Shown here: piece after piece, positions 1 to 64,000 of the stretch
How the letters are laid out: each line of letters begins with the position of its first letter
Numbering within the stretch: position 1 is the stretch's first letter
Assembly (NCBI GenBank): GCA_022707885.1
Contig: JAKIZT010000006.1
Coordinates: 62,001 to 126,000, forward strand
Direction of reading: 5' to 3'
Length of the DNA: 64,000 bases
From: Caldisericales bacterium
GTDB taxonomy: Bacteria > Caldisericota > Caldisericia > JAAYUI01
Made by a program: the position numbers and the translations under genes
The notes under the pieces: model-generated
Seen by the model: the letters and a program-made list of their open reading frames with translations, nothing else
The model's database searches: none
Told to the model about the DNA's origin: nothing

Positions 1-611
1 TCCTGGCTGCCTGTTAGCCAGACTGGTGTGTCCGGGGAAACTTCTGCTTCGGCCTTGCCGGATTCCCTTCCGACAAGAACTGGCACTTCCTTGTCCGGTC
101 TTGATCTTATCTCGGCCACAACAGCATCCCACATCGGGGTCTGTGTGCCGTCTATTTCAAGGATCCAGTCACCAGACTGAATGCCTGCCTTTGCGGCCGG
201 CATGTTTGGATCGACTGTGCCTATTCTGTTGAAAAGATAGACCGGATCACCAAAAGCAAGCGCCACAACCACAAAGACAATGAAAGCAAAAACAAAATTT
301 GTCAGGGCACCTGAAACAGAAAACCAGGCCCTTTGCCAGGGGCTTTTTCTGTAGAGACTGTTTGGATCATCTGAATCTTCAGCTTCGCCGGAAACCATGA
401 CATAGCCACCAACCGGGAAAAGCGATATTCTGAACTCTGTATCACCAAAGTATCTGAATTTTTTTCTTGCAATGACCGGGCCCATGCCGATTGAGAAACT
501 CAGTGCCGGCACACCAATTGACCTGGCGGCAAAGAGGTGTCCAAATTCATGGGCGATCACAAGAACATCAAGGATCAGGAGTGCATATATTATGTTCAGT
601 ATTGTTGACAT
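1..611 (-). CDS. rseP: Site-2 intramembrane zinc metalloprotease, RseP-like (partial, C-terminus outside window)
   Basis: This is the N-terminal 203 residues of an M50 protease; the gene runs off the left edge. The first helix contains the zinc motif HEFGH near residue 20. A GGYVMVSGE segment follows, then a second hydrophobic segment (about residues 95-115), then the start of a PDZ domain with GDWILEIDG. Members cleave membrane-bound anti-sigma factors or signal-peptide remnants inside the membrane. The ATG at 611 lies inside the 3' end of dxr (16-bp overlap), so the gene is translationally coupled as the most distal visible member of the rpsB operon. Lacking the C-terminus, I cannot see the second catalytic motif. 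Confidence 0.9.
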   Translation of the reverse strand, partial: MSTILNIIYALLILDVLVIAHEFGHLFAARSIGVPALSFSIGMGPVIARKKFRYFGDTEFRISLFPVGGYVMVSGEAEDSDDPNSLYRKSPWQRAWFSVSGALTNFVFAFIVFVVVALAFGDPVYLFNRIGTVDPNMPAAKAGIQSGDWILEIDGTQTPMWDAVVAEIRSRPDKEVPVLVGRESGKAEAEVSPDTPVWLTGSQ

Positions 612-1747
612 AGCTTCTTTCCTATCTCCAATGCAATCTGCCTGCAATTGGCATAGTGGGAGATTATTTTTTGTGTGGTTGAAAGGTCGATATTTTCTAT
701 CCGGCTCATAGTTTTTGAAATCACTTCCGGGATCAGCCCAAAAGACAGGGACCTTGAAAGGAAGAGTTCAATCGCCGCTTCATCGGCCGCAGTGTAGGCA
801 ACCAGCCACGATGGGCCTTTTGAAAAAGCCGATTTGGCAAGGGCGACTGATTTTGATGCGTCACCAGTCAGCTCGCCAAATGACCAGTTTGCCGGAAATT
901 TGAGCCCGTCAAGATCGGACACCGTCCTGCCCGGAAAATGGAGTGCATAGGATATCGGATAACGCATGTCTGATGGAGAAGCCTGCAGTTTAGCAGAACC
1001 ATCGACCATCATGACCCCTGAATGCACTTCTGCCTGTGGATGCACAAGCACCCGCACTTTTTCTGGCGGAACATCAAACATCCTGCAAACTTCAATGAGT
1101 TCAAGACCCTTGTTTACAAGTGTTGCTGAATCTATGGTTATTCTCTTGCCCATCTTCCATTTTGGGTGGTTCATGGCGTCCTCTGGCCTTATATGCGAAA
1201 GCTGGTTCCAGGTCATCCCCTTGCTAAAAAACGGGCCACCGGAGGCCGTGAGCAATATCTCTTTTATCCTGCACCTGTCTTCACCAATAAGGCTCTGGAA
1301 TATTGCCGAGGGCTCGGAATCGACAGGGATGATTTTCTCTTCATAATTTGAAGGCTCAATCAGGTGGCCTGCACAAACAACGACCTCTTTTGTGGCAAGC
1401 GCAACCCTTGTTCCGTTCCTCAGGGCCTCAAAGGTCGGTTCTATCATTGATGGGCCATTGCCTGCCACAAGGAGAAGATCTATGTCAAGGTTCGCAATTT
1501 CAACCAGCCCCTGGTCGCCGGAAAGCACAGTAACTCCTCTTTCCCTGGCTTTCAGCCTTGACGAGGCCTCCCTGTCATACAAACAGGCCATTTTGACGCC
1601 AAACATGGACAACTGCTCCGAGAGCAGGGCATCATTCTTGTGTGAGGCAAGGGCAACAACCCTGAAATTGGCATAATTGGATTTGATCACATCAAGCGCC
1701 TGCGTGCCTATGGAGCCAGTGGAACCAATTATGGCAATTCTTTTCAC
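596..1747 (-). CDS. dxr: 1-deoxy-D-xylulose 5-phosphate reductoisomerase
   Basis: Second enzyme of the MEP isoprenoid pathway: NADPH-dependent rearrangement and reduction of DXP to MEP in the cytosol. Length is 383 aa, close to the family norm. Visible motifs are the N-terminal dinucleotide loop GSTGSIGTQ, LATKE, PVDSE (metal ligands), LTASGGPF, NHPKWKMGKRITIDSATLVNKG and VHPQAEVHSG. One oddity is that the residue after PVDSE is Pro, where the E. coli enzyme has a conserved His (PVDSEH); the two later active-site histidines are present. The gene overlaps cdsA by 4 bp and rseP by 16 bp in one operon. dxs lies at about 17 kb in the same window. Confidence 0.95.
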   Translation of the reverse strand: MKRIAIIGSTGSIGTQALDVIKSNYANFRVVALASHKNDALLSEQLSMFGVKMACLYDREASSRLKARERGVTVLSGDQGLVEIANLDIDLLLVAGNGPSMIEPTFEALRNGTRVALATKEVVVCAGHLIEPSNYEEKIIPVDSEPSAIFQSLIGEDRCRIKEILLTASGGPFFSKGMTWNQLSHIRPEDAMNHPKWKMGKRITIDSATLVNKGLELIEVCRMFDVPPEKVRVLVHPQAEVHSGVMMVDGSAKLQASPSDMRYPISYALHFPGRTVSDLDGLKFPANWSFGELTGDASKSVALAKSAFSKGPSWLVAYTAADEAAIELFLSRSLSFGLIPEVISKTMSRIENIDLSTTQKIISHYANCRQIALEIGKKLCQQY

Positions 1748-2598
1748 AAAAACACCTTTCCGGAACTCAAAAAGAAATATGCCAGTATAAAAAAGAACCC
1801 TGGTGCGGCAACAAGGAGCGAATCCAGCCTGTCAAGCACGCCGCCATGGCCAGCAAGGATGCTGCCAGAATCTTTCATTCTGGAATCCCTCTTCAGGAGC
1901 GATTCTCCAAGATCACCGATGGTACCTAGCAGAACAATGCAAATCCCGCTGGCAGTTAGCTTTAGCCAGCCAAACCACGGATGTGCATTTCTGAGGAGCA
2001 ACCACCCCACAATGACAAAAACGCCAATCCCAAAAACCAGCCCGGTTACAAAACCTTCCCATGTTTTTCCTGGAGAAATGTTTGGCGCCATCTTGTGCCT
2101 TCCAAAAAGCATTCCACCAAAGTACGAGAACGTGTCAAAACTCCAGATGCCAGCCAGAAGGGTGGTCATAAATCTCCACCCCGAGGCTTTTGTTCCCATC
2201 GGATCAGGCGAACAGGTTTCAATAAGCGTGAAAAAAACAAAAAGCATGCCAATGCCAAGGATATAGAGATTGCCACCAATCCTGGACATTGAGCCATCAG
2301 GATTACCCCTAAAAATCTCGACAAGATACAAAATGACAAGGAACAGGAAGACTATCCCCAAAACCAGATACCACGACCTGTAATAGGCCATTATCTGTAT
2401 TGCCAGGTTTGCAACAAGGAGAGGAACCACCTGGGGGGATTTTGCAGTTTTCCTGGCCATTTTGGACATCTCGATAATTGCCATGCTGGACAGCAGGATG
2501 ACTGCACACAGGAAAAACCACCCCGAGAGGTAGGTCAGGCCAATTGCCAGCGGAACAAGAACAACTGCCGTTACAACACGTTGGATTTTCTGGTTCAT
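1744..2598 (-). CDS. cdsA: Phosphatidate cytidylyltransferase
   Basis: Integral membrane enzyme making CDP-diacylglycerol from phosphatidate and CTP for phospholipid synthesis. The 284-aa protein is almost wholly hydrophobic, with about eight membrane segments. Near the C-terminus it carries the family signature as GTIGDLGESLLKRDSRMKD followed by GHGGVLDRLDS, with the metal-binding acidic residues intact. It overlaps uppS upstream (4 bp) and dxr downstream (4 bp), in the usual uppS-cdsA-dxr order. Confidence 0.95.
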   Translation of the reverse strand: MNQKIQRVVTAVVLVPLAIGLTYLSGWFFLCAVILLSSMAIIEMSKMARKTAKSPQVVPLLVANLAIQIMAYYRSWYLVLGIVFLFLVILYLVEIFRGNPDGSMSRIGGNLYILGIGMLFVFFTLIETCSPDPMGTKASGWRFMTTLLAGIWSFDTFSYFGGMLFGRHKMAPNISPGKTWEGFVTGLVFGIGVFVIVGWLLLRNAHPWFGWLKLTASGICIVLLGTIGDLGESLLKRDSRMKDSGSILAGHGGVLDRLDSLLVAAPGFFFILAYFFLSSGKVFL

Positions 2599-3299
2599 TT
2601 GCCTCCCAGTCCGCCAAACCTTCTCTGTCTTTTGGAATAAATGGCAATTGCACTCATCAAATCTCTCTCCCGAAAATCCGGCCAGAGTTTTTTCATAAAA
2701 AGCAGTTCAGAGTAAGCAGATTGCCATATCATGTAGTTTGAAAGCCTCATCTCGCCTGAAGTCCTTATTATAAGATCAGGATCGGGCAATTCTACTGTGT
2801 AGAGTTTTTCTCTTAAAGTTTCTTCAGTGATTTTATCTGGGGGAACACCATCAGAAACAATCCCCTTGATCGCCCTCAAAAGCTCGCTCCTGCCGCCATA
2901 ATTTATGGCAAGAACAAGTTTCAGGCCAGTGTTGTCCTTCGTTTCATTTTCGAGGTTTTCGGTAGTTTTTACCAGGTCGGGAGAAAGTGATGTCCTGTCG
3001 CCAATCATCATGAACCGGATTTTGTTTGCAAGTATCCTGGATCTCTCTTCATAGAGTGTCTCCAGAAATGTGTTCATGAGAAACTGGACTTCCTCACCGG
3101 GCCTTGACCAGTTTTCAGTTGAAAAACAGTAAAGCGAAAGGACCTCAATTCCAATTGAAGCTGCCTTTTCTATTGTTTTTCTGACAGAAACAACCCCCTG
3201 CTTATGGCCCGCAATCCTCGGGAGACCACGCATGGTCGCCCACCGACCATTGCCATCCATTATGATGGCTATGTGCCTTGGGATTTTGGTTCTTGTCAA
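2595..3299 (-). CDS. uppS: Isoprenyl transferase (undecaprenyl diphosphate synthase)
   Basis: Cis-prenyltransferase that extends farnesyl diphosphate with isopentenyl diphosphate to make the C55 lipid carrier for cell-wall synthesis. The 234-aa protein has the N-terminal signature HIAIIMDGNGRWA with the catalytic Asp, then GHKQG, SLYCFSTENWSRP and the C-terminal PDLIIRTSGEMRLSNYMIWQSAYSE region. It overlaps frr by 4 bp upstream and cdsA by 4 bp downstream. Its supply of IPP comes from the MEP pathway, two enzymes of which are encoded in this window. Confidence 0.95.
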   Translation of the reverse strand: MTRTKIPRHIAIIMDGNGRWATMRGLPRIAGHKQGVVSVRKTIEKAASIGIEVLSLYCFSTENWSRPGEEVQFLMNTFLETLYEERSRILANKIRFMMIGDRTSLSPDLVKTTENLENETKDNTGLKLVLAINYGGRSELLRAIKGIVSDGVPPDKITEETLREKLYTVELPDPDLIIRTSGEMRLSNYMIWQSAYSELLFMKKLWPDFRERDLMSAIAIYSKRQRRFGGLGGK

Positions 3300-3844
3300 C
3301 TTTCCAGGATTTCCTTTTCCTTTTGGACCACCAGCTCGTCCACCTTTTTTGAGTATTTATCGGTGGTTTTCTGGATTTCCTCTTCCCTCTTGAATCTCTC
3401 GTCCTCAGAGATTTCCTTGCTCTTCTCTGCTTTTTTGACCTGCTCTATGGCGTCTCTTCTGATGTTACGGATCGCCACCTTGGCGTCCTCGCCATATTTT
3501 TTGACCATCTTGGCGAGCTCCTGCCTTCTTTCCTGCGAAAGTGGAGGAAATGGCAGCCTTATAAGATTACCATCAGATGTTGGGTTTGCACCCAGATTTG
3601 CCTTCTGCAATGCAGTCACTATCTCTTTGATAAGAGTTTTGTCCCACGGCTCGATAATCATGGTTCTTCCATCTGGAACGCCAATGTTGCCAGCCTGTGG
3701 GAGCGGGAGCTCGGAGCCATAGGCATTTACCATGACTTTGGCCACTATGGCAGGCGTTACCCTTCCAGCCCTCAGCCCGACAAAATTCTGCTGAAGCGAA
3801 CCAATCGTTTTCTCCATGTGATCCTGTAATGTTTTGGTGTCCAT
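3296..3844 (-). CDS. frr: Ribosome recycling factor
   Basis: Splits post-termination ribosomes together with EF-G. The 182-aa length matches the family. It carries the typical opening with LRAGRVTPAIVAKVMVNAYGS, the NLIRLPFPPLSQERRQEL core and a long charged helical C-terminus. It sits 2 bp downstream of pyrH and overlaps uppS, in the standard pyrH-frr order. Confidence 0.96.
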   Translation of the reverse strand: MDTKTLQDHMEKTIGSLQQNFVGLRAGRVTPAIVAKVMVNAYGSELPLPQAGNIGVPDGRTMIIEPWDKTLIKEIVTALQKANLGANPTSDGNLIRLPFPPLSQERRQELAKMVKKYGEDAKVAIRNIRRDAIEQVKKAEKSKEISEDERFKREEEIQKTTDKYSKKVDELVVQKEKEILES

Positions 3845-3846
3845 AT

Positions 3847-4590
3847 TTAGCCCCCTTCCACTATTGAACCTATTTCTTCACCCATAACAACTTTGTAGAT
3901 GTTTTCAGGTTCAGCTATAGAAAAAACAATTATCGGAATTTTATTGTCCCTGCAAATTGATACGGCCGCACCATCCATGACCCTCAAATTGTCGGCCAGA
4001 ATCTTTGTGTAGGATATGTTGGTGAGTTTCTTGATGTCGTCCCTTTTTTTGGCTGGATCATCAGTGTATATACCATCTGTTTTTGTTGCCTTGAGAAGGC
4101 AGTCGGCCCGAACCTCTGCAGCTCTCAAAGCCGCTGCAGTGTCTGATGTGAAGAACGGGTTTCCGGTCCCTGCCGCAAAGATTACAATCCTGCCCTTTTC
4201 AAGGTGCCTGATCGCCCTTCTCTGGATGAAAGGCTCTGCAATCTCGTGCATGGCTATTGCAGTCTGTAGTCTTGTGGGTACACCAAGTTTTTCTATGACT
4301 GTCTGGAGTGCAAGACCATTCATGACCGTTGCAAGCATGCCCATGTAGTCGGCCTGAACCTGGTCCATTCCAAGTGCAACACCAGCTGAACCTCTCCAGA
4401 TATTTCCGCCCCCAACAACAATAGCGACCTCCACACCATTGTTGTGGAGGTCGACAAGTATTTTTGACACATCATTGATATATTTTATATCAATGCCATA
4501 GGGCTGTCCGCCTAAAAGCGCTTCGCCGGATAGCTTTAGCAGAATCCTTTTGTATTTCGGCTTAAGCTGACTGTGCGCTGGGTCTCCCAT
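3847..4590 (-). CDS. pyrH: Uridylate kinase (UMP kinase)
   Basis: Phosphorylates UMP to UDP in pyrimidine nucleotide synthesis. This 247-aa member of the amino-acid-kinase fold has KRILLKLSGEAL at the nucleotide site, VVGGGNIWRG, the GNPFFTSDTAAALRA loop and a KATKTDGIYTDDP motif. The spacing is 2 bp to tsf upstream and 2 bp to frr downstream, within the translation-factor operon. Confidence 0.96.
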   Translation of the reverse strand: MGDPAHSQLKPKYKRILLKLSGEALLGGQPYGIDIKYINDVSKILVDLHNNGVEVAIVVGGGNIWRGSAGVALGMDQVQADYMGMLATVMNGLALQTVIEKLGVPTRLQTAIAMHEIAEPFIQRRAIRHLEKGRIVIFAAGTGNPFFTSDTAAALRAAEVRADCLLKATKTDGIYTDDPAKKRDDIKKLTNISYTKILADNLRVMDGAAVSICRDNKIPIIVFSIAEPENIYKVVMGEEIGSIVEGG

Positions 4591-4592
4591 GG

Positions 4593-5456
4593 TTATTTAC
4601 CGATTGAGGCCCTCTTGAAGCAAACTACATCAACTTTTGCGCCAAGTTTCTTGGAGGTTTCGGAAACAACGTCCTTGATCTTGAGGTTTCCATCACGCAT
4701 GTAAGGGAGTTCAAGCAGGCAGCATGTTCCGAAGAAAGCGCCAAGTTTTCCGTCAACAATTTTCTCCTTGACTGCGTCCGGTTTTGATGCAAGGTCCGGA
4801 CTGGCTTTTATTACTTCACGTTCCCTGTCGACAACGTCTGTCGGAACTTCTTCCCTGCAAACGTAGTCCGGATTGTCGATTGCAATCTGCATTGCCAGTT
4901 CGTGGGCAAGCTTTGTCAATTCCTCTACATTCTGTTTGTCAGAATGGATCTCTACCATTACTGCAAGCTTGTTGCCAAGGTGGGCATAGACATCAATGAT
5001 TCCTTTTTGGGCATCAATGATTGTTGCTTCCTGCAGCTGCATATTTTCACCGATCTTGCCGATCAGTTCTTTTATCTGCTCATCAATGCTGCCCTTGCCA
5101 CCTGGGTATGGAAGAGCAAGGATTTTGTTGATGTCATCAGTGTTTGCATCAAGAACAGCCTTTGCAATATTGTTTACCAGGTCTGCAAAAAGCTCATTTT
5201 TGGCAACAAAATCTGTTTCGCATGAAAGCTTTACAAATGAAACGCGCTTCCTGTCAGAAGAGGTTGCAGTTCCAATCCTGCCTTCAGAGGTTTCCCTCTC
5301 GGCTTTCTTTGCGGCTTTTGCAATGCCCTTTTGTCTGAGGAGGTCAATTGCCTTCTCAAGATCGCCTTTTGTTTCAGTGAGGGCCTTCTTGCACTCCATT
5401 ATTCCAGCGCCAGTACGCTCTCTCAGTGCTTTTATAAGTTCAGAAGTATTTTCCAT
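4593..5456 (-). CDS. tsf: Translation elongation factor Ts
   Basis: Nucleotide exchange factor that regenerates EF-Tu-GTP. The 287-aa protein starts with the UBA-like region LRERTGAGIMECKKAL. It contains the EF-Tu contact segment FVKLSCETDFVAKNE, a second dimerisation half with HELAMQIA, and a C-terminal module. It lies 5 bp after rpsB, the near-universal rpsB-tsf arrangement. Confidence 0.96.
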   Translation of the reverse strand: MENTSELIKALRERTGAGIMECKKALTETKGDLEKAIDLLRQKGIAKAAKKAERETSEGRIGTATSSDRKRVSFVKLSCETDFVAKNELFADLVNNIAKAVLDANTDDINKILALPYPGGKGSIDEQIKELIGKIGENMQLQEATIIDAQKGIIDVYAHLGNKLAVMVEIHSDKQNVEELTKLAHELAMQIAIDNPDYVCREEVPTDVVDREREVIKASPDLASKPDAVKEKIVDGKLGAFFGTCCLLELPYMRDGNLKIKDVVSETSKKLGAKVDVVCFKRASIGK

Positions 5457-5461
5457 CTGGG

Positions 5462-6316
5462 CTATTCCTCCTCGTCATATTGGGAATACTTGACTTCGAC
5501 ATCAGGCTTCTTGACTTCTTCCGAGCCATCGAAATTCTCTATGTTGTCTATCAAGACTTCCTGCGCGACAACTTCTTCCATCGAAACCGTTTCGTTTTCT
5601 TCTTCGTCTTCCTCTGATGGTCTCATTACATCAACACCCTCGCGTCCTTCGATCATGGCGCTTGCAATCAGCTGGGTGAAGAATTTTATTGAACGGATGG
5701 CATCGTCGTTGCCTGGGATCGGGATGTCAATTTCATCGGGATCAGAGTTGGTGTCCACAATGGCTATTACAGTAATATTTTGCTTGCGGGCTTCGATTAT
5801 TGCTGCACGATCTTTGTGGGTATCAGTGACAAAAATGGCCTGCGGGAGTGTGTCCATGTTGCGAAGTCCATCGAGGAACTTCTGGAGTTTCTCTCTTTCC
5901 TTCTTGTAGCCCATGTATTCCTTGATTGGGAGGCGTTTTAGCTCTCCAGTGACTTCTTTTTCTTCAAGCTCGCGAAGTTTTTCAATCCTGGTATGGATTG
6001 TGACAAAATTGGTGAGTGTTCCGCCAAACCAGCGCTGGTTCACATAATGTGCCCCGCACCTTTTTGCCTCGTCCTTGACTATGTCCTGGGCCTGTTTCTT
6101 CGTGCCAACAAAAACAATGTTTCCGCCTGACTGGGCAATCTGCCTCACTGTGGCATAGGCCTGTTCACATTTTTCGGCTGTAATTCTGAGGTCAATGATG
6201 TGAATTCCATTGCGTGCTGTAAAAATAAACGGACGCATTTTGGGGTTCCACCTTTTTGTCTGGTGGCCGAAGTGCACTCCTGCCTCAAGCAGGTGTTTCA
6301 TATTTACTACGCTCAT
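5462..6316 (-). CDS. rpsB: 30S ribosomal protein S2
   Basis: Small-subunit ribosomal protein. The 284-aa reading begins MSVVNMKHLLEAGVHFGHQ. I place the start at 6316 because GAGAGGAG lies 6-7 bases upstream; an in-frame ATG at 6343 would add nine residues and has no such site. Conserved blocks include KTKRWNPKMRPFIF, NVVFVGTKKQAQ-like IVFVGTKKQAQDIV and TNFVTIHTRI. The last 55 residues form a strongly acidic extension (runs of E and D) beyond the globular S2 core, as seen in some phyla. First gene of the operon ending in rseP. Confidence 0.96.
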   Translation of the reverse strand: MSVVNMKHLLEAGVHFGHQTKRWNPKMRPFIFTARNGIHIIDLRITAEKCEQAYATVRQIAQSGGNIVFVGTKKQAQDIVKDEAKRCGAHYVNQRWFGGTLTNFVTIHTRIEKLRELEEKEVTGELKRLPIKEYMGYKKEREKLQKFLDGLRNMDTLPQAIFVTDTHKDRAAIIEARKQNITVIAIVDTNSDPDEIDIPIPGNDDAIRSIKFFTQLIASAMIEGREGVDVMRPSEEDEEENETVSMEEVVAQEVLIDNIENFDGSEEVKKPDVEVKYSQYDEEE

Positions 6317-6340
6317 TAATACTCCTCTCGGTTTTGCCTC

Positions 6341-6382
6341 CATCGCGACTTGTTTTTACTTTCACCGAAAGTCTTCGCGATG
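6341..6382 (-). promoter_or_regulatory. Folded 5' leader of the rpsB operon
   Basis: The roughly 80-nt untranslated leader between the promoter and rpsB contains an inverted repeat: CATCGCGA (6341-6348) pairs perfectly with TCGCGATG (6375-6382), with further pairing inside. The site lies 25 bases before the start codon. Autoregulatory rpsB leaders are known in other bacteria; assignment of that role here is inference. Confidence 0.5.
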
Positions 6383-6401
6383 TGCGTTTTGTAACTAAGC
6401 C

Positions 6402-6430
6402 AGTTTATAGATGCCACTGTGTTTTGTCAA
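6402..6430 (-). promoter_or_regulatory. Promoter of the rpsB operon
   Basis: TTGACA (6425-6430) and TAAACT (6402-6407) on the minus strand are separated by exactly 17 bases, a near-consensus housekeeping promoter. It faces rpsB and has no intervening gene. Confidence 0.75.
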
Positions 6431-6550
6431 ATAAAAAACAGGCAAAAACATGGGGCCTGAATATTGCCAAAAAAATGAATGCCCATCAGGACAAACAAAA
6501 AAATTAATTGCTTCTTTCTTAAGAAGTGGCTTTTCGGAAATTGTATTATA

Positions 6551-6585
6551 CAGGGCAAAACCTTATTGGGTTCAGCTTTGCCCTG
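6551..6585 (-). terminator. Possible terminator after the dsr/tus operon
   Basis: A perfect 9-bp stem (CAGGGCAAA / TTTGCCCTG) lies 14 bases past the stop codon at 6599. The following T-tract is weak (TATAATACAATTT), so termination is plausible but not certain. Confidence 0.5.
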
Positions 6586-6598
6586 TTTCACCTGTAAT

Positions 6599-6901
6599 CT
6601 AATATGAGAGCTGGCACTCCATTATCAGATCAATCATTTCGGGATAACCAATCTCTTTTATGCCAAATTTTGGCTCGACGCCTCTGGCTTTACAGTCAGG
6701 CCCAGAAACATAAAACTTTATTCCTTCTGACATTTTGGATTTGACCAGCTCTGCAAGATCGCCTGGTGGATTTGTTGCCGCATAGACCGAATCCTGGGCA
6801 AAAACTACCACATCTCCGGCAAGCGCATTTGAAATCCTTATTTTGCCTTCTTCACACCCGTAGGGAGATTTTGTCAGCATTATAAACATTTTCTTTTCCA
6901 T
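6599..6901 (-). CDS. DsrH/TusB-like sulfur relay protein
   Basis: Last gene of the sulfur-transfer operon. The 100-aa protein resembles the small DsrH/TusB subunit of DsrEFH or TusBCD, which passes a persulfide sulfur from TusA or DsrC partners. Seen: N-terminal MFIMLTKSPYGCEEGKIRISNAL, with a Cys near residue 16, and an FAQDSVYAA segment resembling the family's 'GDGVYAA' loop. A second Cys follows in SGPDCKARGV. It is 1 bp from the preceding DsrF-like gene, so the two products probably form a complex. Subunit naming by order and size is inference. Confidence 0.75.
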   Translation of the reverse strand: MEKKMFIMLTKSPYGCEEGKIRISNALAGDVVVFAQDSVYAATNPPGDLAELVKSKMSEGIKFYVSGPDCKARGVEPKFGIKEIGYPEMIDLIMECQLSY

Positions 6902-6902
6902 G

Positions 6903-7259
6903 TCAGAACCTCAATATTGCATCCATGTCACGGAGCATTTTCTTGAATTCAGAATCATCCAGTGTCTGGCAATGAGAAAGCTGTTCGCAGGTCAATCCTC
7001 TGGCCTCAACCGAAGGCTTGTAAACAAAAAGGCTGAACCCGTAATCCTCAAACTGGAGCCATGCGTCATGGAGGCTTCCAAAATCAAGAGCCTCTTTCGG
7101 CTTCTGGTCTTTTAGGAGCGCGAACACCGCATCTCCCTCAAGGACAACGTTGGTTTCCAGACCAACAGAAGGGAGACCCATGGCCGCCCTGAATGCCTCA
7201 CCCATGATTGCTGAGCCATACGGCGCTTTTGAAACAACAATTGCAACTTTTTTTGCCAT
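6903..7259 (-). CDS. DsrF/TusC-like sulfur relay protein
   Basis: A 118-aa DsrE-fold protein starting MAKKVAIVVSKAPYGS. I chose the ATG at 7259, two bases after the stop of the DsrE-like gene; an in-frame start at 7292 would force a long overlap. The fold signature is the hydrophobic first strand and the GDAVFALLKDQKP segment. Cysteines occur only in the C-terminal half (LTCEQLSHC), as in non-catalytic F/C subunits. It is probably the middle subunit of a heterohexamer with its two neighbours. Confidence 0.72.
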   Translation of the reverse strand: MAKKVAIVVSKAPYGSAIMGEAFRAAMGLPSVGLETNVVLEGDAVFALLKDQKPKEALDFGSLHDAWLQFEDYGFSLFVYKPSVEARGLTCEQLSHCQTLDDSEFKKMLRDMDAILRF

Positions 7260-7261
7260 CT

Positions 7262-7612
7262 TCAGAACCCCAATGTCAAAACCCTGTCGCACTCGCTAAC
7301 GAGTTGACCAAGGGCCGCGATGCCAGCATGCCTGATGCCTGGCTGGCTGTCCGCCTGGCGAACACCTCTGTAGTTACAACAAACACCGCAAGGCGTTATT
7401 TTGACACCCTTTTCAATAAGTGACTGCATCTTTAAAGGGATACTCCTGTCATTCCCAGGCTTGATCAGGTTGGATGCGGCTATGACACCGTCCATGTATA
7501 AAAAGATCATCGCCTGGTGGCCTTTTTCAAGCGCAGCACCTGCAAGCGAAATGGCAGTGTCCATGTTCTGGAAGGTATACGGCGTAGTAAGAACAACAAT
7601 CCCCAGTTTCAC
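7262..7612 (-). CDS. DsrE/TusD-like sulfur carrier
   Basis: A 116-aa protein of the DsrE family, likely the sulfur-accepting subunit. It begins MKLGIVVLTTPYTFQNMDTA, has an IFLYMDGV strand, and shows the conserved cysteine loop as KITPCGVCCNYRG, where the first or second Cys is expected to carry the persulfide. It overlaps tusA upstream by 4 bp and sits 2 bp from the DsrF-like gene. Known relatives feed sulfur to tRNA thiolation or to dissimilatory sulfur oxidation; which applies here is not shown by the window. Confidence 0.78.
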   Translation of the reverse strand: MKLGIVVLTTPYTFQNMDTAISLAGAALEKGHQAMIFLYMDGVIAASNLIKPGNDRSIPLKMQSLIEKGVKITPCGVCCNYRGVRQADSQPGIRHAGIAALGQLVSECDRVLTLGF

Positions 7613-7842
7613 CCTACCACCTTCTTGACGTAAACAGTGTACTGGCCACCTGATTCCTCAAGGCCAAGGAATTCATTGCCGGTTGTCTTGCACCATGCCG
7701 GCATGTCCTCTTTTATACCTTCATCATCGGAGATCACCTTCAGGACCTGCCCAATTTGTAGCTCTTTCATCTTCTTTGCCGTCTTGACTATCGGCACCGG
7801 GCACTGCATTCCAAGCGTATTGAGTTCAACATCAAAGTTCAT
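7609..7842 (-). CDS. tusA: TusA-family sulfurtransferase
   Basis: A 77-aa sulfur carrier of the TusA/SirA family. The signature CPVPIVKTAKK (CPxP with the persulfide-bearing Cys) follows LNTLGMQ, and a VISDDEG strand comes after it. It accepts sulfur from a cysteine desulfurase or rhodanese and hands it to DsrE-type proteins, which are encoded just downstream. It is co-transcribed with the DsrE2-like gene 14 bp upstream. Confidence 0.9.
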   Translation of the reverse strand: MNFDVELNTLGMQCPVPIVKTAKKMKELQIGQVLKVISDDEGIKEDMPAWCKTTGNEFLGLEESGGQYTVYVKKVVG

Positions 7843-7856
7843 TTATGGCTCCTTCC

Positions 7857-8336
7857 TCAGATGAAAAGATTGATTTTTGATTGTTGTGCTTCTGCTGCGT
7901 ATGCGGCAACACCAACAATCTTGTCCACTTCTGGTATCAAATCTTCTTTTGCCACACCCATGACATCCATGCTCATCTTGCACGCCCACATCTTTACGTC
8001 AAGGTCTCTTGCCATTGCAAGCATTTCACTAAGGGGGGCCACGTTTGTCTTTTTCATCAATTTCTTCATCATCGACCTGCCCATTCCAGCCATGTTGAAT
8101 TTTGACAGTGGCAATCTGCTTATGCCACCCCTGTTCATCATTCCCATCATTTTCTGCATCCAGTTTTTGGCACCCGCTATTGGGCCTTTGTCTTTCTTTA
8201 CAACATTGAGTCCCCAGAAAGTATAGAACATCGTTACCTCCATACCCTGGGCAGCGCAACCTGTCGCTATGACAAAAGCAGCCAGCACTTTATCAAGGTC
8301 ACCAGAAAACACTACAATGGTAGCTTTCTCGGCCAT
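7857..8336 (-). CDS. DsrE2-like (DsrE/DsrF/DrsH-family) protein
   Basis: First gene of the sulfur operon. The 159-aa protein matches the DsrE2 group often found next to tusA and rhodanese genes: KATIVVFSGDLDKVLAAFVIATGCAAQGMEV at the N-terminus, FTFWGLN-like YTFWGLNVVKK, a Met-rich middle, and a C-terminal WACKMSMDVMG loop whose Cys is the likely sulfur-binding residue. A GGAGG site precedes the ATG. It lies directly behind the CstR-type operator, so its expression is probably induced by reactive sulfur species. Confidence 0.82.
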   Translation of the reverse strand: MAEKATIVVFSGDLDKVLAAFVIATGCAAQGMEVTMFYTFWGLNVVKKDKGPIAGAKNWMQKMMGMMNRGGISRLPLSKFNMAGMGRSMMKKLMKKTNVAPLSEMLAMARDLDVKMWACKMSMDVMGVAKEDLIPEVDKIVGVAAYAAEAQQSKINLFI

Positions 8337-8348
8337 GCAACCTCCTTT

Positions 8349-8365
8349 ATACCCCTATGGGGTAT
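8349..8365. promoter_or_regulatory. CsoR/CstR-type operator
   Basis: ATACCCCTATGGGGTAT has perfect 7-bp arms around a 3-base centre, the classic operator of CsoR-family repressors, and of CstR in particular. It lies 2-18 bases downstream of the predicted transcription start and about 13 bases before the start codon. A matching regulator gene is at 13.2-13.5 kb. Confidence 0.85.
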
Positions 8366-8373
8366 TTGCCATA

Positions 8374-8402
8374 AAACTAACTCAGAAATATAATTTTGTC
8401 AA
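8374..8402 (-). promoter_or_regulatory. Promoter of the dsrE2-tusA-dsrEFH operon
   Basis: TTGACA (8397-8402) and TAGTTT (8374-8379) on the minus strand are 17 bases apart. The predicted start near 8367 abuts the operator, so a bound repressor would block initiation or escape. Confidence 0.65.
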
Positions 8403-8452
8403 TAGCTCTTAAATTGGTTACATTAAAGAAAAAGCAATGATGTGATTATATG

Positions 8453-8478
8453 AAAAAAGGGGATGGAAAACCATCCCC
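8453..8478 (-). terminator. Terminator of the distal AraC-GyrI gene
   Basis: Stem GGGGATGG/CCATCCCC with a 4-base loop, followed on the minus strand by six T. It lies 25 bases past the stop codon at 8503. Confidence 0.85.
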
Positions 8479-8502
8479 CAATTTTTTGCTAAATCCAGGA
8501 TT

Positions 8503-9375
8503 TTATTTTATCGAGATATAGATATCAAATTCTGATTCATCCTTATCAGGAGCAAACCGGTCGTCGTATAATTCAAAATCTGGGGCATCTATGAGTTCAC
8601 ATCCTGATTGGGGAAGCCACGTTTGATATATATAGTCATAGGTTTGCCCAACTTTATCAAGCTCCCCTTTATGCGTAAAAACAGCATATTTTTGAGGAGA
8701 GAGTTTTCTGGCAACCATCCCTTGGGGTACATCTGAGACATCATCGACTTTCATAGAACAGACGTATTCCATTATATGTGGCTCCTCACCTTCAATCATT
8801 GAACAAATTCCAAGCGCAATACCAGGCTTGCTTATGTTTTTTACGGAGCTTGCCACTTTATTGAATTTCTCCCAAAGTTGTTTAATTTCCTGTTTTAATC
8901 CACCCTCTCTAACATCACCATGACATCTGAGTCCAACAGCTCTTATCTCACCAAGCTCAAGTATTTTTGAGTCCACTTCTATTTTTTCTCCTCTCATGAA
9001 TTTTAAGCCTTCTCTGTCCGAACACCTCCTAAGGAATAGGTGCATAGCAGGTTTCTCGCGTCTGCATTGCCCCGGAGACATAAAAAACATTTTTTTGAAG
9101 GCTCTTGTGAAGGCCTCCTGGCTTTCAAACTGATAATCAACAGCGATATCGAGTATTCTTCGGTTGGTTTCCATCAGCTCGCGCGCAGCCTCTGAAAGCC
9201 TTCTTTTTCTCATATACTCGGTGACTGTCTCACCAACATTGGCAAGGAAGATCCTGTGGAAATGGAAGGATGAAAAACCAACCTCAAAAGCAACATCATT
9301 AAGTCTGATATCTTCTTTGAGCTTTGCCTCCATAAAATCTATTGCATCCTGCATCTTGTCGATGTAGTCTATCAT
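8503..9375 (-). CDS. AraC-family regulator with GyrI-like ligand domain (copy 1)
   Basis: A 290-aa protein with two parts. Residues 1-105 are an AraC helix-turn-helix pair (VAFEVGFSSFHFHRIF and ILDIAVDYQFESQEAFTRAFKKMF). Residues about 130-290 are a GyrI-like/SOUL-type effector-binding domain (ending in the DESEFDIYI strand). Related proteins sense small amphipathic molecules and activate multidrug-resistance genes. No transporter gene is adjacent. It is clearly a tandem duplicate of the gene at 9527-10387, with similar length and most blocks identical. No Shine-Dalgarno is seen before the ATG. Confidence 0.88.
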   Translation of the reverse strand: MIDYIDKMQDAIDFMEAKLKEDIRLNDVAFEVGFSSFHFHRIFLANVGETVTEYMRKRRLSEAARELMETNRRILDIAVDYQFESQEAFTRAFKKMFFMSPGQCRREKPAMHLFLRRCSDREGLKFMRGEKIEVDSKILELGEIRAVGLRCHGDVREGGLKQEIKQLWEKFNKVASSVKNISKPGIALGICSMIEGEEPHIMEYVCSMKVDDVSDVPQGMVARKLSPQKYAVFTHKGELDKVGQTYDYIYQTWLPQSGCELIDAPDFELYDDRFAPDKDESEFDIYISIK

Positions 9376-9468
9376 CTGTCAACTATGACACATTTTATAG
9401 GAGTGTGATTTTTTGTTCTGATTTATTTTGCTATTTCATGTAGCAATGATTAAAACCAAAAAACAAAA

Positions 9469-9492
9469 GACCCCCACAACCTCATGGGGGTC
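9469..9492 (-). terminator. Terminator of AraC-GyrI copy 2
   Basis: Stem GACCCCCA/TGGGGGTC, followed on the minus strand by TCTTTTGTTTTTTGG. It separates the two tandem paralogues. Confidence 0.75.
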
Positions 9493-9526
9493 TCAATTCT
9501 AAATGTTCCAAACTGGTTTATTGAAC

Positions 9527-10387
9527 TTATTTTATCGGGATATAGATGTCGAACTCTGACTCGTCCTTGCCATAACAAAACCTGTCATCATAGAGTTCAA
9601 AATCAAACGAGCTATCAATCTCATGGCCTGATTTAGGTATCCAGTTCTGATAGATGTGGTTATAGGTCTCGCCAAGGTTATCGAGCTTCCCCTTGTGGGT
9701 AAAAACAAGGTACTTGTGTGGTGGAAGAACCCTTGCAACCATCCCCTCCGGTATTTCAGATGCATTATCAACCTTCATCGAGCACACATACTCAAACTTC
9801 CCGGGATCACCACCCTCAATCATCGAACAAATTCCAAGTGCTATTCCAGGTTTGCTAACATTCTTCATGCAGCACATATCTTTATTGAATTTATCCCAAA
9901 CCTGCTTTATCTCGCCATTTTTATTATCACCATAATACCTGATTCCAACAGCTTTTATTTCACCAAGCTCAACGATTTTCGGTTCCATTCCTGCTACTCC
10001 TCCTCTCAAGAATCTTAGGCCTTCCCTGTCCAGGCGTCTCCTGAAAAACAGGTGTACTGGCGGTTTTTCCCTTCTGCACCGCCCAGGAGGTACAAAGAAC
10101 ATCCTTTTGAAGGCCCTTGTGAAAGCCTGTTGGCTTTCAAATTGATAGTCAACAGCAATGTCGAGTATCCTGTGGTCGGTTTCCATCAGCTCGCGCGCAG
10201 CCTCTGAAAGCCGCCTTTTCCTCAAATACTCGATGAGTGTCTCACCGACATTGGCAAGGAATATCCTGTGGAAGTGAAAAGAGGAAAACCCGGCTTCTTT
10301 TGCAACATCATCAAGCCTTATTTTCTCCTTGAGCCTTGCTTCCACAAAGTTTATTGCACCCTGTATTTTGTCGATGTAGTCTATCAT
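9527..10387 (-). CDS. AraC-family regulator with GyrI-like ligand domain (copy 2)
   Basis: A 286-aa paralogue of the neighbouring gene. N-terminal AraC DNA-binding domain: VAKEAGFSSFHFHRIF and ILDIAVDYQFESQQAFTRAFKRMFF. C-terminal GyrI-like domain from about residue 130. The copies share the bases GTTGACAG immediately upstream of the ATG, so the duplication includes a little of the leader. Divergence is greatest around residues 150-170, at the start of the effector domain, which may reflect different ligands. Confidence 0.88.
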   Translation of the reverse strand: MIDYIDKIQGAINFVEARLKEKIRLDDVAKEAGFSSFHFHRIFLANVGETLIEYLRKRRLSEAARELMETDHRILDIAVDYQFESQQAFTRAFKRMFFVPPGRCRREKPPVHLFFRRRLDREGLRFLRGGVAGMEPKIVELGEIKAVGIRYYGDNKNGEIKQVWDKFNKDMCCMKNVSKPGIALGICSMIEGGDPGKFEYVCSMKVDNASEIPEGMVARVLPPHKYLVFTHKGKLDNLGETYNHIYQNWIPKSGHEIDSSFDFELYDDRFCYGKDESEFDIYIPIK

Positions 10388-10481
10388 CTGTCAACTGAAT
10401 TGCATTCTACCAGAATATGATTTTTGATTTTGATTTGTTTTGCTGTTTTGTGCAACAAGGCATAAAAAGCGAGAAATAAAA

Positions 10482-10506
10482 AAGGCCCCATTAATCATGG
10501 GGCCTT
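10482..10506 (-). terminator. Terminator of the FAD oxidase/Fe-S operon
   Basis: Stem AAGGCCCCA/TGGGGCCTT with a 7-base loop and a T-rich tract after it on the minus strand. It lies 20 bases beyond the stop at 10526. Confidence 0.85.
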
Positions 10507-10525
10507 GACTTTCTAAGTGTATTTG

Positions 10526-11728
10526 TCAGGCTTCTGCCTTCTCTGGCTTCTCGGGTTTTTCGGGTTTCTCAAGCATGTCTGCAACCATTTCCAGGAGGTC
10601 TTTGGTATCAAGCTTGACCTCGGCATGTTTTGCCGCGTCTTTGAGCTGTTTTTTGCAAGATGGGCAACATGTCACTGCAACTGGTGCAACTTCAGAGAGA
10701 CTCTTCGCTCTCTTTTGTCCAATCCTGTCAGCCATCTCAGGATTCGTCATGAGCAGGTCGCCACCGGCACCACAACAAACCGAAATGTCCTTGCTTTCGG
10801 AGTGCTCGGTGAACACAACGCCAGGGAGCATCTTAAGTATCTCCCTTGGCTCGTCATAAACACCACCGTTCCTTCCGAGGTCACACCCGTCATGGAAAGT
10901 CACCTGCATTTCCTGCTTTGGTGGAACGAGTTTGAGCTTGTTTTCTTTCATCAACTTCAGGACAAACTGGGTTGCATGCATTACCTCAAAATCATTCGGC
11001 TTGCCGGAGAGTTTTGGGTACTCCTTCTTCCACATGCTGGTGCAGGCTGGACAGGTGGCCACAACAGTTTTTGCACCATATTTTTTTATCTCTTCCTGGT
11101 TGTGGTACATCAACTCTTTGGCCTCATGGACCTTTCCGGTTGAAATCATCGGGAACCCGCAACAGTGCTCGCTTGTTCCCATGATTGCGAAGTTTATGCC
11201 TGATGCTTCCAGTATCTGGGCAAAGGCCCTGGCCATGCTCTGTGACTGCGGATAAAAGGAGCTCATGCAGCCAACATAGTACACGACATCGGCCTTTTCG
11301 ACTTTTGTCGGATCAGTGGCAAGTTTTGCCCTCTTGAGCCAGTTTGGCCTGTCATCGTTTGGCTGGTTGGCAACATTTTTTGTGTCTTTGATAATTCCCG
11401 AGACTGTCTCGACGATCGGGAGCTTGACGCCTTCTTCCTGAACCAGCTCCCTTATTTCAAACCAGACTTCGGGGAAATCTATTTCTGTTATGCACTCTAC
11501 GCCACACCTTCCACAAAGCGTGCACTGGAAAAGCCTCCTGGCAAACTCCTCAGACATTTTTACTTTTGTGGGTTTGCGGCCAAGCAGGAAGTCTCTTATA
11601 AAAAGAACTTTTGCCCTTGGGGAACATGAAATCCAGCCAACATCATCACCAGTTGGGCATTCCACACGGCATGATCCGCACTGTATGCATTTTCTTACCT
11701 GTTTTTCAATGGCTGCGTATTTTTTCAT
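10526..11728 (-). CDS. CCG-domain Fe-S oxidoreductase (GlcF/HdrD-like)
   Basis: A 400-aa cytosolic Fe-S protein. Two ferredoxin-type 4Fe-4S motifs lie near the N-terminus (CIQCGSCRVECP and CTLCGRCGVEC). Two cysteine-rich CCG modules follow: HCCGFP with CPAC, then VCCGAGG with CCPSC. Such subunits pass electrons between an FAD oxidase and a quinone, heterodisulfide or other acceptor. The start at 11728 has GGAGG 7 bases upstream; the longer reading from 11758 would overlap the FAD gene. It begins 1 bp after that gene's stop, so the two products very likely form one complex. The C-terminus is a short PEK repeat tail. Substrate is unknown. Confidence 0.85.
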   Translation of the reverse strand: MKKYAAIEKQVRKCIQCGSCRVECPTGDDVGWISCSPRAKVLFIRDFLLGRKPTKVKMSEEFARRLFQCTLCGRCGVECITEIDFPEVWFEIRELVQEEGVKLPIVETVSGIIKDTKNVANQPNDDRPNWLKRAKLATDPTKVEKADVVYYVGCMSSFYPQSQSMARAFAQILEASGINFAIMGTSEHCCGFPMISTGKVHEAKELMYHNQEEIKKYGAKTVVATCPACTSMWKKEYPKLSGKPNDFEVMHATQFVLKLMKENKLKLVPPKQEMQVTFHDGCDLGRNGGVYDEPREILKMLPGVVFTEHSESKDISVCCGAGGDLLMTNPEMADRIGQKRAKSLSEVAPVAVTCCPSCKKQLKDAAKHAEVKLDTKDLLEMVADMLEKPEKPEKPEKAEA

Positions 11729-11729
11729 G

Positions 11730-13202
11730 CTACCACCTCCCCACAATCCCGCCAACAAGCCAGCAAACCGGCTCCAGGAGTTTCATTCCGCTGAAATAAA
11801 TCGACGGCCGGAGGAAGAATGGTGGGTCTGTCCATTTGCCAGGGTTCATTATCCAGTTCTGGTCAAATGTTTCTTTTTTCTGGATGAATGCTTCTCTTTC
11901 TGACTGCGTTCTCAATCCAAAGACATAAGGGGTATTGAGCAATCCAATTCCACCGTTTGGACTGCCACCCATTTTCATTGCAGAAAGGATGAATTCCATC
12001 TGGTACGGTGCGGCCGACATAAATCTGACAAAAGAGAGTTCGTTTGCCAGGACATAAAAAAACATCAGCCCACACTGTTCTTTTGTCAAAATCTCGCCCT
12101 TGTATGCGAATTCAAACCTGAAGCGCGAAACCTTGTCCAGGTATTGCCCAAGATTCGAAAGTGGGACAGACAGATCTGCTGGTGTTACCGAAGAATAGGC
12201 ATTCTTTATTCTGAAATATTTTAATCTGTAACCGTACTCTTCCTCAGCTTCTTCCTGTGGTAGCTGGGCAATTTCTGTATGTTCGGCAAGCAGCGCGGCA
12301 ATCTCTTTCTCGCCTTTCCCAACATCCGATTTGCCGCCTTCAAGCCTGATAACTGCAAATACCTCTTCCTTCGAATGTTTTGGCGTATGGTAGCCTGACT
12401 GCACAAGCAGGTCCATATAAGAACCGTTTACAAATTCAATGAAAAAAATTGAAGAAACCTCGGCCAGACGTGAAGATACCAGCGCAAAGTCATTCTTGTC
12501 TTTGAATTTCAGGAGATACGTCGCGGTGGATTCTGGAAGGCGTCTTACCTCTAATTTTACAGAGGTAATGATGCCCATCATGCCTTCACTCTTTATAAAA
12601 TCTTCAAATTTCAGGTTGCCAGATTTGGTTTCTACGAGACCTTCATTTGGGACCCATACGACCTCACCACTTGGAAGAACAACCTCGATCTCTTTTATCA
12701 GTTTTTTTATAGAACCAAAAGCAAGACTTCCAACACCAAGGCCCTCTGTTTGTATCCAGCCAGCAACAGTAGATGATTTGTAGGAGGTTGGGTATGTTTT
12801 GAGCGTCCAGCCCTTTTTCTTCAATTCCCAGTCGAGCTGTGACCATATCACTCCACCACTAACACTAATAATGCCTTCTTTTTCATCAAGCTCGCTTATA
12901 TTATTTAATGCTAATGTTTCAATAACGATCCCCTTGCTCCTTGGAACCGACTGGTAATATCCAGAGGTCCCGCCACCCCTTGGGCAAACAGGAATCTTGT
13001 GCTTGTTGGCAAAATCCATTATCTTGACAACTTCTTCGGTGTTTTTTGGTCTGAGGACTGCGTCTGGAGTTGTACCTCTAAAAACCCAGGAAGTTTCCTT
13101 CGGCAACGGGGTCACATCAAAACCATAAAACTGGCATTCAAAGGGTGTTGATACAACATCAACCCCAAGACCCATCAATTCATCCAAAAGCTCTCTCTTC
13201 AC
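11730..13202 (-). CDS. FAD-linked oxidase (GlcD-like)
   Basis: A 490-aa flavoprotein with the PCMH-type FAD domain in residues about 55-230: RPKNTEEVVKIMDFANKHKIPVCPRGGGTSGY, then the STVAGWIQTEGLGVGS loop. The C-terminal half is a substrate-binding cap with weak similarity to GlcD-type proteins. It is likely to oxidise a 2-hydroxy acid or related substrate and pass electrons to the CCG Fe-S protein encoded 1 bp downstream. The upstream neighbour (24 bp or so) is a CstR-like regulator, which makes a link to sulfur metabolism possible. Substrate unknown. Confidence 0.82.
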   Translation of the reverse strand: MKRELLDELMGLGVDVVSTPFECQFYGFDVTPLPKETSWVFRGTTPDAVLRPKNTEEVVKIMDFANKHKIPVCPRGGGTSGYYQSVPRSKGIVIETLALNNISELDEKEGIISVSGGVIWSQLDWELKKKGWTLKTYPTSYKSSTVAGWIQTEGLGVGSLAFGSIKKLIKEIEVVLPSGEVVWVPNEGLVETKSGNLKFEDFIKSEGMMGIITSVKLEVRRLPESTATYLLKFKDKNDFALVSSRLAEVSSIFFIEFVNGSYMDLLVQSGYHTPKHSKEEVFAVIRLEGGKSDVGKGEKEIAALLAEHTEIAQLPQEEAEEEYGYRLKYFRIKNAYSSVTPADLSVPLSNLGQYLDKVSRFRFEFAYKGEILTKEQCGLMFFYVLANELSFVRFMSAAPYQMEFILSAMKMGGSPNGGIGLLNTPYVFGLRTQSEREAFIQKKETFDQNWIMNPGKWTDPPFFLRPSIYFSGMKLLEPVCWLVGGIVGRW

Positions 13203-13226
13203 AAAGCGCTCCTTTCGGCAACTATA

Positions 13227-13496
13227 TCATTTACTACCTGCAATTTTGGAGAGAAGCTTTCTGAGCTTCTCAATTTCTGTCTGGTCTGTATTTTCCGAAA
13301 GACTTAGACAATCAACTATGTTTCTTTCCAGGATGATTGCTGCGACTTTGTTTATTCCAGCCTTTACGGCCTGGATCTGATTGATTATTTCATCGCATGA
13401 TCGTTCTTCAGAAATCATGCGCACAAGGCCCCTCACCTGACCTTCTATCTTTGAGAGCCTCTTTATGACTGACGATCTGGCTTCATTGTCTTTCAC
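13227..13496 (-). CDS. CsoR-family repressor, CstR-like
   Basis: An 89-aa all-helical DUF156 protein (KRLSKIEGQVRGLVRMI). The sensor cysteines are present in RSCDEIINQ and in IVDCLSL, but the copper-binding His of CsoR, expected four residues before the second Cys, is Asn (ERNIVDC). That Cys-without-His pattern fits persulfide-sensing CstR rather than copper-sensing CsoR. I prefer the GTG at 13496, which is 7 bases after a good -10; a TTG at 13514 would add six residues. It heads an operon with the FAD oxidase and Fe-S genes. A likely target is the operator at 8349-8365. The start choice is uncertain. Confidence 0.85.
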   Translation of the reverse strand: MKDNEARSSVIKRLSKIEGQVRGLVRMISEERSCDEIINQIQAVKAGINKVAAIILERNIVDCLSLSENTDQTEIEKLRKLLSKIAGSK

Positions 13497-13503
13497 TTGA
13501 ACA

Positions 13504-13532
13504 ACTCTAGCCAAAATTCACAAATAAGTCAA
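13504..13532 (-). promoter_or_regulatory. Promoter of the CstR-like/FAD oxidase operon
   Basis: TTGACT (13527-13532) and TAGAGT (13504-13509) lie 17 bases apart on the minus strand. The -10 ends 7 bases before the GTG at 13496, implying a leaderless mRNA. No copy of the CstR palindrome is visible here. Confidence 0.5.
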
Positions 13533-13681
13533 TGTCAATCTTCATTTCGTGACATTAAGAAAATAAATAACTATCATTTGTTTTTATTTAAAAACAAATT
13601 GGTTTGTTTGTTTTTGAACAGATTATTTTACGACTAGAGAAATATTGAATCCGATCTTCCTGGAGTATTTGCAGCCGCCCT

Positions 13682-14077
13682 TCAAGCGGCGCCGACGTTA
13701 CTCAACCGGTGCGAAAAGCCACCGGTTTCCTCCTTTAGACCGCGTTCGATTCTTGTAATATCGACTTCACTGGCGCCAAACTTCTCGGAGCAGTAATTGA
13801 GGGCGCCCTCTGGATCGGTATGTTCCCCGCATGTGTAGATATCAAGGGCTGCGTAGCCAAATTCAGGCCAGGTATGGATTGAGAGATGTGATTCCGCAAT
13901 AACAACTACACCTGAAACTCCCTGTGGTGAAAAATGGTGGAATGTTGACTCCATGATTTCAGCCTTGGCAAGACCGGCAGCCTGGTAAAGGATCTCCTTC
14001 ACCTTGTCTACATCACCTATTATAGACGGGTCACAACCAGAGACCTCGCACAGAAGGTGTCTTCCATATGTGTACAA
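13682..14077 (-). CDS. speH: S-adenosylmethionine decarboxylase proenzyme
   Basis: Makes decarboxylated SAM, the aminopropyl donor for spermidine. The 131-aa proenzyme is of the short bacterial type. It carries the self-cleavage site within AESHLSIHTWPE (cleaved before the Ser that becomes the pyruvoyl group) and YAALDIYTCG with the catalytic Cys. The start is a TTG, because an in-frame stop precedes it and LYTYGRHLL matches the family's N-terminus; AAGGGGG lies about 9 bases upstream. No spermidine synthase gene is next to it. It has its own promoter. Confidence 0.93.
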   Translation of the reverse strand: MYTYGRHLLCEVSGCDPSIIGDVDKVKEILYQAAGLAKAEIMESTFHHFSPQGVSGVVVIAESHLSIHTWPEFGYAALDIYTCGEHTDPEGALNYCSEKFGASEVDITRIERGLKEETGGFSHRLSNVGAA

Positions 14078-14123
14078 CTCATTGTACCCCCTTCACGAGA
14101 GATAGTAAAAAATAGCGAGTCGC

Positions 14124-14151
14124 ATTGTATATTGAGTCTGTTAAAAATCAA
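14124..14151 (-). promoter_or_regulatory. Promoter of speH
   Basis: TTGATT (14146-14151) and TACAAT (14124-14129) on the minus strand are 16 bases apart, just past the nth stop codon. The leader would be about 40 nt. Confidence 0.55.
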
Positions 14152-14153
14152 CA

Positions 14154-14798
14154 TCAATTTTTCTTAACAGAACTACCCGTAACGCACATTGGACAGATCG
14201 GGCATTGTTCACATTTTGGAACGATGGGTTTACAAATGTTTTGACCCAAACGAACCAAGAGCTCGTTTGACTTTGTCCAGTATTTTTTGGGTAAAAGCTT
14301 CATCAATTCAAATTCTGTTTGCTCTGGAGTCTGTGTCTTGACCCACCCCGCCCTGTTGGAAATCCTGTGCACATGGGTATCGACAACAACAGAGGGGATG
14401 TTGTAACCAAGAGAAAGCACGAGGTTTGCTGTCTTTCTACCCACACCTTTTATGCGTAGTAACTCGTCCAAAGAGTCGGGTACCTTCCCACCGTATTGAG
14501 ACGTGATAAAAATAGCCATCTGGACGAGTCTTTGGGACTTGGTTTTATAGAAACCCGCCGGAAATATTACCTTGGCAACCTCATCAGGATCAGCAAGTGA
14601 CAGTGATCTGACATCGGGCCATTTTGAAAAAAGCCTCTCGGTTGCAGGATATGTGACATTGTCTTGTGTTCTGTGGGAAATTATCGCAGAAACCAGTATT
14701 CTCCAGGGATCACGCTTGTTGAAGTCTGCAAATTCAAACCCTCCCCAGAACCTGGCAAGTTCCTCAATGGCCCTGGTTGCTGTTTCGGAAGGGGTCAT
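14154..14798 (-). CDS. nth: Endonuclease III
   Basis: Base-excision DNA glycosylase/AP lyase for oxidised pyrimidines. The 214-aa protein has the helix-hairpin-helix LLRIKGVGRKTANLVL with the catalytic Lys, the catalytic Asp in VVVDTHVHR, and a 4Fe-4S loop of spacing C-x6-C-x2-C-x5-C near the C-terminus. It overlaps selA by 4 bp. Confidence 0.95.
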   Translation of the reverse strand: MTPSETATRAIEELARFWGGFEFADFNKRDPWRILVSAIISHRTQDNVTYPATERLFSKWPDVRSLSLADPDEVAKVIFPAGFYKTKSQRLVQMAIFITSQYGGKVPDSLDELLRIKGVGRKTANLVLSLGYNIPSVVVDTHVHRISNRAGWVKTQTPEQTEFELMKLLPKKYWTKSNELLVRLGQNICKPIVPKCEQCPICPMCVTGSSVKKN

Positions 14799-16168
14799 TG
14801 CGCAAGTGCCCTGACTATTTTTTCTCCTTCGCCATCAAGCACTGTTCTCAAGTCAAAAATGACAAGATCATCTTCAATTCTTGCCACAATCGGAGTTTTA
14901 GAATTTCTCAACTTTTGCAGCAATAATTGTGGGGTCTCCTTTGGTTTTATGGCCACCGCGTAAGAGTCAAAATTGATGTCTGGCAGTGAGCCGCCGCCCA
15001 TATATCCTTCAACTTTCTTTACGAAGGATTTAATCGCAGGATTTGCCTTGTTGATTTCCTCAGAGAGAGCTTTTGCCCTTGCTTCCAGCTCCTCAGGCAT
15101 CATGGATATCATTCTCATGACAGGATTCAGCTTCATGACTTCCCTGTCCGGCAACAGCCATGTCCTCAATGCTTCTTCGAGCATGCACATGTGGGCCTTC
15201 GCAAGCCTCAGGCTCCTCATCAGTGGGATTTTGCCACAGGCACCAGCGATTTTTTCACTTCCAACAATAAAACCCGCTTGCGTTCCGCCAAGTATCTTGT
15301 CTCCCGAGAAAAGTATTGCATCTGCGCCATCACCCAATGCCGAGAGGCAGTCAGGCTCCTCCCTGAAGTTGGGATGATCAATCTTGCGCAAGAGGCCTGA
15401 GCCAACATCATAAACAAATGGAACATCCTTCTCCTTTGCCAGGGCAGACAGCTCGGCGGTTGAAGGAGAAGACACAAACCCTCTTATTGCATAATTCGAA
15501 GGGTGGACTTTGAGGATAAGTCCAGTTTTCTCATTGATTGCTCCTGCATAGTCCTTCAGGTGCGTCCTATTTGTTGTTCCAACCTCATGAAGTACTGCTC
15601 CTGAAGCAGTCATCACCTCTGGCAATCTGAAAGAACCGCCAAGCTCGATCAGTTCACCTCTGGAAACAATTACCTCCTTGCCTTCGGCATGCGTCCTGAG
15701 AAGAAGGAGTATTGCGGCAGCATTGTTGTTGACCACAACGGCAGACTCGGCGCCAAGAAGCATCTTGATGACCGATTTTACATGGATGCCTCTTTTGCCC
15801 CTCTTCCCCTCGGCAAGGTCATATTCAAGATTGCAATAACCCTCGAGCAGGGGGGCAAGATATGGATTGGGAAGCATTGGGGCTCTTCCAAGGTTTGTAT
15901 GCAAAACAATGCCGGTTGCATTTATCACCCTTATCAATGATCTGCCGATCAATGGGGAGAGTTTCTTTTTAAGGGTGGATTCAACAAGTTTTTTGACCTG
16001 TGGCTCATCCAGTGCCTCGCCACCGGCAATCTTGTCCCTGACAGAATCGAGGGCCTCCCTGACAAGGCTGGAGGTTATCCTCTGGTCAAAATGGCCATAT
16101 TCCTTTTTGAAGTCATCACTCTCTAATATTGAAGAAACCTGGGGAATCAGCCTAAAAAGTTCTTTCAT
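14795..16168 (-). CDS. selA: L-seryl-tRNA(Sec) selenium transferase
   Basis: PLP enzyme converting Ser-tRNA(Sec) to Sec-tRNA(Sec) with selenophosphate. The 457-aa length is typical. Features include the N-terminal helical domain, INATGIVLHTNLGRAPM, NNNAAAILLLL, and the PLP lysine in LFSGDKILGGTQAG. GGAGG precedes the ATG. Its presence implies selenoprotein synthesis, but selB, selC and selD are not in the window and I saw no in-frame TGA with a convincing SECIS. Its neighbours (thioesterase, nth) are not selenium genes. Confidence 0.94.
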   Translation of the reverse strand: MKELFRLIPQVSSILESDDFKKEYGHFDQRITSSLVREALDSVRDKIAGGEALDEPQVKKLVESTLKKKLSPLIGRSLIRVINATGIVLHTNLGRAPMLPNPYLAPLLEGYCNLEYDLAEGKRGKRGIHVKSVIKMLLGAESAVVVNNNAAAILLLLRTHAEGKEVIVSRGELIELGGSFRLPEVMTASGAVLHEVGTTNRTHLKDYAGAINEKTGLILKVHPSNYAIRGFVSSPSTAELSALAKEKDVPFVYDVGSGLLRKIDHPNFREEPDCLSALGDGADAILFSGDKILGGTQAGFIVGSEKIAGACGKIPLMRSLRLAKAHMCMLEEALRTWLLPDREVMKLNPVMRMISMMPEELEARAKALSEEINKANPAIKSFVKKVEGYMGGGSLPDINFDSYAVAIKPKETPQLLLQKLRNSKTPIVARIEDDLVIFDLRTVLDGEGEKIVRALAQ

Positions 16169-16189
16169 CCGGACCTCCCTTTGCGTTTT

Positions 16190-16618
16190 CTAGCAAAAGT
16201 TGAGTTTCTGATCTATGCCAACTCTCATGAAACGGCCTGTTCCTTTTGCGATCAGGCTGCCGTCCTGGTCGGTTATACTGGCTGATGCTTCAATCAGCCT
16301 CCCTTTCAGGCCATCAATCTTTCCATGGACAATAAATGGCTTGTCAACAAGCATCGGTTTCACAAATCTTACAGTCATTTCAGCCGTTACAACCGAACCG
16401 CCATCCAGCCTGAAAATGGCATGGGACATTGCCTCGTCTATAATGGTGGACACTATGCCACCGTGCACAATGTTGTCCCAACCCTCAAGGTCCTTGTCTG
16501 GAACAAACCTTGCCTCCACATGGTCATCAATCAATGCAAATTTAAGCTTCAGACCCCTCTGGTTGGAAGTTCCACAAGCAAAACAGTTCGAATCAGTGCC
16601 TTTGTATTCGGGTTCCAT
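16190..16618 (-). CDS. PaaI-family hotdog thioesterase
   Basis: A 142-aa acyl-CoA thioesterase-like hotdog protein. The N-terminus has a CFACG pair (C-x2-C), then EGWDNIVHGGIVSTIIDEAM, the active-site helix with HGG and Asp/Glu typical of PaaI. The ATG at 16618 overlaps the stop of the CoA-binding gene (TGATG) and has GGAG 5 bases upstream. Together with the upstream CoA-binding protein it suggests a role in acyl-CoA turnover; substrate unknown. Confidence 0.82.
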   Translation of the reverse strand: MEPEYKGTDSNCFACGTSNQRGLKLKFALIDDHVEARFVPDKDLEGWDNIVHGGIVSTIIDEAMSHAIFRLDGGSVVTAEMTVRFVKPMLVDKPFIVHGKIDGLKGRLIEASASITDQDGSLIAKGTGRFMRVGIDQKLNFC

Positions 16619-17013
16619 CAACACTCCATCAGTTCTTTGTATATACAGCGATCATATATCACTTCCATGCCATTTTCTTCAAGAATCTTGAATGAGTCGG
16701 GAGCATATATCCCAAGCTGAAACCAGACCACTCCTGGTTTGACGGCAATAAAATCATCCACCATTCCAGGTATTGCTTCCGATCTCCTGAAAACATCAAT
16801 TATATCTATTTTTTCCTTTATATCCGAAAGCCGGGCCAGAAATTTGACGCCAGAAATTTCTTCGCCAGCATATTTCGGGTTGACAGGATAAACGCTAAGT
16901 CCTCTGGCAATAAGGTACTTGGTTATGGGAAAACTTGGAGAGCATTCGTCAAGCGAGGCGCCAACGACCGCAATGATCCTTGCCTTGCCAAGAATGTCCC
17001 TGATTTTATCCAT
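16618..17013 (-). CDS. CoA-binding (Rossmann) protein, YccU-like
   Basis: A 131-aa single-domain protein of the CoA_binding_2 family: IIAVVGASLDECSPSF at the nucleotide loop, YPVNPKYAGEEISGV, and VWFQLGIYAPDS near the C-terminus. The start at 17013 is chosen because a longer reading (from 17070) would run across a clear promoter and has no ribosome site. No Shine-Dalgarno precedes 17013 either; the -10 ends only 8 bases before it. First gene of the thioesterase-selA-nth operon. Confidence 0.83.
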   Translation of the reverse strand: MDKIRDILGKARIIAVVGASLDECSPSFPITKYLIARGLSVYPVNPKYAGEEISGVKFLARLSDIKEKIDIIDVFRRSEAIPGMVDDFIAVKPGVVWFQLGIYAPDSFKILEENGMEVIYDRCIYKELMEC

Positions 17014-17021
17014 CTCGGTCG

Positions 17022-17049
17022 AGTATAGCCTTAATACGTGGTTGGTCAA
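17022..17049 (-). promoter_or_regulatory. Promoter of the CoA-binding/selA operon
   Basis: TTGACC (17044-17049) and TATACT (17022-17027) on the minus strand, 16-base spacer. The predicted RNA start is within 2 bases of the ATG at 17013. Confidence 0.65.
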
Positions 17050-17055
17050 CGAACC

Positions 17056-17083
17056 TTGAAAAATGGCCAACCTGGTCTATTTT
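17056..17083 (+). promoter_or_regulatory. Promoter of dxs
   Basis: TTGAAA (17056-17061) and TATTTT (17078-17083) with a 16-base spacer. The -10 ends 8 bases before the dxs ATG at 17092. It is back-to-back with the selA-operon promoter. Confidence 0.5.
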
Positions 17084-17091
17084 TGGCAGTG

Positions 17092-18924
17092 ATGGAAATT
17101 CTTGGTCGCATAAAAGGGCCGGGTGACCTCAAGAAATTGAGGACCAGAGACCTTGGCAAGCTTGCTTGCGAAATAAGGGAAGCAATTGTCGACGCCGTTT
17201 CAAAAAATGGCGGCCATCTGGCATCCAACCTCGGGATCGTGGAGTTGACAATCGCCCTTCACAGGATTTTTGATTCCCCCAAAGACAGGATAATCTTTGA
17301 CGTTGGCCACCAGTGCTACGCCCACAAAATAATAACCGGAAGGCTTGACAGGTTTGGCAGCATAAGAAAAAAGGGTGGCCTTTCAGGGTTTCCAAACCCT
17401 GATGAATCCAAGCACGATTTCTACAAAACAGGGCACGCGTCAACAGCCGTATCCCTCGCAGCCGGAGAAGCAATCGCAAGGGACCTCAAAGGTGAAAAAC
17501 ACTCGGTAATTGCAATTGTTGGTGACGGGTCACTGACCGGTGGCGAATGTTTTGAGGCGCTCAACCATATAGGCCAGATGGACACTGATGTCCTTGTCAT
17601 CCTCAATGACAACCAGATGTCAATCTCGCCCTCGGTTGGCGCCCTCTCCCTGCTCACAAGCAAACTCAGGGCGGCAATCTTCTATCGGAGATTCAGCCAC
17701 TATGTCGGCAAGGGTTTTTCAAGAATGGGACGCTTTGGCGAATGGGCCGTCGGCATGGGCTTCAGGATAAAGGGTGCCCTCAAGAGATTTCTTATGGCCG
17801 ACCAGTATTTTGAACAGCTCGGATTCAGATACCTTGGCCCGGTTGACGGACACGACATACCACTCCTGCTGGCCTTTCTTGGCAGGATAAAACACATGAA
17901 GGGCCCGGTGCTCCTCCACGTTGTCACAAAGAAGGGCAAGGGCTGTTCATTCGCAGAATCGAAACCAACCGAATACCACGGCACGGCACCATTTAAACCG
18001 GCAAACGGCGAAACGGCAAACGGAAAACCCACATATTCGAAGGTTTTTGGGGAGTGCATGGTCGAGGCCGCCAGAAAAGACAAATCGATTGTGGCAATAA
18101 CTGCCGCAATGTCGGACGGAACCGGTCTTGCAGAATTCCAGAAAATGTTCCCAGACAGGCTTTTTGATGTGGGGATAGCCGAACAGCACGCTGTATCCCT
18201 GGCTTCAGCCTTTGCCAGGAACGGGCTGAAACCTGTTGTGGCGATATACAGCACCTTCCTGCAGAGGGCCTACGACCAGATAATCCATGATGTGGCGCTC
18301 ATGAACCTGCCGGTCGTTTTTGCAATCGACAGGGCAGGTCTCGTTCCGGATGATGGCCCGACACACCAGGGTATTTTTGATCTGGCATACCTTTCACTGG
18401 TCCCAAACATTACTGTCATGGCACCATCCTGTGCCGAGGAATTGTGCCAGATGCTAGAAATTGCTTTCTCATCAAAGGGCCCTTCGGCCATCAGGTACCC
18501 AAAAGATGCCGCCTTGAAGACCAATTGTGAAGGTGTGGCTTTCGGAAAAGCTGAACTCATAAAGAATGGCAACGATGTCCTTCTTGCGTATATTGGCACT
18601 TTCAGGCAAGAAACAGCCACCATCTCCGAGATGCTCGAAAAAGATGGTTTATCATGTGCTGTTTTAAACATGAGGTTTGCCAGTCCTCTTGACACAGACT
18701 CTGTGTCGAAGCATGCAAAAGGCAAAAAAGCTGTATTTTTCATTGAAGAAGGTGTCGCTGGTGGTGGAACAGGACAAAGATTAATGGAACATATACCATC
18801 ATTGCGCATAATCGGCATCCCAAACACATTTCCAGAAAATGGCTCCAGAAAAGAATTGCTTGAGTCACAAAAACTTGACGCAACCTCAATCTACGAAAAA
18901 ATCAAAGCATCCCTTTCAAAATAG
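17092..18924 (+). CDS. dxs: 1-deoxy-D-xylulose-5-phosphate synthase
   Basis: First MEP-pathway enzyme: TPP-dependent condensation of pyruvate and glyceraldehyde 3-phosphate. Length 610 aa. Motifs: FDVGHQCYAHKI, KTGHASTAVSLA, the TPP site GDGSLTGGECFEALNHIG...NDN, the transketolase centre DVGIAEQHAVSLA, YSTFLQRAYDQ, and the DRAGLVPDDGPTHQG loop. The start at 17092 gives the family's usual N-terminus; an ATG-like start at 17038 adds 18 unlikely residues. There is no ribosome-binding site, in keeping with a leaderless mRNA. GC and codon use look somewhat richer than in the secreted-protein genes. Confidence 0.95.
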   Translation: MEILGRIKGPGDLKKLRTRDLGKLACEIREAIVDAVSKNGGHLASNLGIVELTIALHRIFDSPKDRIIFDVGHQCYAHKIITGRLDRFGSIRKKGGLSGFPNPDESKHDFYKTGHASTAVSLAAGEAIARDLKGEKHSVIAIVGDGSLTGGECFEALNHIGQMDTDVLVILNDNQMSISPSVGALSLLTSKLRAAIFYRRFSHYVGKGFSRMGRFGEWAVGMGFRIKGALKRFLMADQYFEQLGFRYLGPVDGHDIPLLLAFLGRIKHMKGPVLLHVVTKKGKGCSFAESKPTEYHGTAPFKPANGETANGKPTYSKVFGECMVEAARKDKSIVAITAAMSDGTGLAEFQKMFPDRLFDVGIAEQHAVSLASAFARNGLKPVVAIYSTFLQRAYDQIIHDVALMNLPVVFAIDRAGLVPDDGPTHQGIFDLAYLSLVPNITVMAPSCAEELCQMLEIAFSSKGPSAIRYPKDAALKTNCEGVAFGKAELIKNGNDVLLAYIGTFRQETATISEMLEKDGLSCAVLNMRFASPLDTDSVSKHAKGKKAVFFIEEGVAGGGTGQRLMEHIPSLRIIGIPNTFPENGSRKELLESQKLDATSIYEKIKASLSK

Positions 18925-19010
18925 TCTTGTCCCCTATCAAGAAAAAATGTCCCGGACAAATTTTATTGGTTACAAAAATCCAAAACCTTATAATCATATT
19001 TACAGGTTAC

Positions 19011-19038
19011 TTGAAAATTAACATTGAGGATATATTAT
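19011..19038 (+). promoter_or_regulatory. Promoter of the MerR-iscS-iscU operon
   Basis: TTGAAA (19011-19016) and TATTAT (19033-19038) with a 16-base spacer. The -10 ends 7 bases before the GTG start at 19046. GGTTAC occurs upstream twice, near 18968 and 19005. Confidence 0.5.
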
Positions 19039-19045
19039 ATGGTTC

Positions 19046-19348
19046 GTGATAGAAGACACGAAACCAGTAATGACAGTTGGAGCAGTGGCCGATGTTCTTG
19101 GCGTCTGTGAACAGACCCTCAGGCTTTGGGAACAAAAAGGGCTCATAACCCCAAACAGGGTCAATGGAAGAAGGCTTTATTCTGCCAGAGACCTTGAGCG
19201 CCTCGAACTCGTCAGGTTTCTCATCAATGAAAAAAAGATGAACATCCCTGGTGTAAAAAAGTTTCTGGAGATATTTGACAACTGCAAACAAAAAAACTGC
19301 GAAGATGTTGATGAGTGCCTCAAACTGCGGGACAAGGAGGAAAAATGA
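19046..19348 (+). CDS. MerR-like regulator with C-terminal cysteine cluster
   Basis: A 100-aa regulator. The winged helix of the MerR/HspR type spans residues 9-60 (VGAVADVLGVCEQTLRLWEQKGLITPNR then GRRLYSARDLERLELVRFL), and a short helix follows. Cysteines sit at 21, 80, 85 and 91; the last three form C-x4-C-x5-C. The start is a GTG with no ribosome site. Its stop overlaps the iscS ATG (ATGA), so it is translationally coupled to the Fe-S assembly genes. By position it is the likely regulator of that operon, in the place IscR holds elsewhere. Metal or cluster binding by the cysteines is inference. Confidence 0.82.
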   Translation: MIEDTKPVMTVGAVADVLGVCEQTLRLWEQKGLITPNRVNGRRLYSARDLERLELVRFLINEKKMNIPGVKKFLEIFDNCKQKNCEDVDECLKLRDKEEK

Positions 19349-20523
19349 ACTCCATTTATCTTGACCATTCGGCCACAACACCGCTTGACGGTGAAGTCCT
19401 GAAGAAGATGATGCCCTATTTTTCAGAGATCTTTGCCAATGCTTCCTCAATGCACTCACAGGGGCAAAAAGCGGCTGAGGCGATAGAAGAGGCAAGGCTG
19501 CAAGTAGCCGGGCTTATCAATGCAAGCCCAAGCGAGATAATCTTTACCTCTGGAGGCACCGAATCCGACAACCTGGCGATCAGGGGTCTATTTTTAAGAC
19601 TCTGCCCTGAGAAAAACGAAATAATAACATCTGCAATCGAGCATCATGCAGTTTTGCACACGGTTCAGGACCTTGAAAAACACTATGGCGCAAAAGCGAT
19701 ATACCTCCCTGTCGATGGAAAGGGCAGGGTCAACCCGGCAGATGTCGAAAAGGCGATAACCAGCAAAACATCCCTGGTTTCAATCATGATGGCAAACAAC
19801 GAAGTTGGGACAATCGAACCGATTGAGGAGATTGCCAGAATATGCAAACTCAGGGGCGTTGCATTCCACACGGATGCCGTGCAGGCAATAGGAAAAATCC
19901 CTGTTGACGTCAAAGCGCTTGGCGTTGACCTGCTCTCGATGTCAGCCCACAAATTCTATGGCCCAAAAGGCGTTGGCGCCCTGTATGTCAAAAAAGGTAT
20001 CAGACTAAATCCGGTCATGACCGGTGGTTCTCACGAAAGAAGTCTTCGTTCCGGAACATACAACACCCCCGGAATTGTGGGGATGGGGTGGGCAACAAAA
20101 ATTGCAAAAGACAAACTCTCCTGGCACATGGAATACACTGCAATGCTTCGGGATGCTCTCCAGAAAAGAATTTTTGATGAAATACCGGACGTCTTTGTAA
20201 ATGGTGACGAGGAAAACAGATTGCCCCAGCTACTCAACATCAGCATCAAGTTCGCAGAAGGCGAATCAATGCTGATGTTTCTTGATATGGATGGCAACAT
20301 ACAGGCCTCCTCCGGTTCGGCATGCACATCAAAATCACTTGCCGCGTCACATGTGCTCAATGCCATGTGCATCCCGCACGAATTTATCAATGGATCAATA
20401 AGATTTTCATTTGGAAAAGACAACACGATGGATCATGTGGACAAGGTCATGGCGATCTTCCCGCAGATTGTAAAAAAACTAAGAGAAATGTCGGCAATTG
20501 GCCCCGACAAACCAGCGAGGTGA
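19345..20523 (+). CDS. iscS: Cysteine desulfurase (IscS/NifS type)
   Basis: PLP enzyme that mobilises sulfur from cysteine as an enzyme-bound persulfide. The 392-aa protein starts MNSIYLDHSATTPLD with GGAGG upstream. It has the PLP lysine in MSAHKFYGPKGVGAL and the catalytic cysteine loop SSGSACTSKS. The next gene is the iscU scaffold, 3 bp away. This desulfurase is also a possible sulfur donor for the TusA/DsrE relay at 6.6-8.3 kb. Confidence 0.94.
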   Translation: MNSIYLDHSATTPLDGEVLKKMMPYFSEIFANASSMHSQGQKAAEAIEEARLQVAGLINASPSEIIFTSGGTESDNLAIRGLFLRLCPEKNEIITSAIEHHAVLHTVQDLEKHYGAKAIYLPVDGKGRVNPADVEKAITSKTSLVSIMMANNEVGTIEPIEEIARICKLRGVAFHTDAVQAIGKIPVDVKALGVDLLSMSAHKFYGPKGVGALYVKKGIRLNPVMTGGSHERSLRSGTYNTPGIVGMGWATKIAKDKLSWHMEYTAMLRDALQKRIFDEIPDVFVNGDEENRLPQLLNISIKFAEGESMLMFLDMDGNIQASSGSACTSKSLAASHVLNAMCIPHEFINGSIRFSFGKDNTMDHVDKVMAIFPQIVKKLREMSAIGPDKPAR

Positions 20524-20526
20524 TTC

Positions 20527-20940
20527 ATGTATTCAGAGAAGGTTATCGAGCATTTTAGAAACCCGAGAAATGTTGGAGTGATTGAGGACGCAGACGGCGT
20601 GGGCGAAGTCGGAAACCCGGTCTGCGGCGACATGATGACGTTCTACGTCAAGGTGAAGGACGGCATCATAACCGACATCAAGTTCAAAACGTTTGGATGC
20701 GGAGCGGCAATAGCTGTTTCGTCAATGATTTCTGAACTGGTCAAGGGAAAGAACGTTGATGAGGCACTCTCCATCTCCAGTAAAGCTGTAGTGGAAGCGC
20801 TTGGTGGTTTGCCATCAAACAAGATCCATTGCTCAAATCTTGGCGCAGTCGCGCTTGCAAGGGCAATAAACGACTACAAGAGGAGAAATGGGCTTCCATA
20901 CGAGAACATCCCTGAACCAGAGGATGTTGAAGAGGGCTAG
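20527..20940 (+). CDS. iscU: Fe-S cluster assembly scaffold IscU/NifU-like
   Basis: A 137-aa scaffold on which 2Fe-2S clusters are built. The three ligand cysteines are visible: GNPVCGDMM, FGCGAAIAVSS and IHCSNLG. The Asp after the first Cys that aids cluster release is present. It lacks the LPPVK HscA-binding motif of proteobacterial IscU and is of the shorter NifU-N type. Starts 3 bp after iscS. Confidence 0.93.
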   Translation: MYSEKVIEHFRNPRNVGVIEDADGVGEVGNPVCGDMMTFYVKVKDGIITDIKFKTFGCGAAIAVSSMISELVKGKNVDEALSISSKAVVEALGGLPSNKIHCSNLGAVALARAINDYKRRNGLPYENIPEPEDVEEG

Positions 20941-20950
20941 AAAATAAAAA

Positions 20951-21026
20951 TGGTGCCCAGGGACGGACTTGAACCGCCGACACGAGGATTTTCAGTCCAC
21001 TGCTCTACCAACTGAGCTACCTAGGC
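20951..21026 (-). tRNA. tRNA-Phe (GAA)
   Basis: A 76-nt cloverleaf with the CCA end encoded. The acceptor GCCTAGG pairs with CCTGGGC (one G-U). The D-arm is GCTC/GAGC, the anticodon loop CTGAAAA and the T-loop TTCAAGT. The anticodon stem GTGGA/TCCTC has one U-U mismatch at 28-42. Confidence 0.95.
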
Positions 21027-21039
21027 ACCTCGCTTGATA

Positions 21040-21067
21040 AATTTATATACATAGGCGCTTTTGTCAA
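21040..21067 (-). promoter_or_regulatory. Promoter of tRNA-Phe
   Basis: TTGACA (21062-21067) and TAAATT (21040-21045) on the minus strand, 16-base spacer, 14 bases before the tRNA 5' end. Confidence 0.6.
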
Positions 21068-21127
21068 GAAAGTAAACCGGCGGTCGTTGATTCAAAATAA
21101 ATCTATTTTGTGAAACAGGAGGGTTTT

Positions 21128-22237
21128 ATGGCTTGGAGATTGCTAGATTTTGGCGGTCTGGACGGATGGACAATCCAGAGCATCTACGAGGCGGTGGCAA
21201 AAGAGGTCGGAAAGGGCAATTCGCCAAACACACTGATTAACTGCCACCCGGCAACACCTTATGTTTGCATCGGTGTCCACCAGTTGCTGGAAAAAGAGGT
21301 TGAAGAAGATTTCTGCAAAAAGAACAATGTTCCCATTGTCAGAAGACAGGCGGGTGGCGGTGCAGTTTTCCTCGACCCATACCAGTTCTTCTACCACATC
21401 ATCGTTAAAAATGATGATCCACTCGTCATGGGCGATCCTGTCACTGTTTCAGAGAGACTTCTCAAACCAACGGTTTCTACATACAAGGCTTTTGGTTGTG
21501 ATGCATCATTCAAGCCGGTGAATGACGTAATCATAGGCCACAGGAAGGCCTCTGGGAACGCCCTGGCAAACATGCACGGCGCCTCGTTTGTGATTGGAAA
21601 TGTAATCATGGATGCAGATGTTGAAATGATGGCCCAGGTGCTAAAAGTCCCGTCCGAGAAATTCAGGGACAAGATAATTGAAAACGTCAGGGAACACATG
21701 ACTTCGCTGAAGAGAGAGCTTGGAAAAGATTTCACCTACGGGGAAGTCCAGAAAAAATATCTTCCAGCCTTTGAATCCGAACTGGGCGTCAAGCTCGAAA
21801 AGGGCGAGATGACCGAAGCGGAAAAGAAAAATCTGGAAGAGATCTTCGCCACAACAAAAACAGATGAATGGCTCCACCGCAGGACAAGGGGCCACGAAAA
21901 ACTCATGGACATGTCCGGCAAGAGGACAAAGATCATGGCCGGGCTGATCATCGCCGAGGCTAACCTCAAGTCTGACAAGCTGATCAGGACCACCCTTTCA
22001 ATCAAGGACAATTATATTGACGACATCGTCATTTCTGGCGATTTCTTCATGATGCCTTCAGACTCACTTCCAAACCTTGAAAACGCGCTCAAGGGCAAAA
22101 AAGTGGACAGGGAAGAGCTTCTGACTGCTGTAAATGGTTTCTTTGCCGCAGGGTCAAAAGTGTTTGGAATCAAGCCGGAGGACATTGTTGAGGTCATCTT
22201 CAAGGCCAGGGACAATTCTGTCGGCGTTGTAGGGTAA
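21128..22237 (+). CDS. Lipoate-protein ligase A-like protein
   Basis: A 369-aa biotin/lipoate-ligase-fold protein. It attaches lipoyl groups to E2 or GcvH domains or is a close relative. Seen: the RRQAGGGAVFLDPYQ motif (RRxxGGGAV), and GHRKASGNALAN, where LplA has its lysine-containing KISG/KVxG site. The C-terminal third (from about residue 200) is longer than the catalytic core and may be the accessory domain. Start at 21128 has AGGAGGG 5 bases upstream; an in-frame ATG at 21110 overlaps that site. Single gene with its own terminator. Confidence 0.85.
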   Translation: MAWRLLDFGGLDGWTIQSIYEAVAKEVGKGNSPNTLINCHPATPYVCIGVHQLLEKEVEEDFCKKNNVPIVRRQAGGGAVFLDPYQFFYHIIVKNDDPLVMGDPVTVSERLLKPTVSTYKAFGCDASFKPVNDVIIGHRKASGNALANMHGASFVIGNVIMDADVEMMAQVLKVPSEKFRDKIIENVREHMTSLKRELGKDFTYGEVQKKYLPAFESELGVKLEKGEMTEAEKKNLEEIFATTKTDEWLHRRTRGHEKLMDMSGKRTKIMAGLIIAEANLKSDKLIRTTLSIKDNYIDDIVISGDFFMMPSDSLPNLENALKGKKVDREELLTAVNGFFAAGSKVFGIKPEDIVEVIFKARDNSVGVVG

Positions 22238-22262
22238 CCTACAGCCAACTAATTCAAGATAA

Positions 22263-22296
22263 ACTGGTGGCAACTAAAGTTGCCACCAGTTTTTTA
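22263..22296 (+). terminator. Terminator of the lipoate-ligase-like gene
   Basis: A 13-bp perfect stem (ACTGGTGGCAACT and its complement) with a 2-base spacer, followed by TTTTTTATTT. Confidence 0.9.
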
Positions 22297-22381
22297 TTTA
22301 CCCATAAAACTTAAAAAAATTACCATTTCTTATATTTTATCCAACAATCTTCAGTCGGTTAAATCCTTTTACACACCCGCC

Positions 22382-22410
22382 TTGACTCAAAATCTCCATT
22401 GTGATATATG
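22382..22410 (+). promoter_or_regulatory. Promoter of the TetR-MMPL operon
   Basis: TTGACT (22382-22387) and TATATG (22405-22410), 17-base spacer. The -10 touches the first operator. Confidence 0.6.
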
Positions 22411-22445
22411 ACTGAATAGTCAGTCACTGACTGATGGTTCAGTCA
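22409..22445. promoter_or_regulatory. Tandem TetR operators
   Basis: Two 18-bp palindromes, each TGACTG-N6-CAGTCA, lie at 22409-22426 and 22428-22445, 19 bp centre to centre. They overlap the -10, the start site and the leader of the TetR gene, fitting autorepression. Confidence 0.85.
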
Positions 22446-22457
22446 TAAGGAGACGAG

Positions 22458-23042
22458 ATGGACAGAAAAGGCGAGTTAATGGAAGCGGCGGTCGCGGTTA
22501 TTTCAGAAAAAGGTTTTGCCAAAACCAGGATTGCAGACATCGTTGCCCAGGCCGGAGTAGCGCAGGGGACTTTCTACCTCTACTTTGAGAGCAAGGAAGC
22601 GCTGATGGTGGATATGGCAAAAGAGCTCATCGAAAGAATGCAATACAGCTTCCAGTATGACCTTGCCGGGCAAAAAACAATCTCACAAAAAGAGTTTATC
22701 GAGAAGTTATATGAAATATTCCATGGTTTCACAGGAATCGTGCGCGAGAACGCCCAGACAATAAGGATCCTCGCAAATGAGGCCAAAAACAATGCAGACC
22801 TCCACAGGTTCCAGGTAATGGTGCTGGGGCGGGTAAGCAACTATCTTACCGAGCTCCTGAATTTGGGGAAAAAATCGGGCATCCTGAGGGAAAACGACTA
22901 CAAATCAATTATCAGTATGGCTTTGATGGCCATTCTGCAATTTTTCACTTCCACTGCCAATTATGAGTTCCCGATGGACAATGCTATCGATGAATTCATT
23001 GATATTTGCCTTTACGGCCTTCTGAAGGAGAAGAATGCTTGA
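22458..23042 (+). CDS. TetR-family transcriptional regulator
   Basis: A 194-aa repressor. The N-terminal helix-turn-helix spans residues 4-50 (AAVAVISEKGFAKTRIADIVAQAGVAQGTFYLYFESKEAL). A helical ligand domain follows. AAGGAG lies 6 bases before the ATG. It overlaps the MMPL gene by 8 bp, so it most likely controls the whole exporter cassette through the tandem palindromes just upstream. Confidence 0.93.
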   Translation: MDRKGELMEAAVAVISEKGFAKTRIADIVAQAGVAQGTFYLYFESKEALMVDMAKELIERMQYSFQYDLAGQKTISQKEFIEKLYEIFHGFTGIVRENAQTIRILANEAKNNADLHRFQVMVLGRVSNYLTELLNLGKKSGILRENDYKSIISMALMAILQFFTSTANYEFPMDNAIDEFIDICLYGLLKEKNA

Positions 23043-25074
23043 AAAGACTGGAACTTGGATCGTAAAGAACAGGATTGGCATTGCAATCTCTTTCCTTGGC
23101 ATCCTTCTGCTTTCTGCCATAGGGATTGGCAAGCTCTCAATCAATTATGATTTTTACTCATACCTTCCCCAGGACATCAATTCTGTCATTGGTCAAAAAA
23201 TATTGCAGGAGGATTTTGGTTTTTCGGACAACATCTACGTGGTGCTTTCCGGGAAAACAGTCAATGAGACCAAGGAGATCATCGACAGGCTAAACAAAAT
23301 GCCGGATGTTGCAGAAACCTTCTGGTATTCAGATCTTGAGGATGTGAAAATACCGGAGGATTTTGCCTCAAAAGAGGCCAGAGACCAGTTCCTTTCAGGC
23401 GAGGACACGCTCATACAAATCACGCTGGCACCAACTGGAAGAAAAGCATCACAACAGGCCGAGGCGATAAAGGCAGAGCTTGGCGTTGAAGCGAGAGTCG
23501 TTGGTGATTTTCTGTACAATCAGGAAGTCGAAAGGCTTTCCAACTCGGCCAAAAGCTCGATGCTCGTAATTGCTGTCATAGCAATCCTCCTGGTGCTTGT
23601 CCTGGCACTGACCCAGCCAGCATACTCGATACTCTTCCTTGTTTCTGCGGGAATCGCCATACTCATAAATTTTGGCCTGACCGGATTTTTCAGGGGACAG
23701 ATGAGTTTTATGACATCATCGGTTGCCGCTGCACTCCAGCTTGCGGTAACAATGGATTATGCAATATTTCTACTGCACCGATACGAGGAGGAAAAGAAAA
23801 CACTTCCCTCACTGGAAGCAATGGCAAAATCAATTGCAAAAACCGCCACAGCTGTCCTTTCCTCTGGATTGACCACAATGGCTGGTTTCCTGGCACTCCT
23901 TTTCATGAGCATGAAAATGGGCGGTGACATGGGAATAGTCATGGCCCAGGGCGTTTTTGTGGGCTTCGTAGTGACGCTTACCATACTGCCCGCCCTTATA
24001 TTGATAATTGAAAAACCGCTTAATGCCCTAAAACATAAAAACCTTTTTCCAAACATGGAAAAACTTGGCAATTTCGTTGTAAGAAACAAAGGGATAATAG
24101 CGCTCATCTTTTTGGTGCTTGCAGTGCCAGCTTATATAGGTTCCAACATGCAACCTGTCACTTATTCCTTTGAAGAGGGAATCAAGTTTGACGAAAATAT
24201 ACAAAAAGACCTCGACCTGGTGATGGAAAAATTCGGCAGTGGCCACACAGTCTCGGTTGTTTTGCTTGGAATGGATGAAAACCAGCGACTGGAGATCGAG
24301 AAAAGATTGTCAAAGGTGCCTCACGTCAAGGAAATAATCGGGCCACTCTCTACCGGTTCTGCCTACGTTCCAAAATCATACGTGCCCAAGAAAGTGCTTG
24401 CGAAACTCGAGTCCGAAGGCAAGCACTTGCTGACTGTGATGCTGGATGCACCAAACAAAACCGAACTGGAAAAATCCTTTGAGGGCATAAAATCAATCGA
24501 AAAGGGATATAACGGCAACGTACTGGCAACAGGCACAGATATGATCCAGTATGACATTGAAAAAATGGGTGTATCAGACAACCTGAAAGTCAACATCGCA
24601 ACCATCCTTGGGGTATTCGTAATAGTCTGGATAGCACTCAGAAAATTTAGGCCATCACTTGTTTTAATAATCGGGATAGAGGTGGCGATATGGCTCAACA
24701 TAGCAATCCAGTGGTTCCTGAACACGCCACCAACATTCTACTTTGGCCCGGTTGCGCTTGGAGCAATACAACTCGGTGCAACAGTTGATTACTCAATCCT
24801 CATCGCAACAAGGTATTTTGACGAATTAAAGGAAAAATCGCCAGAAGAAGCCATGAAAATATCCATAAGAGAAGGCTCTCCCGCAATTATCACATCGGCA
24901 CTCACACTTTTTGGCGCATGTGCCGCAATTTCAGCAACTTCACAGATTTCAATGGTCAAAGACCTGACAATGCTGCTAGCCAGGGGGGCATTGATTTCTG
25001 GAACCATAGTAATAACCGCAATACCTGCGCTACTTTTGATCTTCAAGGGAAAGATAAGGAGGAAAAATGCGTAA
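23035..25074 (+). CDS. MMPL/RND-family transporter
   Basis: A 679-aa RND-superfamily membrane protein with two repeats. Each has one N-terminal helix, a large outer loop, and a bundle of helices (about residues 170-330 and 510-670). Family members such as MmpL and YdfJ export lipids or hydrophobic compounds using the proton gradient. The first half carries AVTMDYAIFLLHRYEEE and the second GATVDYSILIATRYFDE, the paired Asp-Tyr motif of proton-relay helices. GGAGA precedes the ATG. Flanked by its TetR regulator and an exported partner, each with 8-bp overlaps. Confidence 0.92.
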   Translation: MLEKTGTWIVKNRIGIAISFLGILLLSAIGIGKLSINYDFYSYLPQDINSVIGQKILQEDFGFSDNIYVVLSGKTVNETKEIIDRLNKMPDVAETFWYSDLEDVKIPEDFASKEARDQFLSGEDTLIQITLAPTGRKASQQAEAIKAELGVEARVVGDFLYNQEVERLSNSAKSSMLVIAVIAILLVLVLALTQPAYSILFLVSAGIAILINFGLTGFFRGQMSFMTSSVAAALQLAVTMDYAIFLLHRYEEEKKTLPSLEAMAKSIAKTATAVLSSGLTTMAGFLALLFMSMKMGGDMGIVMAQGVFVGFVVTLTILPALILIIEKPLNALKHKNLFPNMEKLGNFVVRNKGIIALIFLVLAVPAYIGSNMQPVTYSFEEGIKFDENIQKDLDLVMEKFGSGHTVSVVLLGMDENQRLEIEKRLSKVPHVKEIIGPLSTGSAYVPKSYVPKKVLAKLESEGKHLLTVMLDAPNKTELEKSFEGIKSIEKGYNGNVLATGTDMIQYDIEKMGVSDNLKVNIATILGVFVIVWIALRKFRPSLVLIIGIEVAIWLNIAIQWFLNTPPTFYFGPVALGAIQLGATVDYSILIATRYFDELKEKSPEEAMKISIREGSPAIITSALTLFGACAAISATSQISMVKDLTMLLARGALISGTIVITAIPALLLIFKGKIRRKNA

Positions 25075-27142
25075 GGTCCTCTTGGTAACAATAGCTATAA
25101 TGTTGGCATTTGCATTACCGGTGATGGCCGCAAGTGCCCCGGCAGCAGTAAAAAGGACCCAAACAGTCTACGCTGTGCTGGACTGGAACGGAAAACCGAT
25201 TGAAGAATCTGTTGTAAACTGGCTCCGTGTCGAAGGAACAGGCAAAATGAAAATCCAGGACAAACCTGAAATTTCTGATGTAATATCGCTTGATCCAGGC
25301 ATGAAACCTGAAATTGTTGGCCACGATATAACATGGGAGTTTGATTCCAAAGGGCAGAAAGATATCTTCTATACAGGCAAAACAGACAAGCCGCTGCCAA
25401 TAACTTTTGATGTGGAATTGCTACTGGATGGCAAAAAGATAAAACCGGAGCAAACAATTGGTAAAAAAGGCAAAATAACCCTCTCGATGTCTTTTACAAA
25501 CAAACTGCCAAAAACTGTCGATTTGAGCTGGAAAGAGGGTGACAAAACAGTCACCAAAGAAAAAACTCTCTATCAACCAATGACCGTAATGGTGCAAGCT
25601 GAAATACCAGTGGATTCCTATAGCTCTCTTGAAGCAAAGGATGCCATGTCGATGACCATTGGGAGCCGCAAAAGGATCATCTGGACGCTCCTTCCAAGTC
25701 CAGACGGAAAAGCCGTGCTCGAATATTCAAGTGATTCGGTGACGTTGCCATCTGTCCAGATATCTATCCTGCCAAGAATTCCTGACATCACGATACCCAA
25801 CATCGACCCTGCAATCCAGGACCTTCTGGCATCTGTTGCTGATAACACCGACCTTCTCGACATGGCTGGAACAGAGATAAACCTCGATCCAGATAAAATA
25901 TTGTCCCAGCTTGTATCCCTTCAGTCTCTCCTTGATGCCTCAAAACAGGCGATCGACGACTCAAAAAAACAGGTTTCTGACCTGACAAAGTCTTTCTCTG
26001 ATCTCGAAAAGGGGCTCAAAGAGCTTGCCAGCGGAGCAGACAACCTTTCCCAGCTGAGCAAGGGTCACAAGCAGGTCGTTGAGACAATGAAGCAGGGGCT
26101 TGATTCCAATACCAGCGGCCTGACAGAGAGTATTTCCGTGCTCCAGAACTCAGCAAATTCTGCAAGCAAATCCTCCAGGGAGCTGTTTGTTTCAAGAACC
26201 ACACTTGACGACACTCTGTCATCACTTTCAAAGCTAAAATCCCAAACCAGCGACAGGGATCTTCTGGACAAACTTTCAGAAATAGAGGCTTCGCTAAAGA
26301 TTGTCGGCCAAAAAATCGATTCTGCAAAACAGGAGTCCGACAAGGCATCACAAAATCTAAAAGTGCTGATGGATGGTGGAACCATCGGAGGCAAGGACAT
26401 ACCGTCAATATCTTCCATGCCGGAAAGCCTCAAATTGCTCGACCAGACACTAACCGCCCTCATCTCCGGGGGAGAGGTCATGAGCGTCCAGATGCCAGGA
26501 ATAAACACAACCATTGACGGGCTTAACGCAATATCTTCTGGCCTGAACACAATAATCAAGGGTGGGGATGTCGGCGGGACAAAAACACCGCCACTTTCTG
26601 AAATACCGGCCCTGATAACAAAAAACCTCTCACAGTTTGATGTTCTGGTTTCAGGCGGAACATTCCATGGAGTCAAGGTGCCAAGCCAGAAAGAAATCCT
26701 CTCAATGATTGGCGATTTCAGGAAAATGGCCGAAGATTTTGGCCCACAATCAGACAGATTGCTGGAACTTGGAAAAAAGTTACAGCAGGCCATTGAACGC
26801 AATGGCGGGAAAGAGAAAGTCCAGAAGGCGATGGACGAATCAAAACAGCTCCTGTTCGGTGGCCAGGCGGAACTGGACAAGATGAAGGAGATGGAGCAGA
26901 ACTACAAATCATTTGTGGGCGAAACACCAGGCGCCGAGAGCTCTGTCCTTTTTGTCGCAAAACTGAACGAGGTCACAATTGAAAAAGCCAAAGAAAACAA
27001 TGTAAAAGCGCAAAACACCACTCCATTCTATGAAGATATAAATAAATATAAGTATTACATACTTATTGCTGCTATTGCTATCATAATAGCATCAATATTT
27101 ATCAATATGGCATATAAGAGGAAACATAAAGAGCAAAGTTGA
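25067..27142 (+). CDS. Exported, membrane-anchored coiled-coil protein, partner of the MMPL transporter
   Basis: Not a family I can name. The 691-aa protein has a signal peptide (residues 1-21, cut after VMA). A beta-rich domain runs to about residue 235. A long Ser/Asp/Lys-rich helical region with repeated 'GG...(I/V)...P' segments spans about residues 245-640 (GGTIGGKDIPSI, GGDVGGTKTPPL, GGTFHGVKVPSQ). One transmembrane helix sits at the C-terminus (about 665-683), followed by a basic tail. The shape recalls YhgE/Pip-like partners of MMPL exporters in Gram-positive bacteria. The 8-bp overlap with the transporter gene argues for a joint complex that spans the wall space. Confidence 0.7.
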   Translation: MRKVLLVTIAIMLAFALPVMAASAPAAVKRTQTVYAVLDWNGKPIEESVVNWLRVEGTGKMKIQDKPEISDVISLDPGMKPEIVGHDITWEFDSKGQKDIFYTGKTDKPLPITFDVELLLDGKKIKPEQTIGKKGKITLSMSFTNKLPKTVDLSWKEGDKTVTKEKTLYQPMTVMVQAEIPVDSYSSLEAKDAMSMTIGSRKRIIWTLLPSPDGKAVLEYSSDSVTLPSVQISILPRIPDITIPNIDPAIQDLLASVADNTDLLDMAGTEINLDPDKILSQLVSLQSLLDASKQAIDDSKKQVSDLTKSFSDLEKGLKELASGADNLSQLSKGHKQVVETMKQGLDSNTSGLTESISVLQNSANSASKSSRELFVSRTTLDDTLSSLSKLKSQTSDRDLLDKLSEIEASLKIVGQKIDSAKQESDKASQNLKVLMDGGTIGGKDIPSISSMPESLKLLDQTLTALISGGEVMSVQMPGINTTIDGLNAISSGLNTIIKGGDVGGTKTPPLSEIPALITKNLSQFDVLVSGGTFHGVKVPSQKEILSMIGDFRKMAEDFGPQSDRLLELGKKLQQAIERNGGKEKVQKAMDESKQLLFGGQAELDKMKEMEQNYKSFVGETPGAESSVLFVAKLNEVTIEKAKENNVKAQNTTPFYEDINKYKYYILIAAIAIIIASIFINMAYKRKHKEQS

Positions 27143-27202
27143 TACAATATATCAAATATTATCATATTATGAGATAAGATATCTAATAATGCTTCAAAAC
27201 AT

Positions 27203-27240
27203 AAAGCGACCTCTTCAAATTTGCAAGGAGGCCGCTTTTT
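27203..27240. terminator. Bidirectional terminator
   Basis: Stem of AAAGCGACCTC with GAGGCCGCTTT, T-rich on both strands, between two convergent operons. Confidence 0.8.
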
Positions 27241-27254
27241 AATATCGTGTTTAT

Positions 27255-29858
27255 CTAGAACACATAATCATCCGGCGGGGTATAGGTGATCCTTATATGC
27301 TTTGTCTCGTGGTACCACTCGACGTTGGCGCCAAACGCCTGGGAAATAAACCTGATTGGCACAAGAGTTCCGCCTTCTTCAATCGAAGGTGCAACGTCAA
27401 GGCTGACCATCTTGCCATTTACAATTGCCTCTTTTTTGCCTATCCAGAGGATTATCGTGTCATCAAAGCGGTTTATGGTAACTTTTTTTGTGGTTGCTTC
27501 CCACTGCACCTTGCACCCGAAGGATTCTGATACAAATCTTATTGGAACAAGCGTTCTCTCATTTCTTATGCGTGGTGCCTGGTCTAGATCGACTTTTATC
27601 GAGCCAATGCTTGCCCTCTTCACGCCAACATCAAGCTCCAGCACAATGCTTGGCTGGGTCTCCACCCTGGCCTCGACGCGGACATCCTGGCATATCTTTC
27701 CCTGGGCCGAAATGGTCATGTAGCCAAGGACTGAGGAAACACCGGGGAGTTCCGAAGCCGCTATGGTGGCTATTCCGGTGACCTCTCCGCCCTTCGTTTT
27801 GAACGTGGCCGGCGATACCCTCAACCATCTCTTGTCGGTTTTGATTACACCAGATATTTCCTTGTCAGTATCAAAGGTGAGTGTGAAATCGATTGACACC
27901 TCCCTGCCTCTCGGAATAAAACCAAAATCAAGCGCTATAGGGTCAACTTTGATGCAGGGTGGCGGGGTTCCAGGCAATTCCTCTTCAGGCACAATGACCT
28001 TTATGACTGATTTGAGGGTCTTTCCGATTATGTTTACAGAAACAACAACTTCACTGGGCCCTTTTGGCAATTTTGCCGGGTCAACAGTGGCAACGATGTC
28101 CATTCCATTGTTCCCGCCGATTGTTCCCGAGTCAGGGAAAACCGCGCAAGCCTCGGATGAGCCTCTGGCAATAAAATCGGCCAGTTCACCATTTTTTTGT
28201 GTGAGTCTGAGCTTGAAATTCGTCTTTCCAGTTATCTTCCCGTGATCAATCAATGCGGGATCAAGCAGAACTTCCACTTCCGGTCGCGGCAGCTTGACTT
28301 CAAGGGTATCAGAAACAATCAGCGGCTCATAAGTCACATCACTCTCGGCCGTTGCGCTAGCATCGATTAGCGTGAGACCATGTTTTCCTGGAACAAGGGG
28401 CTCAACCTCTAGCTCCAGAATCATGCCCTTCCCGCTTGCGGGATATGCTGGGCCAATCTCAAAAACAACCTCTCCATCGCTCTCACGGGCCGTCGTCTCA
28501 GGATTGGAACCATCATGGGAGAAGAACTGGCCTGGCTCGTATCCTGTATACTTGATGCTTGACTGGTCAAAAGCAAATGCGAATTTGAGCCCGGTTATGT
28601 TTTGTGCGTCCTCAATGAGTATGGGTATTTTCACCTTCTGCCCGACAAATGCTGACTGGGGGCAATCAATTTTAAGAATGGGCGTCTTTGGTTCGGGATC
28701 AACAACCACCTCGCCACCACCGCCACCTTCGCCCTTTGGGCCAAGGCAAACAACTTCACCTGTTGAACAGGAAATGATTATTCTGTCCCAAAAAACCAGC
28801 GGTTGTGCTGTTGGAATTGCTCCTAAAACAATTTTTTCAACAAACTTGCCATTTTCAGAATCCAGGATAGTGACGCTGCCATCCTCACACCCAAAAACCA
28901 CCTTGCCGGATGCGACAACAGGCGAACAGGTTACTCTCGAGGAAGCATTATATTCCCAGTCCTGGTTGCCATTCGCGCCATTAAGACAATATAATTTGCC
29001 TGAATCAGTCCCAAAGAAAACATTTATTCCATCGGTGCACGGCATGGTTGTTACTTTGCCGATATCATCTCTTGTCCAGGAAATTTTCAAATCCTTATAT
29101 TCAAATGCAAGATGCAAACTTGAAATACCCGCTGAACTTGGAATCAGGAGATGGTTGTCAAAGATCATTGGAGCAGCAGATGGAGACGAACCAATTTCCC
29201 ATTTCCATTCAATGTTTCCATTCGAATCGTTCACCGCATAAAGGTTGTTGTCATCAGCAAGAACATATATCAAACCGCCGTAAGCAACCGGGGCAATCTG
29301 GATGTCAGAGGCTATTGCCGCAGTCCAGTTTGTGTTTCCTGTATATGCATCGACACAGACAAGATTGTTTTTTGAACCTGTTGTTCCAAAAATCACCATA
29401 GTTGCGTTATCAACGCCGGACGATCTTGAACCCTTGCCTTCGATGAGTGTTGAATAAACTTCGGAACCGCTTAAATCTCTTCCATATATGTGTCCATCAG
29501 TGCAGGCACCAATTATCCTTCCACCAGACAAAACAGGGGTTTGGGGCATGCCTTTGGCAAAATCATGCCTGAAAACCACTCTTCCATCTTGTGGATCAAG
29601 ACAGAAAAAAGCTCCTGAATCGTCAATTCTTGTGCCACAAGAAAGATATATCTTGCTGCCATCAGTAAGCGGGGCGCTATAAGTCGGGATTCCCAGTGAT
29701 TTTCTCCATGTCTGTTCCAGGGGTGATTGCGGAATGGCAGAAGCCTCCCCTTCATGAAGGGGGTTTCCACCCAGCATCGGCCAGTGAAGTATCTGGGCCA
29801 TGGCGACAAAGGGTGCCAGGCTTAAAAACAGCGCCAAAAACAAGGCAATTTTTTTCAT
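27255..29858 (-). CDS. Secreted PQQ-propeller / cohesin-like / BACON-like / stalk-domain protein
   Basis: An 867-aa secreted mosaic. Signal peptide 1-22. PQQ-like beta-propeller about 25-380, with repeated 'GxxYxLDxxxG' blades. A GEGGGGG linker. A cohesin-like domain about 392-525: opens ILKIDCPQSAFVGQKVKI, contains GLKFAFAFDQSSIKY, and ends in VSDTLEV. Two BACON-like modules follow, the second about 635-730 (DPIALDFGFIPRGREVSI). A C-terminal stalk domain (740-865) has two copies of the 'TLVPIRFVSE-FG-V-W' repeat. The start at 29858 has GGAGG upstream. Not enzymatic by any motif I see; a structural or binding role is likely. Its cohesin may bind the dockerin-like protease encoded at 39.5-41.1 kb. 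Confidence 0.82.
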   Translation of the reverse strand: MKKIALFLALFLSLAPFVAMAQILHWPMLGGNPLHEGEASAIPQSPLEQTWRKSLGIPTYSAPLTDGSKIYLSCGTRIDDSGAFFCLDPQDGRVVFRHDFAKGMPQTPVLSGGRIIGACTDGHIYGRDLSGSEVYSTLIEGKGSRSSGVDNATMVIFGTTGSKNNLVCVDAYTGNTNWTAAIASDIQIAPVAYGGLIYVLADDNNLYAVNDSNGNIEWKWEIGSSPSAAPMIFDNHLLIPSSAGISSLHLAFEYKDLKISWTRDDIGKVTTMPCTDGINVFFGTDSGKLYCLNGANGNQDWEYNASSRVTCSPVVASGKVVFGCEDGSVTILDSENGKFVEKIVLGAIPTAQPLVFWDRIIISCSTGEVVCLGPKGEGGGGGEVVVDPEPKTPILKIDCPQSAFVGQKVKIPILIEDAQNITGLKFAFAFDQSSIKYTGYEPGQFFSHDGSNPETTARESDGEVVFEIGPAYPASGKGMILELEVEPLVPGKHGLTLIDASATAESDVTYEPLIVSDTLEVKLPRPEVEVLLDPALIDHGKITGKTNFKLRLTQKNGELADFIARGSSEACAVFPDSGTIGGNNGMDIVATVDPAKLPKGPSEVVVSVNIIGKTLKSVIKVIVPEEELPGTPPPCIKVDPIALDFGFIPRGREVSIDFTLTFDTDKEISGVIKTDKRWLRVSPATFKTKGGEVTGIATIAASELPGVSSVLGYMTISAQGKICQDVRVEARVETQPSIVLELDVGVKRASIGSIKVDLDQAPRIRNERTLVPIRFVSESFGCKVQWEATTKKVTINRFDDTIILWIGKKEAIVNGKMVSLDVAPSIEEGGTLVPIRFISQAFGANVEWYHETKHIRITYTPPDDYVF

Positions 29859-29907
29859 CAAAATCCTCCATTGGCAATACACTTAGCTTCAGTCAATGGT
29901 TTAACTG

Positions 29908-29935
29908 TTGACATGCATACCATGAAGGCTAAAAT
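29908..29935 (+). promoter_or_regulatory. Promoter of tRNA-Gln / glmU
   Basis: TTGACA (29908-29913) and TAAAAT (29930-29935), 16-base spacer, 24 bases before the tRNA. Confidence 0.75.
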
Positions 29936-29959
29936 TTATCTGCCGTATCAAATTTTCGT

Positions 29960-30034
29960 TGGGGAGTCGCCAAGCGGTAAGGCATCAGCCTTTGGAGCTG
30001 ACACTCGCAGGTTCGAATCCTGCCTCCCCAGCCA
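29960..30034 (+). tRNA. tRNA-Gln (TTG)
   Basis: A 75-nt cloverleaf with encoded CCA. The acceptor TGGGGAG pairs fully with CTCCCCA; the anticodon loop is CTTTGGA and the T-loop TTCGAAT. glmU begins only 13 bases later, so the tRNA and glmU are probably cut from one transcript. Confidence 0.96.
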
Positions 30035-30047
30035 AAAATGGAGACAT

Positions 30048-31394
30048 ATGGAAATCTCAGCACTCATTCTTGCGGCAGGCGCCGGAGTCAGGATGAAATC
30101 CAAGACACCCAAGGTGTTACATCAAATCCTTGGAAGACCAATGATATCCTATGTGCTCGATTGCGTCAGGTCGCTTGGCATAGAAAAAATTGGCGTGGTG
30201 GTAGGGGTTGGAGCAAAAGAGGTAATGGAGGAACTTGGAGATTCGTATTCCTACATTCCCCAGCCATCCCAGCTCGGAACAGGTGACGCTGTCATAAAAG
30301 CCAGAACAACCTTTGAAGGTCAAAGTGGTTATTTGTTTGTTCTGTGCGGCGATACGCCACTTCTTAGGCCAGCAACCTTAAAATCAATGATAGACCTGGC
30401 CGAGGCCGAGAAACCATCCTGTGTAATGCTCACCGCAAAGGTCCCGGACCCAACCGGATACGGAAGGATAATCAGGGACAACTGGGGCGCCATAAAAGAC
30501 ATAGTCGAGGAAAGGGATGCCAAACCTGAAGAAAAGATGATAGCCGAAGTAAATGCAGGCGTTTATCTTTTCAAGATGGAAGATCTCTGGCCAGCCCTCG
30601 ACAAAATCACGCCAGATAACGACCAGAAAGAATATTATCTGACCGATGTTATAGAAATCCTCTTCCAGCAGGAAAAAACAACCGTAAGCGTCAGATCCAC
30701 CGACCTTGACGAATACAGGGGAATCAATGATAGATGGCAGCTTGCGGAAATCACAGGCAATCTTTTAATCAAAAGGTTAAAAGATTTAGCAATGTCTGGG
30801 GTAACCATAATTGATCCCGGCTCAACATACATTGAGGCAAGCGTAGATATAGCACCAGACGTAATAATCTACCCCCAGACCTACCTCGCTGGGAAAATGA
30901 GCATCGGTGAAGGCTGCGAAATTGGCCCGTTTGTTTTTCTGAACGGCAAGAAAGACGGCATAACAATAGGTGACAATGTCAAAGTAGGGCCTTTCGTAAG
31001 GATGCGCCCGCTTGTCGAAGTTGAGGACAGCGCAACAATAGGTTGCTTCATTGATCTCAAAAAGTCAAAAATAGGCAAAGGATCAAAGGTCCCACACCTT
31101 ACCTATCTGGGTGACTGTGAAGTCGGCGAAAAAACAAACATTGGCGCCGGAACAATAACTTGCAATTATGACGGCACAAACAAATCCAAAACAAAGATCG
31201 GCAACAATGTTTTTATCGGCTCGGACACAATGCTGGTGGCACCAGTTGAAATAGGTGATGGTGCATACACCGGCGCCGGTTCTGTAATCACAAAAAATGT
31301 CCCTGAAGATTCACTTGCAATTGAAAGAAGCCCAATGGTCATAAAAGAGGGCTGGGCCAAAAAGAAAAAAGAGCAAAATGGAGGGGGAAAATGA
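30048..31394 (+). CDS. glmU: Bifunctional N-acetylglucosamine-1-phosphate uridyltransferase / glucosamine-1-phosphate acetyltransferase
   Basis: Makes UDP-GlcNAc for peptidoglycan in two steps. In the 448-aa protein, the N-terminal nucleotidyltransferase (1-225) has LILAAGAGVRMKSKTPKVLH, PSQLGTGDAV and the LCGDTPLL motif. The C-terminal left-handed beta-helix (about 250-440) has hexapeptide repeats and VPHLTYLGDCEVGEKTNIGAGTITCNYDG. The start at 30048 is the first ATG after the tRNA, with GGAG 4 bases upstream. Overlaps prs by 4 bp. Confidence 0.96.
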   Translation: MEISALILAAGAGVRMKSKTPKVLHQILGRPMISYVLDCVRSLGIEKIGVVVGVGAKEVMEELGDSYSYIPQPSQLGTGDAVIKARTTFEGQSGYLFVLCGDTPLLRPATLKSMIDLAEAEKPSCVMLTAKVPDPTGYGRIIRDNWGAIKDIVEERDAKPEEKMIAEVNAGVYLFKMEDLWPALDKITPDNDQKEYYLTDVIEILFQQEKTTVSVRSTDLDEYRGINDRWQLAEITGNLLIKRLKDLAMSGVTIIDPGSTYIEASVDIAPDVIIYPQTYLAGKMSIGEGCEIGPFVFLNGKKDGITIGDNVKVGPFVRMRPLVEVEDSATIGCFIDLKKSKIGKGSKVPHLTYLGDCEVGEKTNIGAGTITCNYDGTNKSKTKIGNNVFIGSDTMLVAPVEIGDGAYTGAGSVITKNVPEDSLAIERSPMVIKEGWAKKKKEQNGGGK

Positions 31395-32347
31395 TAAAAA
31401 TATTCTCTGGTTCTGCCAATCAGATGCTTGCCAACGAAGTTTGTGAACATGTTGATGTTCCTCTTTCCAAGATGAACATAATGAAATTTGCAGATGGTGA
31501 AACAAAGTGCTGGCCAGGAGAGAATGTCAGGGGTTACGATGTTTTCGTCATCCAGCCGACAAATCCGCCAGCCGACAACCTGATGGAGCTGCTGATAATG
31601 ATTGATGCTCTGAAGAGGGCCTCGGCAAACTCAGTCAATGTAATCATTCCCTACTACGGTTATGCAAGACAGGACAGGAAATCCCAGGCCAGAGAGCCAA
31701 TAACAGCCAAACTGGTAGCTGACATACTGACAGTCGCGGGTGCCACAAGGACAATGACCATTGATTTGCATGCTAACCAGATTCAGGGTTTTTTTGATAT
31801 TCCATTTGACAATCTCACTGCAATGATGATTTTTAAAGATTATTTTGAAAGCATCGGGATCAAAAACCCCGTTGCAGTTTCAGATATTGGTGGCGTTACC
31901 AGGGCAAATATTTTTGCAAACAGTATGAGCGGCACAGTCGCAGTGTTTGCAAAAACACGCCCAAAACCAGATGTTGTTGAATCACTCTACTTTATCGGCG
32001 ATGTAAAAGACAAAGATGTAATATTTGTTGATGACATTGTCCAGACAGGTGGCACCATGGTAACGGCGGCCTACGAGGCTCATAAAAATGGCGCAAAAAG
32101 AATTTTCGCCTGTGCAACACACGGCCTTCTTGGCGGCAATGCCGTAGAGAAAATAAACCAGTCGCCAATAATAGAGCTTGTAATAACCAACACCATTGCC
32201 ATCCCGCAGGAAAAACGGGCAGGAAAAATTAAGGTCCTCTCCGTTGCACCCTTGATTGCCGAGGCAATTATCCGTATAAGAGACCATCGTTCGATTTCGG
32301 AACTGTTCAATGTTCCGGTGGGCGAACGAAGAATCCCAGGACTATAA
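31391..32347 (+). CDS. prs: Ribose-phosphate pyrophosphokinase
   Basis: Makes PRPP from ribose 5-phosphate and ATP. The 318-aa protein has YYGYARQDRKSQAREPITAKLVADIL with the catalytic flexible loop, TIDLHANQIQGFFDIP, and the PRPP-binding VIFVDDIVQTGGTM. glmU-prs-rplY(ctc) is the usual Gram-positive gene order. Confidence 0.96.
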   Translation: MIKIFSGSANQMLANEVCEHVDVPLSKMNIMKFADGETKCWPGENVRGYDVFVIQPTNPPADNLMELLIMIDALKRASANSVNVIIPYYGYARQDRKSQAREPITAKLVADILTVAGATRTMTIDLHANQIQGFFDIPFDNLTAMMIFKDYFESIGIKNPVAVSDIGGVTRANIFANSMSGTVAVFAKTRPKPDVVESLYFIGDVKDKDVIFVDDIVQTGGTMVTAAYEAHKNGAKRIFACATHGLLGGNAVEKINQSPIIELVITNTIAIPQEKRAGKIKVLSVAPLIAEAIIRIRDHRSISELFNVPVGERRIPGL

Positions 32348-32360
32348 GAAGGAGTAAGAC

Positions 32361-32987
32361 ATGCAGAGAGTATCACTTAAAGCTGAGGAAAGAGGAGACA
32401 CCAAGGGCCACAATGCACAGCTCAGGGCCCAGGGAACCATCCCAGCCGTGATTTATGGTAAAGGCATGCAAGGCTCCAAGCCCGTCCAGGTAAACGAGAA
32501 AGAATTTGTTCTTCTCTCGAGGAAAGGGCTTTCGACGCTTTTGTTTGACCTAGACATAAACGGCACAAAGAGGACCGCCCTTGTGAAGGAGTGCCAGATG
32601 CACGTAATCACAAGAAGGGTCCAGCACATTGACTTCTACACCGTAAAACTCGATGAACCAATCGAAGTCACACTGCCAGTAAGACTCATTGGCGATGCAA
32701 AGGGTGTAAAAGTCGGCGGAAGACTTGAGCAGAGGCTTTACAAGATAAAGGTCCAAGCACTTCCAGAAAAGATACCAAACGAAATCGTGGTTGATGTAAC
32801 AGAATTCGATCTTGGAACCCTGCTCCACGTCAGAAGCCTGACGGCACCTGAAGGAATGGTCTTTACCACCTCACCAGATGCAATGATCCTTACAATCAAG
32901 GCTCCGAAGGCCGCAGCAGAAGCAGAGACACCAGCTGCCGGCGAAACAACACCAGCAGCAGCACCAGCCACAACCCCTCAACAGTGA
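32361..32987 (+). CDS. rplY: 50S ribosomal protein L25/general stress protein Ctc
   Basis: 5S-rRNA-binding ribosomal protein. The 208-aa reading has the L25 beta-barrel (about 1-95; RAQGTIPAVIYGKG, RRVQHIDFYTV) and the C-terminal TL5-type domain (about 100-185), then an Ala/Pro/Thr-rich tail. AAGGAG lies before the ATG. It follows prs by 13 bp. Confidence 0.94.
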   Translation: MQRVSLKAEERGDTKGHNAQLRAQGTIPAVIYGKGMQGSKPVQVNEKEFVLLSRKGLSTLLFDLDINGTKRTALVKECQMHVITRRVQHIDFYTVKLDEPIEVTLPVRLIGDAKGVKVGGRLEQRLYKIKVQALPEKIPNEIVVDVTEFDLGTLLHVRSLTAPEGMVFTTSPDAMILTIKAPKAAAEAETPAAGETTPAAAPATTPQQ

Positions 32988-32988
32988 A

Positions 32989-33426
32989 ATGATCTGGAAA
33001 CTCAACGGAGATTTTCTGGCCATCAGGCTTGATCCGGGCGATGATTTGCTTGAATGTGTAGGAGAGGCTGTAAATTCTTCCGGCATTGGTTCAGGGTTCA
33101 TTACATCATGTGTCGGGGCCCTGAAAAAAGCCAGGTTCACTTCGATCCTTTCAACTCCCGAGGGCTTCAAATACGCCCCGATGAGGGAAGTTGAGGGAGC
33201 AGTCGAGCTTCTTCTCGCATCGGGAAACATCGAGCCAAAAGAGGCTGGTGGAACAAAGGTTCACATTCATGCAATGCTTTGCATTGATGACCACGAGTTC
33301 ACCGGAGGCCACCTGGACGATCACGGCAACATCATTGGTGTCACCGCCGAGATACTGGTCGCAAAATTCCCTGGAATCATCAGGGAAACCCCCAAAGGGC
33401 CTTCTGCGCCAATAAAATTCAACTAG
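32989..33426 (+). CDS. PPC-domain (DUF296) DNA-binding-like protein
   Basis: A 145-aa protein consisting of one PPC/DUF296 domain: FLAIRLDPGDDLLECV, GIGSGFITSCVGALKKARF, and the metal-site histidines in KVHIHAMLCIDD and GGHLDDHG. In plants the domain sits in AT-hook proteins; bacterial stand-alone copies have no settled role. It begins one base after the rplY stop and has no clear ribosome site, so translation is probably coupled. Last gene of the operon. Confidence 0.88.
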   Translation: MIWKLNGDFLAIRLDPGDDLLECVGEAVNSSGIGSGFITSCVGALKKARFTSILSTPEGFKYAPMREVEGAVELLLASGNIEPKEAGGTKVHIHAMLCIDDHEFTGGHLDDHGNIIGVTAEILVAKFPGIIRETPKGPSAPIKFN

Positions 33427-33438
33427 CCTTAAACCATT

Positions 33439-33469
33439 AAAAAAGGCGCCCATGAAGGGCGCCTTTTTT
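33439..33469. terminator. Bidirectional terminator
   Basis: A 13-bp perfect stem (AAAAAAGGCGCCC) with a 5-base loop and T-runs on both strands, between convergent genes. Confidence 0.92.
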
Positions 33470-33480
33470 AATTTATGTGC

Positions 33481-35694
33481 CTACCTTATGGGCGGGACCC
33501 TCTTGTTTACTGGCCCAAGCTGGGAGCAAAGGCTGGAAAGACTGACAAGGGCAGACATGAAAGCACCCTGGCCCTCTTTGTAGAAACCCCTGTCCCTGCT
33601 GTAAACTGGGGGGACAAAGCTCTGGTAGTACAACTGGGCATCGTAAGCCGGCTCAGCACAGCCATATACCAGACCAGATTCTGATATTTGCGGCCACATC
33701 GAATCCCAGGCACCAATCACATGATACATCGAACCATTGAGCGCGCTTTCTCTTGCAACCTTCTTCTTATCTGGCAAAACGGCCATTGTTGCAGGTTCAT
33801 CTTCATCAAAACATGCTTCCGATGGTTTTCCTTCACCAGTTCTTCGGGACAATTTATCACCCTGCCATTTTGAAATTTCACCAATCAACATGGCATTAGC
33901 CACAGTATCATAATCGGATACTTGACCGGAAAGATCATCCATCCACAAACCGCTTTGTTGCTGCCTCATGACTATCTGGTCACCCAATGGTTCTTTTGTG
34001 ATCAATTCTGAAATCTGTCTATAAAGGTCTTTATCTTCGCCAAGTATCAATGAGGCCTCGAGAATCGATCCCAAAGCAAAAGCATTACCCCTCACCCAGT
34101 TTATTGGATTGACATTGAATCTGGCAGAACTTGTATTGGCCACTGTAAAGTGCCTGAAAAGTCCCTTTTCGTCAGCCAGGTGCTTCTTGTGGGCCTCATA
34201 CTGGCCAAGCGCAAATTTTGCGTAATCCCCTCCAAATATCTTCTGCGCATGGCATAAAAGCGGAATCACGGCATAAAGCGTATCAGCCTCGATAAAGGTG
34301 GCTGTGACCTGGAGTTTTGGTGCTTTGACTTCCTTGCACAGGAGCGCCCCTTTCTCGGATATACCAAATGGTTCGGACATTACCCAGTCAGCAATTCCAT
34401 TTGCCCTGTCCTTGTACTTGGAATCATTTGTGGCATCGAAAAGTTCGAAAAGGACCTCACCGCACAATGAATCAGTGATGTCGTCCCTTGGCGTGTCCTT
34501 TGCCATCCATGAATCGGCCCACGATTTCACATAGTTTATGCCTTTGCTGTCCTTCAAAAAAATCGAAGCATCAAGAACACCCTTCAAGAATATCGCATCA
34601 TTCATCGAATGCCCCAGGCTGGCAACCGGAATTTTGAGGCTCGCATCAAGCATGCGTGAAAGATCCTGATCATATTTGCTTTCTTTAAATCTTCTGCATT
34701 CGGTCTCGAGGGAAAGGATGTATGCCTTCTGCTCGTCAGGAATTTCCTTCACTGGTCTGTCTACAAGTGCCTTTGTCAAAGAGCTGCCATCGCAGGCAGG
34801 CGTGGCAAACCCGAGCAATTCCCCAACTGTCGGGACAATGTCGATCTGGAAACATTCATCCTGATAAGCAAAACCTTTTTTGACATCGGGGCCGATCATT
34901 ACACAATAGGTGTGCCTGCACCCTTCGCATGAATCACCATGCGATTTGAACCCATCCCTCACCCCTTCCGTATGTCTGCCATGGTCTGTGGTGATTATCA
35001 GGGTTGTCTTGTCTTTATAGTCCGGATTGAACTGTATCTGCTGCCATATTTTCCATATGAGCTCATCGGCATGGGAAATTGATTCCGTATACTTCTTGTA
35101 ATCTCCCGAGTGTCCCACTGAATCAACATGGGGCAGTATTGCATAAACAAGCTTTGGTCTGGTGGTCAAAAAAAGTTCCGCGAGCTTGGAAGCAATCTCG
35201 TCATCGCCATAGCCAAGGTCATAAAACGGGGCCTCGTAGTTTCTTCCAAAACCTGGGAATGTTGAATAGTTCAGGTGCCAGCAATTGCCTTTGCCAGGCA
35301 GGACGCAGACATCCTCTGGTGGTGCTCCAAACTGGCGCCTGTAACACTCGAACATGGTTGGAGTCGAGGGTCTTATCCTGCCATTGTTCGGTTCGTATTG
35401 CCATGCACCGGTTACACACTGTGCATGCGCAGGAGCGGTATAAGTGCAGGTTTCATTGTACATCCTGGTGAAGATGGCACCATTCGGCCTGATGTCATTC
35501 CAGATATGGCTCATGTATTTTCCTTCGGAACCAAAACCATCCTCAAATCTCAATCCATCAGTGTTGATGACAATAACATTTTCTGTGACATATTTTCTGG
35601 GCTTAAAAGACGCCTGTCCAGATTCTGTGTGATGGAGGGAAAATGATACCGCGGCAACAATAACTGCTAGCGCAACAAGCATTGGCTTTTTCAT
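33481..35694 (-). CDS. Exported alkaline-phosphatase-superfamily protein with large helical C-terminal domain
   Basis: A 737-aa exported protein. The signal peptide (1-27) has a hydrophobic core. The N-terminal half (about 38-330) has the metal-site pattern of phosphatases/sulfatases: VIVINTDGLR, a nucleophile-type segment TYTAPAHAQ, PHVDSVGHSGDY, and TTDHGRH. The C-terminal half (about 340-720) has no motif I recognise; its repeated aromatic helical pattern recalls (alpha/alpha) toroids of glycan-processing enzymes. The combination may act on a phosphorylated or sulfated extracellular polymer. A GGAGG precedes the ATG. It is a single gene with its own terminator. Confidence 0.7.
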   Translation of the reverse strand: MKKPMLVALAVIVAAVSFSLHHTESGQASFKPRKYVTENVIVINTDGLRFEDGFGSEGKYMSHIWNDIRPNGAIFTRMYNETCTYTAPAHAQCVTGAWQYEPNNGRIRPSTPTMFECYRRQFGAPPEDVCVLPGKGNCWHLNYSTFPGFGRNYEAPFYDLGYGDDEIASKLAELFLTTRPKLVYAILPHVDSVGHSGDYKKYTESISHADELIWKIWQQIQFNPDYKDKTTLIITTDHGRHTEGVRDGFKSHGDSCEGCRHTYCVMIGPDVKKGFAYQDECFQIDIVPTVGELLGFATPACDGSSLTKALVDRPVKEIPDEQKAYILSLETECRRFKESKYDQDLSRMLDASLKIPVASLGHSMNDAIFLKGVLDASIFLKDSKGINYVKSWADSWMAKDTPRDDITDSLCGEVLFELFDATNDSKYKDRANGIADWVMSEPFGISEKGALLCKEVKAPKLQVTATFIEADTLYAVIPLLCHAQKIFGGDYAKFALGQYEAHKKHLADEKGLFRHFTVANTSSARFNVNPINWVRGNAFALGSILEASLILGEDKDLYRQISELITKEPLGDQIVMRQQQSGLWMDDLSGQVSDYDTVANAMLIGEISKWQGDKLSRRTGEGKPSEACFDEDEPATMAVLPDKKKVARESALNGSMYHVIGAWDSMWPQISESGLVYGCAEPAYDAQLYYQSFVPPVYSRDRGFYKEGQGAFMSALVSLSSLCSQLGPVNKRVPPIR

Positions 35695-35750
35695 TTACAG
35701 CCTCCTTTTCCATTTACTACGGAAATTGAAACACAATTGTCTGTGGAAAC

Positions 35751-35780
35751 AAAAAAGGCCCACCAGAAAAGTGGGCCTTT
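35751..35780 (-). terminator. Terminator of the fur-nrdJ operon
   Basis: Stem AAAGGCCCAC/GTGGGCCTTT with a 7-base loop, followed on the minus strand by a T-run. Confidence 0.88.
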
Positions 35781-35802
35781 GAAGAATTATTAATAAGGGC
35801 GA

Positions 35803-38052
35803 TCATCCACACTTGCTATATCCGCAAGACTTGCAGATTACGCACCCCTCGGCAAACTCAAGCATGGCCCCACAATCAGGGCACTGGGGATTCAGGCCAA
35901 GAATATTGCCCGAAAGCGAGGTGGAGTGTCCATTTTTTGGGGGTTCTGAACCACCAAAATCGAGTGTTTCCCAGGACAAGACTCTCTCAAGGGCCTGTGA
36001 GATGGCATCTGGGCAGGAAAGAACGGCACCATTCTGGCCCCAGGTCGGGGACGGGCACCTGAGACCCCTTATTTGCCCGATGACCGCTTTTGTGTCAACG
36101 CCGGCCCTCAGGGCAAGCGAAATGAGCCTTGCTATTCCATCCGATTGCGCTGCAGCACAACCGCCTGATTTGCCCATCGTTGCAAATACTTCACAAATTC
36201 CCTTTTCATCATGATTTATTGTTACAAAGAGGTTTCCACAACCAGTTCTTATCCTGAAGGTGACGCCTTTTGTCATTTCGGGGCGTTCCCTTGGGGCAAT
36301 TGACCCTGGCTCAACATTCTCGGTTTTTGCTTCCTTGTTTACTTCCTTGATGCTCAAAACCTGCTCTGACCTTGAACCATCGCGATATATGGTCACTCCC
36401 TTGCAACCAAGCTTGTATGCAAGGACAAAAACTTCTTTTACATCTTCTCTTGTGGCATTGTTTGGGAAGTTGACTGTTTTTGAAACTGCATTGTCTGTTG
36501 CCATCTGGAAAGCAGCCTGCATCCTGACATGCCAGTACGGGGAGATGTCATGGGCACAAACAAACACTCTTTTGATGTCCGGCGGGAGCTGATCAATATG
36601 GGCAATGGTGCCCTCGGAGGATATCTGTGCGAGCAATTCATCGGAGACAAGACCCCTCTTTTCAAGCTCTTGCTGGAAAATTGTATTGGTTTCAAAGAAT
36701 TGTTTGCCACCCATGATGTTGCGGACATAAGAAATGGCAAAAACCGGTTCTATTCCCGAAGAGACCCCGGCTATCATGCTTATGGTTCCAGTTGGGGCAA
36801 TGGTGGTTATTGTAGCATTTCTCAATGGCGGCTCGTCACCTTGCGCATATGTAGAGATATGGAAATTGGGGAAAGGACCTCTGGTTTTGGCAAGCTCTTT
36901 TGAGGCTTCTCTACCTTCCTCCTGTACAAACGCCATGATCTTGTTTGCCAAATCAACCGCTTCCTGCGAGTTATAGGATATGCCAAGCAGGAAAAGCATG
37001 TCGGCAAACCCCATCACCCCAAGGCCAATCTTGCGATTTTCACGACACATTTTTGTTATCGAATCAAGCGGATACCTGTTTACATCAATAACATTGTCGA
37101 GGAAATGTACAGATTTCTTGATGAGTTTTGCCAGCTTGTCCCAATCGATCTGCCCGTCAATCACAACAGTGGCAAGATTGATAGAGCCAAGGTTGCATGC
37201 CTCATAAGGAAGCAATGGCTGTTCACCACATGGATTTGTGGACTCTATCTCACCAAGTGTTGGCGTTGGGTTGTCCTTGTTGAGCCTGTCGAGGAAGATT
37301 ATCCCCGGCTCACCATTTTTCCACGCCATGTCAACTATGAGGTCAAAAACTTCTTTTGCCCTGAGCTTCTCAACAACGATCTTGCCCCTTGGGTTTAGTA
37401 ATGGATACTCTTCATCAGCATCTACCGCCCTCATGAAGTCTTCAGTAATGCCAACCGATATGTTGAAATTGCTGATTGTTTTGTCTTCAGACTTGCACTT
37501 GATGAACTCGAGGATGTCAGGATGGTCAATCCTCAGAATGCCCATGTTGGCGCCCCTGCGTGTTCCACCCTGTTTTATCGCCTCGGTGGCGGCATCAAAA
37601 ACCTTCAGGAAAGAGACTGGTCCGGAGGAGACACCGTTAGTAGACTTTACGATATCATTCTTTGGTCTCAGCCTTGAGAAGGAAAATCCGGTTCCACCAC
37701 CTGACTTGTGGATCATGGCAGTGTGTTTTATGGCTTCGAAGATTGATTCTATTGAATCCTCAACTGGCAAAACGAAGCACGCAGAAAGTTGGCCTAATTC
37801 TCTGCCAGCATTCATGAGCGTTGGTGAATTGGGCAAAAATTCAAGATTCACCATCATCTCAAGAAATGATTTGTAGGTTTCCTCAACCTGTTCAGGAGTT
37901 GAACCATGGGCCCTGTCTCCATCAGCTATGGCCCTGGCCACCCTCTGGAGCATGCCAAGCGGTGTTTCGACAACTTTGCCATCCATGTCTTTTGCCAGAT
38001 AGCGTTTTTCAAGGACCACCTTGGCGTTATCGGAGATTTTTGGTTCCTGCAT
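35803..38052 (-). CDS. nrdJ: Adenosylcobalamin-dependent (class II) ribonucleoside reductase
   Basis: Makes deoxyribonucleotides without oxygen, using B12. The 749-aa protein has LSACFVLPVEDS with one substrate-site Cys, TGFSFSRLRPKND, GTRRGANMGIL, and the thiyl-radical region TNPCGEQPLLPYEACNLGSINLA. It ends in a CxxC...CxxC zinc-ribbon-like module (CPDCGAMLEFAEGCVICKSCGYSKCG pattern split here as CPDC and CKSC) that probably carries the redox-active cysteines. Start at 38052 has AAAGGAG 8 bases upstream; a GTG at 38061 is possible. It follows fur directly. Confidence 0.94.
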   Translation of the reverse strand: MQEPKISDNAKVVLEKRYLAKDMDGKVVETPLGMLQRVARAIADGDRAHGSTPEQVEETYKSFLEMMVNLEFLPNSPTLMNAGRELGQLSACFVLPVEDSIESIFEAIKHTAMIHKSGGGTGFSFSRLRPKNDIVKSTNGVSSGPVSFLKVFDAATEAIKQGGTRRGANMGILRIDHPDILEFIKCKSEDKTISNFNISVGITEDFMRAVDADEEYPLLNPRGKIVVEKLRAKEVFDLIVDMAWKNGEPGIIFLDRLNKDNPTPTLGEIESTNPCGEQPLLPYEACNLGSINLATVVIDGQIDWDKLAKLIKKSVHFLDNVIDVNRYPLDSITKMCRENRKIGLGVMGFADMLFLLGISYNSQEAVDLANKIMAFVQEEGREASKELAKTRGPFPNFHISTYAQGDEPPLRNATITTIAPTGTISMIAGVSSGIEPVFAISYVRNIMGGKQFFETNTIFQQELEKRGLVSDELLAQISSEGTIAHIDQLPPDIKRVFVCAHDISPYWHVRMQAAFQMATDNAVSKTVNFPNNATREDVKEVFVLAYKLGCKGVTIYRDGSRSEQVLSIKEVNKEAKTENVEPGSIAPRERPEMTKGVTFRIRTGCGNLFVTINHDEKGICEVFATMGKSGGCAAAQSDGIARLISLALRAGVDTKAVIGQIRGLRCPSPTWGQNGAVLSCPDAISQALERVLSWETLDFGGSEPPKNGHSTSLSGNILGLNPQCPDCGAMLEFAEGCVICKSCGYSKCG

Positions 38053-38057
38053 GCGGA

Positions 38058-38477
38058 TCACTCCTTTCCGTCAGCCTTGCACTTCGGGCAAATGCCATGT
38101 ATCTCCATGGCAACATGGTTGATCTGAAAACCCGATTTGTCCTGTATTTCATTTATTTCGGCAAATTTTTCTGGCTGCATCATTTCCTTTATAATACCAC
38201 ATTTGTCACACACTATATGGATATGACCATCGGTCCTTCCATCATATCTGGCCTGGCCAAACCCAAGTTCAAGTTTCTGGACAAGACCTTCTCTGGTAAG
38301 AATGCCCAGGTTCCTGTAAACGGTACCGAGGCTCAGGTTTTTGATTTGTCTTCGAGCTTTCGCATAAACCCAATCAGCAGTTGGATGAGTATCAGTGTTT
38401 CTTAATATATCCAGAATCACCCTTCGTTGTTTCGTAAGTCTCATGTTGTCAGACAAACCATAATCTCTTCTGGTCAT
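38058..38477 (-). CDS. Fur-family regulator
   Basis: A 139-aa metalloregulator with a winged-helix N-terminus (MRLTKQRRVILDILRNTDTHPTADWVYAKAR and SLGTVYRNLGIL). The C-terminal metal domain has YDGRTDGHIHIVCDKCG and a second CPKC. The regulatory-site residues of PerR are mostly present (His in THPTAD, Asp in YDG, HIH). The position that is Asp in PerR is Glu here (GIIKEM), as in Fur, so iron sensing is likelier than peroxide sensing. Its gene runs straight into nrdJ, a plausible target. No convincing Fur box was found. Confidence 0.88.
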   Translation of the reverse strand: MTRRDYGLSDNMRLTKQRRVILDILRNTDTHPTADWVYAKARRQIKNLSLGTVYRNLGILTREGLVQKLELGFGQARYDGRTDGHIHIVCDKCGIIKEMMQPEKFAEINEIQDKSGFQINHVAMEIHGICPKCKADGKE

Positions 38478-38496
38478 TCTTCCCCCTGAAAGATGG

Positions 38497-38512
38497 CCTG
38501 GCGCATGCCAGG
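38497..38512. other. GC-rich hairpin in the fur leader
   Basis: CCTGGC-GCAT-GCCAGG lies 20 bases upstream of the fur ATG. On the plus strand it is followed by five T, but there is no plus-strand gene to terminate. It may shape the fur leader or act as an operator. Confidence 0.4.
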
Positions 38513-38552
38513 TTTTTATTGTTAAAAAAATAACACCAAATTATTACACCAT

Positions 38553-38579
38553 AGGGAATCCAATGCAAGACGATTCCCT
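38553..38579 (-). terminator. Possible terminator of the protease-stalk operon
   Basis: An 8-bp perfect stem (AGGGAATC/GATTCCCT) lies 19 bases past the stop at 38599. The T-tract is poor. Confidence 0.4.
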
Positions 38580-38598
38580 GCCAATTATGATTGTAGTA

Positions 38599-39459
38599 TT
38601 AGTTGGAACAGCCCGGGAAGGTAACTATTGCGGTGTTTGTGAACTGGTCCCATTCAACACTTCCGCCAAGTGCCGTTGAAACAAACCTGAGAGGGACCAT
38701 TATGTTCCCTTTTATATTAACTGGAGCGGCGCTCATTGCAAGGGTCTTCTCAAGATTTGGGTAGACGAGTCTTGCCTTGTCAATCCCCTTTTTTAAAAGC
38801 ACTTTTTTGGGCCCCATGATATACGAAGCCTCTCCAATTGAATTGTTCCAGCCAACCTCTGCACCAATGATTTCACCAAGGAGTCTGAACGGAATCATCA
38901 TGTTGCCAGAAACAATTGTTGGTGCAGTTTTGGCCGTTAATGTCTTTTCTGAAACTGTTTTACCAGGAGTACAGCCATCCATCTCAATTTCTCTTACAAG
39001 GACTGGTTTCTCACCGGCAACAAAATATGCTTTGACAGGTTTTACAAGCATCATGTAGAGCATCCCATTGCCAAAATCCTGGCCAGATGGATCCATTATC
39101 CTGAGCCTTGCCGAGACCGCGTCTTCACCAGAAAAATCGCTTGGAACAAAAAACCTCATCTGGCAACGCAGGGATGAACCCTGGATAACCGGGTCCGGCG
39201 ACCCACCCTCTTCAGAGAAGCAGTAATCATTAATGCACCCCTGCCCTGCCCAGACATGCTCCGAAGTCGTTTCGTCTGGTTCCAGCATTCCCCTGTAAAG
39301 GCCATCAAGCAGCGCTTTGTCCTCAAAATGCCAGTCAACAACCATCCCTGGGGAAACGAGAATCAACTCGGAATCTATTGTTTTCTCACCCACCTGCGCA
39401 AACGCACTGGGGAGAAAAGTTATCGAAAGCGCCAAGAAGATTGAACCAATCTTCTTCAT
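38599..39459 (-). CDS. Secreted stalk-domain protein
   Basis: A 286-aa exported protein. Signal peptide 1-21. An N-terminal beta-rich region of unknown fold (about 25-155) contains a CINDYC pair. A C-terminal copper-amine-oxidase-N-like stalk domain (about 170-283) has two repeats: MIPFRLLGEIIGAEVGW and IMVPLRFVSTALGGSVEW. It overlaps the M6 protease gene by 4 bp, so the two are made together and may act on, or anchor, the same surface structure. The name 'copper amine oxidase' reflects homology of the module only; no oxidase domain is present. Confidence 0.8.
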   Translation of the reverse strand: MKKIGSIFLALSITFLPSAFAQVGEKTIDSELILVSPGMVVDWHFEDKALLDGLYRGMLEPDETTSEHVWAGQGCINDYCFSEEGGSPDPVIQGSSLRCQMRFFVPSDFSGEDAVSARLRIMDPSGQDFGNGMLYMMLVKPVKAYFVAGEKPVLVREIEMDGCTPGKTVSEKTLTAKTAPTIVSGNMMIPFRLLGEIIGAEVGWNNSIGEASYIMGPKKVLLKKGIDKARLVYPNLEKTLAMSAAPVNIKGNIMVPLRFVSTALGGSVEWDQFTNTAIVTFPGCSN

Positions 39460-41129
39460 TTATATTTCACCCCAATATATCTGGAGGCCACTATGAAATC
39501 CCCGTAACCAACAACACCATCGCCATCCAGATCGTATTTCATCTCTTTAGTATTAAGGCCAGAAAAAATCTTCAACAGATCTTCCTCCTCAATTACGCCA
39601 TTAGAGTTGTAATCCATGATAAAGTAGGCATTTCTCAAAAGTACCTTGAAGAAAAAGGTCTGGTTTTCAGACTCCACAGAAAAACTTCTTTCAACAAGTC
39701 TTTCTCCTAGTTTGTTCTTTGGATAGGAAAGAACCAGTGAAATCTCTTTGCCATTATCAGGATTTAGCTTGACGTTTTTCTCCCCGAAAACCTGAGGGTC
39801 ACAATCGAGCATCACTGGATTACTTCCTTTATTGAATATTTTAACCCTAAAGCATGTCTTATGCAAATCCCCAGTCACTGCCCAGTTCTTGTCCATAGAG
39901 AAAAAGACGTTCTCTTTTGGTGCGATTGTTATCCTGACCTTCAATGTGGGACCAAGTTTTGAAAGGACCTCGACTGTTACAATTTTTGTATAGTTTTTGT
40001 CAAAAGGCAATGTTGACGGATCAGTTTTTGGGGAAGCAATGGCGTGGCCAGATTCGATTGAGTAACAAGCATTTTCATGCCATTCTGTTTTGCCAGGATT
40101 GAGGATTTCGACTGCATAGTGGTTGTTTTTATCGCCACTGTTGAAGCGGTGCCTATAAGTAACTGAATCATCAATTTTGTAAATCAGGAGGCCCTCGGAC
40201 GGTATCCCGCCCCAGAAAGCATCTATACCTTCCTTCTTCCTGTATTCCAGGGCAAGATATTCCTTGGTTCCTTCTATAGGGACAATAAGATAGCTCCCAT
40301 TTGCATTGGTGGTTATCGGTGGAATGTCATATTCGCCGCTTTGACCAACAACTACAGGGCGGAGGAAGCTCATTTTTTCCCTGTGAAAACCACTCATCCC
40401 AAGGCCCTTGTGTCTGGCGGCCATGATGTCAAAACAGGTCACCGGGTAGCCGCAATCACCTTCCTTGAAAGGCCCGCCACAGTCATAATCGTAAAGATCA
40501 GCCAGCCCCATTATGTGGCCAAATTCATGCGCCATGACCTGGCTTGCAGTGCTGTTGACCGATTGCTCCTCGCAAACAAGGACGTAAAGAAATTCTATTG
40601 TTTTTCCATCTATGGTCACGGAACTCATGGACATGTGTGGCCAGAAGCCGTCATTTTTTGGGAAATTGGTATACCCTTCACACCCGCCTGACACCACTAT
40701 GCAAACGCACGGGGGTTGTGACCAACTCTTGATGTATTCATCAAAATCAAGGCCATTTTTTGCAGCTTCGTGCATCAATGCGTCAATCATCTCATGGCAT
40801 CTGATGTCAAAAGATTCCTCGTTGTCCTGCGCGTAATATGTTATTGGCTTGGGCATCCTTACCCAGCCACCTTTAAGAAATGACCCCTGCGAAACCTTTA
40901 TGGTTCCGGATGATACCTCTTTATAAAACCTGTTAAGGCTCTGGCCGCTCTCTGAGAAAAGCTCGTCGCACATGTTTGAAAATTCGCTTTTGTGTGGAGC
41001 ATCAGAAAAATCAGCTGCAACAACAATCAGTTTTAGGTCGGAAACTTCTTGGGCCAAAGTGCCAAAACCGCTTGGTGATGATGTCAAAACAACCAGAAAG
41101 GCCAGTGTCAAAATAAAAAACTTCTTCAT
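39456..41129 (-). CDS. Secreted M6-type metalloprotease with C-terminal dockerin-like domain
   Basis: A 557-aa exported protease of the immune-inhibitor-A (M6) type. Signal peptide 1-26. The zinc site is HEFGHIMGLADLYDYD (HExxHxxGxxD) about residue 210, followed by a FDIMAARH Met-turn-like segment. A beta-rich region follows. The last 60 residues hold two calcium-loop repeats, DYNSNGVIEEEDLLKI and DLDGDGVVGYGDFIVA, the layout of a type I dockerin. The start at 41129 gives a proper signal peptide; a perfect TATAAT ends 7 bases before it and no ribosome site is present. Cohesin-like domains occur in two other proteins of the window. Confidence 0.83.
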   Translation of the reverse strand: MKKFFILTLAFLVVLTSSPSGFGTLAQEVSDLKLIVVAADFSDAPHKSEFSNMCDELFSESGQSLNRFYKEVSSGTIKVSQGSFLKGGWVRMPKPITYYAQDNEESFDIRCHEMIDALMHEAAKNGLDFDEYIKSWSQPPCVCIVVSGGCEGYTNFPKNDGFWPHMSMSSVTIDGKTIEFLYVLVCEEQSVNSTASQVMAHEFGHIMGLADLYDYDCGGPFKEGDCGYPVTCFDIMAARHKGLGMSGFHREKMSFLRPVVVGQSGEYDIPPITTNANGSYLIVPIEGTKEYLALEYRKKEGIDAFWGGIPSEGLLIYKIDDSVTYRHRFNSGDKNNHYAVEILNPGKTEWHENACYSIESGHAIASPKTDPSTLPFDKNYTKIVTVEVLSKLGPTLKVRITIAPKENVFFSMDKNWAVTGDLHKTCFRVKIFNKGSNPVMLDCDPQVFGEKNVKLNPDNGKEISLVLSYPKNKLGERLVERSFSVESENQTFFFKVLLRNAYFIMDYNSNGVIEEEDLLKIFSGLNTKEMKYDLDGDGVVGYGDFIVASRYIGVKYK

Positions 41130-41136
41130 GGAAGGG

Positions 41137-41142
41137 ATTATA
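41137..41142 (-). promoter_or_regulatory. -10 element of the M6 protease gene
   Basis: A perfect TATAAT on the minus strand ends 7 bases before the ATG. I see no good -35. It fits a leaderless transcript. Confidence 0.5.
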
Positions 41143-41269
41143 GCGCCCCATAGTTTAAAATTCTTGCACGAATTGGCAGACCATTTTTTGGGGCGCTTTG
41201 TACTGGACAATAAACCCGCAAAAATCTATACTTACCTCCGGTTGTAAACAAAACCAAAGGGGGTGTGCG

Positions 41270-42112
41270 TTGTTTACCATTCTTGAGAAAAGGGACCTTG
41301 CAGACAAGATTTGTGAATATGTCTTCGAGGCTCCGCTTGTCGCGAAAAAAGCCAGGCCGGGACAATTTGTGATACTGAGGCTCGACGAGGAAGGTGAGAG
41401 GATACCAATAACTCTTGCCGACACGGACCCAAAGACTGGACGAATCAAAATAGTCGTCCAGGCAATCGGGACAACCACAAACAGACTGCACTGTTTTGAA
41501 AAGGGTGGCGCCATAGCGGACATTATTGGTCCTCTTGGCACTCCAACCCATCTGGACGGATTCAAAAAGGCCGTTTGCGTTGGCGGTGGCGTTGGTATAG
41601 CCTGCATCCACCCAATCGCAAAGGAACTCAAGGCCATGGGTGTCCAGGTCACATCAATCATTGGCTCAAGATGCAAAGACCTTGTATTCTTTGAGGACGA
41701 AATGAGGGCCGCATCACATGAGCTCATCGTCACAACAGACGATGGTTCATACGGCAGAAAAGGCCTCGTAACAGGGCCGCTGGCCGAGCTTTTGCAGGGT
41801 GCCGACAAGGCAGATGTGGTATTCAGCGTTGGCCCAGTGATCATGATGCGCGAAGTTGCGAAGGCAACAAAACCTTATGAAGTCAAAACCTATGTTTCCC
41901 TCAATCCAATAATGGTTGATGGAACTGGTATGTGTGGGGCTTGCAGGGTAAGTGTTGGTGGGGTCACAAAATTTGGGTGCGTCGATGGACCGGACTTCGA
42001 CGGACACCAGGTTGATTTTGACCTTCTGATGAAACGTCTTGCAATGTTCAAGGAGATGGAACAGCAGTCGCTTGGGCTTTGGCAAAAGGAGGGCTGCAAA
42101 TGCCACAAATAA
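41270..42112 (+). CDS. nfnA: Ferredoxin-NADP reductase subunit NfnA (sulfide dehydrogenase subunit-like)
   Basis: A 280-aa flavoprotein subunit of the bifurcating NADH-dependent reduced-ferredoxin:NADP oxidoreductase. It has FAD and NAD(P) domains (ARPGQFVILRLDEEGERIPIT, VCVGGGVGIACI) and the 2Fe-2S cysteines near the C-terminus (GMCGACRVSVGG...FGCVDGP). The start is a TTG at 41270 with AGGGGGT 5 bases upstream. An upstream ATG (41198) would add an unlikely N-terminus. Overlaps nfnB by 13 bp. Confidence 0.88.
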   Translation: MFTILEKRDLADKICEYVFEAPLVAKKARPGQFVILRLDEEGERIPITLADTDPKTGRIKIVVQAIGTTTNRLHCFEKGGAIADIIGPLGTPTHLDGFKKAVCVGGGVGIACIHPIAKELKAMGVQVTSIIGSRCKDLVFFEDEMRAASHELIVTTDDGSYGRKGLVTGPLAELLQGADKADVVFSVGPVIMMREVAKATKPYEVKTYVSLNPIMVDGTGMCGACRVSVGGVTKFGCVDGPDFDGHQVDFDLLMKRLAMFKEMEQQSLGLWQKEGCKCHK

Positions 42113-43488
42113 ACTTCAAAAGAGTGCCAACGTCCGAGAGGGACCCGAAAGAAAGGGCAAGGAATTTTGAAGAGGTAAACCTCGGCTATACGGCCGAGCA
42201 GGCGATCGAGGAAGCAAAGCGCTGCCTTCAATGCAAAAACAGGCCCTGCGTTGCTGGTTGCCCAGTTGAGGTTTACATACCAGAATTTATAAAGTTGATA
42301 TCAGAAGGCGATTTCAAGGGTGCAATCGCCAAGAACAAAGAAAAAAACAACCTTCCAGGCATCTGTGGCAGGGTTTGTCCTCAGGAGTCCCAGTGTGAGG
42401 CAAAATGCACGCTTGGGGTAAAGGGTGATCCTGTTTCCATTGGAAAACTTGAGAGGTTTGTTGCCGACCAGGAGATAAAAGATGGTGTAAAAGCACCCGA
42501 AGCTCCAGTCAAGAATGGGCTCAAGGTCGCAGTCGTTGGTGCTGGCCCATCAAGTCTTACATGCGCCGCCGATCTTGCCAGAATGGGTTATGAGGTGACC
42601 ATATTCGAGGCGCTCCACAAACCAGGTGGCGTTCTCTCTTACGGAATCCCGCCATTCAGGCTCCCCAGAAACATCATCGAAACCGAGGTCAATTACGTCA
42701 AAAACCTTGGAGTGCAAATAAAAATGGATGTCCTGATCGGCAAATCCACTACCATAAAAGAACTGTTTGATGGAGGCTACAAGGCAGTATTCATAGGGTC
42801 AGGGGCTGGTCTACCATCCTTCCTGAACATCCCTGGCGAGAACTCCAACGGGGTATTTTCCGCCAATGAGTACCTGACCAGGGTCAACCTTATGAAGGCC
42901 TACAAATTCCCAAATTTTGACACCCCAGTGTGGCTGGGCAAGAGGGTTGCTGTCGTAGGTTGTGGAAACGTTGCGATGGACTCGGTAAGGACAGCCCTGA
43001 GGCTCGGCGCAGAAAAGGCAATGATCGTATACCGCAGGACATCCAACGAGATGACGGCCAGGGTTGAAGAATACCACCATGCCCAGGAAGAAGGGGTAGA
43101 ATTCAACTGGCTCACAAACCCGCTCGAAATCCTCGCTGACGAAAAGGGCAGGGTCACAGGCATGAAATGCGTCAAAATGAGGCTCTGTGAACCGGATGCT
43201 TCCGGAAGGTGCCGCCCGGAGCCGATACCCGGCTCCGAATTTACCGTGGAACTCGACACAGTCATAATTGCTCTCGGAACTTCACCAAACCCGCTCATAG
43301 CCCAAACAACCCCGGAACTGAAAACGGCCAAGCATGGCAACCTCATTGTCGATGACAAGTATCAAACAACCATGCCAGGCGTGTTTGGTGGTGGAGATGC
43401 AGTAACAGGGTCTGCAACGGTCATACAGGCAATGGGTGCTGGAAAAATCGCCGCACGTTCAATCGATGAGTATATAAAGGCCAAATAG
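42100..43488 (+). CDS. nfnB: NADPH-dependent glutamate synthase-like / NfnB subunit
   Basis: A 462-aa partner of NfnA, in the glutamate synthase small-subunit family. The N-terminal Fe-S domain has cysteine groups CLQCKNRPCVAGCPV and CGRVCPQESQCEAKC. Two nucleotide-binding folds follow: VAVVGAGPSSLTCA and RVAVVGCGNVAMDSVRTA. A C-terminal FAD loop reads GVFGGGDAV. A GGAGG lies 7-8 bases before the ATG. With NfnA it couples ferredoxin, NADH and NADPH pools. No glutamate synthase large subunit is nearby, so NfnB is the better name. Confidence 0.9.
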   Translation: MPQINFKRVPTSERDPKERARNFEEVNLGYTAEQAIEEAKRCLQCKNRPCVAGCPVEVYIPEFIKLISEGDFKGAIAKNKEKNNLPGICGRVCPQESQCEAKCTLGVKGDPVSIGKLERFVADQEIKDGVKAPEAPVKNGLKVAVVGAGPSSLTCAADLARMGYEVTIFEALHKPGGVLSYGIPPFRLPRNIIETEVNYVKNLGVQIKMDVLIGKSTTIKELFDGGYKAVFIGSGAGLPSFLNIPGENSNGVFSANEYLTRVNLMKAYKFPNFDTPVWLGKRVAVVGCGNVAMDSVRTALRLGAEKAMIVYRRTSNEMTARVEEYHHAQEEGVEFNWLTNPLEILADEKGRVTGMKCVKMRLCEPDASGRCRPEPIPGSEFTVELDTVIIALGTSPNPLIAQTTPELKTAKHGNLIVDDKYQTTMPGVFGGGDAVTGSATVIQAMGAGKIAARSIDEYIKAK

Positions 43489-43494
43489 GAGAAA

Positions 43495-44535
43495 ATGAAA
43501 CTCTGCGAGCTTTGGCTTGAAGACAAAGACAACTCCGTGATCTGCACCGCCTGTACAAGGCGGTGCAGGATCGGGGCTGGCAGGACAGGTACCTGCATGA
43601 CCAGAAAGAATGAGGGTGGCAAGCTCTACTCTCTGACTTATGGTCACATTTCATCAATTGCACTTGACCCTATCGAAAAAAAACCCCTCTTTCATTTCTT
43701 TCCCGGATCACACGTCTACTCAATCGGTGGCTGGGGATGCAATTTTGGTTGTGGGATGTGCCAGAATTATGAAATAGCCCACATTGTTCCAGGTCTCAGG
43801 GATGAGGATGCGGTGCCACCTGAAAAACTGGTCAGCGATGCCTTGGCAAAAAATGCTGATGGAATGGCATTCACATACAATGAGCCGGCTATTTGGCCAG
43901 AGTTCGTGAGAGATGTTTTCAAGCTGGTAAAAAAGCACAATCTCTATACAGTCCTTGTCACAAACGGATCATCGACCAGGGAATCAATTGATTACTACGG
44001 GCCGTACTGCGACGCCTACAGGGTCGACATCAAGGGAATGACCGACATAACCCTGGGGCGTATAGGCATCAGGGGCATTGACCCATCAGAAATCCTTGAA
44101 GGCACGGTATGGGCACGAGACAGGTGGGGCATGCACGTGGAATGCGTCACCAACATCATCCCAACCGTCAATGACAGTGAAAGCGAATTGAGGGCCATAG
44201 CTACCTGGATAAGGGACAATCTTGGCCCGAAGGTACCCTGGCACGTAACAAGGTTTTATCCTGCACTGCGATTCAGGCACCTCATGCCGACAGACTTGCC
44301 ATCATTGGAGATGGCCGAAAAAATAGGCAAACAGGTTGGCCTTTCTTATGTTTATATCGGCAATGTCCACACCCAGAGGGGTGAAAATACCTATTGTCCA
44401 AGGTGCCAGGCGCTGATAATCGAACGCGAAGGATACAAAATAAAACAGAACCTTTCTGCAATGGGAAGATGCACAAGGTGTGGAGAATTGCTGGGAATAG
44501 TCACAAGTGACACAAGAGAATCTTACAGAAGCTAG
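43495..44535 (+). CDS. AmmeMemoRadiSam-system radical SAM enzyme (AmrS-like)
   Basis: A 346-aa radical SAM protein. An N-terminal CxxC...C segment (CTACTRRCRIGAGRTGTC) precedes the cluster motif GCNFGCGMCQNYE (C-x3-C-x2-C) near residue 82. AFTYNEPAIWPEF and the C-terminal zinc-like CxxC pairs (CPRC, CTRC) follow. This matches the family that co-occurs with AMMECR1 and Memo proteins, whose reaction is unknown. Neither partner is encoded in the window. It starts 6 bp after nfnB and overlaps maf by 29 bp. Confidence 0.9.
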   Translation: MKLCELWLEDKDNSVICTACTRRCRIGAGRTGTCMTRKNEGGKLYSLTYGHISSIALDPIEKKPLFHFFPGSHVYSIGGWGCNFGCGMCQNYEIAHIVPGLRDEDAVPPEKLVSDALAKNADGMAFTYNEPAIWPEFVRDVFKLVKKHNLYTVLVTNGSSTRESIDYYGPYCDAYRVDIKGMTDITLGRIGIRGIDPSEILEGTVWARDRWGMHVECVTNIIPTVNDSESELRAIATWIRDNLGPKVPWHVTRFYPALRFRHLMPTDLPSLEMAEKIGKQVGLSYVYIGNVHTQRGENTYCPRCQALIIEREGYKIKQNLSAMGRCTRCGELLGIVTSDTRESYRS

Positions 44536-45097
44536 GATCATTCTGGCATCAGGATCACCAAGAAGAATAGAACTCCTAAAACTGCTTGGCATTCCTTTTG
44601 TTGCAATAAATGCCGACGTTGAAGAAAAGAATTTTCCCAGCGCAGAATTTACGATCAAACACAACTCACAAAAAAAGGCCCTGGCCGTATTTGCAAATCA
44701 TCCTGGCAAAATTGTCATTGCCTGTGACACAGTGGTATGTATTGGTGAAAAGGTTTATGGAAAACCCGCAGACAAGAAACAAGCAAAGGAATATCTCCGG
44801 GAACTTTCCGGAAAAACACACTCAGTATTGTCTTGCGTAACACTCATAGGGCCAGATTTTCCTCCAGTCTCAAAGACCCAGGAATCAAGGGTAACGTTCA
44901 AGGATTTCGACGAGGAAACAATTGAATCTTACATCAGAGACGTCAACACGCTGGACAAAGCCGGCGCTTATGGCATCCAGGAGAAGGGGTGGCTCCTCGC
45001 AAATGGCATTGAAGGGCCACTGGACAATGTCATGGGACTTCCGCTATCATGTGTGGTGGAGCTGATGTCACTTGCTTCGGACAGAGGGTTGATGTAG
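44507..45097 (+). CDS. maf: Maf-family nucleotide pyrophosphatase
   Basis: A 196-aa house-cleaning enzyme hydrolysing non-canonical or methylated NTPs (dTTP/UTP type likely). Motifs: IILASGSPRRIELLKLLG, DTVVCIGEKVYGKP and DKAGAYGIQEKG. The start is a GTG at 44507 inside the 3' end of the radical SAM gene. The maf-minC order is a remnant of the division/shape cluster (maf-mreBCD-minCD) seen in Gram-positives. Confidence 0.93.
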   Translation: MTQENLTEARIILASGSPRRIELLKLLGIPFVAINADVEEKNFPSAEFTIKHNSQKKALAVFANHPGKIVIACDTVVCIGEKVYGKPADKKQAKEYLRELSGKTHSVLSCVTLIGPDFPPVSKTQESRVTFKDFDEETIESYIRDVNTLDKAGAYGIQEKGWLLANGIEGPLDNVMGLPLSCVVELMSLASDRGLM

Positions 45098-45102
45098 AAT
45101 AC

Positions 45103-45768
45103 ATGGCCACCATGCCAAGAAAAGCCATTCCGGATGATGCCGTCACAATCAAGGGAACTATAGACGGCGTGAACGTGATCGTCGATGAAAAGTATGACTT
45201 GGTGAGGCTGTTCTCAAAACTGGAACAAAAAATCAAGTCAGCAAAAAGCTTTTTCTCTGGAAACCAGATCATGGTTTCACTAAAAGAAAGAGCGTTCACA
45301 AAAGACGAATTTGACTACTTCAGGTCATCGCTAAAGCTAAAGTATGGCGTTGATGTTGCTCCGCTCATTCCCGTGCAAAGCGAAGAAGAAAAACCAAAGA
45401 TAGAAGAAGACAAGCTCTTCAAGACAGGCCCGCAGCTTTGCAACACCAAGGTCATTTCCCACACTCTCAGGGCTGGGCAATCAGTCGAATACGAAGGTGA
45501 CATAGTTGTCGCCGGAGACGTAAACCCTGGGGCCGAAGTTGTTGCAACAGGCAATGTTTTTGTCATGGGTGCAGTCAGGGGAAGGGTCTGCGCCGGCTGC
45601 AAAGGAAATAGAGAATCCTACATCATTGCAATGGACTTTGAGCCGGTCCAGCTAAGAATTGCAGACAAAGTGGCCGTTTCACCTTCAGCACAGGGGCTGA
45701 AAAGAGAACTTAGAACACAAAAAGCCTTTATTGAAGGCGATTCGATAGTTGTGGTAAGCGTTCGCTAG
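45103..45768 (+). CDS. minC: Septum site-determining protein MinC
   Basis: A 221-aa FtsZ-assembly inhibitor. The N-terminal domain (about 1-95) is followed by the C-terminal beta-helix HTLRAGQSVEYEGDIVVAGDVNPGAEVVATGNVFVMGAVRGRVCAG, which binds MinD and FtsZ. The ATG at 45103 is 6 bases past the maf stop; a start at 45112 is also possible. MinD, normally next, is absent: the next gene is convergent and overlaps the minC stop by 4 bp. Confidence 0.88.
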   Translation: MATMPRKAIPDDAVTIKGTIDGVNVIVDEKYDLVRLFSKLEQKIKSAKSFFSGNQIMVSLKERAFTKDEFDYFRSSLKLKYGVDVAPLIPVQSEEEKPKIEEDKLFKTGPQLCNTKVISHTLRAGQSVEYEGDIVVAGDVNPGAEVVATGNVFVMGAVRGRVCAGCKGNRESYIIAMDFEPVQLRIADKVAVSPSAQGLKRELRTQKAFIEGDSIVVVSVR

Positions 45769-47837
45769 GGCAAATAGACTATCTTTATTCTCTTTTCCTG
45801 GGCAAACCACTCGACAGTCGCGCCCAGAACCTCCGAGAAAAATCTCAGCGGAACAAAACTGGTTCCGTTTCTTATTGTCAGACCCGGAACAAGTTCAACT
45901 GTCCTTTTCCCAGCTTCGTCTTTTATCGTGGCCCTTGCCTCGCCAGAACGCAAGGAAATCTCAACTTTTTTTGATTCAAATTTTAGTGTGGTTGTTCTTG
46001 TGGCCTGATCCCACAGAACCTGCCCTCCAAAAGTTTCTGCAATAAATCTCAACGGGACAAGGGTCCTCCCAGACATAATCATTGGGGGTGCCTGAAGCAG
46101 TTTCGTTTTGCCATCAACAACTGCGAACGGGGTCCCAACCATCAACTCAATCACAATTGGCTGTTTTTCGACAACAACAATCGCTTTTACTTTGATTTCA
46201 ACAAGCCCGCCGTTTGTCTCTACAACTATCGTCCCCTCAATCGCATGTTTGCCTGGTTCTTCAAATTTGGGGATTTCAGCCTTGTTGATTGACACGCCAA
46301 TGTCGGTATCCCCACCAAATTCCTCAGGCGTAATTGACAGCCAAGGCTGGGCACTTCTTGCAGTCCCGGAGATAACTGACTCGCCAAGGTTTTTGATCTT
46401 GAAAATTATGGCTTGGTCAAGATTCTCCCCAAAATCAAGTTCCATCGGCTCGACATTAAGGAGTGGAGGGAGCATATGTGTTCTGGCTTTGACCCCAATT
46501 GCCGCATCACCGCCGTTCGAGGTTATCGAAATAATACACGACTCATCAACTCCTGGCCTCATCTTTTCCGTATCCACGATGCATTTTATTGTGGCAGGCA
46601 CATCATCAAAGGTCGATGGCTCGACAGAGAGCCACTCGCAATAGGCGGCAATCTTGCCAGAAAGTTTTTCATCACCCTCATTTTTGATGTCAAAATAAAA
46701 CTCACGCCTCGACTTGCGCGGCACTTCACCAAGATCAAAGCCAAGTTTTTCGACCAGAAGTTTTGCAGGTTTGGCGGGTGGAGGTTCAGGCGGGTCTGGA
46801 ACAGTCGTTTTTTCTTCGACCTTGAAGAAAAGAAATGCTGGTGAATCCAGGATTGAACTGCCAGAAGAAAGGCCATCTTTCCCGGGTGCAACATAAAGAA
46901 GATATGTCCCATCTGGCAACTTGCCCGATGGCGTAAAAATCGCTTTTTCACCATCAAGCTTTGATGAAATCTGGTAGTTCTTGCCCTTTGAATCCATAAG
47001 GGTCACTTTGCCAATTTTCTCTAGTTTTTTGCCAGTGGGGAATGATATCGTCATGGATGATGGCGAAGAATCAAGCTTCAGACCAAGCGATGGTTCAAAT
47101 GAACTCGCCTGCAAGCACCCGGAACGCCATGATGCTACCTGGAAGATATTCTTTTTTGCAAAAGACTCCAGCACAAAAGATGCGAAAACCTCATTTTCCG
47201 GTATGGCAAGGAGATCATAAGTGGCCTCAAATCTGGTTACCGAAAAATTTGAGAATTTTACGGGAGTCCCGGTAGGTTTTGGCACCACATCCCTGGTTAC
47301 CCAAGGATAATGCCTCCCATCCGTTTTTGTGTCCAGATGACCAATAAGAAAAGTGTAATTGACATCAGGGGGTAGATATTCCCAAGCCACAACCCAAGCC
47401 GTCAGATTGAGCTTGCCTTTCTCTGTTTTGCCCACCAAATGTACAAGAAAAGGGCTGGTTTGCGAAAGCTGGTCTGATATCTTCTGTCTGTAGCGGTCCT
47501 TGCAGTTGGGATCACCGCCAACATAATAGTCCTGGCCATTAAAAATCGCTATCGGAGTGGCGTTCACCCCATACTCTGCCATTCTTGAGTTGCCACCGTA
47601 ACATGAGAGTGAATCCCTGTAATGGTGGGCAAAAATTACCATATCTGATGGATCATTTTCCGATTCCAGCTCTTTGAGTGCCTTCTCCGCAACAGGGCAA
47701 TAGCTACAGTTTACAGACGTTGCCAGCTCTACAATGCAGGTTTTTTTGAACGGAAATGGTGCTGATGAAATACCGCCAGTAAAACAAAGAGATTGTGAAA
47801 TTGTCAACATCACAAGGAAAGCGGACAGACGTCTCAT
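45765..47837 (-). CDS. Secreted Omp28-like thioredoxin-fold / BACON-like / stalk-domain protein
   Basis: A 690-aa exported mosaic. Signal peptide 1-26. The N-terminal part (about 30-250) resembles Omp28-type thioredoxin folds: VELATSVNCSYCPVAEKAL with a C-x2-C redox pair, and NATPIAIFNG carrying the cis-Pro. A beta-rich region is next, then a Pro-rich linker and two BACON-like modules (about 350-550). A C-terminal stalk domain (about 555-690) has TLVPLRFIAETFGGQVLW and SFVPLRFFSEVLGATVEW. A promoter with its -10 six bases before the ATG and no ribosome site suggests a leaderless mRNA. Possible role: disulfide exchange on surface proteins; this is inference. Confidence 0.8.
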   Translation of the reverse strand: MRRLSAFLVMLTISQSLCFTGGISSAPFPFKKTCIVELATSVNCSYCPVAEKALKELESENDPSDMVIFAHHYRDSLSCYGGNSRMAEYGVNATPIAIFNGQDYYVGGDPNCKDRYRQKISDQLSQTSPFLVHLVGKTEKGKLNLTAWVVAWEYLPPDVNYTFLIGHLDTKTDGRHYPWVTRDVVPKPTGTPVKFSNFSVTRFEATYDLLAIPENEVFASFVLESFAKKNIFQVASWRSGCLQASSFEPSLGLKLDSSPSSMTISFPTGKKLEKIGKVTLMDSKGKNYQISSKLDGEKAIFTPSGKLPDGTYLLYVAPGKDGLSSGSSILDSPAFLFFKVEEKTTVPDPPEPPPAKPAKLLVEKLGFDLGEVPRKSRREFYFDIKNEGDEKLSGKIAAYCEWLSVEPSTFDDVPATIKCIVDTEKMRPGVDESCIISITSNGGDAAIGVKARTHMLPPLLNVEPMELDFGENLDQAIIFKIKNLGESVISGTARSAQPWLSITPEEFGGDTDIGVSINKAEIPKFEEPGKHAIEGTIVVETNGGLVEIKVKAIVVVEKQPIVIELMVGTPFAVVDGKTKLLQAPPMIMSGRTLVPLRFIAETFGGQVLWDQATRTTTLKFESKKVEISLRSGEARATIKDEAGKRTVELVPGLTIRNGTSFVPLRFFSEVLGATVEWFAQEKRIKIVYLP

Positions 47838-47843
47838 GGATGA

Positions 47844-47872
47844 ATTATCTATTTGTTTCGGGAACCTTTCAA
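47844..47872 (-). promoter_or_regulatory. Promoter of the Omp28-like/stalk gene
   Basis: TTGAAA (47867-47872) and GATAAT (47844-47849) on the minus strand, 17-base spacer; the -10 ends 6 bases before the ATG. Confidence 0.65.
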
Positions 47873-47875
47873 GCC

Positions 47876-47903
47876 TTGACCAGGTAGGGTGCAATGATAA
47901 CCT
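47876..47903 (+). promoter_or_regulatory. Promoter of the lipoprotein-ogt operon
   Basis: TTGACC (47876-47881) and TAACCT (47898-47903), 16-base spacer. Its -35 lies 3 bases from that of the divergent promoter. Confidence 0.5.
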
Positions 47904-47924
47904 TTAACAGGAGGTTTGATTGAT

Positions 47925-48722
47925 ATGAAAAAAATGGCATTCCTGGTACTGGCAGCAATCATGCTGACTTCATGCGGGCAAGGTGTTCCAACTGATAAGC
48001 TTTACAGCAATGGGACCAAGGCCACATACCAGATTTTTATAGATGATATAAATGTTGGAAAAATGATTTACACGTTCAAAGAAGGCGTCTATGAAGGGCG
48101 AAAAAGCCTCACAATAGAGAGTGACGCCAATTATACCTATAAAGATCCACGCCAACCCCAGAATTTCGAAATAAAATCGAAAACTACCTCAATAGTTGAT
48201 GCCGACTCATGGAAACCACTTTATTCCTACTTCAAGCTGGAGTGGAAAGGCACAATGAATGGATTTAACGAGACCGAATCAAAATATGGAGAAAAAAATG
48301 TCAGCTGGACAAACAAATATCCAAACGGTTCATACAGCAAAGAAGTGAAATTCTATGAAGAATTTCACGATGAAGATTCTGTAATGTGGTTCACGCCAAC
48401 GCTTGGCTACGAAAAAGACAAACAGAGATTGTTCACATATTTTGCCAATCGCACAGCAGAACCGACACAGGGCATGATATGGATGGGTGGAACTACAAAG
48501 CTGGAGGTCAGGGGCAAGAAATATGATGCCTGGGCCGCTGGAATAAGGTGTAACGAGATCGTCGAGAGGGTGTGGTATGACATGGAAACCAACAGACTGG
48601 TAAGATACGAGCAAGACATGGGTTTCCTGGCATATCCTGATTCAAACCCCAAGAAACCAGCAGGCTGGGAACCACCAAAGACGACCTTCGCCCTCGTTCT
48701 CGACAGCTGGGAGACGAAATGA
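47925..48722 (+). CDS. Lipoprotein of unknown function
   Basis: A 265-aa predicted lipoprotein. The signal peptide ends in the lipobox LTSC (Cys about residue 17). The rest is beta-rich with many aromatic and charged residues and no motif I recognise. The ATG at 47925 lies 10 bases after AGGAGG. It overlaps the ogt gene by 4 bp (ATGA), which is probably just operon packing. The mature protein would sit on the outer face of a membrane. Confidence 0.78.
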   Translation: MKKMAFLVLAAIMLTSCGQGVPTDKLYSNGTKATYQIFIDDINVGKMIYTFKEGVYEGRKSLTIESDANYTYKDPRQPQNFEIKSKTTSIVDADSWKPLYSYFKLEWKGTMNGFNETESKYGEKNVSWTNKYPNGSYSKEVKFYEEFHDEDSVMWFTPTLGYEKDKQRLFTYFANRTAEPTQGMIWMGGTTKLEVRGKKYDAWAAGIRCNEIVERVWYDMETNRLVRYEQDMGFLAYPDSNPKKPAGWEPPKTTFALVLDSWETK

Positions 48723-49195
48723 GACAAACCCTCAAAACAAGCTGGGGTTCGCTGGTAGCGGTATTTAGCCAGGGAAAGCTCAACAGGCTTGGTTTTGGAA
48801 AGGGTGATTGCGATGCATTCGAGGATTGCGCAAAAAACCTCGAACTCCAGCTTGAAGAATATTTTACAGGGAAAAGAAAATCATTTGACATCCAGATAGA
48901 TCCCGATGGCACTGATTTTCAGAAAGCGATATGGAACGCATGCCGCGAGATCCCGTATGGCAGTGTTATTGCCTACTCGGGACTCGCGGCAAAAATTGGC
49001 AGGCCAAACTCACAAAGAGCCTGCGGCAGTGCACTTAACAAAAACCCGATCCATATAGTTGTTCCATGCCACAGGGTTGTGGCAAAACATGGGATTGGCG
49101 GGTTTGGGGGAATGCCTGGTGATCTTACAATGAAAATCAGGCTTTTGGAGCTTGAGAAGCCTGGAATTTCTTCCAATCTTCATCAAATTTCCTGA
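48719..49195 (+). CDS. ogt: Methylated-DNA-protein cysteine methyltransferase
   Basis: Suicide repair protein removing O6-methylguanine lesions. The 158-aa protein has the active-site VVPCHRVVAKHGIGGFGG and the helix-turn-helix PYGSVIAYSGLAAKIGRPNSQRACGSAL. The 3' end runs 59 bp into the convergent transaldolase gene. No AdaA-like partner is nearby. Confidence 0.94.
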   Translation: MRQTLKTSWGSLVAVFSQGKLNRLGFGKGDCDAFEDCAKNLELQLEEYFTGKRKSFDIQIDPDGTDFQKAIWNACREIPYGSVIAYSGLAAKIGRPNSQRACGSALNKNPIHIVVPCHRVVAKHGIGGFGGMPGDLTMKIRLLELEKPGISSNLHQIS

Positions 49196-49820
49196 TTCCT
49201 ATATCAGTCAGCGGATTTTTAAAACACTGTTCCAGTACCACAAGTGGAATGGTTGCAATATCACAACCAAGCATCGCCGCTCCGTAGACATGCGCAGGGT
49301 GGCGGATTGATGCCGCAATTATCTGGGAAACATAGCCATTTGTCCTTACCACCGAGACAATATCTTTTAGAACAGCCATTCCATCAAGCCCCGAATCATC
49401 TATCCTGCCAACAAACGGCGAAATAAACGTTGCTCCGGCCTCACAGGCAAGCATCGCCTGAACTGGGGTAAAAATCAGGGTGCAATTCGTCGAGATTCCT
49501 CTCGAGCTGAGTTCTTTTATTGCCGATGTTCCCTCGGAAGTCATTGGTATCTTGATGGTTATCCTGTCCCTGAAATCATCGCTGTCAGACCACTCGACAA
49601 TTTCCATTGCCTGACTGATCATGCCCTTTGCATCATGGGCAGTGACTTCTGCTGAAACTGGACCCGGCACCATCCCTGCAATTTTAAGAATGGTGTCTTT
49701 GAAGCTGGCGCCTGACTCTTTGCTCATAAGGGTTGGATTTGTTGTCACGCCTGAAACAACGCCAAAAGAAAGGGCTTTCTTTATTTCCTCAATTGAAGCC
49801 GTATCAAGAAATATCTGCAT
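49137..49820 (-). CDS. Transaldolase-like / fructose-6-phosphate aldolase family protein
   Basis: A 227-aa class I aldolase of the small transaldolase (FSA/TalC) group. FLDTASIEEIKKA at the N-terminus, VSGVTTNPTLMSKE, the Schiff-base Lys in ITIKIPMTSEG, and CTLIFTPVQAMLACEAGA are all visible. The length fits. GGAGG lies before the ATG. The C-terminal 20 residues overlap ogt on the other strand. It probably supplies the pentose phosphate interconversion in a genome with prs. Confidence 0.92.
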   Translation of the reverse strand: MQIFLDTASIEEIKKALSFGVVSGVTTNPTLMSKESGASFKDTILKIAGMVPGPVSAEVTAHDAKGMISQAMEIVEWSDSDDFRDRITIKIPMTSEGTSAIKELSSRGISTNCTLIFTPVQAMLACEAGATFISPFVGRIDDSGLDGMAVLKDIVSVVRTNGYVSQIIAASIRHPAHVYGAAMLGCDIATIPLVVLEQCFKNPLTDIGIRKFDEDWKKFQASQAPKA

Positions 49821-49837
49821 ATTAAACCTCCAACGAT

Positions 49838-49865
49838 ATTATATCTAAGTTGACTGACATTTGAA
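49838..49865 (-). promoter_or_regulatory. Promoter of the transaldolase-like gene
   Basis: TTCAAA (49860-49865) and a perfect TATAAT (49838-49843) on the minus strand, 16-base spacer. It overlaps the divergent promoter by 16 bases. Confidence 0.6.
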
Positions 49866-49878
49866 GCAAAGATAGAAT
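49850..49878 (+). promoter_or_regulatory. Promoter of the PQQ-propeller/stalk gene
   Basis: TTGACT (49850-49855) and TAGAAT (49873-49878), 17-base spacer. The -35 regions of the two divergent promoters interlock, so only one polymerase can bind at a time. Confidence 0.65.
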
Positions 49879-49897
49879 TCTTCCAAAAGGAGGCGTT

Positions 49898-52183
49898 ATG
49901 AAAAAATTTATTATCGCCCTCACAGTAATCATCGCCATCAATTTTGCACCACAGGGGAGTTTTGGGGCTTCAAGCAATGCTTCATGGTCAATGGCTGGTT
50001 GCACACCAGACAGAAGACATGCCAGCTCGGCAAAAATCCAGCCACCACTTGATTATTCGTGGGACACGGGGCAAGAAGGTTCAATATGGGCGGTGCCACC
50101 GCTCGCATCAGGATCTGCATGTTATCTCGGAATGTCAAAACCACCTGAAAAGGGCATTTACCAGACGAGCATTCAAAAAAGGGTCCTTTCTTCAGGCTCA
50201 ATAGCATGGGAATACAAGGAAGCATGGTGGCCATGGGCACTATACAAAGGTGACTTGATTTGCCAGGGCTACTCCAATGAAAAACAGTACAGTTGGGTAC
50301 GAAGAATAAATGGCGAATCGAGGGCCACGGTTTGGGAAATAGAGTGGCTCAGGTACACTATAGGCGCCATTATTGATGGGGACATCATTTATTCACTCTC
50401 ATACTCAGATGTGAAAGACGACAACGACAAAGACCAGAGGATATTTTTCTTCCAAGCCCATTCTGCGGAAAACGGCAAGCTGATATGGAAGAAATCTTAT
50501 GAACACAACATTACCATGGTTCCCTGGTTCTGTATTCAAGGTGACTATCTCTATGGTTCAATCTTTAAAACAATATACAAACTCGACAAAAACACCGGCG
50601 CCGAGATATGGAAAATCCAAAGCAATGAAAGAATAGGGAGAGGTTCATACATAGTCGGCACCGAGAAAGGCATCCTTGTCAATACCGTTTATGACAGACT
50701 CAACTGTATCTCTCCTGAAGATGGAAAAACAATCTGGAGCAAGAGATTGTCTGACTATGAATCAAGCGACCCCGACAATTGCGGGATGCCATCAGGAACA
50801 CCTTCGATCCTTGGCAACAGGGTTTATATAGTATCGAGGGGTAGCAAGGACAAAAACCAGCCGAAAGTGGTCTATTGCCTCGATCTCGGAACAGGCAAGA
50901 CAGTCTGGCAAGTAGCACTACAGGGGACATCCACGATCGAAGGTTCTGACATAGGTCATACAACAACTGTAGCAAACGGCGTTCTTTATACCATGACCGA
51001 AGACAATTCTGGACTGAACACAAAACTCAGGGCTTTCGATCCAGAAAATGGCATGCTGCTCTGGCAAGACAGTATCCCAGGTGTCCCAAATCCTTCAGAA
51101 ATGACCGTTGTCAGTGGTTATCTCGTGATAGGCATGGAAGTGCACCGCCTGGAACACAAAGAAACTGATCCTGTCAAAAGCGATTTCTCCTACCGTTGCT
51201 ACACAAACATAGGCGTAAAACCACCTGTTCTCTATGTGGAAGAAAACGAGCTCAATTTTGGCTACACAAACGAGAAAAAAGCCATTTCAAAAAAGATCAA
51301 AATCCAGAATGACGGAACAGGTGAATTGTCCGGAGTTTTAACCTCTGATGATGACTGGCTTTTTGTCAGCCCAACACAATTTTCTGGCAACAACACCGAG
51401 ATAATGGTTATTGCAGACATAACAAAACTTAGTCCGGGCATCCACAAATCAGCCATCAACATAAAATCAAACGGAGGGAAAAAGACCATTCCTGTCCTGG
51501 TGGCTTTTGGCGGCGGACAGGAACCTCAAGCAAAAAGTGAAAAAGTTGTCATCCGTTGCAGTGAGACCCAAACATTCAAAAAAATAGTGAAACTGAGTGG
51601 TTACAACCATGGTGATGTGACAGTTAAAGCACCATGGCTCATTGTCAATCCAATCGTTTTTGATGGCGAAGATGTGTCTGTAGTTTTCATAATCAATAAG
51701 AACCTCCTGAGCAAGGCCAACAACACTGGTACGGCACAAATAAAATCCAACGCTTTCAAAATCGACCTTTCCTTTGAGGTCGTCGGATTTTCCGATCCAA
51801 TGACAATAATCATGTGGATCGGAAAAGATGAGACACTTGTGAATGGCAAAAAAGTCAAACTGGAGGCCCCGCCAATGATCACCTCGGGGGTAACAGTTGT
51901 CCCAATAAGGTTTGTGGCTGAATCATTTGGGGTCGAACTCAAATACGAGGCATCAACCAAAGTCATTTCTTTTGTGACTGAAACCGGAAAGAAAATTGAG
52001 CTGAAGATTGGTTCAAAAATGGCTCTCATTGATGGCACACCTGTTCAGCTCCAGGCAGCACCACAAATCGTAAAGGGAAAAACGATGATACCATTACGCT
52101 TTGTAAGCGAAGCCCTTGGCGCAAGTGTAAATTACAATGCATCCAGCAAACAGATAACACTTACAAAACCGGGCTGCAAATAA
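49898..52183 (+). CDS. Secreted PQQ-propeller / BACON-like / stalk-domain protein
   Basis: A 761-aa exported mosaic. Signal peptide 1-24. PQQ-like propeller about 30-425 (SMAGCTPDRRHASSA entry strand, repeated 'LDxxTGxxxW' blades). Two BACON-like modules (about 435-535 and 540-625), the first opening VEENELNFGYTNEKKA. Stalk domain about 635-760 (VVPIRFVAESFGVELKY and MIPLRFVSEALGASVNY). AAGGAGG precedes the ATG. Same overall plan as the protein at 27.3-29.9 kb but without the cohesin-like domain. The RNase H-like gene starts directly at its stop codon. No catalytic residues are visible. Confidence 0.82.
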   Translation: MKKFIIALTVIIAINFAPQGSFGASSNASWSMAGCTPDRRHASSAKIQPPLDYSWDTGQEGSIWAVPPLASGSACYLGMSKPPEKGIYQTSIQKRVLSSGSIAWEYKEAWWPWALYKGDLICQGYSNEKQYSWVRRINGESRATVWEIEWLRYTIGAIIDGDIIYSLSYSDVKDDNDKDQRIFFFQAHSAENGKLIWKKSYEHNITMVPWFCIQGDYLYGSIFKTIYKLDKNTGAEIWKIQSNERIGRGSYIVGTEKGILVNTVYDRLNCISPEDGKTIWSKRLSDYESSDPDNCGMPSGTPSILGNRVYIVSRGSKDKNQPKVVYCLDLGTGKTVWQVALQGTSTIEGSDIGHTTTVANGVLYTMTEDNSGLNTKLRAFDPENGMLLWQDSIPGVPNPSEMTVVSGYLVIGMEVHRLEHKETDPVKSDFSYRCYTNIGVKPPVLYVEENELNFGYTNEKKAISKKIKIQNDGTGELSGVLTSDDDWLFVSPTQFSGNNTEIMVIADITKLSPGIHKSAINIKSNGGKKTIPVLVAFGGGQEPQAKSEKVVIRCSETQTFKKIVKLSGYNHGDVTVKAPWLIVNPIVFDGEDVSVVFIINKNLLSKANNTGTAQIKSNAFKIDLSFEVVGFSDPMTIIMWIGKDETLVNGKKVKLEAPPMITSGVTVVPIRFVAESFGVELKYEASTKVISFVTETGKKIELKIGSKMALIDGTPVQLQAAPQIVKGKTMIPLRFVSEALGASVNYNASSKQITLTKPGCK

Positions 52184-53377
52184 ATGGATTTGTCAGAGCG
52201 ACTCCAGAGGATTGTTGGCGCGCCCAAATCACAAGCCAAAAAATCCAGCATTCCTCTGGAGGAGCTCGTCAGCGGCGAGTGGTCCCAAAAGGGCCAGAGC
52301 AAAGTTTTTGTGGCATTTTCCTCAAGGACCTGGGCACTAAAACAAAAAATCTACTCAAGACTTAGAAATTTCATTGGTCTTGGGGTTGATATATCCCCGG
52401 AAAAAGTGCTATTCCTCGATACTGAAACCACCGGTCTCGCTGGTGGAACAGGAACCTATGCTTTTATGGTTGGTCTCGGTTTCCTGGATTCTGGAAAATT
52501 CCAGACAGTCCAGCTTTTTATGCCAAAATTTTCCGATGAGCCACACATGCTTTCCATCTTGAAGAAATACCTTGACGGGAAAACCCACATCGTCACTTTT
52601 AATGGCAAGACTTTTGACATACCCCTCCTTGAAACAAGGTACCTCATGATGAGGGAGAGAAACCCTTTTTCAGAGTTTGACCACCTGGATCTCCTGCACA
52701 CATCAAGAATAATATGGAAAAAAAGGCTCCAGTCCTGCTCACTGCAGAGCCTTGAATGCAATTTGTTTAGAAAAGTAAGGGAAGGTGACATTCCAGGGGA
52801 ATTGATACCAGAGGTTTATTTCGACTACGTGAGAACAAGCGACCCAACAGACATGGCCAGAGTGTTCGAGCACAACCAGCAGGACGTCGTGAGCATGATG
52901 TCTTTGCTGGAAATGGTTGGCTCAATCTTTGAAACACCGGACAGCCCATTTTTTGAAGACCCGATAGAGCAGCTTTCAGTTGGCCAATACCTCTGGAGGA
53001 AAGGATTTTCATGTGAAGGCATGGAATACATGCAAAGGGCCTCCGACACACCAAACAAGAAGCTACGAGACGAAGCGATGTTTGCACTCGGAAGGCTCTG
53101 CAAAAAACAGGGTGAATTTGAAAAAGCCGCAAAACATTTTGAAAATGTTTGTCATGACCCATGTCAGGTGGTTGAAGCACTAGTCGAACAGGCAAAACAC
53201 TTTGAGCACAGAACCAAAGATATCAGCAAGGCACTTGAAGCAACCGAGAAAGCAATGTCTGTTGCAAGGCAGATAAATTTGCTTTCCGAAAATGAAATGG
53301 CGGCGCCAGCAATCGATGATCTGAGGCACCGCCATGAGAGACTGGTAAGGAAAAAATCCAGGCTAGACAGTCACTAG
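52184..53377 (+). CDS. RNase H-like (YprB-type) exonuclease-domain protein with helical repeats
   Basis: A 397-aa cytosolic protein. The DnaQ/RNase H-like domain (about 60-250) has the acidic residues in LFLDTETTGLAGGTGTYAF, TFNGKTFDIPLLE, and HNQQDVVSM, the pattern of a DEDD 3'-5' exonuclease. The C-terminal 130 residues form TPR-like helices. The ATG follows the preceding stop without a gap. Its role is unknown; Bacillus YprB is the nearest named relative I can suggest. Confidence 0.85.
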   Translation: MDLSERLQRIVGAPKSQAKKSSIPLEELVSGEWSQKGQSKVFVAFSSRTWALKQKIYSRLRNFIGLGVDISPEKVLFLDTETTGLAGGTGTYAFMVGLGFLDSGKFQTVQLFMPKFSDEPHMLSILKKYLDGKTHIVTFNGKTFDIPLLETRYLMMRERNPFSEFDHLDLLHTSRIIWKKRLQSCSLQSLECNLFRKVREGDIPGELIPEVYFDYVRTSDPTDMARVFEHNQQDVVSMMSLLEMVGSIFETPDSPFFEDPIEQLSVGQYLWRKGFSCEGMEYMQRASDTPNKKLRDEAMFALGRLCKKQGEFEKAAKHFENVCHDPCQVVEALVEQAKHFEHRTKDISKALEATEKAMSVARQINLLSENEMAAPAIDDLRHRHERLVRKKSRLDSH

Positions 53378-53379
53378 GA

Positions 53380-54735
53380 TCAGGGAGGGTTTGTTCCCTT
53401 TGCCCTGAGGATGTATATGCTCGAATCGTAGCTGGTCACCAGAACCTCATTCCCGATAATAATGGGTGAGGCAAGAATGCTGCCCCTTGTTTCAAAAGTG
53501 TCCAGCACTTTTCCATTCTTCTTGTCTATAACATAAAAATTCTTGTCGTGACCGCCAACCATTACCATATTTCTGACGATTACTGGTGAGGAATTGAGCG
53601 GTTTGTCCGAGATGCTGACTTTGTAAACCTCTTTGCCGGTCTTCCAGTTCAGGCAAATGAGGTTCCCCTTTGTTTCACCAAAATAAAGGTTTTCTTCGTC
53701 AAGCGCCGGGGTCGATTCAATCCCGTAATCTGAAACTGGCCCCTGGTATTCCCAGAGCTTTTTCCCGTCTTTTGTCTGGAAACAGAACATCTTCGAGTTT
53801 TTGCCACCAACCCAGACCCTGGGCCCAAAAACAACCGGAGATGCAATAGTAGGCTTTCCTATATCAGTATCCCAGATTTTCTTGCCTGTTTTCTGGTCAA
53901 TGCAGAAAAGCTTTCCCTCAAAATTGGCAAAATATACCCTGCCTTCCGAGATGGCAGGAGAGCTGTATATTTTCCCTTTGGTAGCAAATTCCCAAACTTT
54001 TTTGCCATCTTTGATATCAAGGCAATAGAGTTTTCCATCAAAAGCACCGAAATAGACTTTGTCATCAACTATTTTTGGTCCGCCATGGACCCTTCCATTT
54101 TTCACACTCTCGTCGGTGACATTTGGTGGTGCGGAGATATTTGGGCCAGTCTTGAACATCCATAATTTTGAATCTGAAAGACCATCATAGCAGTAAACCT
54201 CGCCATCAAGGGTGCCAAAAATAACAACATAATCATTGGCAGCGATTGGAGTTATAATTGGTTTTATCTGGTCCCCATTCCTCCATTTGGGTTCACCTGT
54301 GATAAAATCGAAGCATGATATGAAACCCATCTCACAACCAAAATATATCCTGTTCCTTACAACGGCAGGGTTTCCAAGGAGTCTGTTCATGTTTGGCGCT
54401 GAAAAAGAGACCCAGCGATATTCTACGGCCTTTTTGTTTTTTTCATCATATTTCTTCCCCAAAGGCAACTTTATATCGGCATCAACCAGCCCGAGATTGT
54501 CCGGGGTACCTTTGAACATAAACCATTCCTTCGTAGATGTTGCTTTGGGAAAAGGTTTTTCTGCGAATGGATCCACTTTTACGGGAGGAGTATTCTTAGT
54601 TGTCTCGTTCTGACCATCTGCAGCAGACTTGTTGTTTCCAGAATCATCCACTTTCACGATTCTGGTTGTTTCATTGCAACCACACCCCGCACAAAAGAAA
54701 AAAACCAGCATTATCAAAACAAAAGTTCTTTTCAT
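53380..54735 (-). CDS. PQQ-like beta-propeller lipoprotein
   Basis: A 451-aa predicted lipoprotein. Signal peptide with lipobox FFCAGC (Cys about residue 18). A short Asn/Thr/Lys-rich linker (20-50). A PQQ-like propeller over the remainder with repeated 'GKLYCLDIKDGKKVWEF'-type blades, where each blade has a W at its end. It has no stalk domain, unlike its secreted relatives. The start at 54735 has AAGGAG 4-5 bases upstream; an in-frame start at 54804 would destroy the signal peptide. BamB-like in shape, but no Bam neighbours are present, so an outer-membrane role is not supported. Confidence 0.85.
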   Translation of the reverse strand: MKRTFVLIMLVFFFCAGCGCNETTRIVKVDDSGNNKSAADGQNETTKNTPPVKVDPFAEKPFPKATSTKEWFMFKGTPDNLGLVDADIKLPLGKKYDEKNKKAVEYRWVSFSAPNMNRLLGNPAVVRNRIYFGCEMGFISCFDFITGEPKWRNGDQIKPIITPIAANDYVVIFGTLDGEVYCYDGLSDSKLWMFKTGPNISAPPNVTDESVKNGRVHGGPKIVDDKVYFGAFDGKLYCLDIKDGKKVWEFATKGKIYSSPAISEGRVYFANFEGKLFCIDQKTGKKIWDTDIGKPTIASPVVFGPRVWVGGKNSKMFCFQTKDGKKLWEYQGPVSDYGIESTPALDEENLYFGETKGNLICLNWKTGKEVYKVSISDKPLNSSPVIVRNMVMVGGHDKNFYVIDKKNGKVLDTFETRGSILASPIIIGNEVLVTSYDSSIYILRAKGTNPP

Positions 54736-54774
54736 ACATCTCCTTACTTGCCAAAAAACAAAAATGTTCCACAT

Positions 54775-54804
54775 ATTGTAACCAGTTTCTGTTAGTTGTG
54801 TCAA
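54775..54804 (-). promoter_or_regulatory. Promoter of the PQQ lipoprotein gene
   Basis: TTGACA (54799-54804) and TACAAT (54775-54780) on the minus strand, 18-base spacer. Confidence 0.65.
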
Positions 54805-54827
54805 AATAAAAGTAAGGAGGTCTACAG

Positions 54828-55973
54828 ATGGACTATTTGCTCACCGATGAACAGAAAATGATAAAAAACCTCGCCAAAAAGATCGCCGAGGAAAAAATGA
54901 GGCCGGTCAGGGCTGAACTCGACGAAAAAGGCATATTCCCTATGGAAATCATCAAGGAATTTGCCAAAGCAGACCTGATGAGGACATATATTCCAAAAGA
55001 ATATGATGGACTTGGGCTTGGAGTGTTTGAACTCTGTATCATCATTGAGGAGCTCGCAAGAGTTGACGGTGGTGTAGCGGTTTCCTTCGCAGTAAATGCC
55101 CTTGGTTCATTCCCGATCGTCATAATGGGCAATGAGCAGCAGAAAAAGAAATATCTCACAAAGGCAGCTTCCGGAGAGTGGTTGACGGCATTTGCATTAA
55201 CAGAAGCAAACGCCGGTTCTGACGCATCCAATATTGCAACAACTGCAGTCAAAGACGGCGACCACTGGGTACTCAACGGCACCAAGCAGTTCATTACAAA
55301 TGGCAGAGTAGCAGATTTTACAACAGTCATTGCACAAACCGACAAAACCAAGGGTGTAAGAGGACTCACTGCATTTATAGTGGAAAAAGGTACGCCAGGT
55401 TTCACTTATGGCAAAGATGAACACAAGATGGGTATCCGTTCCTCAGTAACCACCGAACTGGTGTTCCAGGACTGCAGGGTTCCTGCTGAAAACGTTATTG
55501 GCGCAGAAGGACAGGGTTTCCTTGTTGCAATGAAAACCCTTGACAAGTCACGCCCAGGCATTGGAGCACAGGGGCTTGGAATAGCATGGGGTGCCTACGA
55601 GGCAGCACTTCTTTACGCGAAACAGAGGGTGCAGTTTGGCCAGCCAATCATCAACTTCCAGGGGATCGGTTTCATGCTTGCAGACATGGCAACCCAGATT
55701 GAAGCTGGAAGAAACATGCTTTACAACGTGGCAAGGTGGATTGACTCAGGTGCAACAAAATATTCAAAAGAATCGGCAATGGTGAAACTCTACTGCACAG
55801 ACCTGGCCATGAAGGTGACTGTGGACGCAGTCCAGGTATTTGGTGGATATGGCTATATGAAAGAGTACCCTGTCGAAAAGATGATGCGCGATGCCAAGAT
55901 AACCCAGATATATGAGGGCACCAATCAAATACAGAGGTCAGTCATCGCCTCCAATATCGTCAAAGACGTGTGA
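54828..55973 (+). CDS. Acyl-CoA dehydrogenase
   Basis: FAD enzyme introducing the alpha-beta double bond in an acyl-CoA. The 381-aa length and blocks are typical: FALTEANAGSDASNIATTA, GTKQFITNGRVADF, GFTYGKDEHKMGIRSS, and the catalytic Glu in QIYEGTNQIQR. An AAGGAGG lies before the ATG. No Etf or hydratase gene is adjacent, and the substrate cannot be told. Confidence 0.94.
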   Translation: MDYLLTDEQKMIKNLAKKIAEEKMRPVRAELDEKGIFPMEIIKEFAKADLMRTYIPKEYDGLGLGVFELCIIIEELARVDGGVAVSFAVNALGSFPIVIMGNEQQKKKYLTKAASGEWLTAFALTEANAGSDASNIATTAVKDGDHWVLNGTKQFITNGRVADFTTVIAQTDKTKGVRGLTAFIVEKGTPGFTYGKDEHKMGIRSSVTTELVFQDCRVPAENVIGAEGQGFLVAMKTLDKSRPGIGAQGLGIAWGAYEAALLYAKQRVQFGQPIINFQGIGFMLADMATQIEAGRNMLYNVARWIDSGATKYSKESAMVKLYCTDLAMKVTVDAVQVFGGYGYMKEYPVEKMMRDAKITQIYEGTNQIQRSVIASNIVKDV

Positions 55974-55998
55974 GTCTGATTAATACAAATAGAATTCA

Positions 55999-56033
55999 AA
56001 ACCCCGTAATTTTATTACGGGGTTTTTCTTTTT
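55999..56033 (+). terminator. Terminator of the acyl-CoA dehydrogenase gene
   Basis: A 12-bp perfect stem (AAACCCCGTAAT and its complement), 3-base loop, then TTCTTTTTT. Confidence 0.92.
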
Positions 56034-56045
56034 TGACAGGAAAGG

Positions 56046-56051
56046 TATAAT
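56046..56051 (+). promoter_or_regulatory. -10 element of the acidic-protein gene
   Basis: A perfect TATAAT, 17 bases before the ATG at 56069. The -35 would fall in the preceding terminator's T-tract and is not recognisable. Confidence 0.4.
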
Positions 56052-56068
56052 ACCGGAAGGAGGAAAAA

Positions 56069-56473
56069 ATGGATCAAAACAAAGAAAAGGTGATGGAGCT
56101 TCTCGAAATACTTAAAGACAAGGTAGATGCAATGTCCGAATATGAGATTGAATCGCTGGACACTATTATGGAACTGTTAGAAAATAAGAAAGACCTCATC
56201 GAAGATAAATCAGAGGAACTGCTGGAAGGGATTGAAGAAGTACGGGACCAGTTTGAGGACGATGATGATGAAAAAACTTTCTCATCCGTAGAAGAATTGG
56301 GTAAATGGGCCAGTGAAGTCTCACAAGCATCGAAAGAAATCTTGCTGGAAAACGTCATGGATGAATCACTTGACAAGGCAATCAGCATCATGAGGGAAAA
56401 CACAAGAAAACTCTACGCTTCTTTTGAAGAAACCGCGCAAGCACTCATGGGTCTGGTACGTCAGCAAGATTAA
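56069..56473 (+). CDS. Small acidic helical protein of unknown function
   Basis: Not recognised. The 134-aa protein is almost all helix-forming, with heptad-like Leu/Ile spacing over residues 5-65 and an acidic run FEDDDDEKT in the middle. It has no cysteine, no signal peptide and no membrane segment. An AAGGAGGAAAAA site precedes the ATG strongly, so it is well translated. It stands alone between a terminator and the small-RNA region. Confidence 0.7.
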   Translation: MDQNKEKVMELLEILKDKVDAMSEYEIESLDTIMELLENKKDLIEDKSEELLEGIEEVRDQFEDDDDEKTFSSVEELGKWASEVSQASKEILLENVMDESLDKAISIMRENTRKLYASFEETAQALMGLVRQQD

Positions 56474-56699
56474 TATTTGGAAATAAGAGTTTGCCAGATT
56501 GGAATGATTTTGAAAAAATGGCTTATAAAATAACATTCCATTATAAATTTCTAGACGCTAATTTTATTTTAATGGTCTAGTCAATCTTTTTCTGATTTCA
56601 CAATTTACTTAAACCAAATCAGATATATAAACCAAATATAGCTTGTATTCTTTGATTGGACTATAAATAGTCATATATTATTATTCACAATTGGTCCAT
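56474..56699. other. AT-rich intergenic stretch
   Basis: About 225 bases of AT-rich sequence. I find no open frame with a ribosome site, no strong hairpin and no clear promoter in it. Confidence 0.6.
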
Positions 56700-56721
56700 T
56701 TATATGGTGAAGTGGTTTCCT

Positions 56722-56809
56722 ATAATAAAAACCGAAACCCCCGCCGGAAGGGGGTTAGGGTTTTGGGGACAAGTCCCCGGAAAGAAAAGGAGGGTGGCCC
56801 AAATTGGGC
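56722..56809 (-). ncRNA. Candidate small RNA with exposed CU-rich linker
   Basis: Predicted minus-strand RNA of about 88 nt. Hairpin 1 is GCCCA/TGGGC at the 5' end (56797-56809). An unpaired CACCCTCCTTTTCTTTCC linker follows (56779-56796). Hairpin 2 is GGGGA-CTTG-TCCCC. The 3' hairpin (AACCCCC/GGGGGTT, extended by AAACC/GGTTT) is followed by TTATTAT, an intrinsic-terminator shape. The linker closely resembles the anti-Shine-Dalgarno tail of 16S rRNA. It has its own promoter and no ribosome-binding site or sensible ORF. I do not recognise it as a known family. Confidence 0.6.
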
Positions 56810-56815
56810 GAATCC

Positions 56816-56843
56816 ATCTTAAACCCTTGAGCCACCCTGTCAA
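56816..56843 (-). promoter_or_regulatory. Promoter of the candidate small RNA
   Basis: TTGACA (56838-56843) and TAAGAT (56816-56821) on the minus strand, 16-base spacer. The predicted start is near 56809, the first base of hairpin 1. Confidence 0.65.
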
Positions 56844-57080
56844 CAAATTTTGACTCCACTTAGCAAAAAATGCGAAGAAGCCCTCGGTTGAAATGTATTT
56901 TTTACTTTTGCATCTCAATAAATTTATCTTTTAATGATCAAAAAATTGTTCGTGTAAAAGAACACAGCATAAACCAATTCTATTTTTTAAAATTTACCGG
57001 AATAAATCTGTAATAATTCGTGAAGCTTTAATCAAAATGGGTACAAACTTAACTTTAAGCTTATCACAAACCAAATATCG
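56844..57080. other. AT-rich intergenic stretch upstream of the giant secreted protein
   Basis: About 235 bases, AT-rich, with several A/T tracts. I see no gene or strong secondary structure. It may serve as an upstream control region for the gene at 57162. Confidence 0.5.
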
Positions 57081-57108
57081 TTGAGTTTAAGGTTGTAGAC
57101 AATATACT
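57081..57108 (+). promoter_or_regulatory. Promoter of the giant secreted protein
   Basis: TTGAGT (57081-57086) and TATACT (57103-57108), 16-base spacer; the leader is about 47 nt and ends with an AAGGGGG ribosome site. Confidence 0.6.
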
Positions 57109-57161
57109 TCCTTCACAATGACCGGACCTATACATTTACAACAACCTAGAAGGGGGCTTTA

Positions 57162-60100
57162 ATGAAGAAATTTTTATCATTAACACTTTGTTTTGCGATC
57201 CTGATGGGGCTAGTGCCAGGTATATTTGTACCAGGAAAAGCAAGTGCCATCTCTGATTTTGGTGTTGTTCCAATTGGTGGACCACCAAAACTTGGTACCT
57301 TCGTGTCCCCCTCCTGGCTAGCATCAGAGGGCAACAGAGTTTACGTTGTCGAACAGGCAGCATTCAGAACACAGGCCATAATGAAGAACGGGCAATCCCA
57401 GTTTGCTTTTGGACTTCATGGAAACCATGAGGAACAGATAAGCGACCCAGGTGGAATATTTGCCTACAGGGAAAAAATATACTGGATTGACAGGTCACAG
57501 GGCAAAATTCTCGTCAGGGGTAACAAGGTGGATTCACCATACGAAGGCGAATTTATGCCATTCGGTACCGATGGCAGGAAGCTCCTTAAGAGACCGGAGG
57601 GTATCTGGATAGACCAAAACAGAATCTATATAGCCAACTCCGGCGCATCAAATGTTGTTGTACTGGACCTTAACGGTAAATTCATCAACACAATCGGTTC
57701 CAAGGGAATTGAAGATGGCAAGCTTGCCAGCCCAGCTGGTGTTTGTGTTGTAGCATCCAAGCTGTTTGTAACCGATCCACAAAATGGCAGGATAGTGATT
57801 TATGATCTTGATGGAAAATTCATCCAGAATATACCTTCTTCCCACCCATTTGGAATAACGGCTCTTGAAAACAAGATCTTTGTAACTGATGTCGTAGAAG
57901 GCAAAGTAACAATCCTTAATGCCGATGGTGCCACTGTTTCCTCATTTGGTTCTCCAGGATCAGGACAAGGACAGCTTGGCAATCCAATTGGAATCACAAT
58001 TCTTGACGGCAAGATTTATGTTGCATCAAACACAAACAACCGAGTAGATGTCTTCGAGCAAGACGGAAAATACGCAGGCATTTTGGGCCTTCCAGTTGAA
58101 CAGGCTGCCTCCTCCTTCGGCAGACCAGCAGGCGTGGCCTACAATGGCGAAAACATCGCGGTTGCGGATTCAGCAAGAAAAAAAGTCATAATCATGACCA
58201 AAGATGGCAAATTCATATCAGAATTTGGTTCATTTGGCACAGGCGAGAGGCAGTTTGCCAATCCGGTAGGCGTGGATTACAAGAATGACAACATCTACGT
58301 GGCAGATGCCGGAAATAACTGCATCAAACAATTCGCTGTAGATGGGACTTTCAAAAAGATAATCGGCTCGGCAGGAAACGGTAATGGAAAGTTGAATTCA
58401 CCCTCCGATGTTATCGTCGTTTCATCAGTCAACAAGATGTTTGTCGCTGACTCAGGAAACAATCTTGTCCAGATATTCTCGCTTTCAGGCGAGTTTATAA
58501 ACCAGTTTGGTGGATATGGCCAGGCCCCAGGCCAGTTTAGCAACCCAACCGGAATTTCATCAGACGGCAGAAAACTCATAGTTGCAGATTCCGGCAACTG
58601 CAGAATCCAGGAGTTCACACTTGACGGAAAACCAGTCAAACAGTATGGTTTCAAGGGTAGAGGGAAAGAACAGCTTTTCTTCCCGCAGGACTGCTCTTAT
58701 GACCAGTCAGGCAAAATTTACGTTTCTGACACCTACAATGACAGAGTAGTTGTTTTTGACAATGCTTCTGGAAGATCATGGATATATGGAAGATCAGGTG
58801 GGCCAGGAAGAGCAATTTTCTTCTCCAAATCAGGCGAAGAGAATGAAGATCCAAATGATTCCGATATCAAAAAAGCCGCTGGTTTCTTCTCTTTCCCAAG
58901 TGGTCTTGCATGTATCGAGGACAAGGTAATCGTCTCTGACACACAAAACCTCAGGCTCCAGTCTGTACCATATAGTGCAATTTTCGATTTCCCAAGAGTA
59001 GATACAGAATCATTCGTTCCACAAGCAAGCAACGTTGTATGGTTTACAGTTGCACCAAAAATACTCGATTTCGGTGTAATGCCAGTTGGAGAACAAGGGC
59101 AGAGAAGAATTGAAGTCCGCAACTGGACCGGTGGCGCGCTTACCGGCAAGATCGAAATCAGTCAGGAAATCCCGTTCCTGTCAGTAGATCCGCCAACATT
59201 TGTTGGTGATGTGAACTTCATCACTGTAAAAATAGACACCACGGGCATGACTGCTGGTCAAGCCATGAAAGCAGTTATCAAAATAGCTACAAACAAAGGC
59301 GATCAGAGTATTGAGGCAGTGGTTCTCCCATCTGATGGTTTTGGCTACTCGCTTCCTACCGAACAGGGTTACTTTGTCGAGATGGAATGCAACAATCCAG
59401 CAAGCCTCGAGATAACCATAAACCCGCAAAATGGTTTCGATCGCAACGTAAGCTTCAGCTACGCAATGCCGCTCAAAAAATGCCTCACTCATCCATCCGG
59501 AAAAGCTATCGAAAATTTGAGCTGCGATCCAAAAAATTTCGAATTATCCAACGTCACTGTTGAGTTCAAACCCTCATCCGTCAAGATAAGGGAGAACAAC
59601 AAAACAACGATGACGCTGATTCCAAAGGGCAATGTCACCCCTGGCATCTATGAAATTGCAGTAACAATGAACGGTGCAGGCGCAGCAAACAAAGAGGTCA
59701 AGTTTACCTTTATCCTTCTTGTAAACCCATGCACAAACCCGGCAACTGACAAACAGGTACCAAGGGCCTTGCTCACAGAAACCTTTACGGCTGTCTGGTG
59801 CCAGTACTGTCCATTCCACAGGGAAGGCCAGTACAGGATGGCCGAAGAGTATGGCTATGCAGAAATAATCCCCCTTGCATATTACTGTGATGCACCAAAC
59901 GACAACTCGGGAATGACCCAGGAATCACATCATTATCGTTATCGCTGGTACACTCAGGAAGGCCTCCCAACCACAATGTTTAACGGTGTATGGAACTTCT
60001 CTGAAGGTGACAAACCATTTGAACGCCAGGCCCCACCACCAGACAGGCTTCCAGACAGGAAGATGTCAGGAACATCATTCAGCTATCTTCGTTTCAAACA

Positions 60101-62753
60101 GAGAACCGAAACCTACAGACACATGACTTCGCCGCTTTCGTTGTTCCTTCAGGCAACGGTCGATGGTGATGAAGGTGATGCCTACCTCGAAATCAACACC
60201 TTGAGCGATGTTTCGGCATACAAAGATTTGAATGTGTATTTTGTGCTTGTGGAAAACAACGTTCTTTTCGAGGCAACAAACGGCGAGAGAGAGCACAGTC
60301 TCACGGTAATGAAGTTCCTCTACGAGAAAGGACAAAAAAAATCACCAAAAGACGAGGCACTCGGAGATCCAATCAGCCTTGCACCAGGAACAATAACAAA
60401 ACGTCGTATACACTTTGAAATGCCAGGCAAGAATTATGACTGGAAAACCCTCACAAAGAATTGTTATGTAGTCGCCTGGATACAAGACAACACAAAGAAA
60501 GAAATCCTCCAGAGCACAATGGTTGATCTCGCTCAGCCACTCCTCACCTCTTACACATTCAAACAGGTTAACGGTCAGCAAACCTCAGTCCAGGCAGGTT
60601 CTAGGGCAAACTTCAAGTATATCCTCACAAACACTGGAAACATATTCATGGATTTCGGCATTCAAATGACACACCTTGGTGGCCAGAACTGGGAAAACTC
60701 CCTGCTGGTAGACAAAGTACCATCGCCAAATGGCGGCAGGATAACACTCGACCCAATGCAGTCATCACTCATCGAGCTCTCAGTGGAAGTCCCGCCAGGA
60801 ACTTCTGAAGGCACCGAAAGTCTCTTCCGTGTTGAAGTCTCTGACGATCTTTCTGGGCAATCTTCCTCTTCAGATCTCAAACTAATGGTAGAACCAGCCA
60901 AACCACCGAGTTTCGAGGTTTCTTCAAGCACAAAATTCGTTGAAGTGGAGCCATCCACGGAAACATCATTCAATCTAACGATAAGTCCAATCAACGAGTA
61001 CAACAACCCGGTCACGCTCCAGCTTGCACAGGAATCCCAGAAATACTTCCAGGCAAAATTTGACCCGCCAAATGGCGTCCCGCCATTTGAAACAAAAGTA
61101 ACAATCAAATCTTCCGAGCAGCTCGAATACTTCGAAGATGGCTATAAAATCAAAATCCTCGCCACAGGTTCTGACGCCAGGGGTGAGAAAATCGAAAAAG
61201 ATATTACCATCAGGGCAACTGCAAAGCTTCTCAGCCTGACGCTCAAGCCAGAACGCAAAGTCATTACATCCTGCGCAATCAACGAAATCTGCCGTCAGAC
61301 CGAGATAAAGATCAATCTTGAGCCATCCGATATCCAGATCAAAGAAGCCAGGCTTGATTTTGTTTATGATGGCAGGTACCTCGAAGTGACAAACGTTTCT
61401 CTCGGGCAGATGATGACCCGTTTCGGCGAGATTGCAGACATGCAATATGACATCAAGCCTGACAGGGTGAACATAAGAATCAAGAGGGAAAAGGGCGTTG
61501 TGGCAGACCAGAACGAAAACACTATTGTTGCAATAACGCTTAAATCAACCGGTGACAAGATAGAGATCGACAATGTCAGGATAGGATTAGAAAATGTCAC
61601 TCTACTTTCCGCATCCGGAAGCAAAGCACTTACAAAGTCAGTTGATGAAACACTTTCTATCCGCAAAAACGCAAAACCACCTGTCATCCATCTTATCACT
61701 CCAATCCAGAAAGACTCCCCATGGCCAGATGAAGCTGAATCCAAGAGGAGATCGGAACAGGGCCAGATAAACTACCGCGACATCACCACAACAGAGAAAT
61801 CGCTCAAGATCTCAGGCAAGTGTGAATCTGAAGAAGGTGTAAAACAACTCACCCTTTTCATCGGTGGAAACAAGGTCCAGCTGGCAAACGATGGAACATT
61901 TGAATACACGATGAATCTCAAAGAAGGCTTCAACAACATCGTCATAGTCTGCCAGAACTTTACCGGTGAAAGCGATGGAATAATGGTAATTGCTGTTCTG
62001 GACACAACCCCACCGGACCTTGTAATCGACAAACCGAGTGAAGACCAGCTTTCTATGGATTACTCCATGACAACCGGCCAGAATTTTGTTGAATTCAGGG
62101 GTTTCACTGAAGAAAAGGCAAAAGTCACTGTTGCAGGTCGTCAGGTTCAGGTCAGGAAAGACCCAATAACAGACGATGAGACAAAGAGGTTTTTCTTTAC
62201 AGAAAAAGTCCAGCTTGTACAAGGTCTCAATGAAATAGAGATTTCGGCGTGCGACGAAAATGGCAATTGCAGGCAATATACTTACAAAATCACATACGAT
62301 CCAAAAGCTGGCAATGGAAAGACCACCAAAATAGAACTCTGGCTTGGCAAAGCATCCATGCTTGTTAATGGAGAAACTGTAAAACTTGTAACTGCACCAA
62401 CAGCATCCTCTCCACCACTTCCAAAAGATCTTGCAGGATCAACTTTCATGCCAATAGCCGAGGTCGCAAAAGCACTCGATGTCGAAGTCGGATGGAACGG
62501 CAAGGACAAGAAAGTCATGCTTACTCAACAGCTTGGCAATGGCAAGAAAAAAGTCATTGAGCTCTGGATCGGCAAGAAAACTGCAAAAATTGATGGCAAG
62601 GAAATTTTCATCGATTCAGCAAAGAAACTCTACCCAACAATTGTTGGCGGCAAAACACTTCTTCCATTGAGATTTGTTGGTGATGCCCTCGGCGCACTTG
62701 TCGAGTACGAATCCAAAACCAAAAAGATAACACTGACTTACCCAAAACCATAA
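57162..62753 (+). CDS. Giant secreted NHL-propeller / Omp28-like / cohesin-like / stalk-domain protein
   Basis: An 1863-aa secreted mosaic, the largest gene of the window. Signal peptide 1-29. NHL-type propeller repeats about 35-615, each with 'G.....P.GI....IYVAD..N.RV..F...G' wording. BACON-like module about 621-725 (PKILDFGVMPVGEQG). Ig-like region to about 860. Omp28-type thioredoxin fold about 865-1125 with the pair WCQYC at 880/883 and GLPTTMFNG. Two beta modules about 1126-1355. A cohesin-like domain about 1357-1503 (ARLDFVYDGRYLEVTNV). Two Ig-like modules opening with PPVIHLITP and DTTPPDLVIDKP. C-terminal stalk domain about 1720-1863 (TLLPLRFVGDALGALVEY). Probably an exported surface scaffold with redox and binding parts; function unknown. 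Confidence 0.82.
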   Translation: MKKFLSLTLCFAILMGLVPGIFVPGKASAISDFGVVPIGGPPKLGTFVSPSWLASEGNRVYVVEQAAFRTQAIMKNGQSQFAFGLHGNHEEQISDPGGIFAYREKIYWIDRSQGKILVRGNKVDSPYEGEFMPFGTDGRKLLKRPEGIWIDQNRIYIANSGASNVVVLDLNGKFINTIGSKGIEDGKLASPAGVCVVASKLFVTDPQNGRIVIYDLDGKFIQNIPSSHPFGITALENKIFVTDVVEGKVTILNADGATVSSFGSPGSGQGQLGNPIGITILDGKIYVASNTNNRVDVFEQDGKYAGILGLPVEQAASSFGRPAGVAYNGENIAVADSARKKVIIMTKDGKFISEFGSFGTGERQFANPVGVDYKNDNIYVADAGNNCIKQFAVDGTFKKIIGSAGNGNGKLNSPSDVIVVSSVNKMFVADSGNNLVQIFSLSGEFINQFGGYGQAPGQFSNPTGISSDGRKLIVADSGNCRIQEFTLDGKPVKQYGFKGRGKEQLFFPQDCSYDQSGKIYVSDTYNDRVVVFDNASGRSWIYGRSGGPGRAIFFSKSGEENEDPNDSDIKKAAGFFSFPSGLACIEDKVIVSDTQNLRLQSVPYSAIFDFPRVDTESFVPQASNVVWFTVAPKILDFGVMPVGEQGQRRIEVRNWTGGALTGKIEISQEIPFLSVDPPTFVGDVNFITVKIDTTGMTAGQAMKAVIKIATNKGDQSIEAVVLPSDGFGYSLPTEQGYFVEMECNNPASLEITINPQNGFDRNVSFSYAMPLKKCLTHPSGKAIENLSCDPKNFELSNVTVEFKPSSVKIRENNKTTMTLIPKGNVTPGIYEIAVTMNGAGAANKEVKFTFILLVNPCTNPATDKQVPRALLTETFTAVWCQYCPFHREGQYRMAEEYGYAEIIPLAYYCDAPNDNSGMTQESHHYRYRWYTQEGLPTTMFNGVWNFSEGDKPFERQAPPPDRLPDRKMSGTSFSYLRFKQRTETYRHMTSPLSLFLQATVDGDEGDAYLEINTLSDVSAYKDLNVYFVLVENNVLFEATNGEREHSLTVMKFLYEKGQKKSPKDEALGDPISLAPGTITKRRIHFEMPGKNYDWKTLTKNCYVVAWIQDNTKKEILQSTMVDLAQPLLTSYTFKQVNGQQTSVQAGSRANFKYILTNTGNIFMDFGIQMTHLGGQNWENSLLVDKVPSPNGGRITLDPMQSSLIELSVEVPPGTSEGTESLFRVEVSDDLSGQSSSSDLKLMVEPAKPPSFEVSSSTKFVEVEPSTETSFNLTISPINEYNNPVTLQLAQESQKYFQAKFDPPNGVPPFETKVTIKSSEQLEYFEDGYKIKILATGSDARGEKIEKDITIRATAKLLSLTLKPERKVITSCAINEICRQTEIKINLEPSDIQIKEARLDFVYDGRYLEVTNVSLGQMMTRFGEIADMQYDIKPDRVNIRIKREKGVVADQNENTIVAITLKSTGDKIEIDNVRIGLENVTLLSASGSKALTKSVDETLSIRKNAKPPVIHLITPIQKDSPWPDEAESKRRSEQGQINYRDITTTEKSLKISGKCESEEGVKQLTLFIGGNKVQLANDGTFEYTMNLKEGFNNIVIVCQNFTGESDGIMVIAVLDTTPPDLVIDKPSEDQLSMDYSMTTGQNFVEFRGFTEEKAKVTVAGRQVQVRKDPITDDETKRFFFTEKVQLVQGLNEIEISACDENGNCRQYTYKITYDPKAGNGKTTKIELWLGKASMLVNGETVKLVTAPTASSPPLPKDLAGSTFMPIAEVAKALDVEVGWNGKDKKVMLTQQLGNGKKKVIELWIGKKTAKIDGKEIFIDSAKKLYPTIVGGKTLLPLRFVGDALGALVEYESKTKKITLTYPKP

Positions 62754-62777
62754 AAAATCACCAATCACCGACACAAT

Positions 62778-62808
62778 AAAAAAGCCGCCCTAAAAGGGCG
62801 GCTTTTTT
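62778..62808 (+). terminator. Terminator of the giant secreted protein gene
   Basis: A 13-bp perfect stem (AAAAAAGCCGCCC), 5-base loop, ending in six T. Confidence 0.93.
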
Positions 62809-62897
62809 ATTTCTCAAGTTTTTAAAAAACTGGCCTCTTTCTTTATCCAGTCACTAAACTAAACTCAATCTTATTATCTTTAAAAAGGAGGTTCTAA

Positions 62898-64000
62898 TTG
62901 AAAAAACTAACATCAATTTTATTGGTAATCGCCTTTTTTATGGGCTTTCCTCCAGGAAAAATTATCGCCGAGGAAGAAGAGGTAGTCCTTTTTGACAATT
63001 TCACAACCTCATCACCAAACTTCAAAAATGGGCCATCAAAACCAACAGTGTTTAGCACATCCCAATCATACAAACTCATCGGAATTGGCACGGTCCATTT
63101 CAACGATGGCAAAGGCTCCAAGAATTATGGATCCATATCGCTCAAACATGAAGATGGAACCGTATACGGCCCCTGGCAATCGTACGCCCCGCCAGATATG
63201 AAAGGTTCAGAAAAGATCTTCTGGATAGTTGAGCCGAATGCTGTTATTAAACCCGGGAAATATGAGGTTATCGATTCTGATAAAGATACGTGGTCATGGA
63301 CCGACGAATCTGGCGGATGCGGACTTGCGCTCGTTGTCGCAAATAAAGTTCAAGAACAACCACCTCCTGGAGGTTCTGGAGGCAAAGCCAAAACAATAGT
63401 GTTGACGATTGGCAAGCCAACCATGCTCGTAAATGGGAAATCCGTAGAAATCGAAAAGGGAAAGAGTACTGGTCCAATCATTATAAAAGGAAGGACGATG
63501 CTCCCGATCAGGTCTCTAATCGAGACGCTGGGTGGGACCATTGACTGGAACAGCAAAGAGCAAAAAATAACCCTGAAACTCGAGGAAATATCAATCGAGC
63601 TCTGGATTGGCAAGAGCACTGCCAGAGTTTCCGGCCGAGAAATAACAATTGACCAGCCACCTGTAATAGTTGGCGGCAGGACAATGGTGCCACTCAGGTT
63701 TGTCTCGGAAAACCTCGGATGCTCGGTCGTCTGGGACGCCAAAACAAAAACTATCACCATCAAATTCTTTGGAAAACTCATCCTTGCAAATGGTGGCGTG
63801 GTAAATTCCGATGATGGATTGGCATCAATTGCTTTTCCGCCTGGCTTTGCATCAGCAAACACAAGCGCCTCGATAACAATGGTTTCGCCACCAAAAGACA
63901 ATTTCTCCGGGCAGTACAAGGTTGAGGTCTCAGCTGAAAAATCCGGCACTTTCAGTGTTGCAATCAAAGCAAATTTCAACTTTGATCCCAAAAAAGACCG
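62898..64000 (+). CDS. Secreted stalk-domain protein (partial, runs off right edge)
   Basis: The first 367 codons of an exported protein. The start is a TTG at 62898, 5-7 bases after AAAGGAGG, and gives a good signal peptide (MKKLTSILLVIAFFMGF). A beta-rich N-terminal domain (about 28-150) leads to a PPPGGSGG linker. A stalk domain follows (about 170-295; TMLPIRSLIETLGGTIDW and TMVPLRFVSENLGCSVVW). The stalk is internal here, not C-terminal, since another module starts after it (about 300 on: LILANGGVVNSDDG). That makes it the only stalk protein in the window whose domain order differs. Confidence 0.82.
   Translation, partial: MKKLTSILLVIAFFMGFPPGKIIAEEEEVVLFDNFTTSSPNFKNGPSKPTVFSTSQSYKLIGIGTVHFNDGKGSKNYGSISLKHEDGTVYGPWQSYAPPDMKGSEKIFWIVEPNAVIKPGKYEVIDSDKDTWSWTDESGGCGLALVVANKVQEQPPPGGSGGKAKTIVLTIGKPTMLVNGKSVEIEKGKSTGPIIIKGRTMLPIRSLIETLGGTIDWNSKEQKITLKLEEISIELWIGKSTARVSGREITIDQPPVIVGGRTMVPLRFVSENLGCSVVWDAKTKTITIKFFGKLILANGGVVNSDDGLASIAFPPGFASANTSASITMVSPPKDNFSGQYKVEVSAEKSGTFSVAIKANFNFDPKKD

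Follow-up and report, generated by a model that had tools for sequence, protein, structure and literature searches.

The conserved element at positions 56722-56849 of the window (the 64,000-nt stretch of Caldisericales DNA analysed here) is probably a minus-strand small RNA gene, a reading well supported by its promoter, its terminator and the pattern of variation among relatives. Sequence comparison indicates that the element is under selection and supports both the strand and the fold; transcription, targets (with gdhA as the best candidate) and repression are what we infer from these. The fuller reading, in which this minus-strand RNA would act mainly via a CU-rich linker on ribosome-binding sites, is given about an even chance overall.

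The source organism is an anaerobic-sludge bacterium of the class Caldisericia with a genome of 1.94 Mb in 88 contigs, in which the element is present as a single copy. It lies inside a 688-bp gap (56474-57161). A simple ORF call agrees with the original prediction that no gene-free gap of the window is longer; the gap ranking second (62754-63349) has 596 bp without genes. The flanking genes are both on the plus strand. One (56069..56473) encodes a 134-aa acidic protein without a Pfam match, which is genus-restricted among the 16 genomes searched, and the other (57162..62753) an 1863-aa secreted protein with NHL repeats and a copper amine oxidase N-domain, referred to below as the NHL gene. 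The latter has a conserved promoter-like sequence of its own, TTGAGT-N16-TATACT (57081-57108). The region upstream of it (57011-57161) is 89% conserved in G002, the most distant genome of the genus, and the same promoter-like sequence is found upstream of the NHL orthologue in another genus (G004, L050). Inverted repeats are also seen twice in the AT-rich part of the gap (56495-56580), as GGAATG..CATTCC and as TAGAC..GTCTA, and their arms show little or no change among the four genomes.

On the minus strand, a -35 element TTGACA (56838..56843), kept in 4/4 genomes along with the conserved upstream sequence CAAAATTTG, is separated by a 16-bp spacer from a -10 element TAAGAT (56816..56821). The promoter was scored with a position weight matrix (PWM) trained on 27 regions upstream of tRNA genes of the same genome, 24 of which were fitted, giving a consensus of TTGACA and TATAAT with a spacer that was most commonly 16. 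The minus-strand promoter reached a score of 14.4, identical in all four genomes and around the middle of the range of the organism's own tRNA promoters. This value was attained by 1/2000 dinucleotide shuffles of the element and by 26/1000 shuffles of a 420-bp region, and just 11 sites across the window scored at least 13.5, two of which are promoters of tRNA genes that it contains.

From this promoter, of the sigma-70 type, a stand-alone RNA of about 85 nt would be transcribed, starting near 56809 as judged from the position of the -10 element and ending at an intrinsic terminator near 56724. The three hairpins and the linker that the original prediction had placed downstream of the promoter were all recovered on the minus strand. 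The predicted fold begins with a small 5′ hairpin, GCCCA-AUU-UGGGC (56797..56809), followed by the 18-nt CU-rich linker CACCCUCCUUUUCUUUCC (56779..56796) with its anti-Shine-Dalgarno-like core CCUCCUUU, by the invariant hairpin 2, GGGGACUUGUCCCC (56765..56778; GGGGA-CUUG-UCCCC), and by a terminator-like hairpin, AAAACC..AACCCCC-UUCCGGC-GGGGGUU..GGUUUU, with UUUUUAUU after it (56722..56764, stem 56764-56728). This last hairpin and its U run are on the same strand as the minus promoter. The RNA has a predicted folding energy of -33.9 kcal/mol (z = -2.7 vs shuffles), and the linker, which would be displayed between the 5′ hairpin and hairpin 2, has an unpaired probability of about 0.9 and is unpaired in the predicted folds of both the window's own sequence and that of G002.

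The four genomes of the genus share the element at the same location with 95-99% identity. The original prediction had made its case depend on conservation in relatives with the same flanking genes, and all three same-genus relatives keep both genes together with a nearly unchanged element. In G002, the element is 95% identical over 126 bp, whereas identity is 66% in the upstream part of the gap, 61% in its downstream part and 70% in neighbouring coding sequence. Five of the six substituted columns fall within the 22 spacer/discriminator positions (P = 0.0006) and none within the -35 and -10 hexamers, and the linker is identical in three genomes with one C-to-T change in G003. With only four near-identical sequences and these six columns, compensatory changes were not found in any pair. 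A conserved peptide on either strand was ruled out by single-base indels (G001 and G002), by stop codons interrupting several frames and by the substitution pattern. A covariance model did not find the element in the other 50 of the 54 Caldisericota genomes searched; a weak match in G014 (22 bits) falls in an apparent transport-permease coding region and was taken as chance. A DNA-pattern search of genome contigs returned the same three relatives only, and one viral contig match to the pattern was discarded as expected by chance and as a misfit to the covariance model. The public records in which the element occurs are metagenome bins of Caldisericia/Caldisericales, of which two bear the name Go_SlDig, and no match was found among the plasmids and phages searched. 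In G004, of the same family, the NHL orthologue is present with no element upstream.

The minus-strand small-RNA model leaves two features unaccounted for, both absent from the original prediction. One is a larger inverted repeat (56791..56838) spanning the promoter spacer and the 5′ part of the RNA, with 8 perfect pairs or 12 with a wobble, whose significance is modest (22/1000 shuffles gave one as long). The other is a conserved plus-strand TATAAT (56721..56726) that faces the element, so that an antisense transcript is possible. It is part of TTTCCTATAAT (56716-56726), which is invariant though outside the minus-strand RNA, and is preceded by a conserved plus-strand block, TATTCACAATTGGTCCATTTAT (56680..56701), in the position of a -35 zone, the core of which is unique in 464 kb of the organism's own sequence. 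The 14 bases between the two are fixed in length and only 43% identical in G002, as in promoter spacers, and the whole arrangement resembles a second promoter facing the element. A plus-strand RNA starting from this TATAAT, with the same hairpins and either free or forming a long leader towards the NHL gene, would carry a purine-rich linker, GGAAAGAAAAGGAGG, as a Shine-Dalgarno mimic or protein-binding stretch, and the plus-strand folds are of about equal stability. Such an RNA is nevertheless unlikely, given a promoter score of only 9.3 (6.3 in G002), no TTGACA-like -35 box in the promoter-like region, no terminator on the plus strand and, for a leader, the NHL gene's own conserved promoter. 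The strand is further indicated by two changes of G002 in the stem of the larger hairpin, which turn G-U into G-C pairs when read on the minus strand, whereas the same positions on the plus strand form A.C mismatches in the other genomes.

The presence of conserved promoter-like regions on both outer edges of the element could also point to two convergent, fully overlapping RNAs, the plus transcript being a perfect antisense that titrates the minus-strand small RNA or disturbs its transcription; the weakness of the plus promoter speaks against this arrangement, which we consider rather improbable. A DNA-level or protein-bound element (an operator array or a bidirectional terminator), with inverted repeats that do not act as free RNA, would accommodate the repeat straddling the -10 element and start site as well as the several conserved blocks in the gap. 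It is very unlikely, however: operators would hardly call for near identity over 126 bp that extends to the loops and the unpaired linker of 18 nt, a terminator could do without a conserved sequence, and the promoter and terminator stand in the right order. A more speculative scheme that would use both leftover features is a genus-specific two-strand RNA switch, in which the promoter spacer is complementary to the 5′ part of the RNA, so that read-through transcripts would hide part of the linker and the short transcript would expose it, countered by convergent antisense from the plus-strand TATAAT; this too is highly improbable.

The minus-strand small RNA was compared with known systems. No Rfam family matched the element at the gathering score, and with E values up to 5 only Hrs1 and IS128 were retrieved, both on the plus strand and far below the cut-off. 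Membership of RsaE/RoxS was rejected, there being no covariance-model match in Rfam. Streptococcal csRNAs have two hairpins joined by a pyrimidine-rich linker. They occur as multiple CiaR-controlled copies, whereas the Caldisericia element is a single copy with no sequence relation detected to them. The csRNAs block translation by pairing with the region from the Shine-Dalgarno sequence to the start codon of comC mRNA (PMC4507080), and C-rich small RNAs of Firmicutes (RsaE/RoxS, FsrA, CsfG) block ribosome-binding sites through C-rich boxes (PMC3861533, PMC8216469). Like the latter, the Caldisericia RNA is predicted to be short with an exposed C-rich stretch and a terminator; unlike them, it is found in a different phylum, shows no Rfam match to those families, carries its CU stretch within a linker that reads CACCCUCCUUUUCUUUCC and has targets that are predicted only. 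The resemblance of the linker core to the 16S rRNA 3′ tail, noted in the original prediction, held for the organism's own tail, GAUCACCUCCUUUCUAAGG, with which it shares CCUCCUUU exactly; the linker differs in one extra U after the core, in its flanks and in not being within ribosomal RNA. Of the traits of trans-acting C-rich or anti-Shine-Dalgarno small RNAs, an own promoter and an intrinsic terminator are seen at the level of sequence, and an accessible C/U-rich stretch complementary to Shine-Dalgarno sequences is computed. A literature search found no small-RNA paper for Caldisericota, and the element looks like a new small-RNA family of a familiar type, outside those described, with a mechanism that is proposed below.

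The original prediction had cast this RNA as an anti-Shine-Dalgarno repressor, of which the small RNA itself is supported and the specificity is less so. Among 343 predicted genes from 464 kb, linker binding stronger than -12 kcal/mol was calculated for 32% of ribosome sites vs 5% of randomly chosen windows. Linkers shuffled at constant composition were, however, nearly as good (mean binding to ribosome sites -9.7 ± 0.5 vs -10.6 kcal/mol for the real linker), so that most of this binding would be expected from any CU-rich RNA, and the anti-Shine-Dalgarno role is plausible but only partly supported. The proposed search for targets at ribosome-binding sites likewise had a mixed outcome, with no excess of linker complements over the reversed pattern in the whole genome (16 vs 14) but one strong conserved candidate. 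This is the ribosome site of gdhA, the best conserved linker-complement match at such a site, with a predicted pairing of -19.8 kcal/mol (AAAGAAAAGGAGAGUG; 12 consecutive pairs spanning the Shine-Dalgarno sequence) in 4/4 genomes. The 448-aa protein encoded behind it was identified from its sequence as an NADP-type glutamate dehydrogenase. Conservation of the gdhA site is a lead rather than independent evidence or proof, since high conservation extends over the entire ptb-gdhA spacer, which is almost unchanged in the four members of the genus. This spacer (L097 1-1600; G000:C22 near 58612) also has a hairpin, GCAGGC..GCCTGC, immediately ahead of the Shine-Dalgarno sequence and is possibly a regulated leader of glutamate dehydrogenase. 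The strongest predicted pairing, at window site 25067 (-22.0 kcal/mol), was rejected as its extended pairing is lost in relatives, and the NHL gene and the 134-aa protein gene were set aside as targets for their ordinary pairing (-11.7 and -13.4 kcal/mol, respectively, in short windows).

In the mechanism proposed for the minus-strand RNA, the linker would most likely pair in trans with purine-rich Shine-Dalgarno regions and so, independently of Hfq, reduce translation from certain mRNAs. Hfq was not found in the five genomes searched, with a completeness of about 90% for the window's own genome and about 70% for two others, by a search that was positive in 5/14 control genomes. If real, the element would provide Caldisericota with an Hfq-independent translational regulator of much the same build as the C-rich small RNAs known from Firmicutes, which would suggest a repeated origin of anti-Shine-Dalgarno-like small RNAs in distant lineages, and the gdhA candidate offers a testable link to glutamate metabolism.
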